A stretch of DNA of 47,015 nucleotides. It comes from a virus. The notes under the pieces are model-generated. The model was not told where the DNA came from, did no database searches, and worked only from the letters and a program-made list of their open reading frames with translations. Below are positions 1 to 47,015 of this stretch, in pieces; the first letter of the stretch is position 1, and the number at the start of each line of letters is the position of its first letter. A program made the translations under genes and the position numbers. Location: IMG/VR virus record IMGVR_UViG_3300044640_001092, positions 1 through 47,015 of that record, one strand, 5' to 3'.

Positions 1-2129
1 AAACATTAATTTTTGAAGGGAATACTGACAACGGTGAAATTGAAACAATTTCATTTCCACAAACCTCAAATGGGGTTTTTGGTTCCTCAGTTGATTGCCA
101 TCAAGATATTATGTCTCAATCAAATACTGCTGCGTCTAATAAACAGGCTCAAGTTTATTCAGTTGCTGCAATGGCTTGTAGAAGAGTTATTTTTAAAGAT
201 ATAAAAGTTACGGATATTCCTTCAGATAAACCAGTTGAACCTATAATAAAGGATGAAATCAAACCAACGATATCTGAGCCAATAAAACCAAAAGCAAAAA
301 CTACTAGAACAGAAAAAACAATAAAAGAAGGTATTAGTAAATTAATATTAAGAAGATTACTATCTGAATGTGATTATTTTGATGTTATTAAGAAAGAAGT
401 ACCAATGTTATATGATTCTATACAGGAAAAAATCAAATATTTTAACCCTGCGTTTCACTCTATGACACCTGAAGGATTAAACTCTCGTTTGACGTTTTTA
501 AATCAATGTGTTCGACCTGGTGAATCAATTCCTGTTATTGGGGATAAAGGTCAGATAGTAGCTAATGATGCGTTAAACACCTCATTTGGAGCACCACCTG
601 TTTTAGTTTTAAGAATTGGGGATTTTTATAATGGTAAAATTATACCAAGGTCAATTGGTTTTTCATATGAACCTTTGGTTTTTGATATGAATCCTGAGGG
701 TATTGGAATCCAACCAATGATTGCAAATGTTACGATGCAATTTGATATGATTGGTGGAATGGGATTAGAAAAACCGGTAGAAGAGTTACAAAACGCTTTA
801 TCGTTCAATTATTATGCTAATACTGAAATTTACGATGAAAGAGCAAAATGGACGGATGATAGTTGGAAAAAGTTAGATAAAGAATATTTCCAATCTTTAA
901 TTGATGAACAACCAACATTAACTGTTGCTCAAGTTGATAATCAACAAACAAATACTGCTGGAGAAACTATTGGACAAATACAAACAACTGTTAATGGTGT
1001 TAGTGGTCAAACTGGTGATATAACCTACATGAAAATTATGGATACTTTATTAGATGTAACTAAAGAGTATTATACTAATATTGTTAATCAAGGTGAGAGT
1101 ATGACTAAATCATATAATAATGGTATTTGGCAATTAATTTCAAAAGAAAGACAATATACTGATGGTATATCTAATTTTAATATTGATAATTTACCACCAT
1201 CTTTTACTGTAAATATTTTTGGTAAATCTGTTTTTGAGAGTAGAATTGATGAATTATTTAATAAAACAATTGAAGATGTTGATAATAATAGTAATTTCAT
1301 AATTTTAGGATTAATTGCGGAAAACTTTAATGATGCAACACTTAGAAGTGTTAAAACAAATTTAAAAACATATTTAACTAATTATAAAACTGATTTTAGT
1401 TTAGGTGTTAGTACTATTGTTAGTAATGTCGTTCAACAACAAGTTGATATGGTTCAAGTTTTTAGAAAAATTAATTTTGTTACAACATTATCTGATGGTG
1501 TTATTATTGATTCAAAACCTAAAATATATAATATTTCCGGTACAACAGAAATTGATAAATCAAGTAAACCGATACCATTAGATACCTATGATGAATTATC
1601 AACAGATTATAAATCGGTTTCAAATAATTTAAATAAATTTAATCAATATCTTATTGATAAGAGTATTATTTATAATGGATATAACGAACCGGGAGGGTTT
1701 AATCCAACATCAACAGTTTTTGAATTAACAGATTTGCCAGGTAAAAGATTTTTTATGGTTATGTCTCAAATATTTGATAATAGTGATGATTTTAATACGT
1801 TTAAAACGTCAATAATTACTAATGATATGGATAAATCAACACCAAATTTATTAAAATCATTTAATAAAATTGTTAATAAATTTCAAGATAAAGTTAAAAT
1901 AGAATTAAAGGAAGAAGAAAAGTTTTATAAAACATTTAAAAAGAGTAACGATTATAAAAATTATCTTGTGGTTGAAAACCTTTATAAAAAAGGTAAAACA
2001 CGTAAATTTAATTATACGACAGAACCATCATCAAAGAATGTTGAACAAACTAAAAATTTATTTTTATTATACCAAGGTAAGAATGATGGTGATAAAATAA
2101 TTTGGACTGATAAAACTCAATTTAATTAA
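1..2129 (+). CDS. Tail/baseplate protein, 5'-truncated by window edge
   Basis: The reading frame is open from base 3, upstream of the first ATG at 111, with no stop. The gene therefore almost certainly begins before the window, and 111 is probably an internal Met. At least 708 residues are encoded. The central part is the most conserved-looking block, around bases 480-840. It has a run like RLTFLNQCVRPG, then PPVLVLRIGDFYNGKIIPRS, then an EGIGIQPMIANV stretch, ending in ALSFNYYANTEIYDERA. I associate this pattern with tail-tube or baseplate proteins of contractile-tail phages, but I cannot name a T4 equivalent. The first ~75 residues after base 111 end in a Lys/Pro-rich linker. The C-terminal third is Asn/Asp/Lys-rich with no motif I recognise. 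It is followed after 2 bases by a LysM gp53-like gene and then a hub-like gene, which supports a baseplate role. The exact function is inference. Confidence 0.7.
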   Translation, partial: TLIFEGNTDNGEIETISFPQTSNGVFGSSVDCHQDIMSQSNTAASNKQAQVYSVAAMACRRVIFKDIKVTDIPSDKPVEPIIKDEIKPTISEPIKPKAKTTRTEKTIKEGISKLILRRLLSECDYFDVIKKEVPMLYDSIQEKIKYFNPAFHSMTPEGLNSRLTFLNQCVRPGESIPVIGDKGQIVANDALNTSFGAPPVLVLRIGDFYNGKIIPRSIGFSYEPLVFDMNPEGIGIQPMIANVTMQFDMIGGMGLEKPVEELQNALSFNYYANTEIYDERAKWTDDSWKKLDKEYFQSLIDEQPTLTVAQVDNQQTNTAGETIGQIQTTVNGVSGQTGDITYMKIMDTLLDVTKEYYTNIVNQGESMTKSYNNGIWQLISKERQYTDGISNFNIDNLPPSFTVNIFGKSVFESRIDELFNKTIEDVDNNSNFIILGLIAENFNDATLRSVKTNLKTYLTNYKTDFSLGVSTIVSNVVQQQVDMVQVFRKINFVTTLSDGVIIDSKPKIYNISGTTEIDKSSKPIPLDTYDELSTDYKSVSNNLNKFNQYLIDKSIIYNGYNEPGGFNPTSTVFELTDLPGKRFFMVMSQIFDNSDDFNTFKTSIITNDMDKSTPNLLKSFNKIVNKFQDKVKIELKEEEKFYKTFKKSNDYKNYLVVENLYKKGKTRKFNYTTEPSSKNVEQTKNLFLLYQGKNDGDKIIWTDKTQFN

Positions 2130-2131
2130 AA

Positions 2132-2458
2132 ATGAATAATAGACAAAATTATAATAGATATAATCAATTTTTATTAAATGGTGAACAAACTATTGTTCCT
2201 TATATTTCCGTTTCTAGTAAATCGTCGGATAAAAGATATATTTATAAAGTTGGTCAATCTAGATTGGATAAAATATCACAACAATATTATGGTACCCCAA
2301 CTTTTGGTTGGTTAATTCTTGCGGGAAACCCAATTTTTGGTGGTGATGAATGGTCTATACCGGATGCTGCGATATTAACAATTCCATTTCCTTTAGTATC
2401 ATCTTTACAAGAATATAAATCTCAATTAGATAATCATTTCTATTATTATGGTAGGTAA
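2132..2458 (+). CDS. LysM-domain baseplate wedge protein (T4 gp53-like)
   Basis: A 108-residue protein. Residues ~35-85 form a LysM-like unit: YIYKVGQSRLDKISQQYYG, then GWLILAGNP, then a SIPDAAILTIP segment. This is the pattern of small phage baseplate proteins such as T4 gp53, where a LysM fold joins baseplate wedges rather than acting as an enzyme. The ATG lies 2 bases after the preceding stop, and the 3' end overlaps the next gene by 11 bases (ATG at 2448), so the three genes are probably translationally coupled. T4 gp53 is longer (196 aa), so this is a compact version. The family call is fairly secure. The exact position in the baseplate is inference from neighbours. Confidence 0.75.
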   Translation: MNNRQNYNRYNQFLLNGEQTIVPYISVSSKSSDKRYIYKVGQSRLDKISQQYYGTPTFGWLILAGNPIFGGDEWSIPDAAILTIPFPLVSSLQEYKSQLDNHFYYYGR

Positions 2459-5400
2459 CTCTGAAAATATATTGGTCGAATTCGACTACAATAACATTAC
2501 AATTATTGACCCAAACAAAGTTATTGATAGTGATAATAAAGTGAAGGATAGATACGTTAAACAAGAGGATTTAGTGATGTACGCTAATCTTGAATGTAAT
2601 GTCTTACCAAGAACTAAATTAGCTATTGGGGTTGCAAATAATGATTCTATTAGAACAGTTTCTATTGCAAAAATTAATTTTTTAAAGCCTGGTGGTAAAG
2701 ATTATTTAGATAATTCATATACGGATGAATTAACGGGTAAAGGTGCTATAAAAGGTGATGGTGTTAATCAACCAACTTTTAAAGGGATAACTAATCCTAA
2801 TAACAGTGATGATTTTTACATTAAACAAACTATTAGTTCAAACGGAAAACCGGGGGCTACGGATAATGGTTTATTGGGGATAACTTCTATTAACATTAGA
2901 CAAGGGTTAGATTTTATGCCAACAATTGATATTAGGTTGGTGGATATTAAAGGTAGGGCGTTATTTGAAGCGGGTGATAATTCTCCATATGCGGCGTTTT
3001 TCAATTTACCTTACCCATTATTTCATTTAACGATAAAAGGGTATTTTGGTAAGGCGGTTAGATTAGCCTTAATGTTACAAAATTTTACTACAACATATAA
3101 TGGAAACACAGGTAACTTTGATATTGATTTAAAGTTTTACACATACAAATATACTGTTTTAGCTGATGTAACGATGGGGGCTTTATTGGCGACACCACAT
3201 ATGTATCAATCAAGATTTAATATTAGTCAAACTAGTGGTGGTCCAAGTCCAACAACTAAAACAGATAATGTTGTCGTTGAAAGAGGTTATCAAAAAATAC
3301 GAGAATTATATAGTGAGTATAAATCAAAAGGTTTAATTGCGGATGATTTCCCTGAAATTACTTTAATGCAGATGAAAGACAGAATTGATAATTTTATTAA
3401 AAATGTTCTTGATTCGTTTATTAAACAAAACTTGGACCCTTTAACTAATTTAGATACCTATGGTATTCAGTTAAGGGATTATCAAAAAGAAGTTTTTTAT
3501 ACTGTAAAAACTTCATGGTTTAATGAATTTATGGATACAAGTAATTATTATATCTTAAATAAATTAAATACAAAAGTTTATACATTCAAAAAAGAATTAA
3601 ACGACCAAAATAAGTCTGACGCAATTTCAAAATTGAAGGGGATTATTGATAAGAATAATAAATTACTTAATGAAAACTCTACTTGTGGTACAAACGGTAG
3701 TTATGTGATTAATGGTAAAAAAACGGAATGTAAAATACCTAATGATATTACTTATGAAAAAGTATTTACAATACAAATTAAACCAACGGATATTAATTTA
3801 ACCGAAACATATAAATTACAAAGAAAAAATAGTCAAGCAACTCCGGAAGATTTAAAAAAATTCCAAGCGGAATTAGAAAAGACAAATCTTTTTCATAACA
3901 CATCTGTAACTCTTAAAAATGGTGCTAAACAAGCTATTTCTGAATATTTTGTATTTGAAGGAACTGGTTCATTTATCGATTTAACTGATAATATGAATAA
4001 AAACTTAAAAACCAAAAGAAATGAAATTGAAGATGAATTAACAAAGGCTTTATCGGCCTTATTGGAGAATAAGGATAATGGTATTGGTTTTGTACCAACA
4101 ATTAGAAATGTGTTGGCGGTTGTTTTTGCAAATGGTGAGGCTTTTTTACGTTTATTGGATGAAGTTCATACTAAAGCTTGGGCTCAAAGAGATACTAAAA
4201 TTAGAAAAGATGTTATTTTTAATAAACAAGTTGCTAATGCAAGTGCTGATAGTAAAGATTCCGGAGATGATAAAAATCAACCGGTATATCCTTGGCCTCA
4301 AGTAATAAAAGAAACTCCGGGGGAAAAAGGTCAGGAAAAATATGAATTAAGATATCCTGGTGATAGTGATATTATTGGAGAAACTAAAGGTTATTTATAT
4401 GATATTTGGCCTGAAATAGAGTTTGTTGAAGAATTTATTAGTTCAATGACTCAAAAAACACCACCACCACCACCATCAACAAAATCGTCAAATTCAAAAA
4501 AAGACCCTGTAAGAGTTTCAACAAATGCTATCGAATTTCCAATTAGTAATGATGTTTATGCTAACAAAGAATTAGTAAAATATTTTTATGAAATTTATGA
4601 AAGAACATTATTAACCTCTCAATATTCTAAATTAGATAGAACTAATAATTTAACTTCGGAGACTGATAAAGTTTCAAACGTTATTAGTGAAGGTGAATCT
4701 ATTAATGTGTTAAATAGTTTATCAGATAATAATGATGTGGAATTAATTAAAAATTTAAAAGAATATAATTTTACTTCAGTTAAATTTGATAGTGTGTTAA
4801 AACATATTTCAAATGAGGGCGTTTCCCAAAGTTGGCAAAATTATATAAGAGGTATTTTTAATACAGGTTATATTAAAAATGTTGTGGAAAACGCGTCTTT
4901 TGAGTTTAAATCTAAAAGTGTTGTTAATAATTCTGAGTCCCAACCATTAGTTTCTGTTAATAATGAAAAGGATATAATCGAATACATTTCAAATTCTACT
5001 ACATCAAATCAATTTGATTTAACAGATACTTACCCATTTACAGATAAAACTTGGGTTAAGAATAATTTGGCTAATGGGGTTGCAACAGATGAAAAATTAG
5101 CATTTAACACAACAAAAACATTATTATATAATACTGTTAAAAAAGTTGTTACAAATTTTAGTGATACTCAATCAGAGGATGTTAAAAAACCAATAACTAA
5201 TTTTGTTTATAAAAATGTAATTGCACCAATTGTTGGAAATGATTTAAGAAATTTTTATAGTAGTAGAACATATACGAAACAATTACCAACTGAAGGTGAT
5301 GTTAAATATTTGAACTATAGTGGGCTTGTTAGTAGTTATCAAACAACCTCAATGTTTAATACTCCATATTTTATAAATTCAATTCAAGAGGGGGTTCAAA

Positions 5401-8400
5401 ATGTTAAAAATGGTGTTAAATACCCATATGTTAGTTCCGCTTATTTGTTTATTAACAGTTTGCCATTATCAACCTTAAGAGAAAAATATAAAACATATAC
5501 AGGTAACGACACAAATTATTCTGAAGAAAATTTAGATTATATTTTTGCGTCTATGAAAAAATTTGCGGCTTTACATAAGGTTCCGTATGCTTGGGCGTTA
5601 AAGATAGGTTCTATTTGGCATCGTTATAAAACATATGTTAATACTAATGTTGATATATTAAGTGATTCTTGGAAAGATTTTGATTATAAAAATAATTATG
5701 ACCCTATTAGTGGTAAAACATCTACGGTTTATAATTTTACCATTCCGGGTCAAATATCGGCAACAACTATTGTGTTGGAAACAATAACAACAGCATCAAC
5801 ACTTAATGGTATAAATTACACAACAACAATTAATACCGGATTCTATCCTAAATTGATAAATGATTTTAATGTGTTTTATCAGGGGTATAATATATTCACA
5901 GATTACACCAGTGGAGGTATTCAAAGTGGTTTCACCGAAGGACTTACTTTAAATTATGTTCCTGAGGCGGTAATAGATAATACTATGGGTATTCCTACCT
6001 CATATTGTATAACTAATAGAGTTATTCCATGGTCTGTTTCTGTTACAGCAGATTATGGTCAATATGCTTATGTTATGCCATCAAATGGTAGTGTTTTTAA
6101 TCAAACAAAGAATGAATGTTTTAATATATTAAGTGAATTAGTGTATGATTTAACTGGTAATACTTCTATGTATAATGGGTCGGCTAGATTATTTTGGGCG
6201 GCACCTAATTATGGTTATTTTGATAATAGTAAGGTTGTTAAACCAGACCCTATTCGATATTTAAAACAAGTGTTTAATGGGCAAAGTGCTCAAGAAAATT
6301 TCTCAATTAATGGTGAATTAATTAATTATACAGAAATTAGTGAAATGTTTTCTGTTTTTGATAGAGATGCTTTAGATAAATTTGAAAATGAGTTTTTAAA
6401 TTTTACGATATCTGTTTATGATTATAAAGTTGATGAAAATTCAACAGATACGGATACAGAAAAATCGTTTAAAAATTTCCAATCATTATTGAGAAATATG
6501 ATGAAAATTACAAATACAACAACAACTAATGAACAATCAGTTAGCGACATTCAATCTAAACAATTAACAAAAATATCTAATACGATTTCTCAATTTTTAA
6601 ATTATGATGTTTATTTTAAATTAGGTAATCCATCGTCATTTAATAAACAATTATTTTACACCTTTTCAAATAAACATAAAGTAGAAATTGAAAATCCTAT
6701 TACTTGGGATTATTATAACTATACAACACCAAACGCATTACCTAGTGGTACAACATTAAATAATTCATTAGAAACTTATCCTTTAGAGTGGAAAGCATTG
6801 GAGACCTATGTTGGATTCTCCGATATACCAGAGTTATTATATAAAGATGGTGGTTCGTATATTACAGATTTTTTTATTGATTGTAATGTGGCTTTTGATG
6901 TGTATAATATTGAAAAATTGGCACCAATAATTAAAATATATGCAACTCAAAAATTAAAAGATAAAACTTTGAATTATGATAAGTTTGTTAAATTAATGGA
7001 TGTACATTTAGATAGTTTAGATTTATTTACTAATAGAATTATAAACAGTACAATGATTAAATTACAAAATAAGTTACCTAATGTTAATTTTACTCCTCAA
7101 CCTAAAATTGAAACTGTTTTGGAAAGTAAACAAACTAAACTTGAATTATGGGAATCATTTAAAGCGACAAATGATAAATGGATTTCAGGTACTGATTTTA
7201 AAGAAAAAACATTATTTGAGGATGTTTTATTGATGGATAGAGCAAGTAGAGATGTGGGCGATTTAATTCTTGTGGATATTCAAAAGTTACAAGTTGATTT
7301 AACAGATATAAATGTTACCTCGACAATGCTAACATATGTTCAAACAATATTGGTTAGAAATAACTTTGTTGTTATGAATATACCATCATATGTAAATTTT
7401 TATAATGTTCAAAATGCGGTTAAAAATCCAAAACCAAAACCGGAAGGAACGTTGGAATTTGCTAATACCTTATTTGGTACATTTATGAATGTTGATTATA
7501 GAGATTCTTCTGCTAAAATGGTTTGTTTTTATGCTGGAAAACCAAGTGAACAACTCGATTTAAAAGAGAATGTTGATTATAGATATAGAAATGATGCGTT
7601 TGATTTAAGACGAGTTGATAACCCATTAGTTGAAAATCAAATAGGTAAAAATGATTGGGATAAGTCAAATAAGGTTGTTGGGTTTAATGTTGAATTTGGA
7701 CCACAAAATCAATCTATATTTCAAGGGTTTAATGTTTCTCAAAACCCTGGTTTAGCTACGGCAGAATCGTTGGAAGTATTAAATCAAATGGCTAATCAAT
7801 CAAATAATAGGGGTGGTGCCACTCAGAATACATCATTGTATAACTTATATAAAAATAGAAGTTATGCTTGTACTGTAACTATGTTGGGTAACGCTATGAT
7901 ACAACCTACGATGTACTTTAATTTAAGACACGTACCAATGTTTAGTGGTCCTTATATGATTCAAAAAGTTAATCATTCAATAACACCAGGACATTTTGAG
8001 ACAATTTTTGAAGGTATTAGACAACCTACGGCTTCTTTACCTAAGATAGATAATTATATTCAATCACTTAAGACAACATTATTACAATCAATTATTGAAA
8101 AAAATAATAAAGATAAACAAGAGAAGGAGAAAGCACTTAAATCAGGTGTGGATACTAACATTATTAATCAAAAAAATAGTGTAATTAGTAAAAATGTAAG
8201 TCAAGATGGTACGACTCAAAGCAATAGTCAAAACTGTAAGCCTATGGAGGCAAAACAAAATAAATATGGTAAATTTACAGTTATTAATGATAAATTAAGT
8301 ACTAGTGTAACATATAAAGAAGTTGTGGATTTAATATCGTTAAAAACAACAGACCAAAAACTTCGTTACGCAGTTTTTGCAAAAATGTACTTGAGTTCAT

Positions 8401-8786
8401 CTCAAAGTGGCGTGTTACAATCGCATTCATTTAATTTTAGTGATACGGATTTAAAACAAGATTGGGGTCCATCTGTTGAATCATTTTTTACGACAAAAAA
8501 ATATTATTGTAGTAATGAAAATAAACCATATATCGTCTTTACTAGTTTAACTCAAAATGTTGAATTTTTAATATCAAGATATAAAGATAGGGTTGGAAAA
8601 ATTAAAAGTGTTAATTCAAAAGACATTACAAAATTTTTAATATTATATGGTGAAACTTCAATGTATGATGATTCGTTTTATACAAAAATAAATCCTACAG
8701 TTATTACAACAATTGAAAGTAATGTTCAGGATTCTATTAATATTTATAACCCAATAAGTGGAAATTATAACAAAACACCAAATTAG
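2448..8786 (+). CDS. Giant baseplate hub-like protein with possible C-terminal cell-wall hydrolase domain
   Basis: A 2112-residue protein. The N-terminal ~260 residues contain a conserved-looking block, INIRQGLDFMPTIDIRLVD, followed by PYPLFHLTIKGYFGKA, as in tail-tube/hub proteins. Residues ~670-680 are a proline run (bases 4461-4477) followed by a Ser/Lys-rich linker. Around residues 1800-1870 (bases 7850-8040) is a segment typical of the last domain of gp27/gpD-type hubs: SYACTVTMLGNAMIQP, then FSGPYMIQKVNHSITPG, then ETIFEGIRQ. A further ~200 residues follow. Within them a stretch with SHSFNFSDTD, DWG and a late FLISRYKDRVG is weakly reminiscent of glucosaminidase/transglycosylase domains. 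T4 splits hub and lysozyme between gp27 (391 aa) and gp5, so this would be a much larger fused form. The start overlaps the gp53-like gene by 11 bases. Hub identity is moderately sure. The hydrolase is only a suggestion. Confidence 0.65.
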   Translation: MVGNSENILVEFDYNNITIIDPNKVIDSDNKVKDRYVKQEDLVMYANLECNVLPRTKLAIGVANNDSIRTVSIAKINFLKPGGKDYLDNSYTDELTGKGAIKGDGVNQPTFKGITNPNNSDDFYIKQTISSNGKPGATDNGLLGITSINIRQGLDFMPTIDIRLVDIKGRALFEAGDNSPYAAFFNLPYPLFHLTIKGYFGKAVRLALMLQNFTTTYNGNTGNFDIDLKFYTYKYTVLADVTMGALLATPHMYQSRFNISQTSGGPSPTTKTDNVVVERGYQKIRELYSEYKSKGLIADDFPEITLMQMKDRIDNFIKNVLDSFIKQNLDPLTNLDTYGIQLRDYQKEVFYTVKTSWFNEFMDTSNYYILNKLNTKVYTFKKELNDQNKSDAISKLKGIIDKNNKLLNENSTCGTNGSYVINGKKTECKIPNDITYEKVFTIQIKPTDINLTETYKLQRKNSQATPEDLKKFQAELEKTNLFHNTSVTLKNGAKQAISEYFVFEGTGSFIDLTDNMNKNLKTKRNEIEDELTKALSALLENKDNGIGFVPTIRNVLAVVFANGEAFLRLLDEVHTKAWAQRDTKIRKDVIFNKQVANASADSKDSGDDKNQPVYPWPQVIKETPGEKGQEKYELRYPGDSDIIGETKGYLYDIWPEIEFVEEFISSMTQKTPPPPPSTKSSNSKKDPVRVSTNAIEFPISNDVYANKELVKYFYEIYERTLLTSQYSKLDRTNNLTSETDKVSNVISEGESINVLNSLSDNNDVELIKNLKEYNFTSVKFDSVLKHISNEGVSQSWQNYIRGIFNTGYIKNVVENASFEFKSKSVVNNSESQPLVSVNNEKDIIEYISNSTTSNQFDLTDTYPFTDKTWVKNNLANGVATDEKLAFNTTKTLLYNTVKKVVTNFSDTQSEDVKKPITNFVYKNVIAPIVGNDLRNFYSSRTYTKQLPTEGDVKYLNYSGLVSSYQTTSMFNTPYFINSIQEGVQNVKNGVKYPYVSSAYLFINSLPLSTLREKYKTYTGNDTNYSEENLDYIFASMKKFAALHKVPYAWALKIGSIWHRYKTYVNTNVDILSDSWKDFDYKNNYDPISGKTSTVYNFTIPGQISATTIVLETITTASTLNGINYTTTINTGFYPKLINDFNVFYQGYNIFTDYTSGGIQSGFTEGLTLNYVPEAVIDNTMGIPTSYCITNRVIPWSVSVTADYGQYAYVMPSNGSVFNQTKNECFNILSELVYDLTGNTSMYNGSARLFWAAPNYGYFDNSKVVKPDPIRYLKQVFNGQSAQENFSINGELINYTEISEMFSVFDRDALDKFENEFLNFTISVYDYKVDENSTDTDTEKSFKNFQSLLRNMMKITNTTTTNEQSVSDIQSKQLTKISNTISQFLNYDVYFKLGNPSSFNKQLFYTFSNKHKVEIENPITWDYYNYTTPNALPSGTTLNNSLETYPLEWKALETYVGFSDIPELLYKDGGSYITDFFIDCNVAFDVYNIEKLAPIIKIYATQKLKDKTLNYDKFVKLMDVHLDSLDLFTNRIINSTMIKLQNKLPNVNFTPQPKIETVLESKQTKLELWESFKATNDKWISGTDFKEKTLFEDVLLMDRASRDVGDLILVDIQKLQVDLTDINVTSTMLTYVQTILVRNNFVVMNIPSYVNFYNVQNAVKNPKPKPEGTLEFANTLFGTFMNVDYRDSSAKMVCFYAGKPSEQLDLKENVDYRYRNDAFDLRRVDNPLVENQIGKNDWDKSNKVVGFNVEFGPQNQSIFQGFNVSQNPGLATAESLEVLNQMANQSNNRGGATQNTSLYNLYKNRSYACTVTMLGNAMIQPTMYFNLRHVPMFSGPYMIQKVNHSITPGHFETIFEGIRQPTASLPKIDNYIQSLKTTLLQSIIEKNNKDKQEKEKALKSGVDTNIINQKNSVISKNVSQDGTTQSNSQNCKPMEAKQNKYGKFTVINDKLSTSVTYKEVVDLISLKTTDQKLRYAVFAKMYLSSSQSGVLQSHSFNFSDTDLKQDWGPSVESFFTTKKYYCSNENKPYIVFTSLTQNVEFLISRYKDRVGKIKSVNSKDITKFLILYGETSMYDDSFYTKINPTVITTIESNVQDSINIYNPISGNYNKTPN

Positions 8787-8805
8787 TAACATTTACAAAT
8801 AAACA

Positions 8806-8816
8806 GATATTTATAT
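8806..8816 (+). promoter_or_regulatory. TATTTAT(A) element upstream of 74-aa gene
   Basis: GATATTTATAT ends 12 bases before the ATG at 8829, in the 42-base gap after the hub gene. The same core recurs at other transcription-unit starts (11800, 14001, 18828, 18854, 21218 and 43232 on +; 41196, 43169 and 46425 on -). I interpret it as a phage promoter or leader element. In such AT-rich DNA single copies can arise by chance. Confidence 0.4.
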
Positions 8817-8828
8817 ATAAAAAAGATT

Positions 8829-9053
8829 ATGGATACAAAATCATTATTAGAAAATTACTTAGGTAAAAAAACCCGTACTACCGAAAAAGATATGGGTAAC
8901 GGTTCAAAACAAGTATGTGATTTAGATTCAGGTGATTGTTATACAATTAGAATGAAAGATGGTCTAATTGAAAGAGTTGATAACACTATGAGTCAAAATA
9001 GAAAAATACAAGTTGAAACTACAACAGGTGTAAAACAATTATTAAACGGATAA
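8829..9053 (+). CDS. Hypothetical 74-aa protein
   Basis: A small, mixed-charge protein that I do not recognise. It has an N-terminal helix-like MDTKSLLENYLGKK, a Cys-containing VCDLDSGDCYTIRMKDG turn and a C-terminal VETTTGVKQLL. There is no signal peptide or membrane segment. It is preceded by a TATTTATA-type element and followed after 1 base by the next gene, so the two form a short unit at the end of the left structural operon. The start ATG at 8829 is the only plausible one in frame at the 5' end. Being coexpressed with baseplate genes, it may be a virion or assembly protein, but that is inference. Confidence 0.6.
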   Translation: MDTKSLLENYLGKKTRTTEKDMGNGSKQVCDLDSGDCYTIRMKDGLIERVDNTMSQNRKIQVETTTGVKQLLNG

Positions 9054-9054
9054 A

Positions 9055-9729
9055 ATGAAAAAAATAGATAATAGAATTTTAGAGGAGATTGCTAGATATA
9101 ATTCAATTAATAGTTATATTGTAGAACAAGATGCTACTTTACCACCACCTCCGGGTGAAGACCCAAATGCGTTACCACCTATGGGAGGAGCTCCAGCTCC
9201 TATGGACCCAAATATGGTAACACCATCACCTGAAGCTCCAGCAGGACCACAACCGGTTGATTTAACTACTGACCCTGATGTGGAAAAAGTTGGTGAAGGT
9301 GAAACAGGGGATAAAACAGGGGGTTCAACTGAAGAAATGGATATTACTGATTTAGTAAAATCTCAGAAAAATGTTGAACAAAAACAAGAAGAGTATTTTG
9401 ATAATTTATTTCAACATTTAGATAACTTAGAATCTAAGTTAGGTGAGATGGATGGTATTATGAGTAAATTGAATGATTTAGAAGCGAAGATTGAAAAATA
9501 TAGAGAAAAAACTCCTCAAGAAAAATTAGAACTTAGAACTTTAGATTCGGGACCATTCAATCAAAAATTAAGTCAATTTTTTGATGATAAAGAAGAGGAC
9601 ATGGAAAAATCAGGAAAAAATGAATATGTTTTAACACAAGATGATGTTGAAGATTATTCACCTGTTGAAATTAAAAAAACATTTAGAAATTTTGACGATA
9701 GTTCGTCAGGGTTTCAACAAGTTAGATAG
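9055..9729 (+). CDS. Hypothetical Pro-rich/coiled-coil protein (possible structural or scaffold protein)
   Basis: A 224-residue protein in three parts. A short basic head (residues 1-20) leads into a low-complexity Pro/Ala/Gly/Met segment (~25-75, with PPPPGEDP and PMGGAPAPMDP). An acidic Gly/Thr linker follows. A long amphipathic helical segment (~100-160, EEYFDNLFQHLDNLESKLGEMDG, LNDLEAKIEKYREK) is likely coiled coil. The tail is acidic, ending GFQQVR. The composition (disordered linker plus coiled coil, very acidic) is like phage scaffold/core or chaperone proteins. I see no defining motif, so no function is assigned. It lies 1 base after the 74-aa gene and is directly followed by a strong intrinsic terminator. 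Confidence 0.6.
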   Translation: MKKIDNRILEEIARYNSINSYIVEQDATLPPPPGEDPNALPPMGGAPAPMDPNMVTPSPEAPAGPQPVDLTTDPDVEKVGEGETGDKTGGSTEEMDITDLVKSQKNVEQKQEEYFDNLFQHLDNLESKLGEMDGIMSKLNDLEAKIEKYREKTPQEKLELRTLDSGPFNQKLSQFFDDKEEDMEKSGKNEYVLTQDDVEDYSPVEIKKTFRNFDDSSSGFQQVR

Positions 9730-9734
9730 ATAAG

Positions 9735-9755
9735 ACGGTCTTCGGACCGTTTTTA
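9735..9755 (+). terminator. Intrinsic terminator ending the left structural operon
   Basis: Six-base-pair stem ACGGTC/GACCGT closed by a UUCG-type tetraloop (9741-9744), followed by a T-rich run TTTTATTT from 9751. It begins 6 bases after the stop of the 224-aa gene. UUCG loops are especially stable, and this is a textbook rho-independent terminator separating the tail genes from the replication block. Confidence 0.9.
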
Positions 9756-9768
9756 TTTCACAAAACAA

Positions 9769-9802
9769 TTTGACAAACACACCTTTAACACTTATACTTT
9801 TA
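9769..9802 (+). promoter_or_regulatory. Promoter for the gp32-like gene
   Basis: TTGACA at 9770-9775 and TATACT at 9793-9798 are separated by 17 bases, a near-consensus sigma70 promoter. The same stretch can be read in Bacteroidota style as TTTG (9769-9772) and TACTTTTA (9795-9802, consensus TAnnTTTG), though with a 22-base spacer. It sits just after the terminator and about 25 bases before the ATG at 9828. It probably drives the replication block as an early or middle promoter recognised by host polymerase. Confidence 0.65.
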
Positions 9803-9827
9803 TAAACCTTTAAATATTTTAAACACT

Positions 9828-10682
9828 ATGGCGACAAATTCATTAGACGCAGTTTTGGCTCAATACGAGAAAGCAAAACAAGGTAGTAATTCTTCTACTA
9901 CAAAATTTACACAAGAAGAAAGAATGAAAAAATACTTCGCGGCAATCCTTCCAGATAAGGAAACTCAAGGCCAAAGAAGATTAAGAATCTTACCAACAAC
10001 AGATGGTTCTTCACCATTTAAAGAAGTTTGGTACCACGAGATTCAAGTGGATGGAAAATTCCAAAAATTTTATGACCCGGGAAAAAACGACAATGAACGC
10101 TCACCTTTAACTGAGGTTTATGAAGAACTTCGTGAAACAGGAAAAGAAGAGGACAAAAAATTATCGTCAAATTATTTGGCTCGTAAATTTTACATTGTTA
10201 AAGTTATCGATAGAGATAATGAGGGGGATGGAGTTAAATTTTGGAGATTTAAATCTAACTACAAGAATGAAGGTATCTACGACAAAATCATCCCTATCTA
10301 CAGAAATAAAGGTGATATTGCTGACCCTGAAAAAGGTAGAGACCTTATCTTAGAATTAACTAAGGCTAAGACTCCAAAGGGAGCTGTTTATACAGTAATT
10401 CAAACGGTTATGTATGATGATGCAGCACCAATTCACGAAGATTCAAAACTTGCTGAAAGTTGGATTAACGATGAATTAACTTGGGAAGATGTTTACTCTA
10501 AAAAACCAGTTGAGTACTTAGAATCTATTGCAAGAGGTGAAACTCCAAAATGGAATTCTGATAAAGGTGGTTATGATTATGGTAACTCTGATGAGTCTGA
10601 AGTATCGTTTGGTGGTTCTAAACCATCTGCACCAATTGACCCACAAGCGGGAGATGAAGAGGATAATGATATGCCTTTCTAA
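9828..10682 (+). CDS. Single-stranded DNA binding protein (T4 gp32-like)
   Basis: A 284-residue protein with the gp32 plan. A basic N-terminal arm (YEKAKQG to MKKYFAAILPD) is followed by an OB-fold core with RRLRILPTTDG, KEVWYHEIQVDGKFQKFYDPGK, ARKFYIVKVIDRD and VKFWRF. The linker is Gly/Ser/Pro-rich and the acidic tail ends DEEDNDMPF, as tails that recruit replication partners do. T4 gp32 has 301 residues. Unlike T4 gp32, this protein has no cysteine at all, so the structural zinc site (His plus three Cys) is missing. It would coat ssDNA and organise helicase, primase and UvsX. It opens the replication block, and uvsX follows after a structured 90-base gap. Confidence 0.9.
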   Translation: MATNSLDAVLAQYEKAKQGSNSSTTKFTQEERMKKYFAAILPDKETQGQRRLRILPTTDGSSPFKEVWYHEIQVDGKFQKFYDPGKNDNERSPLTEVYEELRETGKEEDKKLSSNYLARKFYIVKVIDRDNEGDGVKFWRFKSNYKNEGIYDKIIPIYRNKGDIADPEKGRDLILELTKAKTPKGAVYTVIQTVMYDDAAPIHEDSKLAESWINDELTWEDVYSKKPVEYLESIARGETPKWNSDKGGYDYGNSDESEVSFGGSKPSAPIDPQAGDEEDNDMPF

Positions 10683-10692
10683 TCAAATAATT

Positions 10693-10741
10693 TAGACATA
10701 TAGTTAGGACACTAAGATATACTTGGTGTCCTACTTGTCTA
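10693..10741 (+). promoter_or_regulatory. Nested hairpin between gp32-like and uvsX-like genes
   Basis: Outer arms TAGACA (10693-10698) and TGTCTA (10736-10741) enclose inner arms AGGACAC (10706-10712) and GTGTCCT (10726-10732). An A-run, not a T-run, follows on the + strand, so it does not look like an intrinsic terminator for this direction. It may be an RNA-stability, processing or translational-control element in the uvsX leader. Confidence 0.5.
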
Positions 10742-10772
10742 AAAAAAATAACAAATTAAACTAATTAGAAAT

Positions 10773-11762
10773 ATGGCGATTAAAAAGAAAACATTCTCGT
10801 TAGAGGATATAAAGGGTAAATTCTCTACAAAAACAAAATACAAACCTGAAAGCTTCTATAACTGCGGTGAAGCTTTTATGGATGCTTGTGGTTTACCCGG
10901 ACCTGTAATGGGGGGTATCAATATGATGTTAGGTCATTCAAATACTTCAAAAACAACAGCTATGATATTAGCGGCGGCTGATGCTCAGAAAAAAGGACAT
11001 TTACCGGTGTTTATTATAACGGAAAAAAAATGGTCTTGGGAACACTCGGTTGAATTGGGGTTACAAGCGGAACAAAATGAAAATGGTGAGTGGGACGGTC
11101 ATTTTATTTTTAACGATTCTTTTGAAACAATAGAACAGGCGACTGATTTTATGAATGATATATTAGATGCTCAAGAAAAAGGTGAATTACCGTATAATGT
11201 TGCTTTTTTCTTTGATAGTATTGGTAGTATTCCCTGTCAAATGACTTTTGAAGGTAAGGGGGGGTCTATGCACAATGCTAGAGTACTATCAGAAAGAATA
11301 GGTATGGGGTTACATTCAAGAATAACAAAATCAAAAAAAGAGGATTATCCTTATTACAATACTTTAGTTGTAATTGTACAACCTTGGGTTGAATTGCCGG
11401 ACTCACCATTTGGTCAGCCTTCTATTAAACCTAAAGGCGGTGAGGCGTTATATTTGGCATCTTCTTTAGTATTTTTATTTGGTAACCAAAAAAATGCTGG
11501 AGTTAATCATATAACCGCAACTAAAAATGGTAGAACCGTATCTTATGCTGTTAGAACAAAAGTATCAATATTAAAAAATCACGTAAATGGTATTGCGTTT
11601 AAGGATGGGAAAATTATTGCGGTTCCTCAAGGATATATTGCGGATACAAAAGAGGCGTTAGATAAATATAAAAAACAATATTCTAGTTATTGGGGTGCGA
11701 TACTTAGTGGTACCGGTGAATTGATATTAGATGAAAATAGTGAAGACGATTCTGACGATTAA
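10773..11762 (+). CDS. uvsX: RecA/UvsX-like recombinase
   Basis: A 329-residue RecA-fold ATPase. The Walker A-type loop is GHSNTSKTT (residues 54-62). The following strand ends VFIITEKKW, with Glu84 in the place of the RecA catalytic Glu. Walker B is VAFFFDSIGS, with Asp148. The loop GSMHNARVLSERIGMGL and the later strand TLVVIVQPW match RecA/UvsX order. The C-terminus is acidic (SEDDSDD). In T4, UvsX forms filaments on gp32-coated ssDNA for recombination-dependent replication and repair, and the adjacent gp32-like gene fits this. T4 UvsX is 391 aa, so this one is shorter. The ATG at 10773 lies in an AT-rich leader without a Shine-Dalgarno sequence. The family is sure, and the symbol is by analogy. 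Confidence 0.85.
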   Translation: MAIKKKTFSLEDIKGKFSTKTKYKPESFYNCGEAFMDACGLPGPVMGGINMMLGHSNTSKTTAMILAAADAQKKGHLPVFIITEKKWSWEHSVELGLQAEQNENGEWDGHFIFNDSFETIEQATDFMNDILDAQEKGELPYNVAFFFDSIGSIPCQMTFEGKGGSMHNARVLSERIGMGLHSRITKSKKEDYPYYNTLVVIVQPWVELPDSPFGQPSIKPKGGEALYLASSLVFLFGNQKNAGVNHITATKNGRTVSYAVRTKVSILKNHVNGIAFKDGKIIAVPQGYIADTKEALDKYKKQYSSYWGAILSGTGELILDENSEDDSDD

Positions 11763-11799
11763 AAAAATTGATACTATTACTACTTTTAAGTATTTTTAA

Positions 11800-11810
11800 G
11801 ATATTTATAT
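11800..11810 (+). promoter_or_regulatory. TATTTAT(A) element upstream of the RHH gene
   Basis: GATATTTATAT ends 3 bases before the ATG at 11814. It matches the copy at 8806-8816 base for base over 11 positions. If it is a promoter -10 element, the transcript would be leaderless or nearly so. Confidence 0.4.
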
Positions 11811-11813
11811 AAT

Positions 11814-11966
11814 ATGGGAAGACATAAGATTGATGAAGATAAAAAAAAGGTAAAAGTTTCGGTTGCGATTGACCCTGAATTACCTCAATACTTTAAGGAT
11901 AAATCTATAAATTTATCTTCCCTTGTTAATAAATTATTAAAAGAATATATTAAAAATGGAAACTAA
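11814..11966 (+). CDS. Small ribbon-helix-helix (CopG/Arc-type) DNA-binding protein
   Basis: A 50-residue ORF that is easily missed. A basic head, MGRHKIDEDKKK, is followed by a beta-strand pattern KVKVSVAIDPEL and two helices (PQYFKDKS and NLSSLVNKLLKEYIKN). This is the length and layout of Arc/CopG/CcdA-type ribbon-helix-helix proteins, which bind DNA as dimers through the paired strands. It follows uvsX after 51 bases, has a TATTTATA element immediately upstream, and overlaps the HNH gene by 11 bases. A regulator of its own unit or of the neighbouring endonuclease is plausible, but that is inference. Confidence 0.75.
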   Translation: MGRHKIDEDKKKVKVSVAIDPELPQYFKDKSINLSSLVNKLLKEYIKNGN

Positions 11967-12516
11967 AGTTTGTAGTAAATGTAATGTTGAAAAACAAATA
12001 ACCGATTTTTATAAAAAAAATAATTATTGTAAAATTTGTCATTTAGAAAAAAAACAAAATTGGAGAAAAAATAATCCCGAAGAATATAAAAAACAAAACA
12101 AAAATTATTGGGAGAGAACTAAAGATGTTCAATCACAAAAAAAGAAAGTTTGGATTAAAAATAATCGGGAAAAGTATAATAGTTATTGGACAAATAGAAA
12201 AAATATAGACCCAGAATTCAAACTACTAATGAATATGAGGTCTAGATTATGTGGTTATTTAAAGAAACTTAACATAACCAAAACTAACAAAACTTTTGAT
12301 ATTGTGGGTTGTTCTCCCCAATTTTTAAAAGAACATTTAGAAACCCAATTTACTGATGGTATGAGTTGGGATAACAGGAGTGAGTGGCATATTGACCACA
12401 TCATTCCATTATCATCGGCAAAAACAGAAGACGAACTTTATAAGTTGTGTCATTATGAAAATCTTCAACCATTATGGGCTGAGGATAATTTGAAAAAGAG
12501 TAACAAAATTTTATAG
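11956..12516 (+). CDS. HNH endonuclease (probable free-standing homing enzyme)
   Basis: A 186-residue protein. The N-terminal zinc-binding motif has CSKC (residues 5-8) and CKIC (~26-29) spaced as a small treble-clef type finger. A Lys/Asn-rich linker rich in aromatic residues follows. The C-terminal HNH nuclease motif is WHIDHIIPLSSAK, with a later NLQPLWAEDNLKKSNK, the usual His-Asn-Asn/His pattern of the HNH_3/HNH_5-type fold. Such genes are common as mobile, free-standing insertions in T4-like phages, and this one interrupts the uvsX-exonuclease order. Translation is probably coupled to the RHH gene (11-base overlap). The gene is visibly richer in A and Lys/Asn codons than its neighbours, consistent with separate origin. 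Nuclease family call is strong; mobility is inference. Confidence 0.88.
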   Translation: METKVCSKCNVEKQITDFYKKNNYCKICHLEKKQNWRKNNPEEYKKQNKNYWERTKDVQSQKKKVWIKNNREKYNSYWTNRKNIDPEFKLLMNMRSRLCGYLKKLNITKTNKTFDIVGCSPQFLKEHLETQFTDGMSWDNRSEWHIDHIIPLSSAKTEDELYKLCHYENLQPLWAEDNLKKSNKIL

Positions 12517-12537
12517 TAACGAATACAAACAAAACAA

Positions 12538-13539
12538 GTGACTAAAACACTATTAGTGGATGGAAACAATCTACTTAAGATTGGGTTTTGCGGGGTTAAA
12601 GACTTTTACCACAACGGAAAACACATAGGAGGATTATGGCATTTTATCAATACAATTAGACGTTTTATAGACGAACAAAATTTTGATAAGGTTGTTGTTA
12701 TGTGGGATGGTGATAATAATTCATCCGCCCGAAAACTTATTTACCCCCAATATAAAGAAAAACGACGTATAACCGAAGATTTCAAAGATGAATCTTTTGA
12801 AGAACAGAAAGAGAGAATCAAACAATACTTGGAGGAATGTTATATAAGACAAATCAACGTAGATAATAACGAAGGCGACGATTTGATTGCTTACTACTGC
12901 CAAATCTCGGAAAACGAACAAAAGACTATCTATTCGGGGGATAAAGACCTTACCCAACTTATATCGGATAAGGTATCGGTATATTATCCAAGAACCAAAG
13001 AGACTTATCATTTAGGAAGTAAAATCAAATGTGATTTTTACGAATTTCCCCACGAAAACATCAGGACTTATAAAATTCTATCTGGAGATAAATCGGACAA
13101 TATTGACGGTATTTCAGGGTTGGGTGAGAAAACTCTTATAAAGTTTTTTCCTGAGCTACTTGAAAAAACCGTTTCTATTACCGATATTTTAGAAAAGGCT
13201 GAAATTCTACTAAAGGAAAACAAGGGTAATAAGACATTACAAAATCTTTTATCCGGAAAAACTAAAAGTGGTGTGTATGGTGATGAGTTTTTTGTTATTA
13301 ACGAAAAAATTATAAATTTATCAAACCCATTAATTACTGATGGTGCTAAAGAACTTGTTGAATTATATTATAAAGAAACCTTAGACCCTGATGGAAGGGG
13401 TCATAGGGGACTTATTAAAATGATGATGGAAGATGGGTTTTTTAAGTATCTACCGAAGGGGGATGACGCGTGGGTTAATTTTGTTAGACCCTTTTTAAAA
13501 CTAACAAGAAAAGAAAAAAGAAATTATAAAAACAATTAA
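12538..13539 (+). CDS. FEN/PIN-type 5'-3' exonuclease (T4 RNase H-like)
   Basis: A 333-residue protein starting with GTG. The start is fixed because the strand TLLVDGNNLLK follows at once, as in FEN-family nucleases. The acidic metal-binding residues appear in order: VDGNN near residue 8, VVMWDGDNN (~52-60), NNEGDDLIAYY (~107), YSGDKDLTQL (~130) and LSGDKSDNIDGISGLGEKT (~180-200). The last is the helix-hairpin-helix/H3TH entry. The helical arch region RKLIYPQYKEKRR is also present. It would remove RNA primers and flaps at the lagging strand. T4 Rnh has 305 aa, a similar length. It follows the HNH insert by 21 bases and precedes an unknown gene. Confidence 0.88.
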   Translation: MTKTLLVDGNNLLKIGFCGVKDFYHNGKHIGGLWHFINTIRRFIDEQNFDKVVVMWDGDNNSSARKLIYPQYKEKRRITEDFKDESFEEQKERIKQYLEECYIRQINVDNNEGDDLIAYYCQISENEQKTIYSGDKDLTQLISDKVSVYYPRTKETYHLGSKIKCDFYEFPHENIRTYKILSGDKSDNIDGISGLGEKTLIKFFPELLEKTVSITDILEKAEILLKENKGNKTLQNLLSGKTKSGVYGDEFFVINEKIINLSNPLITDGAKELVELYYKETLDPDGRGHRGLIKMMMEDGFFKYLPKGDDAWVNFVRPFLKLTRKEKRNYKNN

Positions 13540-13547
13540 TTAAAACT

Positions 13548-14000
13548 ATGAAAGACCAAGATTCGGTAAAATTAGAATTCTTAATGATGGTAAATGATAA
13601 CATCATTGTGCAGAGATTTTTTAACGTAAGAGAGTTCAATAATGAGGGAAAAAACTCGTTAGAACTTTATGACTTACTTCGTGAATTTAAAGACGATATT
13701 CAAACTCAATTGTCGTTGAAAACCGTAACGTATATGACGGATAATATGTACGAAATTGTGAACAATCCTGCTATTTTGGAAACGTCTTATACTGACGGTC
13801 CGGAGTACTTCAACATCTTCATCAAACAAAATGATGTGACAATTTGTCATAGACAGGTGGATGCTAAAGTATACCCTCCAAAGATAAGATATACTGTGGA
13901 TGTACGCCCACACCTAAAAAACCTATTAATGAATTTAACTGACATTTTTTCGTCAAAAGATTTAACAAAAAAATATCTAGAAGTTAACCTAAGTGTATAG
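13548..14000 (+). CDS. Conserved-looking hypothetical protein in replication block
   Basis: A 150-residue soluble protein that I do not recognise. It looks like a mixed alpha/beta fold: an N-terminal strand LEFLMMVNDNIIVQRFF, a helix NSLELYDLLREFKDDIQTQL, central strands (YFNIFIKQNDVTICHRQVDAK), a RYTVDVRPHLKNLLMNLTDIFS segment and a charged end. It lies 8 bases after the exonuclease and 29 bases before the helicase. The position between rnh-like and gp41-like genes suggests a replication accessory role. T4 has dda, dmd and gp59-like loaders in such places, but I see no motif to support any of them. Confidence 0.65.
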   Translation: MKDQDSVKLEFLMMVNDNIIVQRFFNVREFNNEGKNSLELYDLLREFKDDIQTQLSLKTVTYMTDNMYEIVNNPAILETSYTDGPEYFNIFIKQNDVTICHRQVDAKVYPPKIRYTVDVRPHLKNLLMNLTDIFSSKDLTKKYLEVNLSV

Positions 14001-14016
14001 TATTTATTAATACACT
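13992..14016 (+). promoter_or_regulatory. Hairpin with TATTTAT core in its loop, helicase leader
   Basis: AGTGTAT (13992-13998) and ATACACT (14010-14016) form a 7-bp inverted repeat around an 11-base loop that contains TATTTAT (14001-14007). It overlaps the stop of the preceding gene, and the helicase ATG lies 14 bases further on. It may be a promoter, a protein-binding operator or an RNA structure. Confidence 0.4.
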
Positions 14017-14029
14017 AAAAGAAAAATAT

Positions 14030-15415
14030 ATGGCGTCAAACAAAAATTTTGAGTATCTAGGTAGTACATTTCAGATACAATTATTAAACCAAATCATTAT
14101 CGATAAAGACTTCTCAAGGTCAATTATAGATGTGATTGAAACAAGTTATTTTGAGAATAAATATTTCAAATTAATCATTCAAATGATTAAAGAGTATTAC
14201 ACAAAATACGAACACACACCAACCTTTGACACCTTAGAACAAATCACAAAATCTGAGATACAACAACCTCTGGCGGCAAAAATCATTATTGATACCCTTA
14301 CAAAAGTTAAGGAGTCCACGTTAGAAGGTGCTGAGTTTGTACAAGAAAAATCTATGAAATTTTGTAAACAACAAGAGTTACAAAAAGTAATGGTTAAAGC
14401 TCAAAAAATCATCGATACTGGTGAGTTTGAAAGTTATGATACATTAGAGGAAATGGTTAGTAAGGCATTACAAGTAGGGGAACACGATAAGGGAACTGAA
14501 AGTGTTTTTAGTAACTTAGATGATGTTTTAAACGAAGATTATCGTCATCCGATACCGATGGGTATTCCGGGTATAGATAGACTTTTAAAAGGTGGGTTGG
14601 CTAAAGGTGAAATCGGTGTTATTTTAGCACCAACAGGTGTAGGTAAATCTACTTTACTTACAAAAATTGCAAATCATTCATTTAATTTGGGGTATAATGT
14701 TTTACAAATATTCTTTGAGGATAATCCGAAGATTATCCAACGAAAACACATTACATTATGGACAAAAATCCATCCGGATGAATTGTCTATAAGAAAAGAT
14801 GAAGTTATGGTTAAAGTTCAAGAAATTAAGGAGAAAATGCCTAATGAATTAATACTTAAAAAACTTCCATCTGATACTATAACAATGATGCAAATTAAGA
14901 ATCAAATTAGAAAAATGATTTCTGAAGGTATTAAAATTGATATGGTATTATTGGACTACATTGACTGTGTGGTTCCGGATAAAAACTTAGGAGATGAATG
15001 GAAATCTGAAGGGTCTGTGATGAGAGGTTTTGAATCTATGTGTCACGAACTTGATTTAGTTGGATGGACTGCAACTCAGGGTAATAGAAGTTCAATATCC
15101 TCAGATGTTGTAACTACCGACCAAATGGGTGGTTCTATCAAAAAAGCTCAGGTTGGACACGTAATCATTTCCGTGGCTAAATCTCTACAGCAAAAAGAAA
15201 TGAAACTAGCGACGATAGCAATTACTAAATCACGTATTGGTGATGATGGTGTTGTCTTTGAGAATTGTAAATTCGATAATGGTATGTTAGAGATTGATAC
15301 TGAGAGTTCAGTAACATTCTTAGGGTTAGAAGAACAAACTGAAGAAAGAAATAGACAGAGAATCAAGGACTTGTTAGATAAGAGAAAAGAAAAAAACCAA
15401 CAACAAATTAATTAA
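14030..15415 (+). CDS. Replicative DNA helicase (DnaB/T4 gp41-like)
   Basis: A 461-residue protein. The N-terminal helical domain (~1-130) includes the DnaB_N-like [16 protein letters not shown] and [13 protein letters not shown]. After a linker comes the RecA-like motor: [19 protein letters not shown], Walker [10 protein letters not shown] (200-208), FFEDNP (~228-233) and Walker [10 protein letters not shown] (304-312). WTATQGNR (~346-353) has the Gln sensor, and TKSRIGDDG (~399-407) has the Arg-containing element. It unwinds the fork 5'-3' as a hexamer with the primase, which is encoded at the right end of this window. T4 gp41 has 475 aa. The stop is followed by nrdB after 1 base, suggesting one transcript. 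Confidence 0.92.
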
Positions 15416-15416
15416 T

Positions 15417-16367
15417 ATGAAAGAAAAAATATTAGAACCAAATAATGAGAGATTTGTTATCTTCCCAATAGAACATAATGATATTTGGGAATTTTACAAA
15501 CAACACCAAGCGGCGTTTTGGACAGCGGAAGAAGTTGATTTATCTAATGATATTAGAGATTGGGAAAACCTATCTGATAATGAGAGATATTTCCTTAAAA
15601 ATATATTAGCATTCTTTGCGGCATCTGATGGTATCGTGAATGAAAATTTGGCTGAGAACTTCTTAAAAGAAGTTCAATATGCTGAAGCGAAGTTCTTCTA
15701 CGGATTCCAAATTATGATGGAGAATATTCACTCCTTAATGTATTCATTATTAATAGATACTTATGTGTCTGATGAGACAGAAAAAGATGAATGTTTCCAC
15801 GCAATAGATAGATTACCTGCTGTTCAGAAAAAAGCTAGTTGGGCATTGAAATGGATAGAAAGTTCGTCTTTTCAAGAAAGATTAGTAGCGTTTGCGGCGG
15901 TTGAGGGTATCTTCTTCTCAGGTTCATTCTGTTCAATCTTTTGGATGAAATCAAGAGGGATTATGCAAGGATTATGTAATGCTAATAGCCTCATCTTCAA
16001 AGATGAGAACTTACATTGTGATTTTGCGATTCATTTGATTAACAATCATATTGAAAACAAACCAACGGAGAAAAGAATTAAAGAAATTTTATTATCAGCA
16101 TTAGAAATTGAAAAAGAGTTTATTACTGAGTCATTACCTGTATCTTTAATTGGTATGAATTCAAATTTAATGAAACAATATCTTGAATTTGTAACTGATG
16201 GACTATTAGTTAAGTTTGGATGTAAAAAACATTTTAATGTTGAACAACCATTTAAATTTATGGAACAAATCGCTGTTGAAACAAAGGGTAACTTTTTTGA
16301 ATCAAGAACAATGGAGTATCAAAAAGCTAAGTTAGGAGAATCATTAACATTTACAGACGATTTTTAA
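15417..16367 (+). CDS. nrdB: Ribonucleotide reductase, class Ia small (beta) subunit
   Basis: A 316-residue diiron protein. The metal ligands expected for class I beta chains are all visible: Asp71 (AASDGIVNE), Glu102 and His105 ([10 protein letters not shown]), Glu163 (AVEGIFF), and Glu197 and His200 (KDENLHCDF). Tyr109 sits four residues after His105, the position of the radical tyrosine in E. coli NrdB. The enzyme supplies the radical for reduction of ribonucleotides to dNTPs in the cytoplasm. It is slightly shorter than E. coli NrdB (376 aa), as is common in phages and in the NrdF-like groups. It is coupled to the helicase (1 base) and to nrdA (1 base), with the order beta before alpha. 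Confidence 0.95.
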
Positions 16368-16368
16368 T

Positions 16369-18783
16369 ATGATGTCACTAAAAATAAGAAAAAGAGGGGG
16401 TGATGAGGTATCCTTTAACCCCCAAAAAATTTACAATAGAGTTAAACAAGCTTCTAAAGGGTTAAAAGTTAATGCTGATGAGGTGTTCATTAAAGTGATT
16501 ACTTCGGTCCCAACTGAAGGTGTTATTACAACTAAAGAGTTGGATAAATTGGTTTACGAGATTGCTGCGGCTTATACTGGTAGTCATCACGATTACTCAA
16601 GACTAGCGTCATCTGTGGCAATATCTGCGTATCACAAAGAGACTGATGAAAGTTTCTGTAATACAATGAAAAGTTTATATGACGATGATATTATTAATGA
16701 TATCTTAATCAATACAATTACTCAATACGGTCCTGAAAATATTGATTCGGTAATAAATCACGAGAATGATTACAATTTTGATTATTTTGCGTGGAAATCA
16801 TTACAGGAAATGTATTTGTTGAAAACACCTAAAGGTGTTGTAGTTGAAAGACCTCAACATATGTATATGAGAGTTGCTTTATGGGTGACTAAATCATTTG
16901 AAGAGGCGGTTGAATACTATAATTCGTTATCGAATCAACTTATCTCTCCGGCAACACCAATTATGATTAATGCGGGTACCAAAACACCTCAACTAGCGTC
17001 TTGTGTGTTGAAGTACAATAACGGAGATTCAAGACAAGGTTTGTTGGATACATTTAATGACATTTCAACTTATTCGTCAGATGCGGCTGGAATTGGGTTA
17101 TGTATGTCTAACATTCGTAGTAAAGAAAGTCGTATTAACTCATCAGGAGGATTTGCGGGTGGTTTATTGAAATACCTAAAGATTGTTAATGAAGGGTTAA
17201 GATTCTTCAACCAACAAGGAAGAAGACCGGGTAGTGCTGCTATCTACATAGAACCTTGGCATAAGGATATTATGGACTTACTTGAAATCAAAAAGAATAC
17301 GGGTGCTGAGGAGTTGAGAGCAAAAGATTTATTTACCTCAATTTGGTTACCGGACAACTTTATGAACGCAGTTAAGAACAATGATGATTGGTATTTGTTC
17401 TGTCCTAACGAAATTATCAAAGCGGGTATCAAACCATTACAAGAAGCTTACGGTGATGAGTATGAATCAAATTACAACAAAGCAGTTGAACTTGGTTTAG
17501 GTAAGAAAGTAAAAGCACAAACAATTTGGAATAAGATTATTGAATCTCAGGTTGAAACCGGAGTTCCTTACTTATGTTCTAAAGATAGTGCTAACAGAAA
17601 AACTAACCATCAAAACATCGGAGTGATTAAACAATCTAACTTATGTAATGAGATTTACCAATTCACCGATGAGAACACCACAGCAATCTGTACGTTATCA
17701 TCTATGGTATTAAAGAACTTCATCATAAAAGGAGAATTTGATTTCAAATTACTTTATAGTGAAGTTAGAAAGGTTGTTAGAGCACTTAACAAAGTTGTTG
17801 ATATCAATAGTTATTCAACTGAACAAGGAAGAAAAGGTGGGTTGGAACAAAGAGCGATTGCCATTGGAACACAAGGTCTTGCTGATGTATTCTTCTTAAT
17901 GGATTATATCTTTACAACTGAAGAAGCAAAGAAACTTAATAAAGAGATTTTTGAAACAATCTACTTCGCAGCAATCACTGAAAGTATGAATCTATGTAAA
18001 ACAGGTGAATACAAACCATACGACTTTTTTAATGGGTCACCAATGTCAAAAGGTATATTCCAATTTGATATGTGGGGGTTAGATTATGAAGGTTTAGGTG
18101 GAATGTGGGATTGGGACTCACTTAAATTAGAAGTGTCTAACCACGGTGTTTGTAATTCGTTATTCACGGCTCAGATGCCAGTTGCGTCTTCGGCTAAGAT
18201 TACAGGTTCATTTGAAATGACAGAACCGGCTCACTCGGCATTATTTAATCGTCGTGTTGTCGGTGGTGAAATTTTAATTGTTAATAAATACTTAATTAAC
18301 GATTTTGAAAAGTTAGGTGTTTGGTGTGAGGACTTGAAAAATGAGATTATAATGAATGAAGGGTCAGTACAAAATATTAATTTTAATCATTACTTGGACC
18401 CGGAAGATAAAAATTATAATAAGAAGGTTAAACGAATAGAACATTTAATTCCAAAATACAAAACAATTTGGGAGATATCTCAAAGAGAATTGATTGATAT
18501 GGCTGCGGACAGAGCACCATTCATAGACCAATCACAGTCAATGAATATCTATATGTCTGAACCAACATTATCAAAGATTTCATCATCACACTTCCATTCT
18601 TGGGGTAAAGGGTTGAAAACTCTTTGTTATTATGTTAGAACAAAGGCGATATCAACCGGAGCTAAACACTTAGCTGTTGATATATCAAAAGTGAGTCAAT
18701 CAAAACCAATTGAGAAACCAACCGTTGATTTAACACAAAAACCTTCGGATTCCGAGTTTGAGTGTTTCGGATGTGGTTCTTAA
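16369..18783 (+). CDS. nrdA: Ribonucleotide reductase, class Ia large (alpha) subunit
   Basis: An 804-residue catalytic subunit. An N-terminal ATP-cone (LKIRKRGGDEVSFNPQKIYN, to about residue 95) carries the allosteric on/off site. The barrel contains the substrate-site Cys in LASCVLKY, the active-site SNLCNEI (Asn-x-Cys-x-Glu) and the second redox Cys in TAICTLSSM. The C-terminus ends in CFGCGS (Cys799 and Cys802), the flexible pair that passes electrons from thioredoxin or glutaredoxin. All residues needed for activity appear present, with no intron or split as seen in some phages. The start is ambiguous between adjacent ATGs at 16369 and 16372. It is the last gene before a strong terminator, so it closes the replication transcript. 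Confidence 0.95.
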   Translation: MMSLKIRKRGGDEVSFNPQKIYNRVKQASKGLKVNADEVFIKVITSVPTEGVITTKELDKLVYEIAAAYTGSHHDYSRLASSVAISAYHKETDESFCNTMKSLYDDDIINDILINTITQYGPENIDSVINHENDYNFDYFAWKSLQEMYLLKTPKGVVVERPQHMYMRVALWVTKSFEEAVEYYNSLSNQLISPATPIMINAGTKTPQLASCVLKYNNGDSRQGLLDTFNDISTYSSDAAGIGLCMSNIRSKESRINSSGGFAGGLLKYLKIVNEGLRFFNQQGRRPGSAAIYIEPWHKDIMDLLEIKKNTGAEELRAKDLFTSIWLPDNFMNAVKNNDDWYLFCPNEIIKAGIKPLQEAYGDEYESNYNKAVELGLGKKVKAQTIWNKIIESQVETGVPYLCSKDSANRKTNHQNIGVIKQSNLCNEIYQFTDENTTAICTLSSMVLKNFIIKGEFDFKLLYSEVRKVVRALNKVVDINSYSTEQGRKGGLEQRAIAIGTQGLADVFFLMDYIFTTEEAKKLNKEIFETIYFAAITESMNLCKTGEYKPYDFFNGSPMSKGIFQFDMWGLDYEGLGGMWDWDSLKLEVSNHGVCNSLFTAQMPVASSAKITGSFEMTEPAHSALFNRRVVGGEILIVNKYLINDFEKLGVWCEDLKNEIIMNEGSVQNINFNHYLDPEDKNYNKKVKRIEHLIPKYKTIWEISQRELIDMAADRAPFIDQSQSMNIYMSEPTLSKISSSHFHSWGKGLKTLCYYVRTKAISTGAKHLAVDISKVSQSKPIEKPTVDLTQKPSDSEFECFGCGS

Positions 18784-18790
18784 ATAAAAT

Positions 18791-18820
18791 AATCACGACA
18801 TTAGTGTCGTGATTTTTTAT
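18791..18820 (+). terminator. Intrinsic terminator after nrdA
   Basis: Perfect 10-bp stem AATCACGACA/TGTCGTGATT with loop TTAG (18801-18804), followed by TTTTTTAT. The flanking A-run on the other side means it could also work weakly in reverse. It ends the replication block. Confidence 0.92.
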
Positions 18821-18827
18821 TTTAATC

Positions 18828-18862
18828 TATTTATAAGAAATAATCACGACACTATATTTATA
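18828..18862 (+). promoter_or_regulatory. Leader of gp25-like gene: two TATTTATA elements and a duplicated terminator arm
   Basis: Two copies of the core lie here: CTATTTATAA (18828-18837) and ATATTTATA (18854-18862), the latter 3 bases before the ATG at 18866. Between them the 14-base AAATAATCACGACA (18838-18851) repeats 18787-18800, which carries the 5' arm of the terminator. This is probably the promoter region of the second structural operon. Confidence 0.45.
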
Positions 18863-18865
18863 GTT

Positions 18866-19324
18866 ATGGCAGATGGAACAACATATGGGTTAACTTTTCC
18901 TTTCAGAGATTCTTTTGATGGGAAATATTTAGATTTATCGGATTATAATGACCAAGAGATTAGGTCTAATTTAATACATCTTTTATTATCTAAAAAGGGT
19001 AGTAGATATTATTTACCTGATTTTGGTACAAGATTATATGAGTTCATATTTGAACCATTAGATGGACCTACTTTTTCAGAAATAGAAACAGAAATAAGAG
19101 AATCTGCGGGTATATATCTTCCGGGAATAAGAATAACTAAAATTAGTATTACCGCGGCATCCGATGGTGATGAAGATAAAGGAAGTTATATAAACGATAA
19201 CGATGAAAGAGTATTTAGAGTACCTAACATCTCAAATAATGAACATACTGCAAAAGTTAAAATTGATTATATCATAAATAATGATGTTTTTAATAGTAGT
19301 GACTTTGTAATTATTAATATATAA
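18866..19324 (+). CDS. Baseplate wedge protein, gp25/GPW family
   Basis: A 152-residue protein when started at ATG 18866 (MADGTTYGLTFPFRD). A longer frame from GTG 18809 would begin inside the terminator stem and is not credible. The gp25-like core is clear: a helix with IRSNLIHLLLSKKGSRYYLPDFGTRL, then LYEFIFEPLDG and a strand-forming RITKISITAA, as in T4 gp25 (132 aa), P2 gpW and type VI TssE. These proteins nucleate the sheath and link the wedge to the tube, and their fold resembles lysozyme without activity. It is the first gene of the second tail operon, followed after 4 bases by the gp6-like gene, which is the usual pairing. Confidence 0.9.
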   Translation: MADGTTYGLTFPFRDSFDGKYLDLSDYNDQEIRSNLIHLLLSKKGSRYYLPDFGTRLYEFIFEPLDGPTFSEIETEIRESAGIYLPGIRITKISITAASDGDEDKGSYINDNDERVFRVPNISNNEHTAKVKIDYIINNDVFNSSDFVIINI

Positions 19325-19328
19325 AATT

Positions 19329-21167
19329 ATGGCAAACAAGAAAATTTCCTATACTACAAGAGATTTCCAATCAATTAGAACAGAGTTAATTAACTTTACT
19401 AAAACGTATTATCCTGATACAATTCAAAACTTTAATGATGCGTCGGTTTTTTCAGTATTATTAGATTTAAATGCTGCGGTTACAGATAACTTACAATTTA
19501 ATATTGATAGAAGTATTCAGGAGACAGTACTTCAATTCGCACAACAAAGGTCATCAGTTTTTAATATCGCAAAAACTTATGGATTAAAAGTTCCGGGAAT
19601 GAGACCATCAGTTGCTTTAGTTGATTTCTCAATTACGGTTCCTGCTTATGGTGATAAGGAAGATTTAAGGTATTGTGGTATTTTAAGAAGGGGTTCTCAA
19701 GTTAATGGTGCGGGACAAGTATTTGAAACCGTTTATGATATTGATTTTACATCCCCAGTTAATGATGAAGGATATCCTAATAGATTAAAAATACCTAATT
19801 TTGACTCAAATAACAAGTTATTAAATTATACAATAACTAAAAGAGAAACTGTTGTTAATGGTACAACAAAAGTATTTAAAAAAGTTATAACTCCAAATGA
19901 TGTTAAACCTTTTTATGAATTATTTTTACCGGACAAAAACGTGTTAGGGGTGACTAGTGTTTTATTAAAAGATAGTACTCAATATACAAATATCCCATCA
20001 GTACAAGAGTTTTTAGGGTTAAATAATAGATGGTATGAAGTAGATTCTTTGGCGGAAGATAGAGTATTTGTTGAGGACCCAACCAAAGTATCAGATGCTC
20101 CGGGGGTTAAAGTTGGAAAATATATACAAACTAGTGATAAATTTATAACAGAATTCACACCTGAAGGGTTTTTAAAAATGACTTTTGGTGGTGGTAATCA
20201 ATCTGCTGATGAACAATTAAGAGAATTTGCTAAAGACGGTTATCAATTAAATTTATATAAATACTCAAATAACTTAGCGTTAGGTAGTTCTTTGAAGGCG
20301 AACACAACCTTATTTGTTCAATATAGAGTTGGTGGGGGTGTTGGTTGTAATCTTGGTGTTAATGCAATTACTCAAATAGGTACGGTATCATTCTTTGTTA
20401 ATGGTCCTTCGGATAGTGTTAATACAACTGTGGTTAATTCGTTACGATGTAATAATGTAACAGCAGCAATCGGTGGGGCAAGTTTTCCAACTACGGAAGA
20501 AGTTAGAAATTTGGTATCGTATAACTTTTCATCACAAAAAAGAGCTGTAACGGTTAATGATTATGAGTCGATAATTAGAACAATGCCATCACAATTTGGT
20601 GCTCCGGCAAAAGTTTCAATTACAGAAAACAATAATAAAATTATTGTACAAATGTTATCTTATGATGAAACAGGTAGGTTAACGGAAGTAATATCAAATA
20701 CTTTAAAAAATAATGTCGCAAATTATTTATCAAACTATCGTATGATAAATGATTATGTATCAATACAAAGTGCTAATGTTATTGATTTAGGGTTTAACAT
20801 TGATGTTGTTTTAGATAACACACAAAATCAAGGGACGGTTATTTCTCAAATTATTACAATTGTTTCTGATTATTTTGACCCAGCAAATAGACATATGGGA
20901 GAAAATGTCAATATTTCAGAATTAAGAAGATTAATACAGAGTGAAAACGGTGTTGTTTCATTATCTGATATACAAGTATTCAATAAAGTTGGGGGTCAAT
21001 ACTCCTCATCTCAAACATCTCAAAAATATTCGGATAGTTCAACTTATCAAATAGGTTTAATTGATGATACCATTTTTGCGGAACCAAATCAAACCTATCA
21101 AATAAAATATCCTAACAAAGATATCAATATTAGAGTTAAAAACTTAAAAACTGTTAACTTCTCATAA
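19329..21167 (+). CDS. Baseplate wedge protein, T4 gp6-like (baseplate J family)
   Basis: A 612-residue protein. The N-terminal block YTTRDFQSIRTELINFTKTY, with NDASVFSVLLDLNAAVTDNLQFNIDRS and then FNIAKTYGLKVPGMRPS, is the conserved opening of gp6-like wedge proteins of many myoviruses. The middle has beta-rich segments. The C-terminal half has RAVTVNDYESIIRTMPSQFG and the repeated strand-helix units (VISQIITIVSDYFDP, NVNISELRRLIQS, GVVSLSDIQVF) seen in baseplate J proteins. T4 gp6 is 660 aa. It would form the inner baseplate ring with gp7- and gp53-like partners. It is coupled to the gp25-like gene upstream. Confidence 0.88.
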   Translation: MANKKISYTTRDFQSIRTELINFTKTYYPDTIQNFNDASVFSVLLDLNAAVTDNLQFNIDRSIQETVLQFAQQRSSVFNIAKTYGLKVPGMRPSVALVDFSITVPAYGDKEDLRYCGILRRGSQVNGAGQVFETVYDIDFTSPVNDEGYPNRLKIPNFDSNNKLLNYTITKRETVVNGTTKVFKKVITPNDVKPFYELFLPDKNVLGVTSVLLKDSTQYTNIPSVQEFLGLNNRWYEVDSLAEDRVFVEDPTKVSDAPGVKVGKYIQTSDKFITEFTPEGFLKMTFGGGNQSADEQLREFAKDGYQLNLYKYSNNLALGSSLKANTTLFVQYRVGGGVGCNLGVNAITQIGTVSFFVNGPSDSVNTTVVNSLRCNNVTAAIGGASFPTTEEVRNLVSYNFSSQKRAVTVNDYESIIRTMPSQFGAPAKVSITENNNKIIVQMLSYDETGRLTEVISNTLKNNVANYLSNYRMINDYVSIQSANVIDLGFNIDVVLDNTQNQGTVISQIITIVSDYFDPANRHMGENVNISELRRLIQSENGVVSLSDIQVFNKVGGQYSSSQTSQKYSDSSTYQIGLIDDTIFAEPNQTYQIKYPNKDINIRVKNLKTVNFS

Positions 21168-21191
21168 TAATTTATTTTTAATAATAATGAA

Positions 21192-21236
21192 TTATCTTTT
21201 AAAAATAGTGTATAAACTATTTATTAAAAAAGATAA
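21192..21236 (+). promoter_or_regulatory. Two-tier hairpin and TATTTAT element in front of the 1892-aa gene
   Basis: Outer arms TTATCTTTT (21192-21200) and AAAAGATAA (21228-21236) are perfect complements. Inner arms AATAGT (21204-21209) and ACTATT (21216-21221) pair with a 6-base loop. CTATTTATTA (21218-21227) lies on the 3' side. The ATG at 21240 follows the structure by 3 bases, so the fold could mask the start. Confidence 0.5.
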
Positions 21237-21239
21237 AAA

Positions 21240-24200
21240 ATGTCAAAATCATATAGAATAAGAACGAAGGTCGGTGTAGATACTTCTTTAAAAGTGTTAA
21301 TTGAACAAGAGTTTGAGCACTTGGAGATTTTATCGTTAAAAATATTACAAAGTGATATCTACACAAGACAATGCTCGGATTATGGTGTTATTATTGGCCG
21401 AGTTAGCGTTAATAACGGATTTGGTGTTCCAAACGCTAAAATATCTATTTTTATTCCTATAGATAGTGAAGACCAAAAAAACCCTATTATATCTGAATTA
21501 TATCCCTACAAATCATTATTAGATAATAATTCTGATGGTTATAGATATAATCTACTTCCATATGTTAAATCATATAGTGAGCACATACCTACAGGAACTT
21601 TTTTCACTAGAAATGATGTACTTAAAGACCCCACTTTAATTGAGGTTTATGATAAATATTACAAATATAATGCCGTAACAAATCAAAGTGGTGATTATAT
21701 GATATTTGGGGTTCCAGTTGGTTCTCATACAATTGTAATGGATGTTGATTTATCCGATATTGGTGAATTTTCATTATCACCCCAAGATTTAATTCGAATG
21801 GGGTTGGCAACAGAATCTCAGGTTTCGGGAACTAATTTTAAATCGTCACATAATTTACGAGAATTACCTCAAATTATTAATCTTAGTAAATCTATTGAGG
21901 TTGAACCATTATGGGGTCAGCCTGAAATCTGTAATTTAGGAATTACAAGAACTGATTTTGACTTGAGTAGTGAGTCGAAAATTGATATTAGACCAACAGC
22001 GGTTTTTATGGGGTCAATAATTTCTGATTCTAATACTAACGCTTTAAAATCTAATTGTAAGCCAACAAATAAATCTGGTTATTTATGTAGTTTAATTGCG
22101 GGTCCGGGTGAAATATTATCTATTAGACAAACAATAAATCAAGATTCTAATGGGTTACCAATTCTTGAAAACTTTAGTTTAGAAAGTGGGGGTAAAGTAA
22201 TTGATGAAAACGGGGCTTGGTTAATAGATGTTCCGATGAATTTAGATTATTATATAACTAATGAGTTTGGAGAACAGGTATTATCGAATGACCCTGAAGT
22301 GGGTATTCCAACAAAATCTAAATATAGGTTTAAAGTAAAATGGTCTCAATCACCATCATTGTCTGATGTTACTAAACGAGCGTATTATTTAGTTCCAAAT
22401 ATTAGAGAATACCCTGAACCTTTTAATTTAAATTCATACTCGTTTAGTGTTGATTGGAATGATTATGGAAATTCTCAAATGATTCAAGACGCAATAAACT
22501 GTGATGATAAATTTTATTTAATGCAATATAATAAAGTTTATACGATTTCTGAGTTTATTGATAATCATAAGTATGGTAGTGGAACAGAAAGATATATTGG
22601 GATTAAAAATATATTAGAAGATACCTGTGAAAGTGATAACAATAAATTCCCGACTAATGATGGGACATTTAGATTTGATATAATATACATAATATTTATG
22701 TTTTTCAGTGTTATGTTAACACCGATTTTTTTCTCTTTAATACTTTTATTACATATTTTATATTTTGTTGCGTGGTTGACAGGTATTATACTTTCCTTAG
22801 TTATTGTTGTTGTAGGTAGTATTGTTGTTTTATTATGTAATTTTGTAAAATTGATTGTTAATGTTATTAATTCAATACCTTATGTTAGTATTGGGGATTC
22901 TCCTGATTGTCCGGATTTTGAAGATATAAAAAATTTAATAAAACAAGTTATGGGGTTAAAGGATTATTTTAAGAATGTAAAAGTTCCTATTTTAACCTAT
23001 CCGGATTGTAATCTTTGTTCTTGTGAGCAAGGTGAGGGTATTAATGAACCGTCTGACCCTGATGGGTGGCCAAATACTGAAGTTGGTAAATTAACTCCTT
23101 GTGATACAATATCTTCAGACCCTAAACCAATGTCTACATTAAATAATGGTATGACTATTGCTCCCTTATCTACTTTTTCAGGGTTTAAATTACCTACATA
23201 CAATATACAGGAAAACCCAACAGGGTTTAATGGTCAAAGAAAAACCATCTTTGCTAATGATTTTGCTGGTTATACTTATGATGGTCAGTATGGGTCATCA
23301 ACTATTGGGGCACCTTTTTTACAGTTAGAAACTATAACAACAGGGTCGGGAGGTAACTCTTCGACGGAAGTTTGGAATTGGTTTACAAACGGGTTACCTC
23401 TTGCTGATAGAATTAATTTATTTAATGTTAAGGCCAAATATTTTGATGAAAATGCTAATAACCCTGGTGGTGGTGTTAATAGAATATCTGTTAATTTCCA
23501 ACCAACTCAACCTCAAGTTCATTATGACAATACTATTGTAATTTTATGTGATAAAACCACGGCTAAGAAATTTGCTGCGGGGCAAATGATATCATTTCAA
23601 AATCCTTCTTTTACTAAAGACCCAAATTTAACGGGGGGTATTAAGAATAAGTATAATAATTACGCAATTACAGGGACAACATTTACTGGTAATAATACTA
23701 CAGTTCAAGTTAATTATTCGAGGTTTGATGGTAATGGTTATACACAATCTCCGGTATATGTTGTTAATATTACTGCGGACACAACAAACAATTATCATAA
23801 GTTTCCTATTGATATAGAATATTTCCAAGTTATAACGGGAATGACATATAATCAATTTAACGGTCAATGTTCGACTCAATTACCAAATTCGTTAAATGAA
23901 AAATATTTTAATAATGATACAACTTTTTTCCAACTTTATAATAATACTAATGGTTATGTTGCGGGGTATAGAGGATTCATTAATATAGAGACCTTTGGAC
24001 AAACACCATTAACGCCCTCAGGTATTAATGTGTTAAATTCTATGACTTATGTTAAAAATGTTAATGATAACTATGTTGTAATATTAAATAGAGGTGTTGA
24101 CCCATATACTAATAAGATTGATATTGAATATGGTATTGGTAAACTTCTTGGTTATAGTTCTGAAAGTGAGGTAAAAGTTAGAGGGTTATACCGTATGAAT

Positions 24201-26918
24201 ATACCTATTCAAGGGAGTTATAAAAATATTAGTCATAACAGTAGTGATAGAGCTATTACAACACCAACATCTCCTTGGACGCCATTATCAAGTACAAGTA
24301 CTCAAAATTATGTTGATGGGTTAACTTGGGTTGGTGGTAATTCAGTGCCTGTAGGTGGAAATGTTAATAATGAAACAGGATATGCCGGACAACAATTGTA
24401 TTTTAATTCGTTTTCTTATTGTGATAATCAAAAAGAAACTTGGGGATGGGTAACAGGGTATACTCAAGGTTTAACAGCAACAACTTGGACGCAAAAAACC
24501 TCAAGATTTTCAGGGTTTAATTCAAATTTAATTAGTTATTATTCTAGTTTAGATAATCGTTCTTTAAATTACAAACCAACTTGTAATAATATACAACCTG
24601 GTAATGGAACAACCAATACTGGTGATGATGTACCTTTATTCTCTCAGACACCACCTTTAAGTGATGGTGCTATTGCAGACACATTCCACGGGTTATGTAT
24701 TAGTTTGGCAAATGGATTTACATATTCTTGGAGTAGAACACCAACTTATCATTATCAATTACAAACTTGTGTTTATGATGATATTACAGGGAATAATTGT
24801 GATGCGTGTGGTTGTTGGACTGATTCAAATGGTGATTGTGTTAATTGGTCTCTACCATGGATGACTCGAGATATTTCACAATATTACACAACAACAGGTA
24901 AGAATGAAGGTTATATTCCTAATGAAATTGTTGAGGGAGGTTCGATGTTACATATGATGTCAATAATTCCGACAAGTCCTCTTGTTGTAGATTGTTGTAG
25001 TGATATTTGTTCTTATCCCCCACCGGAAGTAAATGTTAAGACATTTTATTATTCACCAATTTATGATACAACGGGAAATACTATGAATTTCACTTTAGGT
25101 AGTATTCCGTCACCTACATTTATTTCTTTTCCTAATATGACTGAGAACCAAATTGTGATGAGAGGGGATAGGTTACCTACAAGTACTAATGTTGAAGAAT
25201 ATTGTTGTAATGGGCGGGTTTTACAAAAAAATAGTAAATTATCAATATATCAAATACCAGATAAAGGTGTTGTAGGAATAAATTCAGTTGCGGGACCAAC
25301 AGATTCGATAGGTAATGGTTCATTAAATGATGTTAGAGAAGATTTAGGTGGTTCTCCAAAAATAAATCAAGTTATTAATACATTTACTTGTGAAGGTTCG
25401 GTTAATTTGGGATGTTATGGTTGTAATCAATCACCGGTTAATAGTTCCATTTTAATAAAACCAAGAGGAAACCCTTGTTTAGAATTTAATGGAGAGACAA
25501 TCTTTGAGGGTGGGTGTTATATTTTTGTTACATCAATTTTCATTTCAATATTTAGAGATTGGGAATTAATGTTTGAGTGGATAGCTCGAAATATGGTAAT
25601 GCTTGGTGCTTGTCGAAATGTGTTTTCTCATCGATTTAATAATAATTGGGTGAATGGTGTATTATATGCGTTCCCATTTAAAAATGAGGTAAAATATTTT
25701 ACAGCACCTACAGATAGCCCACCAAATTATCCGGTGGCAAAATATTGTACGGATGTTATAATGTATCATAATACATCAAGAAGTTTTTATTATCGATGTT
25801 CACCTTATAATCCTATTACGGGAACTTTTAGTGGTAAATTAAATTATCCAACAACTATTATGGATTTAGGGCCTAGGTCGGCTTTTTTACAAGAGTTAAT
25901 AATGTCGGATGTTTATGATGGTTATTTAGTTAATAAGTTAGATACTACAACATATTCTCACGTTGATGAGATTCTTAATTTATTTATTGTTAGTAGATTT
26001 ATGAATAACAATTTTTTAAATAATGCGTTAGGAGCTCTTAATATTTTTGCCTATTTTCAAAATAGTAGAAATGGTAAATTTTTAATTGATGCTGATTATG
26101 CTCAATTAATATCGATTAATTCCGAATTAGGGGTTAATCCATTTCAATCATCAAATTATCCTGACGCACCTACTTTAGTAACGGCAGGACGTTTTGTTAC
26201 GGGAATTCAATATAAAATAACAACACCAGGAACGACATTATTTACGTCAATTGGTTCTCCAAATAATACTGAGGGGACTACGTTTATTGCTACGGGTGTT
26301 GGTTCAGGTACCGGAACAGCTAATGTGTTTCCTGAAATTCAAAATCCGATATTTTTTGATTGTGATAATTCTTTGGGTATATTCTTTTCGTCAGATACTC
26401 AACTTAGAGATTATATTACACCAAAAAGAACAATTATTAATTCATCGGGTAATAATTCAAATCCTGATTGTGTTTTTAATAATTTCCCTGTTTATTCTCA
26501 ACAAGTTCCATTATCTCAATGGAGTATTTTAACAGATACTAAAGGTAGTATTTTTGGTGGAGAGTCTAATGATTGGAATTACGATACTATTTATTCATCG
26601 AAATATCAATCTTTAGATAGATTATCACCACCGTCAAGATATTTTAGAACAACAAATCAATCTCAAGTTGATTTTTTTAAAGGGTATATATATGCGGTTA
26701 CTGAGGGTAATAGTTTAACACCTTCAACACCAGGTGGTTCTCCGATGCAAAATAACTCAATTACAGCTCTTGTTAATTATTGGGATAGAAATCAATCTGA
26801 TGAACAGAATGTAACTGTTGGAGCTCCGTTTCATTTTTATTTTGGTCTTAAAAGAGGTTCTTCATCATTTGATAGATTTAGAACAAAATGGATAAACAAT
26901 AGTAATATTATAAATTAA
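21240..26918 (+). CDS. Giant baseplate/tail protein with membrane-type helices (possible gp7-like wedge)
   Basis: A 1892-residue protein. The N-terminal ~170 residues have CSDYGVIIGRVSVNNGFGVPNAKISIFIP and GDYMIFGVPVGSHTIVMDV, the pattern of a carboxypeptidase-regulatory-like beta-sandwich. Residues ~480-550 (bases 22675-22890) are a long hydrophobic stretch able to form two or three transmembrane helices (FSVMLTPIFFSLILLLHILY, IILSLVIVVVGSIVVLL). A second, weaker hydrophobic patch lies near 1425-1460. A Cys-rich segment with CNLCSCEQG follows the first patch. The rest is Asn/Thr/Gly-rich and beta-type. Its place after gp25- and gp6-like genes is where T4-like phages often carry gp7 (1032 aa in T4), so a wedge role is inferred from position only. 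The ATG is 72 bases after the gp6-like stop. Confidence 0.65.
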   Translation: MSKSYRIRTKVGVDTSLKVLIEQEFEHLEILSLKILQSDIYTRQCSDYGVIIGRVSVNNGFGVPNAKISIFIPIDSEDQKNPIISELYPYKSLLDNNSDGYRYNLLPYVKSYSEHIPTGTFFTRNDVLKDPTLIEVYDKYYKYNAVTNQSGDYMIFGVPVGSHTIVMDVDLSDIGEFSLSPQDLIRMGLATESQVSGTNFKSSHNLRELPQIINLSKSIEVEPLWGQPEICNLGITRTDFDLSSESKIDIRPTAVFMGSIISDSNTNALKSNCKPTNKSGYLCSLIAGPGEILSIRQTINQDSNGLPILENFSLESGGKVIDENGAWLIDVPMNLDYYITNEFGEQVLSNDPEVGIPTKSKYRFKVKWSQSPSLSDVTKRAYYLVPNIREYPEPFNLNSYSFSVDWNDYGNSQMIQDAINCDDKFYLMQYNKVYTISEFIDNHKYGSGTERYIGIKNILEDTCESDNNKFPTNDGTFRFDIIYIIFMFFSVMLTPIFFSLILLLHILYFVAWLTGIILSLVIVVVGSIVVLLCNFVKLIVNVINSIPYVSIGDSPDCPDFEDIKNLIKQVMGLKDYFKNVKVPILTYPDCNLCSCEQGEGINEPSDPDGWPNTEVGKLTPCDTISSDPKPMSTLNNGMTIAPLSTFSGFKLPTYNIQENPTGFNGQRKTIFANDFAGYTYDGQYGSSTIGAPFLQLETITTGSGGNSSTEVWNWFTNGLPLADRINLFNVKAKYFDENANNPGGGVNRISVNFQPTQPQVHYDNTIVILCDKTTAKKFAAGQMISFQNPSFTKDPNLTGGIKNKYNNYAITGTTFTGNNTTVQVNYSRFDGNGYTQSPVYVVNITADTTNNYHKFPIDIEYFQVITGMTYNQFNGQCSTQLPNSLNEKYFNNDTTFFQLYNNTNGYVAGYRGFINIETFGQTPLTPSGINVLNSMTYVKNVNDNYVVILNRGVDPYTNKIDIEYGIGKLLGYSSESEVKVRGLYRMNIPIQGSYKNISHNSSDRAITTPTSPWTPLSSTSTQNYVDGLTWVGGNSVPVGGNVNNETGYAGQQLYFNSFSYCDNQKETWGWVTGYTQGLTATTWTQKTSRFSGFNSNLISYYSSLDNRSLNYKPTCNNIQPGNGTTNTGDDVPLFSQTPPLSDGAIADTFHGLCISLANGFTYSWSRTPTYHYQLQTCVYDDITGNNCDACGCWTDSNGDCVNWSLPWMTRDISQYYTTTGKNEGYIPNEIVEGGSMLHMMSIIPTSPLVVDCCSDICSYPPPEVNVKTFYYSPIYDTTGNTMNFTLGSIPSPTFISFPNMTENQIVMRGDRLPTSTNVEEYCCNGRVLQKNSKLSIYQIPDKGVVGINSVAGPTDSIGNGSLNDVREDLGGSPKINQVINTFTCEGSVNLGCYGCNQSPVNSSILIKPRGNPCLEFNGETIFEGGCYIFVTSIFISIFRDWELMFEWIARNMVMLGACRNVFSHRFNNNWVNGVLYAFPFKNEVKYFTAPTDSPPNYPVAKYCTDVIMYHNTSRSFYYRCSPYNPITGTFSGKLNYPTTIMDLGPRSAFLQELIMSDVYDGYLVNKLDTTTYSHVDEILNLFIVSRFMNNNFLNNALGALNIFAYFQNSRNGKFLIDADYAQLISINSELGVNPFQSSNYPDAPTLVTAGRFVTGIQYKITTPGTTLFTSIGSPNNTEGTTFIATGVGSGTGTANVFPEIQNPIFFDCDNSLGIFFSSDTQLRDYITPKRTIINSSGNNSNPDCVFNNFPVYSQQVPLSQWSILTDTKGSIFGGESNDWNYDTIYSSKYQSLDRLSPPSRYFRTTNQSQVDFFKGYIYAVTEGNSLTPSTPGGSPMQNNSITALVNYWDRNQSDEQNVTVGAPFHFYFGLKRGSSSFDRFRTKWINNSNIIN

Positions 26919-26919
26919 G

Positions 26920-28764
26920 ATGGATGATATAAGAATAGTGTTAGGGTCTTTAAGGTATAAGACATCAACAAATACTAATTTATCGATACCTACACCGTTA
27001 GTTCAGAACACGAAAAATCTACAAGAATTTGATAGGAGTGTTGATGTTAATTTGGCTCAGGTTTTTGATGATGAAAGACAAAAATCAACAACTTTTAGAC
27101 CTGTCTGTAAGTTTCAAATATTATTTAATAACTCGTATAGTGGTTTAACAAATTATGAGCCATTAGAGAATAATTTATATTATGTTAATGAGAATGCTTT
27201 AACTCTATTGCAATGTCAGCTTAATCCTCAATCGGTTTATTGGGAAGGGTTCCCACAGTATGATGAGTTTGATTTTGTTAGGAGTGATTATAATGTTTCG
27301 GGATATACAATACCAATCCCATCTACAGTGCCCGGACAGCCTCCCTTAGTTCATATTGATTTTATTTCAAGAAGTGCTTCAACATATAATTGGAACCATT
27401 TTGTTAGTTATCCGTATAAAAATATTGATAAAGTTATGTCTTTTAATAATGAAAATTTAGTTAATCCTTTGACTTGGAATGCTGTTGATGGAATTCCTTT
27501 TGTTGTTGTTATTTTAGATAGTGCAGGTAATCCTTTATTAGAGGGTGGAAATTCAATAATTCGATTTAAGTGTCCGGTTAAACACGGGTTATCGGAATCT
27601 GAGTTTATTAAGATTAAATTAAATGGATATGTTAATACCTACCAAATATTTTCTTTTGGTGATGGTTTGCCAGGAACGGAAGAATATATTGTTAATATAT
27701 TTAATATTGGTTATATATCTATTTTTAGTGACGGTGATGACGGTACATTTAAGAGAGTAATAAATAATGAAAACCCCAACGATACAACATCCAAATATTA
27801 TGTGATTCAACATAAGATAATTACGGATGTGAATGATGCTGTTTTAGTTAATTCAGGATTCGAAAAAAATATATTTGGTACTAATAAAAAATTTGAAAGT
27901 CGTGTTTATACACCAAATAAGGTAAGTAGAGTTTCGATTAAAGAAAATTCACAATCATATACATTATCGTTTAATAAAGATATTGATGTAAATGAATTGA
28001 GGGATAATCAAAAACGACCAATAAGTGAGTTATACATTAGTACGATATGGAAAGGATATTTTGGATTAACTTTTGGTGGTGTTGATAATGTTGGAAATCC
28101 TGTGGGATTAAAACAAGGGTTTGATTTTAATTTATCACCATTAACGTCATTTAACATACCACAATCTTGGTGGGGGTCGGATAATTCCAATTCAAATTTT
28201 GTTAATTCAAATGGATTACCATATCCTATTGATACTTACTCAACATATGTGGGTTCAAACATTAAGTTTACATATCTTAAATCACTTAAGATGGGGGATA
28301 CTATTGATGGTAACTATTGTGAATGGAATGATTACGAACAAAAAGAGAGAGTTATTTCGGAAATGTATCATAAATTTACATTTAATTCGAATGTGTTTAA
28401 TATAGGTTCGACAGATGATAATAATCAATTTGGGTATTATTACAAACCAAATAGGTTGATGAGAATTAGGGGGTTCTCTGATTATATTGAGACGGGTAGT
28501 ATTAAGAATATGGCGGATGTTCCGGATTATTCATATTTCTCAACAACATATAATTCTTTTATTTGGAGAGATTTATATACCTATGGTTTTAAGGATAATT
28601 CAGGTAATGGTGTTGATTATCCGTTTTTAAATGGAAAACATTATCCATATGAGAATTTTATTTTTAGAATAATACCGGAAGGCACTAATTATATAGAAAG
28701 TAGTTTACATAATTATGCAACTCTTTACGGGGCGGCTCAACCAATAACAGACAATTGTGAATAA
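26920..28764 (+). CDS. Probable baseplate/tail structural protein (614 aa)
   Basis: I do not recognise a family. It is a large, beta-rich, Asn/Tyr/Gly-rich protein without signal peptide or membrane segment. It opens MDDIRIVLGSLRYKT and carries repeated aromatic blocks such as YWEGFPQYDEFDFVRSDY and FIWRDLYTYGFKDNS. Its position 1 base after the 1892-aa gene and in the order gp25-, gp6-, (gp7-like) suggests a gp8-like or wedge-peripheral role, but T4 gp8 is only 334 aa and no motif links them. The 3' end overlaps the next gene's GTG start by 8 bases, indicating translational coupling. Virion role is inferred from operon context. Confidence 0.6.
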   Translation: MDDIRIVLGSLRYKTSTNTNLSIPTPLVQNTKNLQEFDRSVDVNLAQVFDDERQKSTTFRPVCKFQILFNNSYSGLTNYEPLENNLYYVNENALTLLQCQLNPQSVYWEGFPQYDEFDFVRSDYNVSGYTIPIPSTVPGQPPLVHIDFISRSASTYNWNHFVSYPYKNIDKVMSFNNENLVNPLTWNAVDGIPFVVVILDSAGNPLLEGGNSIIRFKCPVKHGLSESEFIKIKLNGYVNTYQIFSFGDGLPGTEEYIVNIFNIGYISIFSDGDDGTFKRVINNENPNDTTSKYYVIQHKIITDVNDAVLVNSGFEKNIFGTNKKFESRVYTPNKVSRVSIKENSQSYTLSFNKDIDVNELRDNQKRPISELYISTIWKGYFGLTFGGVDNVGNPVGLKQGFDFNLSPLTSFNIPQSWWGSDNSNSNFVNSNGLPYPIDTYSTYVGSNIKFTYLKSLKMGDTIDGNYCEWNDYEQKERVISEMYHKFTFNSNVFNIGSTDDNNQFGYYYKPNRLMRIRGFSDYIETGSIKNMADVPDYSYFSTTYNSFIWRDLYTYGFKDNSGNGVDYPFLNGKHYPYENFIFRIIPEGTNYIESSLHNYATLYGAAQPITDNCE

Positions 28765-29584
28765 TAATAGTTATAAATTTACATTACCAAAAGGTAACGA
28801 CAAATATATCAATATACCAATTGAGATTAAATGGGATATTCTTGGACAGGATAATGCTGTAGATGAATATCAGCAAAATGTTGTGGAAGATATAATTGGG
28901 TTTCCTGGTGATTTTGAGGTATTAAGATTTGCTCACGCACCTTATAATAATAGTACAAAAACTGATATCAAATATGATTTTCATTTTTTTAGTGTTGATG
29001 GAGGTGTTCCTCCTAATCCGTCAAGTGATGTGACTACTGCGGTCTCAACAGATTGGGAGGTTAGTTATATTCCTGAAGGTTTTTTAACTACTGAAATATA
29101 CTATTATGTAAAACCATTTACTAAGTCATTTTTTAAATTGGATTTTTATGATAGTAAAGATGCGATTACCCAAACTAATTATTTTACGGTAATATTACCA
29201 GTTCAACAGGGATTCACGGTAAGTTCTATGATTAGTTCCTATCAACCATCGGTTGAGATTAAAATACCGTCATTTAAGTTAGATTATGTTGGGGATAAAG
29301 AAGGGTTCTTTTTGTATTGGTTAAGAAACACAAAATTTTTAAATATTAGTAAATTTTATATGACAGCAAAGTTTTTTGATGCTAGATTGGGTGTTTTTGT
29401 TAAAATGATGAATGTTCCCCAAGCATCAACACTGGTTCCATCATTATTTAGATTTAATCCTGAGGATTTTTTTTATTATGAGGTTAGATTGGATTATAAT
29501 GAGAAAACATATGAAGTATGGGATGTTAATGGTAGAGTTGGGACGACAAGTTCAATAAAATGGTATGAATATATAAACCCATAA
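28757..29584 (+). CDS. Probable tail/baseplate structural protein (275 aa)
   Basis: The start is GTG at 28757, inside the previous gene, giving MNNNSYKFTLPKGNDKYINIP. No ATG nearby preserves this N-terminal strand. The protein is beta-rich with aromatic strands (TTEIYYYVKPFTKSFFKLDFYD, YFTVILPVQQGFTVSSM) and a later mixed segment GFFLYWLRNTKFLNISKFYMTAKFFD. The C-terminus has FYYEVRLDYNEKTYEVWDVNGRVG. I do not recognise the family. It is followed after 1 base by the 397-aa gene. Coexpression with the wedge genes suggests a baseplate or fibre-attachment protein. Confidence 0.6.
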   Translation: MNNNSYKFTLPKGNDKYINIPIEIKWDILGQDNAVDEYQQNVVEDIIGFPGDFEVLRFAHAPYNNSTKTDIKYDFHFFSVDGGVPPNPSSDVTTAVSTDWEVSYIPEGFLTTEIYYYVKPFTKSFFKLDFYDSKDAITQTNYFTVILPVQQGFTVSSMISSYQPSVEIKIPSFKLDYVGDKEGFFLYWLRNTKFLNISKFYMTAKFFDARLGVFVKMMNVPQASTLVPSLFRFNPEDFFYYEVRLDYNEKTYEVWDVNGRVGTTSSIKWYEYINP

Positions 29585-29585
29585 T

Positions 29586-30779
29586 ATGACTGAAAGAGAT
29601 TATCGTATTAAAATATCCCCTGAATTTATTAGTGGTGACATTTTTAAGGTCACTTATAACGCAGGAACTATAACGGGTACCGGAATAGTTAATGAGTGTT
29701 GTATTATTCCATCAGAAACTTTTAAAATTAATTTAACAGGTGCGTCTTATGTTTATTCATCAATGACCGAAGTGTTATCTGGTGGGACTAATGGTTCATC
29801 TCTATTAACAGGGTTAACCATTCCAATATTATTGACTGAAAACACAATTGATATTGGGTATTATTCAGTATTTGATGGTATGGTTTTGCAACAAGATACC
29901 ATGTTAAATTTTGTTTTTTCGGGTGATGGTGTGCAACCACATAATTGTTATTTTTATAATACTTCGGATACTGAATTTAAAAAATATTTAGAATTTTCGA
30001 CATATACTATTGATTGGGGGGATGGATATGTTGAACCTGTAACATCGACATTACCTTTATCACATTTTTACCCACAAACAACTGATGTGAATTATACAAT
30101 TACTATGTCAGGTATGAGTCCTTGGGGGGTAAATATTATTAAAAAAACAGTTCGACCACCATTTACAGGTACAACAACATTAAATAAACAAGGTACAGCT
30201 CATTTCAAACCAGCTGGTGGTAATTGGTCGAATACTCTACTTTCTTACGATTATATATTCAGTGGGGATTCAAGTTGTGATGCGACAACTGATGATATAT
30301 GGTTATTTAATACAGGTAATGTTCCACCATTTACTGGACAATCAATACCTTTTCTAATAACAGGTTATACAATATCGTCATTAAATGATTTAAAACAATA
30401 TGGTTCTGTTAAATTTAAACCGGGGATTCAAGTAACGGGTAACACAGGAATGATTGGTACTTATTCGGGTACAAGTTTGGATGGATTATATACTGCTTAT
30501 ACAATTAATGATGTTGATTATTATGATTGGTCGGATGGAACAACAATTTTTGCGGTAAAATCTTCAGGTTTAACCTCTAATATGGTGGTTTGTGAGCCAA
30601 TTGTGAAAAATGAGTTATTATTAGGAATAATTGATGAGGCAGAAGTACAATCTAATATATTTATAGAAAGGGGTAAGAACTCGGCCCTTGAAAGAGTGGA
30701 AAGATTGGGTGAGGTTGATAACGTAGGAGATTTAGTCAAATACGGGTATAAATTTTTTAATGTAAATACTAAAATATAG
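29586..30779 (+). CDS. Probable tail protein with PKD-like segment (397 aa)
   Basis: A beta-rich protein. Around bases 29990-30160 it has STYTIDWGDGYVEPVTS followed by FYPQTTDVNYTITMSG. The WGDG motif and following YTIT strand are typical of PKD/immunoglobulin-like folds found in Bacteroidota surface proteins. The C-terminus is different: charged and probably helical, ELLLGIIDEAEVQSNIFIERGK then ALERVERLGEVDNVGDLVKYGYKFF, which looks like a docking element. A small PKD-like unit also occurs in the 416-aa protein on the - strand. Function in the virion is inferred from its neighbours, which are spaced by 1 base on each side. Confidence 0.6.
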   Translation: MTERDYRIKISPEFISGDIFKVTYNAGTITGTGIVNECCIIPSETFKINLTGASYVYSSMTEVLSGGTNGSSLLTGLTIPILLTENTIDIGYYSVFDGMVLQQDTMLNFVFSGDGVQPHNCYFYNTSDTEFKKYLEFSTYTIDWGDGYVEPVTSTLPLSHFYPQTTDVNYTITMSGMSPWGVNIIKKTVRPPFTGTTTLNKQGTAHFKPAGGNWSNTLLSYDYIFSGDSSCDATTDDIWLFNTGNVPPFTGQSIPFLITGYTISSLNDLKQYGSVKFKPGIQVTGNTGMIGTYSGTSLDGLYTAYTINDVDYYDWSDGTTIFAVKSSGLTSNMVVCEPIVKNELLLGIIDEAEVQSNIFIERGKNSALERVERLGEVDNVGDLVKYGYKFFNVNTKI

Positions 30780-30780
30780 A

Positions 30781-31689
30781 ATGGCTACAGGAACATATGG
30801 AACAATAAGACCGGCTGACGTAAGTCCGGAGGATGTTGAGATAATTTTAAATTATACACCATCAAGAGATGAAACGGATAATTTTGTATTAACAAAGTTG
30901 GACGCATTATCTATTTTAAAACCTTACTATAACAATAGTGATACGGGGGTTAGTAATGGTATTGAAATATTGGGTGGTTTATATAATTTAAAACTGCCTG
31001 CGGAACAATTTAATAAAATTGGTGTCTATACTTTATTTATTAGACCAGCTCAAATAAGAACAACAATATTAGATTGTGGTGTGTTATCGGCACTTCCAAA
31101 CGTTAAAGGTTTGATATTTGATTTAAGTCAAGTTCCTTCGAATTATAGAAACAAATTTGTTAGTCAAGGATTAGTTGGTTTTAGAATTGAATATTTAAAC
31201 TCAGATGGTACAAAAATACCTAATTTTTTTAGAATTATTACCTCATCATTTTTTTGTGAGCCAGTAGTTCAAAACTTAACAAATTCATCACAAAAATCAA
31301 TAAGATATAAATATACGGATAACAATACTAATTTGTTATTCTGTACTTTAACACCATCTTCGGCACCAACAAATAAGCCAAATGCGACACCATATATAGG
31401 CCAACCAAATCAGAATGTAATTATTACAAATACATTCTTTAATCCAATAACTTTGGATATTGAAATTGGTGAGCATGATTTCTCAACATTGGCTATTGGT
31501 ATTTATGGTAATCAAACTAAATCTATGGATGATGGTATCTACACATATTACGATAATAGTTATAACATTTACAAACAATACAATTTATACGAAATTAGAG
31601 ACCAATTTAACGCATTATTATATGAAGTTAGACAAGATAGAGGTAATAATATAGATTTTAGTAAAAACTTTACAAACATAACTCAATAA
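30781..31689 (+). CDS. Probable tail/baseplate structural protein (302 aa)
   Basis: Not recognised. It has an acidic N-terminal stretch, TIRPADVSPEDVEIILNYTPSRDETDNFVL, and a regular central alpha/beta region with ILGGLYNLKLPAEQF, VYTLFIRPAQIRTTILDCG and VKGLIFDLSQVP. The C-terminal part ends DQFNALLYEVRQDRGNNIDF. It has no membrane segment or signal peptide. Its stop codon shares one base with the start of the 993-aa gene (TAATG), a tight coupling suggesting the two products are needed in fixed ratio. A wedge or fibre-connector role would fit, but is inference only. Confidence 0.6.
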   Translation: MATGTYGTIRPADVSPEDVEIILNYTPSRDETDNFVLTKLDALSILKPYYNNSDTGVSNGIEILGGLYNLKLPAEQFNKIGVYTLFIRPAQIRTTILDCGVLSALPNVKGLIFDLSQVPSNYRNKFVSQGLVGFRIEYLNSDGTKIPNFFRIITSSFFCEPVVQNLTNSSQKSIRYKYTDNNTNLLFCTLTPSSAPTNKPNATPYIGQPNQNVIITNTFFNPITLDIEIGEHDFSTLAIGIYGNQTKSMDDGIYTYYDNSYNIYKQYNLYEIRDQFNALLYEVRQDRGNNIDFSKNFTNITQ

Positions 31690-34670
31690 TGGCTACAGAA
31701 AAATTTACTTGTCCTCCACAAACGGCATCAGGTGCTGGTACATTTTCCGATAATTCAGTTGGATTTCAACTTGTTACAGGTGGTGGTTTAACGCAAGGTA
31801 ATTTTGAATTTACAACGGGGATAACGGAAAAATCAAATAGAACTTTTACCACAGGAGTGTTCTCTAATCCAATTAATTTAGAGGGGTTAGGTGTTGATAG
31901 TGTTGCACAATCAAAAACGATATTTGAAAACAACTTTAAGGTTTATCCTAATTTTGATATAACTCAAGTTACAAATTTTACCACATATGGGTCAATGGTT
32001 AAAAGAATTTCAACATCTGTTGAAACTATTATTAGTAAATTTCCTGCGGCATTAGAAGTGACCTTTATGGATGAGAATTATGTGACCGGAACAACAGCAA
32101 CAAATATATCTTATAACCCAATAACAGATGAGACTAGTATAGAACTAAATGTTTCTAAAATTAGAAATCCATTTGACGTTGATTTTAGTGTTAATTCTAC
32201 TAGAAATTTGGAGTTAAGAGAGGTTCAGGTTTCTCCTTTAAGAAATTTAACAACACAATTTATTAAATACTCGTTATATTATAGTGGTGTCGGTTATAAT
32301 CTTACTCATATTGAACCAACAACATCATTAACTACCGGAGTACTTAAAATATATCTTAAAGGTGATGTTTTTCCAAATCAAACTGAAACATATGATGATT
32401 TAGTTATTCGACCAAATGACTATGAGGTTAGTAGGGTTTTTAACGAAGATTTAGATGAGGTTCAAAGATTTTTATTAAATAGAAACTCAGTACCAAATTA
32501 TACGGCAACATTCCAAGTTCCAAATGAGAATGATGATGGTACTTATTACATTCAAAATACGTTAGTTACGTGGCCATTATATGGTAATTGGAATTTGGAT
32601 ATATTAACAAATTCATTTACTACTTATTTAACTACTTTAAATACCATTAGTGTGTCTTTTGATGGATATCAGACAAATCTTGTCTCAAGATTTTTAACAA
32701 CTGATTCTCTTAAAGAGTTTGATACTTCTGACCAAAAAATTGAAAAAATATTACAAATATATGGTAGAAGTTTTGATGAAACTAAAAAATTTATAAATGG
32801 GTTGGCGTATATGAATTCGGTTAATTATAATACCGGTAATGATATTCCATCACAATTATTAAAAAATTTATCACAAACATTAGGTTGGGCGACTAATATG
32901 TCCCCAATAACTAATGAGGACTTTTTAGGTTCAGTTTTTGGACAAAAGAATGTTGATAAATCTGATTTTAGTGGTGTAGGACAATCTCAAACACCTGATG
33001 AATTAAATTATCAATATTATAAAAATTTAGTTCTTAATTCTGCATATTTGTTTAAGTCAAAAGGAACTAGAAAGTCAATTGAAACTTTAATGAGGTTGAT
33101 TGGTGCTCCTGATGCTTTAGTTGAGTTTAATGAGTATGTTTATTTGGCGGACCAAAGAATAAATATGAATGAGTTTAACTCTCAATATGCTAATATATCG
33201 GGAGGAACTTATTCTAAAGAATTACCTATTTTAGACGGGGAATATACATTTAACATACAAGGTGTGGTGTGTTCCGGTTTCACAACAACATCGGTTCTTC
33301 AAGAAGCGAACGTTACTAAAGGAGATTACCCTATTAGTGATAGTGGATATCCATCGTCACCTATTAATTCTGATACTTATTTTTATCAAATGGGTAGTGG
33401 ATGGTTTGAATCAACACCAAAACATAGGTCACCGGAACAACCTGATTTAACTAATAGTGTTTTTACAGGGTCAAACCCAAATTATCAAACAAAGTTAGCT
33501 CCTTTTACTTATGGGCAAGAATACTTAAATGTTTATAAAAAATTCCCATTCACTGATTTGGGATATAATTTAAGTTCAATTATTGATAATAACAAAAGTT
33601 GGGCAGATACTGAAATTGGAAGTAGAAGTAATTTAGATGGTGGTTATAATTCGTTATATACTACTGATAGTGAAGATTTAATTATTAATGTTAAAAATAT
33701 TGATTTATATTTAAATCCTGCTCAAGGATTATCGTATGATGTTTGGTATATGTCTAGAGAATTTAACTTCCCTATTGCCGATGAAGGTTTGGGTTATGTT
33801 GCACCAACAAGATGTAATCCTAATCCAAATTCATCTTACCCTCATAGAGGTGGCGTTGATTCTACGATTATTAATCCTCAACCATTAAAGGAAACATTCT
33901 TTGAATTTGCTCAGACATTTTGGAAAAACACAATTAATGTTAGAAATAGACAATACGCAACAGATGGAAAAACTAGTGGGTATCCAACATTATCTTCAAT
34001 ATATTGGAATTATTTAGAATCCCAATCTTTGGCTGGAATTCAAAATGATAATTTTACATACCAAACAATGATTGACTATGTAAATGGTATGGGTGATTAT
34101 TGGATTAGATTAGTGGAACAAATGATTCCAGCAACAACAATTTGGAATACGGGAGTTAAATTAGAAAACTCTATTTTTCATAGACAAAAATTTGTGTGGA
34201 GACGACAAAGAGGTTGTGATTTAGTTCCAATTCTTTGTAATCCTTGTAAATTCACGGGTAGTATTTATTTAGATAATTGTACTGTATGGTCTCACTTATG
34301 TAATGTATATCCTGATAAAGGATTTGATTTGATATTATCTGATGTTGTGAATACAGAAGGATGTGATGAAGATACGATTAGTAGTGATTGGTTTGTTGAT
34401 ATTACTATAAATGGGTTTAATATTAATCAAGTACCATTTTTCCATGGTTCGGGTCTTTATTTCCCAAATAGTGTTCCTAACTTATCTGATTGGGAGACAG
34501 CTTTAAACCAAACTTTACAACAAATATATTCGTTAGGGTATGATTATCGTTATGAGACAATTGATAATGTTTATTATGTCAGAATTTGGGATACAAATTG
34601 TGCTACTACACCATCAACTAAAACAATAACTATAAATGTGGGAATACAATACAGTATATCTTGTCAGTAA
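31689..34670 (+). CDS. Baseplate protein with P2 gpI-like (tail protein I) region, 993 aa
   Basis: The middle (residues ~350-490) has IEKILQIYGRSFDETKKFINGL, IPSQLLKNLSQTLGW and then YLFKSKGTRKSIETLMRLIGAPDALVEF. The KGT-helix-IGA pattern is like the conserved core of P2 gpI-type proteins, which sit at the baseplate edge and hold tail fibres. The N-terminal ~300 residues and C-terminal ~400 residues are long additions. The C-terminus is Cys-containing (RRQRGCDLVPILCNPCKF) and leads to a SSDWFVDITINGF segment that partly resembles part of the downstream 1137-aa protein. P2 gpI is only 176 aa, so this is a much extended relative if the match is real. It is followed after 39 bases by the SprB-repeat protein. 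Confidence 0.6.
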   Translation: MATEKFTCPPQTASGAGTFSDNSVGFQLVTGGGLTQGNFEFTTGITEKSNRTFTTGVFSNPINLEGLGVDSVAQSKTIFENNFKVYPNFDITQVTNFTTYGSMVKRISTSVETIISKFPAALEVTFMDENYVTGTTATNISYNPITDETSIELNVSKIRNPFDVDFSVNSTRNLELREVQVSPLRNLTTQFIKYSLYYSGVGYNLTHIEPTTSLTTGVLKIYLKGDVFPNQTETYDDLVIRPNDYEVSRVFNEDLDEVQRFLLNRNSVPNYTATFQVPNENDDGTYYIQNTLVTWPLYGNWNLDILTNSFTTYLTTLNTISVSFDGYQTNLVSRFLTTDSLKEFDTSDQKIEKILQIYGRSFDETKKFINGLAYMNSVNYNTGNDIPSQLLKNLSQTLGWATNMSPITNEDFLGSVFGQKNVDKSDFSGVGQSQTPDELNYQYYKNLVLNSAYLFKSKGTRKSIETLMRLIGAPDALVEFNEYVYLADQRINMNEFNSQYANISGGTYSKELPILDGEYTFNIQGVVCSGFTTTSVLQEANVTKGDYPISDSGYPSSPINSDTYFYQMGSGWFESTPKHRSPEQPDLTNSVFTGSNPNYQTKLAPFTYGQEYLNVYKKFPFTDLGYNLSSIIDNNKSWADTEIGSRSNLDGGYNSLYTTDSEDLIINVKNIDLYLNPAQGLSYDVWYMSREFNFPIADEGLGYVAPTRCNPNPNSSYPHRGGVDSTIINPQPLKETFFEFAQTFWKNTINVRNRQYATDGKTSGYPTLSSIYWNYLESQSLAGIQNDNFTYQTMIDYVNGMGDYWIRLVEQMIPATTIWNTGVKLENSIFHRQKFVWRRQRGCDLVPILCNPCKFTGSIYLDNCTVWSHLCNVYPDKGFDLILSDVVNTEGCDEDTISSDWFVDITINGFNINQVPFFHGSGLYFPNSVPNLSDWETALNQTLQQIYSLGYDYRYETIDNVYYVRIWDTNCATTPSTKTITINVGIQYSISCQ

Positions 34671-34709
34671 ATATGAAAAATAAACTTTACAATAACTTAC
34701 ACATTATAA

Positions 34710-37700
34710 ATGGCTTGTAATATATTATATAATACTAGTATAACCGGAGATTGTGCTAATATTAACTCAGGGTCATTTACCATTAACATTAGTGGTACGG
34801 GTCCTTATTCCATTCAATGGGTGTCACCCTTCACCGGAACGACTTCTTTAGGTTTGAGTGCCACAACATATTCACGAACAAGTTTATCGGCAACAACTTA
34901 TACTTTTAACATTATTGATAGTTGTAGTCCTAATACAATAGTACCTGTAAATATTTATATTTCTAGCGGGACTAGTGTTTCTATAACAAATTTTAGTAAT
35001 ACAATATGTGGTGGAAATAATGGTTCTTTAACGGCATCGACAAGTAATATATATGGAACACCAACTTTTAGTTTATATAATAATACAGGGGGGTTTGTTT
35101 CTTCAGGTGCGTCATATACTAATACATTTGTATTCACTAGTTTATCCTCAGGAACTTACTATGTGATTGCTAATGATGGTGGTGGTTGTGTGGGGAAATC
35201 AGAGACGTGTATCATTAAAGAATCGAATCCAATTGATTATGATTTTTATATTGTGGATGATGCGGGTTGTAAAGTTAATTCAGGTAAAATGTTTATTTCA
35301 GGATTAACAGGAACGCCTCCTTACACTTATTTATGGTCAAATGGTAGTATTACAAATTCTATTTCAGATTTATCAACAGGTGTTTATAGTGTTACAGTTA
35401 CTGATAATACAGGTTGTAGCGTTAGTAAAAGTGGTTTTGTTGGTGAAGTAACGCCTGTTGGGTTTGGTGTTGAATATTTAAAACAACCAACGTGTTTTAG
35501 TGGTGACGGTGAGGTTACTATTGTTGTGACTGATGGTACTCCACCATTTTATTATTTAGGTTCAAATGGTGTTACAAATGTCACATTTGATAGGACTGTT
35601 ACTTTTAGTGGGTTAAGTGCCGGTCTTTTTACTATTCAAGTAACGGATGCGGGATTATGTAATTTTATATCCTCAGTTACTTTACAAGTTCCGATGGGAA
35701 TCTCGTCAGTTTCAGTTGAAACTAAAAATTCAAAATGTAATGATTTGACAGGTCAAATAGGTCCTATCCATGTTTTTGGTGGGGTTATACCTTATACTTA
35801 TACTTTAACGGATTTTGATGGTAATATAATAAGTCAAACATCTAATAGTGGTACTTGGACTTTTAATAATTTATCTTCAGGTACTTACTTATTAACTGTT
35901 TCTGATTCAGGTACTGAGTCTTGTGTATTTATGGATTCGTATACGGTTAATAATGATGTGTTATATGATTTAACCGTTACTACAACAGGAACTACTTGTG
36001 ATGGTAATGATGGGGTTGTAACGTTAGACATTACATCGGGAGGAACACCGCCTTACTTATATAAAATTGATGGTAAATCAATTAAAACTTCATTAACTTC
36101 TTATACTTTTAATAATTTAGTTTCGGGTAATTATGTTGCGAGTGTTACCGATGCGTTATATTGTTACCAATCAACACCATTTACTATAGATGAGTCGAAC
36201 ACTATAGATTTTCATTTATTAAGTCAAAATGCGATAAATGATGATGGGATTATAACTGCTTACATAACTAATGGAACACCACCATTTACGTTATATTTTA
36301 ATGGTGATACTGTTGGAACTACAGTTATGTCTATACCTGATTTACCTATTGGTGATTATTCGGTTAGGATAGTTGATAGTTCGGGATGTTCTAAAACAAA
36401 AAATAATAAAATCGGAGGGTATCGACAAAGAGGTTCTATTGGGTCTTACAATGTTTGTAGTGGTACGTTAGATAAAAGTATTGTTCTCAATTCTAACATT
36501 AGACAATTTTTTTATGAAGGGTATAATGAGTTAATATTGACAGAACCAACATATTCAAATTGTATTTTAACAGGGGCTACGTTTTCTGCGACAACAACTA
36601 TTGGTGATTGTGTTAAAACTGAATTATTTTATCATAGTACAACAATAACGGATTATCCATCTGATGAGGATTGGTTTTTAGTTATAACTTCATTAATTGA
36701 ATCCTGTCCTCAAATTGGTTCCGGTAATGTTTTAATTAATTCTTTAACTAATACTATTACTGTTACAACAAATTGTGATTTAGAATCTTTACATAATTCA
36801 AATGTTTTAGTTGAGTTAAGAATTCATTATGAGATTGCTTGTGTTTGTGCTTTACCAACACCAACACCAACAATGACACCAACTCATACTCCGACTCCAA
36901 CAATGACTCAAACGCCAGGAGCATCACCATCTGTGACGCCAACACATACTCCGACTCAAACACCGACACATACACCTACAATGACTCAAACTCCAACGAG
37001 TACAATGACTCCAACACCAACACCGACATCTAAAAAAACATATTATGCGTATGTTATATGTGATGCGAGACCAAATTTAACTACTTCAGTGATTCAACCA
37101 ATACCGGCAATAGTTGGTAATATGGTTAATGATGTTATTTTAGATTTAAATAATAATATTTGTTGGAGATTAGTTGAAATTAGTGATAATGAGAATCATT
37201 TAATTAGTACTTATGGTGGAACTACCTATACTAATAATTATTTTACAAATGTTTATGGTGAAATATTCTCAAGTCAGAACACTAAAAATCCTTGTGACGA
37301 TTGTAAAGAAGTTATAAAATCATTACCAGTCCCGGTTAAAAGTGATTGTCCAACAAACTTAAGAAATTGGAGTGATTGTCCTAAAGCTGATGTTATAGGT
37401 ATTATTTATGTTAATGATACAATAATTTATTCATTTGATTATGACTTTGATGTTAGTTTATATTTAGATACTTTACCAACAAATAATGGTGATTATGTTA
37501 ATATAGTTTTAACAACATCAAGTAGTGATACTATTGTTACGTTAAATGTTTCATATAATGATGGTGTAACATATTCTCAAACAAGTAATACAGTAATTAA
37601 TTTTGGTTATTTTGTTAAATGTGATGCAAAATCACAACCTGATTCTATTGATATTTTCTCAACGTGTGAACGTGTTCCACCATCAATAATATTATATAGT

Positions 37701-38123
37701 ACAACATATAGTGAGGGTGGTTTTATTCCTACCCCAGCATATTCATATACATCAAATAATTCACCACAAATGGTGTGGATGTTAAATAATTTTAATGGAA
37801 TAACGGTAACTAGTTTTGAAATACTTTGTGAAGATATTGATATTGTTGGTAGTAGTCCTGATGGATATTCTGTTCTATGGCATGTTACAAATATTGACCC
37901 TACACAATTCAATATTGCGAGTAACGGTACTTGGATTGGTGATGCAATACTTAACTTTACTGATGGTGACCCAACTAGTTTTAATGGTTGGAACGGTCCT
38001 AGTGTAACGGGTGGTTTTGTAAATCATTATAGAATACAAATAACAGCTAATTTATCTAGTGGTGGTTCCGTAAGTAGTAATTACTCAACATTTAGAGCTA
38101 CTTGTACGACACCATACTGTTAA
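34710..38123 (+). CDS. SprB-repeat adhesin-like tail fibre protein with Thr-Pro linker
   Basis: A 1137-residue protein. Residues ~85-570 hold about six SprB-type units of ~80 residues. Each has a GTPPYxYxW or GTPPFxY turn and ends in a strand like [13 protein letters not shown]. In Flavobacterium johnsoniae such repeats build the gliding adhesin SprB. Residues ~716-774 are a Thr-Pro-rich linker (bases 36855-37032) with a GASPS island. After it come ~360 residues of unrelated beta-type sequence ending CTTPYC, probably the receptor-binding or tip part. There is no signal peptide or sorting tail, so it is not a host-type secreted adhesin but a virion protein. It is the last + strand gene before a bidirectional terminator. 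Receptor binding is inference from domains and position. Confidence 0.75.
34970..36420 (+). repeat. Tandem SprB-type domain repeats
   Basis: About six protein-level repeats of ~75-85 residues, recognisable from [52 protein letters not shown] and [12 protein letters not shown], each followed some 25-35 residues later by an SGxYxxxVTDxxxC strand. DNA identity between units is low, so they are old or diversified. Confidence 0.7.
36855..37032 (+). repeat. Thr-Pro linker tract in the 1137-aa gene
   Basis: Imperfect six-base ACNCCN-type repeat encoding alternating Thr-Pro with Met, His, Gln and a GASPS island. Segments ccgacacatacacc (36963-36976) and ggagcatcacca (36918-36929) recur in inverted orientation in the 503-aa gene at 45170-45183 and 45205-45216. 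Confidence 0.8.
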
Positions 38124-38130
38124 TAAATAA

Positions 38131-38156
38131 AAAACCCCTCCGTTAAGAGGGGTTTT
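38131..38156. terminator. Bidirectional terminator between convergent operons
   Basis: Perfect 10-bp stem AAAACCCCTC/GAGGGGTTTT with loop CGTTAA (38141-38146). The A-run on one side and T-run on the other let it work in both directions. It separates the 1137-aa gene (+) from the RuvC-like gene (-), whose stop begins 4 bases later. Confidence 0.92.
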
Positions 38157-38159
38157 AAA

Positions 38160-38759
38160 TTACCATATGTTTTCTTGTCTCATGTGACCTAAGACACAAC
38201 AATAAGCATCTGTTTGGTCGAAGTTCTCTTTTTTGAGTGTATTGTTTCTTGTGTATTGCCAAGTAATTTGTGGTTCTTTTTTTGCAATTAAGTCCCATAT
38301 AATTTGTTTCTTATCAATATCTTTTGGGAGACCGCCGAATAGTACAAATTTACCTTGATTGTTTTCTTTAACTAATTCAGGGAAGGCAAACTTACGAGAG
38401 TTATATGTTGATATGAAGTCAGGGACTATCCCTAAAACATCATATATCTCTTTTGTGACTAATGTGTTAAAACGTAATAATGTTTGAACGGTATAGACGT
38501 TATTTGAGTTTAATAGAGGTTCTTCAATAATTACTTTAGTGATACCCATATCTTTATATTCTAAAAGTTTAGCTCTAAAGATTTCACCTTTAAGAAGTAA
38601 TTCTTTTATTTTATTATCTTCCTTAGGTTTAGGTGTTGGTGATACGTGAGTTAATTCCAATAATTCTTTACTTTCTATGTCGAATAATGCGACACCTATA
38701 GTTTTTGTTGAGACATCTAAGCCAAGTACTTTAGGGCTTTCTTTTAATGTTTTTTTCAT
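38160..38759 (-). CDS. RuvC-like Holliday junction resolvase / RNase H-fold nuclease
   Basis: A 199-residue protein. The RNase H-fold core has the acidic residues expected for RuvC: Asp15 in VLGLDVSTKTIGVALFD, Glu79 or Glu80 in VIIEEPLL, and the C-terminal pair Asp181/Asp184 in FDQTDAYCCVLGHM. E. coli RuvC is 173 aa. A phage enzyme of this kind would cut branched DNA before packaging, the job of endonuclease VII in T4, or resolve recombination intermediates made by the UvsX-like protein. It is the last gene of a - strand operon otherwise made of fibre genes, 3 bases after the 806-aa gene, and runs into the bidirectional terminator. Family call good; substrate inferred. Confidence 0.85.
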   Translation of the reverse strand: MKKTLKESPKVLGLDVSTKTIGVALFDIESKELLELTHVSPTPKPKEDNKIKELLLKGEIFRAKLLEYKDMGITKVIIEEPLLNSNNVYTVQTLLRFNTLVTKEIYDVLGIVPDFISTYNSRKFAFPELVKENNQGKFVLFGGLPKDIDKKQIIWDLIAKKEPQITWQYTRNNTLKKENFDQTDAYCCVLGHMRQENIW

Positions 38760-38762
38760 ATA

Positions 38763-41183
38763 TTAAAAATCAAATTTTACTAAAAACTGTTGAATTCCTT
38801 GTCTAAGGACAGGAGATTGTAGCTTTGATACAATCATAAGATTCATTTGGTCATCGTAAAGACCAATTTCTGAAATATATGGTGTAACACCTTGAGACCA
38901 ACTTGGGTTGGATGAGTGTTGAAACTCGGCTTGGCCAAGATTTATTTTATATCTCATTTCATAGATGGTTGCTTGTATGTCAGTTTCTAAGGAACCGTAA
39001 AAATAATATTCGTCACCAAAATTAAGAGTTTGTCCTGTTTGTCCTATTGATGGTAATGAAATGAAATTGTTTAAATTATATTTGTTAGTTTCTGATGTGT
39101 CATATAAAGTTTTAGTGATAACGAATGTATTACCGGTAAGACCTGATTGAGTAATATAACTATTTACGGTTGTCGCACTTAATTGATTTGTAAAATTAAT
39201 TAATCTCCATTTATTTGAGTCAGGTCTATCACCATTTTCAACAATTTGGCAGATTATTTGAAATTTGTTTGCAACATAACCATTAACTAGTGAATTATTT
39301 GTTATTTGTTTTAAACAATTAAATCCACCACCAAAAGTGATTGCAACATCTTGTTGTCCTGCAACACCACAATTAACATTTGGTCCTAATATTGTTGAGT
39401 AATAATTACAATGTAATGAATTTGTTGCTCCTGATGATGAGTTTGTTAATAAATAACTAACATACATCGTTTGGTTAGTTCCTGATAGTACCCCTAAACC
39501 AGAAGAATCATTAACTACAGTACAACTATTTGGTGTTATTAGAGATGTTGTGGCTGATGGTAAAGTCCAGTTACGATTTGATTTATAAGATAATGCGGCG
39601 ATTAATTCCTCATCATCGATTACGATTATTTTTTGGTCGGGAAACACTTTACCAACTCTGTTAGGTTGTCCATTAACACTATTTGGGTGAGTGTCCCATA
39701 ACATATAATAACGAATACCTGGTGTATTCATATCTGTGTTTTTAGTGGATTTGATATAGTGAGTTTTAAACACATTGATTGGTACCTCGTCTTCAGGTGG
39801 GAAAACATAGAATGTTTCACCGTGACAGCACTCAGGGTTTTTATGCCACATTAACCAAGGTAAGTGTAATTTAAAATTTCTTGCGTCTCCTGTTACATCT
39901 TCAGCATTTGTTCCGGTAATCGGTTGCTCGAGTGCAAATTTTTCACCATAGAAAAAATCAATCGTGTTATTTGTATAATGAATGATAGCTATTGATTTTT
40001 GTTCTTCCGGAGTAACAACAATTTTTTTATTAAATGAATTATAATAATAAACAGAATCTTCAACATTCATATCTTTATCAACAAATGTTTGACCGCTACT
40101 TGACATATATCCTAAGTATTCTTTAGTACCAATATATGATTTAGAATTAAAATGTGTGTAATCTTGAGATATTGTTGGAATTAATCCTGCGGGGTTTTCA
40201 GACCAAGGAATGTTCATATTCCAAACTTTAACATCAAATTGGTCTGTATCACAAATAGATTCAAAATTAATCACATCAGTGTTCCAATGTTGGGTTGGTG
40301 TTATACTATCGTATAATGAAGTCATATTAGGTGGATACACTAATGTTCTAACATAAGTACAAGCGGACGTTATGTAAGTGTAGTTAGGTGTTACTCTATC
40401 TAAAGTTATTACATTTAAACAAATATCAACAATTTTATATGTTAAGATATTGTGACAACTATTAACATTTACAAAGGTGTTAATAACAGGTGTTGGAGTA
40501 CAACCTGTTGGGGTTGTTAGACAACAAGTTGATGATGGTGTTGGTGTTGGGTATGGTGGCATACAAGCATCATATGATGGTGTAACCGTTGGTGTTGGTG
40601 TGGGTGTTGGTGATGAAGGTATGTTAGTTCCACAATAACTAGTATTACCATCAAAATAAATTGTGATTAAATCTCCTTTTGATGGTAATCTAACAATATT
40701 GGTGTTACAACCTGAATAAATTATTTTGATTTGTGTTCCACCGGTGAATGTTGAAATATCGACAACATAGTTAGAATTGATAACGTAATTAGTGTTAGTG
40801 TTTGCACTCCAACTTGAAGGTGGTGATGTTGTATCTCCACTAAAAAAACCTCTAATTGATGCTCTATTATATATTGGAGAAACCGCAGGGTCTGAGAATG
40901 GGATACCATAAGTACTATTGTTATTTTGATTAACATAAATAGGGTATTTAACATTCTGTTTATTAGTTTGACCTTGAGCAGAATTTTGTGAATTAAAATT
41001 CGGTTCTAATATATTATTATAAGATTGATTGTAAGGGGTACCACTTAAGGTGTTGTAAGAAATTTCACTATCTCCAATTTGAAAATAGGAGATGTTAAAA
41101 TTACCTTCAGATAGTTTTTGTCTAGCTGTGTCGGTTAATCTTGTGTTAATTAGTGCTGATGTGTTTTTAACTATATATGCCAT
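38763..41183 (-). CDS. Tail fibre/collar-type structural protein with Thr-Pro linkers (806 aa)
   Basis: It starts MAYIVKNTSALINTRLTDTARQKLSEG followed by FQIGDSEISYN, an N-terminal module I associate with virion attachment in this type of phage. Two short Thr-Pro linkers lie at ~190-225 (PSSPTPTPTPTVTPSYD, PPYPTPTPSST) in a Cys-rich surrounding. A long beta-type middle follows. The last ~60 residues (VTPYISEIGLYDDQMNLMIVSKLQSPVLRQG) resemble the EIGLYD turn of P2 gpH/T4 gp12-like collar and fibre proteins, unusually at the C-terminus. It is preceded 4 bases upstream by a TATTTATA element and 27 bases upstream by the 643-aa gene. A fibre or adaptor role is inferred. Confidence 0.65.
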   Translation of the reverse strand: MAYIVKNTSALINTRLTDTARQKLSEGNFNISYFQIGDSEISYNTLSGTPYNQSYNNILEPNFNSQNSAQGQTNKQNVKYPIYVNQNNNSTYGIPFSDPAVSPIYNRASIRGFFSGDTTSPPSSWSANTNTNYVINSNYVVDISTFTGGTQIKIIYSGCNTNIVRLPSKGDLITIYFDGNTSYCGTNIPSSPTPTPTPTVTPSYDACMPPYPTPTPSSTCCLTTPTGCTPTPVINTFVNVNSCHNILTYKIVDICLNVITLDRVTPNYTYITSACTYVRTLVYPPNMTSLYDSITPTQHWNTDVINFESICDTDQFDVKVWNMNIPWSENPAGLIPTISQDYTHFNSKSYIGTKEYLGYMSSSGQTFVDKDMNVEDSVYYYNSFNKKIVVTPEEQKSIAIIHYTNNTIDFFYGEKFALEQPITGTNAEDVTGDARNFKLHLPWLMWHKNPECCHGETFYVFPPEDEVPINVFKTHYIKSTKNTDMNTPGIRYYMLWDTHPNSVNGQPNRVGKVFPDQKIIVIDDEELIAALSYKSNRNWTLPSATTSLITPNSCTVVNDSSGLGVLSGTNQTMYVSYLLTNSSSGATNSLHCNYYSTILGPNVNCGVAGQQDVAITFGGGFNCLKQITNNSLVNGYVANKFQIICQIVENGDRPDSNKWRLINFTNQLSATTVNSYITQSGLTGNTFVITKTLYDTSETNKYNLNNFISLPSIGQTGQTLNFGDEYYFYGSLETDIQATIYEMRYKINLGQAEFQHSSNPSWSQGVTPYISEIGLYDDQMNLMIVSKLQSPVLRQGIQQFLVKFDF
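40533..40612 (-). repeat. Thr-Pro linkers in the 806-aa gene
   Basis: Two short GGTGTTGGTGTT-type tracts on the + strand (coding Thr-Pro on -), flanking a DACMPPYP island. They are similar in composition to tracts in the 503- and 1137-aa genes. Confidence 0.7.
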
Positions 41184-41187
41184 ACTG

Positions 41188-41196
41188 TATAAATAT
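41188..41196 (-). promoter_or_regulatory. TATTTATA element upstream of the 806-aa gene
   Basis: On the - strand ATATTTATA ends 4 bases before the ATG at 41183, in the 27-base gap after the 643-aa gene. It has the same orientation relative to its gene as the + strand copies. Confidence 0.4.
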
Positions 41197-41210
41197 TCTG
41201 TGTTTTATTA

Positions 41211-43142
41211 TTAGTTAATTTTTATTGAGCAACAATCGCATCCACTAATAACAGGATTACTAATTGAGTAGTTATCGGTGCAATATCCAACAACACATTC
41301 ACCTAATGTAGTTTTATCAACTCTTGATGTTGTATTGATTGTTATAGTATCATTATTTGAAATTGTTAATGAACTCCAAACATCATCAATGTTTGATTGA
41401 TAAACATATTCTTTTTGACAGTTAGTGATTGTATTAATCGATTGTGTGTTACCTGTTACTGTACTGTTAATTGATATTGGTGTGATGTTTTTAGTTAATA
41501 CAGTTCCGGTTGTTAATATTGATGTTCCACTTGTTGGGGATGAATAAAAACTATTGTTATGTATAATATCAAATGTGATGGTTGTACCATCAGGTAATGA
41601 TGGATTTACATCGACGATTGTTTCGTAAGTATTAACTAATGATATATTATTATTAACGGGTGTAGTATTAATCGTTTTAAGTGATATACTATATGTTGTG
41701 GATTGTTGTTGTTTATCTAATGTTACTGAACTTGAATAAGATTCTAATAATGAATCAACAACCAATAATGAATAAATTCCACTACAAAGGTTGGTAAATA
41801 TTGGGGATGATGAATACGTCACACCATTATCGATTGAGTAATTGAATGGAGGGTTATCTAATGTTACATTAAATATAATACTACCATCACATAAACAAGT
41901 TGGTTGATTAACACTTACTGGTGGTAATTGTTTTCTTACATTACCACAACTACCTTCATTTGTTGTTATTGATTGTAATGGAAAACCTCCGGTTCCAAAC
42001 CAGTTTGTTGGGTATGTTATTGAAGAAGTTAGTTGTGTATTTGAAAACATTATATTACCATAAATTGTTGAGGATAATAACCATCTGGTACCGTCCCAAT
42101 TAATGGTTGAATTTGGGTTAAGTTCATTTTCGTCTATCCAAGTTGGTTTATTATTAGAATCTAATCCATTATAAATAAAATGGGTGTCACTTACAGATAT
42201 ACCCCCTTTTTTAGGTGCTGATACTGATAAACAAAAATCAGGATATAAACTTACTGTTGGAACAATTAATGTAACTGTGTTATTTAGACAATGTTCGTTA
42301 TAGATATAGAAAACACCTAAATTAACTGGTGTTGTATTTGGTACTTTGACGATAATACCTAATTGTAAAGTTGTTCTTGGTATGTTTTGTGCCAATACTC
42401 CGGATGGGTATAATATTGGTATATCGGCAGGTCCTGGAGGTGCACTATTGTAATAAATTGTGTATGGACCATCTGATGTTGATTCCATAGTTAAACTTAT
42501 AGTATAATAATAATGTGTGTTGTCTATTGGTGTTGGTGTGTAATTACTAATAGTTCCACTGAATGAACAGTCTCGTTCTGTATGAATATTACAAACTGTT
42601 ATTGCAGTATAGTCGTGCCAGTAATCAACGGTTGTTGCCGTATAATAACCATTACCAAGACCATCAATTGCTGGTGATACATTACCAGTATTCCACCAAG
42701 TAGTTTCATATGGGGGAGTTCCTCCTGATATTAGAAGAGATACTTGACCATCATAACTGTCGTATGATGTAGGGTTAGATACCACACAATCAACAACCAT
42801 TGGTAATATTGTAATAATCCCACATTCATTTTTATAACCAATAATTGTTGGGGGTGTTATAATTGGTGGTGTGTAACAAGGGTATGTATTAAAACATTTC
42901 TCACAATCGCTCTCCCATTGAAGACCTATTGGTGTTGTGTTATATATTTGATAATTACCGACAGATGATAATGAACTACCACTATAAGTAACACATCCCT
43001 TAAAAGTTTCGATAGATAGTGGATATGTTTTACCTTCAGGATAGGAAAACCAAGAAGACCAATCATCGGTGGTACCTGAGGTAATTCCAAAAGGTTCGAC
43101 CCCACCACAACATCCGCTAAAATAATGTATAATACTACCCAT
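41211..43142 (-). CDS. Fibre/adhesin-like protein with SprB-type repeats (643 aa)
   Basis: The N-terminus is short and Cys-rich (YFSGCCGGVEPFG). Two SprB-like units are visible: at ~125-185 (SYDGQVSLLISGGTPPYETTWWNTG to GNGYYTATTVDY) and at ~405-470 (CLCDGSIIFNVTLDNPPFNYSIDNG to SGIYSLLVVDS). Between them lies a beta-type region with WDGTRWLLSSTIYGNI. The C-terminus ends GCDCCSIKIN. It has no signal peptide. It is the first gene of a - strand operon with the 806-aa gene and the RuvC-like gene. A TTATTTATA element lies about 18 bases upstream of its ATG. It is likely a receptor-binding or decoration protein. Confidence 0.65.
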   Translation of the reverse strand: MGSIIHYFSGCCGGVEPFGITSGTTDDWSSWFSYPEGKTYPLSIETFKGCVTYSGSSLSSVGNYQIYNTTPIGLQWESDCEKCFNTYPCYTPPIITPPTIIGYKNECGIITILPMVVDCVVSNPTSYDSYDGQVSLLISGGTPPYETTWWNTGNVSPAIDGLGNGYYTATTVDYWHDYTAITVCNIHTERDCSFSGTISNYTPTPIDNTHYYYTISLTMESTSDGPYTIYYNSAPPGPADIPILYPSGVLAQNIPRTTLQLGIIVKVPNTTPVNLGVFYIYNEHCLNNTVTLIVPTVSLYPDFCLSVSAPKKGGISVSDTHFIYNGLDSNNKPTWIDENELNPNSTINWDGTRWLLSSTIYGNIMFSNTQLTSSITYPTNWFGTGGFPLQSITTNEGSCGNVRKQLPPVSVNQPTCLCDGSIIFNVTLDNPPFNYSIDNGVTYSSSPIFTNLCSGIYSLLVVDSLLESYSSSVTLDKQQQSTTYSISLKTINTTPVNNNISLVNTYETIVDVNPSLPDGTTITFDIIHNNSFYSSPTSGTSILTTGTVLTKNITPISINSTVTGNTQSINTITNCQKEYVYQSNIDDVWSSLTISNNDTITINTTSRVDKTTLGECVVGYCTDNYSISNPVISGCDCCSIKIN

Positions 43143-43159
43143 TTTTATTAATTGTTTTA

Positions 43160-43169
43160 TTATAAATAA
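43160..43169 (-). promoter_or_regulatory. TATTTATA element upstream of the 643-aa gene
   Basis: On the - strand TTATTTATAA lies 17 bases before the ATG at 43142. It faces another copy at 43232-43240 on the + strand, so the 102-base gap would be a divergent promoter region. Confidence 0.4.
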
Positions 43170-43231
43170 TCTAAAGTTTGATTTTATTAAAATATAATTG
43201 ACATTTACTTTTAATAAATGGTGTGGTTGGT

Positions 43232-43240
43232 GATATTTAT
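43232..43240 (+). promoter_or_regulatory. TATTTAT element upstream of the short + strand gene
   Basis: GATATTTAT ends 4 bases before the ATG at 43245, the same spacing seen for the 806-aa gene. This spacing is one reason to prefer ATG 43245 over the upstream ATG 43218. Confidence 0.4.
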
Positions 43241-43244
43241 TAGT

Positions 43245-43415
43245 ATGAAACTTATTAGTACCATATCCAATATTGTTACGGAAGCTAAAGAACTATATGA
43301 TTTGGCTTGTGATAAAGGAGTTCCTGAAAAAGAATTGGAACGACTTGAAAAAAATTATTACGAATCCTTAAAACTTCTAAGGATATATGAAAACTTGGGT
43401 AAGAATCCTAAATAA
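43245..43415 (+). CDS. Short helical hypothetical protein (56 aa) between fibre operons
   Basis: The sequence MKLISTISNIVTEAKELYDL is followed by a charged helix PEKELERLEKNYYESLKLLRIYENLG, probably a two-helix coiled coil. An alternative start at 43218 would add nine hydrophobic residues (MVWLVIFIS) and make a membrane anchor. I prefer 43245 because the TATTTAT element would otherwise lie inside the coding region. The gene is alone on its strand, and its last 8 bases overlap the end of the convergent 416-aa gene. It has coding-like codon use and a sensible amphipathic pattern. Function unknown. Confidence 0.5.
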   Translation: MKLISTISNIVTEAKELYDLACDKGVPEKELERLEKNYYESLKLLRIYENLGKNPK

Positions 43416-44658
43416 CACCACCATCAGTTATATTCCACCCATAACCACCGGAAATTACTGGATTGGTTAGGATATCTCTACCGGATTGGCTGGATGATGT
43501 GTATTGTGCATCACCAAACTTTATATTAAGTGATAGTTGAAGTGATGGTAATGAACTCCACCCATTATATATAGAGTCTAGATTATTTGAAGAAAACGTT
43601 GATGGGGTTTTATCTTCCATGAATGAAGTAAAATCATTAACCATTGATACATTCCAGTTTCCAATGTTTTGGTCAAATAATGAAAATATAAACATGGCAA
43701 CCATTGTTGTGACATTTGACACATTCCAACCGGATAATGGTTGGTTAAATAGTGAATTTTGAAACATTTGATTCATTTCGGTAACGTTCGAAACATCCCA
43801 CGAATTAATATCTTGGTCGAATACCGTTCCCGCAAACATATCATTCATGTTAGTAACGCCTGAAACATTCCAATTACCGATAGGACTGTTAAACATTGAA
43901 TTTGAAAACATACTATTCATTTGAGTAACGTTCGATACATCCCATGAACTTATATCGTCATTAAATCCTGAACCATCAAACATCCCATACATGGTGGTAA
44001 TATTACTAACATCCCAATTATTAATAAACGGTATTGTTGTTAATGAAACACATGACGCAAATGTATCTTCTAAATTATATATTCCGGATAAATTAAGTGT
44101 GTCTGTAACATTTGTTAATGATAAATCGTAACAATTGTAAAAATTACTACCACTATTACCTAATTGAAGACAACCCCACTGTAATATTTCAATAATATTT
44201 ACAGAATAGGGTGAAGACATAAACGACCACCCATTTATAATTCCTTTGATGGTTATTGTATAGGTTCCAGCTACATCGTAAGTGTGGGAACTATTTGAAT
44301 ATGAGTTAGATGAAAAAGTGCCGTCACCCCAATCTATTATTCCATCGTATGTTCCATCTAACTCATAAGGTAATGTAATACTCTCAAATGAACTTGTTGT
44401 TCTCCAAACAGAGATAAATGCTGGTGATAACATATTACAATCAATAATCTTAAATCTTTCACAACCATCGGATGTTATTATTTTAATACCGACAGCGGGT
44501 GCCATGTCAAATGGGAATGGTAATAATATTTCGTTTATTGGTGGTACAGATGTTGTGATGGTTGATATTAAAACACAATCATTACCATAGACATTACACA
44601 CATATATATTATATGGGTATGTTAATCCTGTTATTGTATTTAATGTTATTGATGTCAT
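43408..44658 (-). CDS. Fibre/adhesin protein with PKD-like segment and DUF285 (BspA-type) repeats, 416 aa
   Basis: Three parts are clear. Residues 1-75 form a module (ITLNTITG, PYNIYVCNVYGNDCVLISTI) that is repeated as a separate small protein at 46175-46396. Residues ~95-150 are PKD-like (YDGIIDWGDGTFSS, HTYDVAGTYTITIKG). Residues 215-345 are DUF285/BspA-type leucine-rich-like repeats with an exact 24-residue period, with Trp at 215, 239, 263, 287, 311 and 335, each WDVSNVTxMxxMF. The C-terminus (AQYTSSSQSGRDILTN, GYGWNITDGGV) is the usual ending of DUF285 surface proteins. These domains are typical of Bacteroidota and mycoplasma cell-surface proteins, so horizontal gain is likely. It is 3 bases after the 503-aa gene, in one operon. 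Confidence 0.8.
   Translation of the reverse strand: MTSITLNTITGLTYPYNIYVCNVYGNDCVLISTITTSVPPINEILLPFPFDMAPAVGIKIITSDGCERFKIIDCNMLSPAFISVWRTTSSFESITLPYELDGTYDGIIDWGDGTFSSNSYSNSSHTYDVAGTYTITIKGIINGWSFMSSPYSVNIIEILQWGCLQLGNSGSNFYNCYDLSLTNVTDTLNLSGIYNLEDTFASCVSLTTIPFINNWDVSNITTMYGMFDGSGFNDDISSWDVSNVTQMNSMFSNSMFNSPIGNWNVSGVTNMNDMFAGTVFDQDINSWDVSNVTEMNQMFQNSLFNQPLSGWNVSNVTTMVAMFIFSLFDQNIGNWNVSMVNDFTSFMEDKTPSTFSSNNLDSIYNGWSSLPSLQLSLNIKFGDAQYTSSSQSGRDILTNPVISGGYGWNITDGGVI
43618..44016 (-). repeat. 72-bp (24-residue) DUF285 repeats
   Basis: Five full units and a partial sixth, with Trp codons spaced exactly 72 bases apart. Each encodes WDVSN[VI]TxMxxMFxxxxFxxxIxx. The protein repeat is strong, while the DNA has diverged. 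Confidence 0.85.
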
Positions 44659-44661
44659 AAA

Positions 44662-46173
44662 TTAAGGACAGTATAACCAATTAGTACCATTAATGTGTAT
44701 GTTAAAATAAAGTGGTGAATTATCGGTTATTGTTATTGTTGCTGGATTAGTCGGACCACAGTACCCCGTGTATGTTGCGTTAACAGCTTGTCCTGGTACA
44801 ACGGTACCTTGACCAATACCGAATGTGATTGAGTTTCTAACATATGTGGCTCCTTGTTCTGTGATATAAAAATTATAAGTTTCTCCCGAACATAATGAAT
44901 TAATAAAGTGTGGTGTTATCACTGAAGATGTTGTGTAATGTCCAAATAATGGTGTTCCAAATAATGATGAACCACCTAAAGTACTATAACAACTAATAGG
45001 TTCTGATGATTTTTTAAAATAAATGTAAATACCATATCCTGCTGGTGGAATAACGTTTATGTCTTTAGTTAAATAAGCATAAACTGATGGTAATTGATTA
45101 GGGAACGATGGGTTACATAAAGAACAATTAAGTTGTGTTGTACTTGGAGTCATCGTCATAGTCATTGTTGGTGTATGTGTCGGAGTTTGTGTTGGTGTGT
45201 GACTTGGTGATGCTCCCGGTGTTCCGGTCGGTGTGTGTGTTGGAGTTCTAGTCATTGTTGGTGTTTGGGTAGGTGTTGAAGTATGTGTTGGTGTTGGGGT
45301 TGGAACAATTGCTGATTGGCAATATATACAAGCACCGTCTTCATATGAAAAACCGTAAGGACCAGTAGTTATGTTAATTGTGTTAATATTTCCGTGGTCA
45401 TAATCCATACCAAGGTAAGATATACATCTTGTTTCGGTCACACCGTTGTTATTAACAGTTGCCCCTAAAACAATATATAAATCAAATTCAAATCCTGTTG
45501 GGGTTCCGGTTACATCAGTACAATAGTAAAAATCGCCATTATAACAATCTTGAAACTTCAATACTCCCGGACAAATAATTTGACCTGTGATTGCGGAATA
45601 ACTACCAAATCCATCAATCAAACAATTTCTAGATATTAATGGTGAGTTAAAAGGTAATTTAGACCATATATTGTTTTCGTCATACATAGTTGGTGTTACT
45701 GTTGGTGTTGGTGTTGGTGTCGGAGTATATGTGTAACCACTAGCATCAATACCGATTATTGAACAATAGTTTGTTGAACTTGGTGTAACCGTAGGTGTTG
45801 GAGTTACGCTAGCACTTGGTGTCGGAGTTGGTGTTGGGATAAATTCACAATCAAAGATTGCTGTAAAATCTAAAACATCACAATTTTGAGTTGGTGTTGG
45901 TGTAGGTGTTAAACATATACCACTAAAGACATAGGATGTTGATAAGTCGGGACAGATACTTGTGGATGGATACTTACCACTTAAATAACAAGTACCTCCA
46001 AGAATATTAGATAAACACCATTCACTAGTTGTCCCCGTTGTATGATATATAGTCCAACCACTGGTTTGACCCGTCCAATATGTGTAACCATTATAGGTAC
46101 CACCTGTTATGTAGTTATCGTCGGCACCTACTATTCCGGTATTATTTACACAATATGTTGAATTACAAGCCAT
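44662..46173 (-). CDS. Fibre/adhesin protein with multiple Thr-Pro linkers (503 aa)
   Basis: A modular protein. A ~95-residue N-terminal domain (MACNSTYCVNNTG, YTYWTGQTSGWTIYHTTG, SYVFSGIC) is followed by short Cys-containing segments separated by Thr-Pro linkers at ~89-97, ~112-130 and ~148-162. A ~120-residue domain follows (SPLISRNCLIDGFGSYSAITG to GACIYCQSA). Then comes the longest linker (~291-345), with the GASPS island shared with the 1137-aa protein. The C-terminal domain of ~150 residues ends INGTNWLYCP. The opening MACN-(S/I) is also the opening of the 1137-aa protein. It has no signal peptide. The linkers would act as stiff extended spacers between domains. It is the middle gene of a three-gene - strand operon. 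Confidence 0.65.
   Translation of the reverse strand: MACNSTYCVNNTGIVGADDNYITGGTYNGYTYWTGQTSGWTIYHTTGTTSEWCLSNILGGTCYLSGKYPSTSICPDLSTSYVFSGICLTPTPTPTQNCDVLDFTAIFDCEFIPTPTPTPSASVTPTPTVTPSSTNYCSIIGIDASGYTYTPTPTPTPTVTPTMYDENNIWSKLPFNSPLISRNCLIDGFGSYSAITGQIICPGVLKFQDCYNGDFYYCTDVTGTPTGFEFDLYIVLGATVNNNGVTETRCISYLGMDYDHGNINTINITTGPYGFSYEDGACIYCQSAIVPTPTPTHTSTPTQTPTMTRTPTHTPTGTPGASPSHTPTQTPTHTPTMTMTMTPSTTQLNCSLCNPSFPNQLPSVYAYLTKDINVIPPAGYGIYIYFKKSSEPISCYSTLGGSSLFGTPLFGHYTTSSVITPHFINSLCSGETYNFYITEQGATYVRNSITFGIGQGTVVPGQAVNATYTGYCGPTNPATITITDNSPLYFNIHINGTNWLYCP
45141..45303 (-). repeat. Long Thr-Pro linker in the 503-aa gene, inverted relative to 36855-37032
   Basis: Coding strand Thr-Pro tract with [20 protein letters not shown], against [20 protein letters not shown] in the 1137-aa protein. 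At DNA level 45160-45183 (read on -) matches 36963-36986 in 23 of 24 bases. Confidence 0.8.
45687..45912 (-). repeat. Three shorter Thr-Pro linkers in the 503-aa gene
   Basis: Tracts near 45687-45735, 45783-45843 and 45888-45912 encode TPTPTPTPTVTPT, PTPTPTPSASVTPTPTVTPS and TPTPTPTQ. They are separated by short Cys-containing islands. Confidence 0.75.
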
Positions 46174-46174
46174 A

Positions 46175-46396
46175 TTAGATTACTATATTTGAGATTGAGG
46201 TACAACCATTATTATCAACAACTTTTAAATTAAATGATATCTGACCTTCCATAATTGAAGGAACCTGAAAATCGTAAGGTAACGATGATGATGGTATTGT
46301 GTTAATATATACACAAGTAACATTTAATGAATCACATAGATAAACATTAAAGGGTGTTGCTCCGGATATATTATTGATATTAATATTTGTTGGCAT
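46175..46396 (-). CDS. Small stand-alone module paralogous to the N-terminus of the 416-aa fibre protein
   Basis: The open frame reaches an ATG at 46417 (80 aa), but I prefer ATG 46396 (73 aa). From there MPTNININNISGATPFNVYLCDSLNVTCVYINTI lines up with the start of the 416-aa protein, MTSITLNTITGLTYPYNIYVCNVYGNDCVLISTI. With this start, the TATATTTAT element at 46416-46425 also lies upstream instead of overlapping the start codon. The protein ends NNGCTSISNIVI, matching SDGCERFKIID. It would be a single beta-type domain of the virion, or a decoration subunit. It is the first gene of the three-gene operon, 1 base before the 503-aa gene. Confidence 0.7.
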   Translation of the reverse strand: MPTNININNISGATPFNVYLCDSLNVTCVYINTIPSSSLPYDFQVPSIMEGQISFNLKVVDNNGCTSISNIVI

Positions 46397-46415
46397 TTGG
46401 TTAAAAGTTATTATC

Positions 46416-46425
46416 ATAAATATAG
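46416..46425 (-). promoter_or_regulatory. TATTTAT element upstream of the 73-aa gene
   Basis: On the - strand CTATATTTAT ends 19 bases before the preferred ATG at 46396. It would start the 73-, 503- and 416-aa operon, divergent from the primase promoter. Confidence 0.4.
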
Positions 46426-46448
46426 TAGGATTAAAAAACTAATAAAGT

Positions 46449-46479
46449 TTTGATAATAATAATTTTATTCTTATCTTTG
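46449..46479 (+). promoter_or_regulatory. Bacteroidota-type promoter for the primase
   Basis: TTTG (46449-46452), a 19-base spacer, then TATCTTTG (46472-46479) is an exact match to the TTTG / TAnnTTTG consensus of the primary sigma factor in Bacteroides and Flavobacterium. The primase ATG at 46485 is only 6 bases downstream, so the mRNA would be leaderless or nearly so. Confidence 0.8.
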
Positions 46480-46484
46480 CCCCT

Positions 46485-47015
46485 ATGTCAGACGATGCGG
46501 AAATATTATTAGAGATACTACACGAAATTTTGGGTGATGAGAAACTTCATTACGAATCGAAGGGTCAAATATCTTTTGACTGTCCGATATGTGATGAGGA
46601 CCAACACAAAGGAAATATGGAGGTAAATTATTTTGACCACGTATTTAAGTGTTGGAGTTGTGGTGATGAGAATAATACCAAAGGACCTCTTGGAAAACTT
46701 ATAGATAATTTTGGTAACAAGAAACAAAAAAAAATCTACAATCTACTCCAACCTGAGAATCACAAACCAAAAGAGAAACGAGTTGATAAACTAAAACTAC
46801 CTGAGGGATTCACAAAATTCAAGGATAGTAGTTTGGTTTATCCAGTTCGTCGTCAGGCGTATAACTATTTAACTCAACGAGGAATAACCGATAAGATTAT
46901 TGAAAAGTATGGTATTGGGTTCTGTGATAAAGGTGCGTTCTCTGGTAGGATAATTATACCCTCCTATGATATAAAGGATGAGTTAAACTATTTCATTGCT
47001 CGAAGTTGGGACCCA
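46485..47015 (+). CDS. DnaG-type primase, N-terminal part (cut by window edge)
   Basis: 177 codons are open to the window end. The N-terminal zinc ribbon has Cys33 and Cys36 (FDCPICDED) and Cys56 and Cys59 (FKCWSCGDE), with HKGNMEVNYFDHVFKC between them, as in DnaG/gp61-type primases. From ~123 the sequence RQAYNYLTQRGITDKIIEKYGIGFCDKG, followed by SGRIIIPSYD, is the start of the primase catalytic core. The TOPRIM metal site would lie beyond the window. It would make RNA primers with the gp41-like helicase encoded 31 kb to the left. The start is set by the promoter and zinc ribbon. No later in-frame ATG would keep the first Cys pair. Confidence 0.88.
   Translation, partial: MSDDAEILLEILHEILGDEKLHYESKGQISFDCPICDEDQHKGNMEVNYFDHVFKCWSCGDENNTKGPLGKLIDNFGNKKQKKIYNLLQPENHKPKEKRVDKLKLPEGFTKFKDSSLVYPVRRQAYNYLTQRGITDKIIEKYGIGFCDKGAFSGRIIIPSYDIKDELNYFIARSWDP

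What the first reader, a model, noticed from the sequence alone, without database searches (positions are those of the whole stretch)
36855..45303. Near-identical Thr-Pro tracts in inverted orientation could swap fibre tips
The linker in the + strand 1137-aa gene and that in the - strand 503-aa gene share 23 of 24 bases (36963-36986 against 45160-45183 read on -) plus a 12-base GASPS-coding match (36918-36929 against 45205-45216), in the same order. Homologous recombination between these inverted tracts would flip about 8.3 kb and exchange the C-terminal domains of two receptor-binding-type proteins while keeping both frames if the crossover is in register. This would be a low-cost host-range switch built from linker repeats, with no site-specific invertase needed.
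Basis: partly seen in the sequence, partly recalled or inferred. Interest (0 to 1): 0.7.

Follow-up and report, generated by a model that had tools for sequence, protein, structure and literature searches.

The report
Phage fibre tips swapped at Thr-Pro linkers
In a family of uncultured phages, two surface-type proteins keep their stems but often change their tips at a Thr-Pro linker, and the block of genes between them has turned around several times in evolution; in this particular phage there is no sign of a live switch.

Summary
The two matches exist, in frame in both genes. Given the peptides encoded, 23/24 is near chance: 5.8-10.8% of synonymous-codon simulations reach it. Three other contigs of this phage (99.98% identical over 12.6 kb) are colinear, so no flip is seen here. 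Relatives give the idea partial support. Among 173 related loci (none contained in another) the cassette between the two genes lies as in the window in 54, is inverted in 114, and was not called in 5. Trees need 7-9 orientation changes, 5-7 forced by supported branches where that was computed. One inversion separates phages 94-97% identical, but none of 126 groups of near-identical loci mixes orientations. Between close relatives the scaffold stays and the tip is often unrelated, with similarity usually stopping in the linker and resuming near the stop codon. Seven of 14 multi-member tip families occur on both genes. No PF00239 or PF00589 recombinase was found in 20 related records. Most likely the linker is a tolerant junction for slow tip exchange and the cassette an occasional inverter. 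Whether inversion itself swaps tips is not shown.

The parts
34710..38123 (+). Gene A, 1137 aa: conserved scaffold with SprB-type repeats (residues 1-714), Thr-Pro tract (about 716-773), tip (about 779-1137)
   Evidence: SprB, PF13573, E 3.2e-12; scaffold found in relatives
36855..37028 (+). Thr-Pro tract of gene A
36918..36929 (+). 12-base match in the GASPS-coding stretch, A copy
36963..36986 (+). 24-base stretch matching B at 23 of 24, A copy
   Evidence: null
37044..38120 (+). Tip of A as aligned and folded (359 aa); strand-rich model, mean pLDDT 74, no fold assigned
38131..38156 (-). Terminator-like hairpin between the 3' ends of A and the cassette; 11 pairs
   Evidence: pattern match only
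38160..38759 (-). P6, 199 aa, weak match to RuvC-like Holliday junction resolvases
   Evidence: phrog_159, E 8.9e-6
38763..41183 (-). P3, 806 aa, conserved cassette protein used to find relatives; no fold assigned
41211..43142 (-). P4, 643 aa, cassette gene; part of it found in both orientations
43408..44658 (-). P5, 416 aa, DUF285 (BspA-like) repeats; the same domain is an A tip or a B tip in some relatives
44662..46173 (-). Gene B, 503 aa: several Thr-Pro tracts and a C-terminal tip (about residues 347-503)
   Evidence: residues 289-484 (tract and tip) match phrog_15511, unknown function, a family that also matches 17 of 54 P3 proteins, so the match may be partly compositional
45148..45306 (-). 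Main Thr-Pro tract of gene B (residues 290-342)
45160..45183 (-). 24-base stretch matching A, B copy
45205..45216 (-). 12-base match in the GASPS-coding stretch, B copy
45679..45837 (-). Earlier Thr-Pro tract of gene B (residues 113-165); holds the longest exact match to A (19 nt)
46175..46417 (-). P8, 80 aa, gene before B; in relatives it usually lies near B on the same strand

Best explanation
A and B are phage surface-type proteins made of a conserved N-terminal scaffold, a Thr-Pro linker and an interchangeable tip; adhesive tail-fibre-type proteins are the likely identity (inferred). Shown by comparison: between close relatives the scaffold and the DNA after the stop codon stay alike while the tip is often unrelated, and the change-over mostly lies in the linker and near the stop codon; tip families are shared between A-type and B-type genes; the gene cassette between A and B has been inverted several times over the history of this phage family. 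Inferred: repetitive linker DNA lets ordinary phage recombination (the window encodes UvsX-like, SSB-like and weakly RuvC-like proteins) join non-identical partners in frame, so tips move between phages and between the two genes. Now and then a cross-over between the facing genes inverts the cassette, which is tolerated because both flanking genes run inwards. In this phage it is a capacity on an evolutionary time scale, not an active switch.
For: Orientation: of 173 loci, 54 window-like, 114 inverted, 5 not called; where both flanks were found (window included) they agree in 119 of 122. Changes on FastTree trees: P3, 141 rows, 8 (5 forced by starred branches); P3, 170 rows, 9 (7 forced) and P7, 137 rows, 7 (7 forced); P3+P7, 116 representatives, 8 (6 forced). 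Recent inversion: about 5.7 kb inverted in L058 against L057 and L059 at 94-97% nt identity; at the A end of L058 an A-like tract joins a remnant of the tip type that B carries in L059. Tip swaps: among same-orientation pairs with P3 at 85-99.5% and tract and tip present, 31 of 64 for A and 14 of 83 for B have an unalignable tip between aligned flanks; scaffold similarity ends in the tract in 28 of 31 and 13 of 14 and resumes -41 to +72 nt from the stop. Tip families: 171 tips, 32 single-linkage families, 14 with two or more members, 7 of those on both genes; for example L028 A tip and L061 B tip, 49% over 237 aa. Tips include LRR_4, DUF285 and Fib_succ_major domains in 4 of the 10 proteins scanned. 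No PF00239 or PF00589 match in 20 records; controls rang in 10 and 14 of 14 genomes. Recombination proteins in the window.
Against: The 45 swap pairs come from few lineages (by my count 4 for A, 3 for B, 5 in all), so they are not independent, and alignment ends in low-complexity tracts are imprecise. 78 of 152 A-type genes have no tract in the linker position: 66 in inverted loci, 9 in window orientation, 3 not called, so the inverted state persists without it. DNA evidence that the two facing tracts of one genome recombine is weak: the longest exact A/B runs among 119 genomes, 45 nt in L006 and 44 nt in L020, are reached in 10 and 98 of 20,000 codon shuffles (0 of 300 each), which is borderline for L006 and unremarkable for L020 after picking the best of 119. 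The own B tract is the best match of an A tract in 4 of 34 genomes, 1.0 expected. The only close pairs of opposite orientation rest on one contig, L058, whose A gene is truncated and whose contig ends at the other junction. A and B tips are shared within one orientation too, so sharing need not come from inversion. Receptor binding rests on domain types and gene context; both folds were uninformative.
Confidence: 0.55

Rival explanations
1. One reading: homologous recombination between the two tracts of this phage flips 8.3 kb often enough to act as a host-range switch that exchanges both C-terminal domains.
For: Geometry and reading frames allow it; the predicted products would be 924 and 716 aa. 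Inverted cassettes exist in relatives. L058 joins an A-like tract to a remnant of a B-type tip.
Against: The longest exact repeat is 15 nt in the named tracts and 19 nt anywhere between the genes, no better than codon-shuffled tracts (P 0.14). Three of three other contigs of the phage have the same orientation. Orientation is clade-bound, 9 changes against 43.7 for shuffled labels, and none of 126 groups of near-identical loci mixes orientations.
Confidence: 0.1
2. Cassette inversion and tip exchange are separate. Tips are replaced by exchange between phages, and the cassette is turned by rare illegitimate events between the two facing genes, unrelated to the linkers.
For: Tips are shared within one orientation as well as across. 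66 of 97 A-type genes in inverted loci lack a tract in the linker position. Relatives exchange whole flanks: L010 and L011 have P3 at 98% and P6 at 96% but A scaffold at 68%. Exact A/B runs are mostly what codon shuffles give.
Against: All inversions lie between the same two flanking genes, though exact ends were mapped only in L058, where the A-side junction lies in coding DNA, tract to tip remnant, not between genes. L020 A and B tracts are 90% identical over 145 nt, which the shuffles with fixed peptides do not fully judge.
Confidence: 0.28
3. A site-specific invertase not covered by the families searched turns the cassette.
For: The same flanking genes bound each inversion; only two recombinase families were tested.
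Against: No PF00239 or PF00589 match in 20 records of 22 to 322 kb, several of them fragments. At the L058 ends the alignments to L057 overlap by 10 nt at one end, and those to L059 do not overlap; no systematic motif search was made.
Confidence: 0.04
4. The two orientations are assembly errors at the repeats.
For: Thr-Pro tracts are repetitive and the relatives are IMG/VR contigs, probably mostly from metagenome assemblies; L058 is a single short contig.
Against: Orientation follows the trees, and both flanks agree in 119 of 122. The L058 tract is mostly A-like up to a junction that is not itself a repeat.
Confidence: 0.03

Closest known systems
Campylobacter group II phages CP220, CPt10 and CP21 (PMC4546147)
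   Same: Phage modules that differ in arrangement, one inverted, separated by repeat regions whose unit numbers vary; the authors think inversion by recombination between repeat regions conceivable; subgroups differ in host specificity and tail fibre proteins (abstract and one section read)
   Different: Those repeats are mostly 72-86 bp units in repeat regions between four large modules; here the repeats are coding linkers inside two facing genes, with a cassette of roughly 6 to 14 kb between them
Invertible fibre segments of phages Mu and P1 (recalled), and the e14 P segment turned by PinQ (PMC12529663)
   Same: Inversion makes chimeric fibre-type genes (PinQ: abstract and outline seen; constant part outside and variable part inside in Mu and P1: recalled)
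   Different: They use a serine recombinase; none was found here in 20 records, and orientation here is stable within clades
Modular exchange of fibre tips in T4-like phages (recalled)
   Same: Conserved stem, variable tip, change-over at short conserved or repetitive motifs
   Different: Here the motif is a Thr-Pro linker found in two facing genes with an invertible cassette between them

Membership tests
Site-specific invertible fibre segment (Mu, P1, e14 type) | Segment found in both orientations | tested here: met
   54 and 114 of 173 loci, across relatives and not within this phage
Site-specific invertible fibre segment (Mu, P1, e14 type) | Serine or tyrosine recombinase encoded in the genome | tested here: not met
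   0 of 20 records for PF00239 and for PF00589; several records are fragments, and a helper encoded elsewhere is not excluded
Site-specific invertible fibre segment (Mu, P1, e14 type) | Short conserved crossover sites in inverted orientation | not tested
   Only the tracts and the L058 ends were inspected; no motif search was run
Site-specific invertible fibre segment (Mu, P1, e14 type) | Both orientations within one phage population | tested here: inconclusive
   4 of 4 contigs of this phage in one orientation; 0 of 126 near-identical groups mixed; L058 against L057 and L059 differ at 94-97% identity; no reads were available
Diversity-generating retroelement | Reverse transcriptase gene | tested here: not met
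   0 of 19 records for PF00078; several are fragments
Repeat-bounded module rearrangement (Campylobacter CP220 type) | Inverted repeats at both ends of the rearranged block | tested here: inconclusive
   Thr-Pro tracts on both sides in the window, but 78 of 152 A-type genes lack a tract in the linker position
Modular fibre tip exchange | Conserved scaffold and unrelated tips between close relatives | tested here: met
   31 of 64 A pairs and 14 of 83 B pairs, from about 5 lineages
Modular fibre tip exchange | Proteins are virion fibres that bind the host | not testable with these tools
   Inferred from domain types and gene context only

The most novel reading that the evidence does not exclude
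A diversification device without a dedicated recombinase: two facing adhesin genes copy tips and linkers from each other, the copies then serve as inverted repeats, and general recombination turns the cassette so that scaffolds trade tips and the core genes change operon. L058 (the same tip type at both cassette ends, one copy truncated) and the L020 tracts (90% identical over 145 nt) would be snapshots of successive stages.
Probability: 0.15. Interest if true: 0.8.

Novelty: new variant of a known kind. Interest (0 to 1): 0.55.

Why it matters
It offers a natural series, 173 loci in two orientations, in which one can ask how phages change adhesive tips without a known invertase or retroelement, and whether coding repeats are kept partly because they make such joins safe. 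The phages are well represented in IMG/VR (454 related stretches in one scan), while neither P3 nor P7 had a match in 50,697 phage records.

Tried and rejected
An apparent second close pair of opposite orientation (L234 and L235, P3 identical) was an error: a gene resembling P8 had been used to orient L235. The two are colinear over 9,568 nt. Orientation was then called from P7, A and B only, with a position check. Not called: L235 and L326 (no flank found) and L199-L201 (B in an odd position).

Whether tips ride with the cassette was tested (blastp E 0.01; 41 A tips in window orientation): 25 of 41 match a B tip of an inverted locus, 6 of 41 an A tip of an inverted locus, but 21 of 41 also match a B tip in window orientation. 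That leans towards the idea and does not settle it; the target sets differ in size (64 B and 44 A tips in inverted loci, 22 B tips in window orientation) and the tips are not independent.

Exchange between the A and B tracts of one genome first looked strong (L006 and L020, 0 of 300 shuffles each). With 20,000 shuffles the runs are reached 10 and 98 times, and they were the best two of 119 genomes, so this is now held as weak. For that reason I lowered the best explanation from 0.60 to 0.55 and the novel case from 0.18 to 0.15, and raised the separate-events rival from 0.25 to 0.28. The own B tract is best in 4 of 34 genomes, 1.0 expected.

The fold of the A tip (mean pLDDT 74) gave 19 matches at E 0.001 or better, to multi-domain strand-rich proteins; the 50 matches listed had TM-scores of at most 0.28 and high rmsd, so no fold is claimed. 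P3 (mean pLDDT 61) gave no match at E 0.001. The P3 profile matched one solved structure, E 2.2e-6 over positions 158-245, a stretch that includes Thr-Pro repeats; I set it aside as probably compositional. A Hint-like tip in L103 was suspected by eye but Pfam gave no match, so it is not claimed.

Paper searches: (lists capped). None of the listed titles described this system. The library holds only open-licence papers, so this is weak evidence of novelty.
Full report
What was checked. A is 34710-38123 on the + strand, B is 44662-46173 on the - strand; both have a Thr-Pro tract before a C-terminal domain. The match is not a special DNA site. With the peptides fixed and codons drawn from the phage's own usage, 5.8% of 1000 simulations reach 23 of 24; with codons shuffled within the tracts, 10.8% do. 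The local score of A against B equals the mean of 20 shuffles. B's earlier tract holds a longer exact match to A, 19 nt.

Where the window comes from. It is a linear IMG/VR record of 47,015 bases. It encodes UvsX-like, SSB-like, DnaB-like, ribonucleotide reductase and baseplate wedge proteins. The best-scoring named matches of the reductase are Cellulophaga and Tenacibaculum phages at 38.6-40.4% identity, and A carries SprB repeats, so a Bacteroidota host is likely (inference). P3 and P7 have no match in 50,697 phage records.

This phage itself. L004, L005 and L015, from three other records, match 12,600 nt of the region at 99.98% with no break. All four contigs have one orientation. In the first P3 tree the 19-row starred clade that holds the window (22 rows at support 89) is in that orientation throughout.

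Relatives. Eight scans with P3 proteins, each capped at its best 80, gave 323 loci, 173 after contained copies were removed. These are not all independent: with the window they form 126 groups of near-identical loci, 43 in window orientation, 80 inverted, 2 not called, and 1 holding inverted and uncalled loci; none mixes the two orientations. I oriented each locus by P3 and asked on which side and strand P7 or A, and B, lie. The window arrangement is found in 54 loci. The inverted cassette, with A and B still facing each other, is found in 114. Five were not called: L199-L201 (B in an odd position), L235 and L326. Where both flanks were found, window included, they agree in 119 of 122. So a block holding at least P4, P3 and P6 lies in either direction between the same two genes.

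How often it turned. On the first P3 tree (141 rows) 8 changes are needed, 5 forced by starred branches. With 170 rows it is 9, 7 forced; on the P7 tree (137 rows) 7, 7 forced; shuffled labels need about 44 and 40. On a P3+P7 tree of 116 representatives it is 8, 6 forced. These are FastTree trees, and recombination between phages can add apparent changes. Inversion recurs, but orientation is stable within clades.

A recent case. L058 is 94-97% identical to L057 and L059, yet about 5.7 kb holding P4, P3 and P6 is inverted relative to A. At the A end of L058 a Thr-Pro tract runs out of frame into the last part of a tip of the type that B carries in L059. The last 150 and 300 nt of that tract score higher against the A genes than the B genes (cut off in L057) of L057, L059 and L060; at 90 nt L059 slightly favours B. 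At the other end a whole copy of the same tip type adjoins the P4 side and the contig stops. The A-side junction thus lies in coding DNA, but L058 has a truncated A and is one short contig, so it is a lead and not proof.

Tips. In same-orientation pairs with P3 at 85-99.5% nt identity and both tract and tip present, the tip is unalignable between aligned flanks in 31 of 64 pairs for A and 14 of 83 for B. Scaffold similarity ends inside the tract in 28 of 31 and 13 of 14, and resumes -41 to +72 nt from the stop. By my count these pairs come from 4 lineages for A and 3 for B, 5 in all. Among 171 tips from the 140 loci held at that time and the window, single-linkage clustering gave 32 families, 14 with two or more members, 7 of those containing both A and B tips. 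Examples are L028 A and L061 B (49% over 237 aa) and L065 A and L021 B (33% over 480 aa). DUF285 repeats are an A tip in L065, a B tip in L021, and a separate gene (P5) in the window. Other tips carry LRR_4 (L084 A) or Fib_succ_major (L136 A).

Exchange between facing tracts. The longest exact A/B runs among 119 genomes are 45 nt in L006 and 44 nt in L020. Codon shuffles reach them in 10 and 98 of 20,000 trials; after picking the best of 119 this is borderline for L006 and unremarkable for L020. In L020, 145 nt are 90% identical and the peptide is shared; the shuffles hold the peptide fixed and so do not judge that. The window's 19 nt run is reached in 14% of 300 shuffles. Over 34 representative genomes the own B tract is the best match in 4, against 1.0 expected. 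Such exchange may happen but is not established.

Machinery. No PF00239 or PF00589 match was found in 20 related records of 22 to 322 kb, with control genomes ringing, and no PF00078 match in 19. A terminator-like hairpin separates A from the cassette. P6, inside the cassette, has a weak RuvC-like match. General phage recombination is the simplest agent; this is inference.

Verdict. The specific claim of a ready switch in this phage is not supported. Against the linkers as sole cause stands that 78 of 152 A-type genes have no tract in that position, 66 of them among the 97 inverted loci examined. Precedents are repeat-bounded module inversion in Campylobacter phages (PMC4546147; abstract and one section read) and invertase-driven fibre segments (PinQ, PMC12529663, abstract and outline seen; Mu and P1 recalled).

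Noticed in passing
window 43408-44658 (-): P5 consists largely of DUF285 (BspA-like) repeats directly after B; in some relatives the same domain is fused as an A or B tip, as if a tip gene had been freed or captured.
   Followed up: partly
window 34710-36851 (+): The A scaffold carries SprB repeats, known from gliding adhesins of Bacteroidota (recalled), so the phage may share or mimic host surface adhesin modules.
   Followed up: no
window 38160-38759 (-): A RuvC-like protein is encoded inside the cassette and is at least 69% identical in the 79 of the first 80 relatives that hold it.
   Followed up: no
L010 and L011: Two loci share P3 at 98% and P6 at 96%, but the A scaffold is only 68% and P7 78% identical: a recombination boundary between cassette and A.
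   Followed up: partly
L199, L200, L201: A third arrangement: B lies beyond P6 but on the same strand as P3.
   Followed up: no
Thr-Pro tracts of A and B genes, 169 loci and the window: A TPxxSP motif (GASPS in the window) recurs in 77 of 285 tracts of 26 residues or more, near-copies included.
   Followed up: no
L006 and L020: A and B tracts of one genome share exact runs of 45 and 44 nt; L020 is 90% identical over 145 nt.
   Followed up: partly
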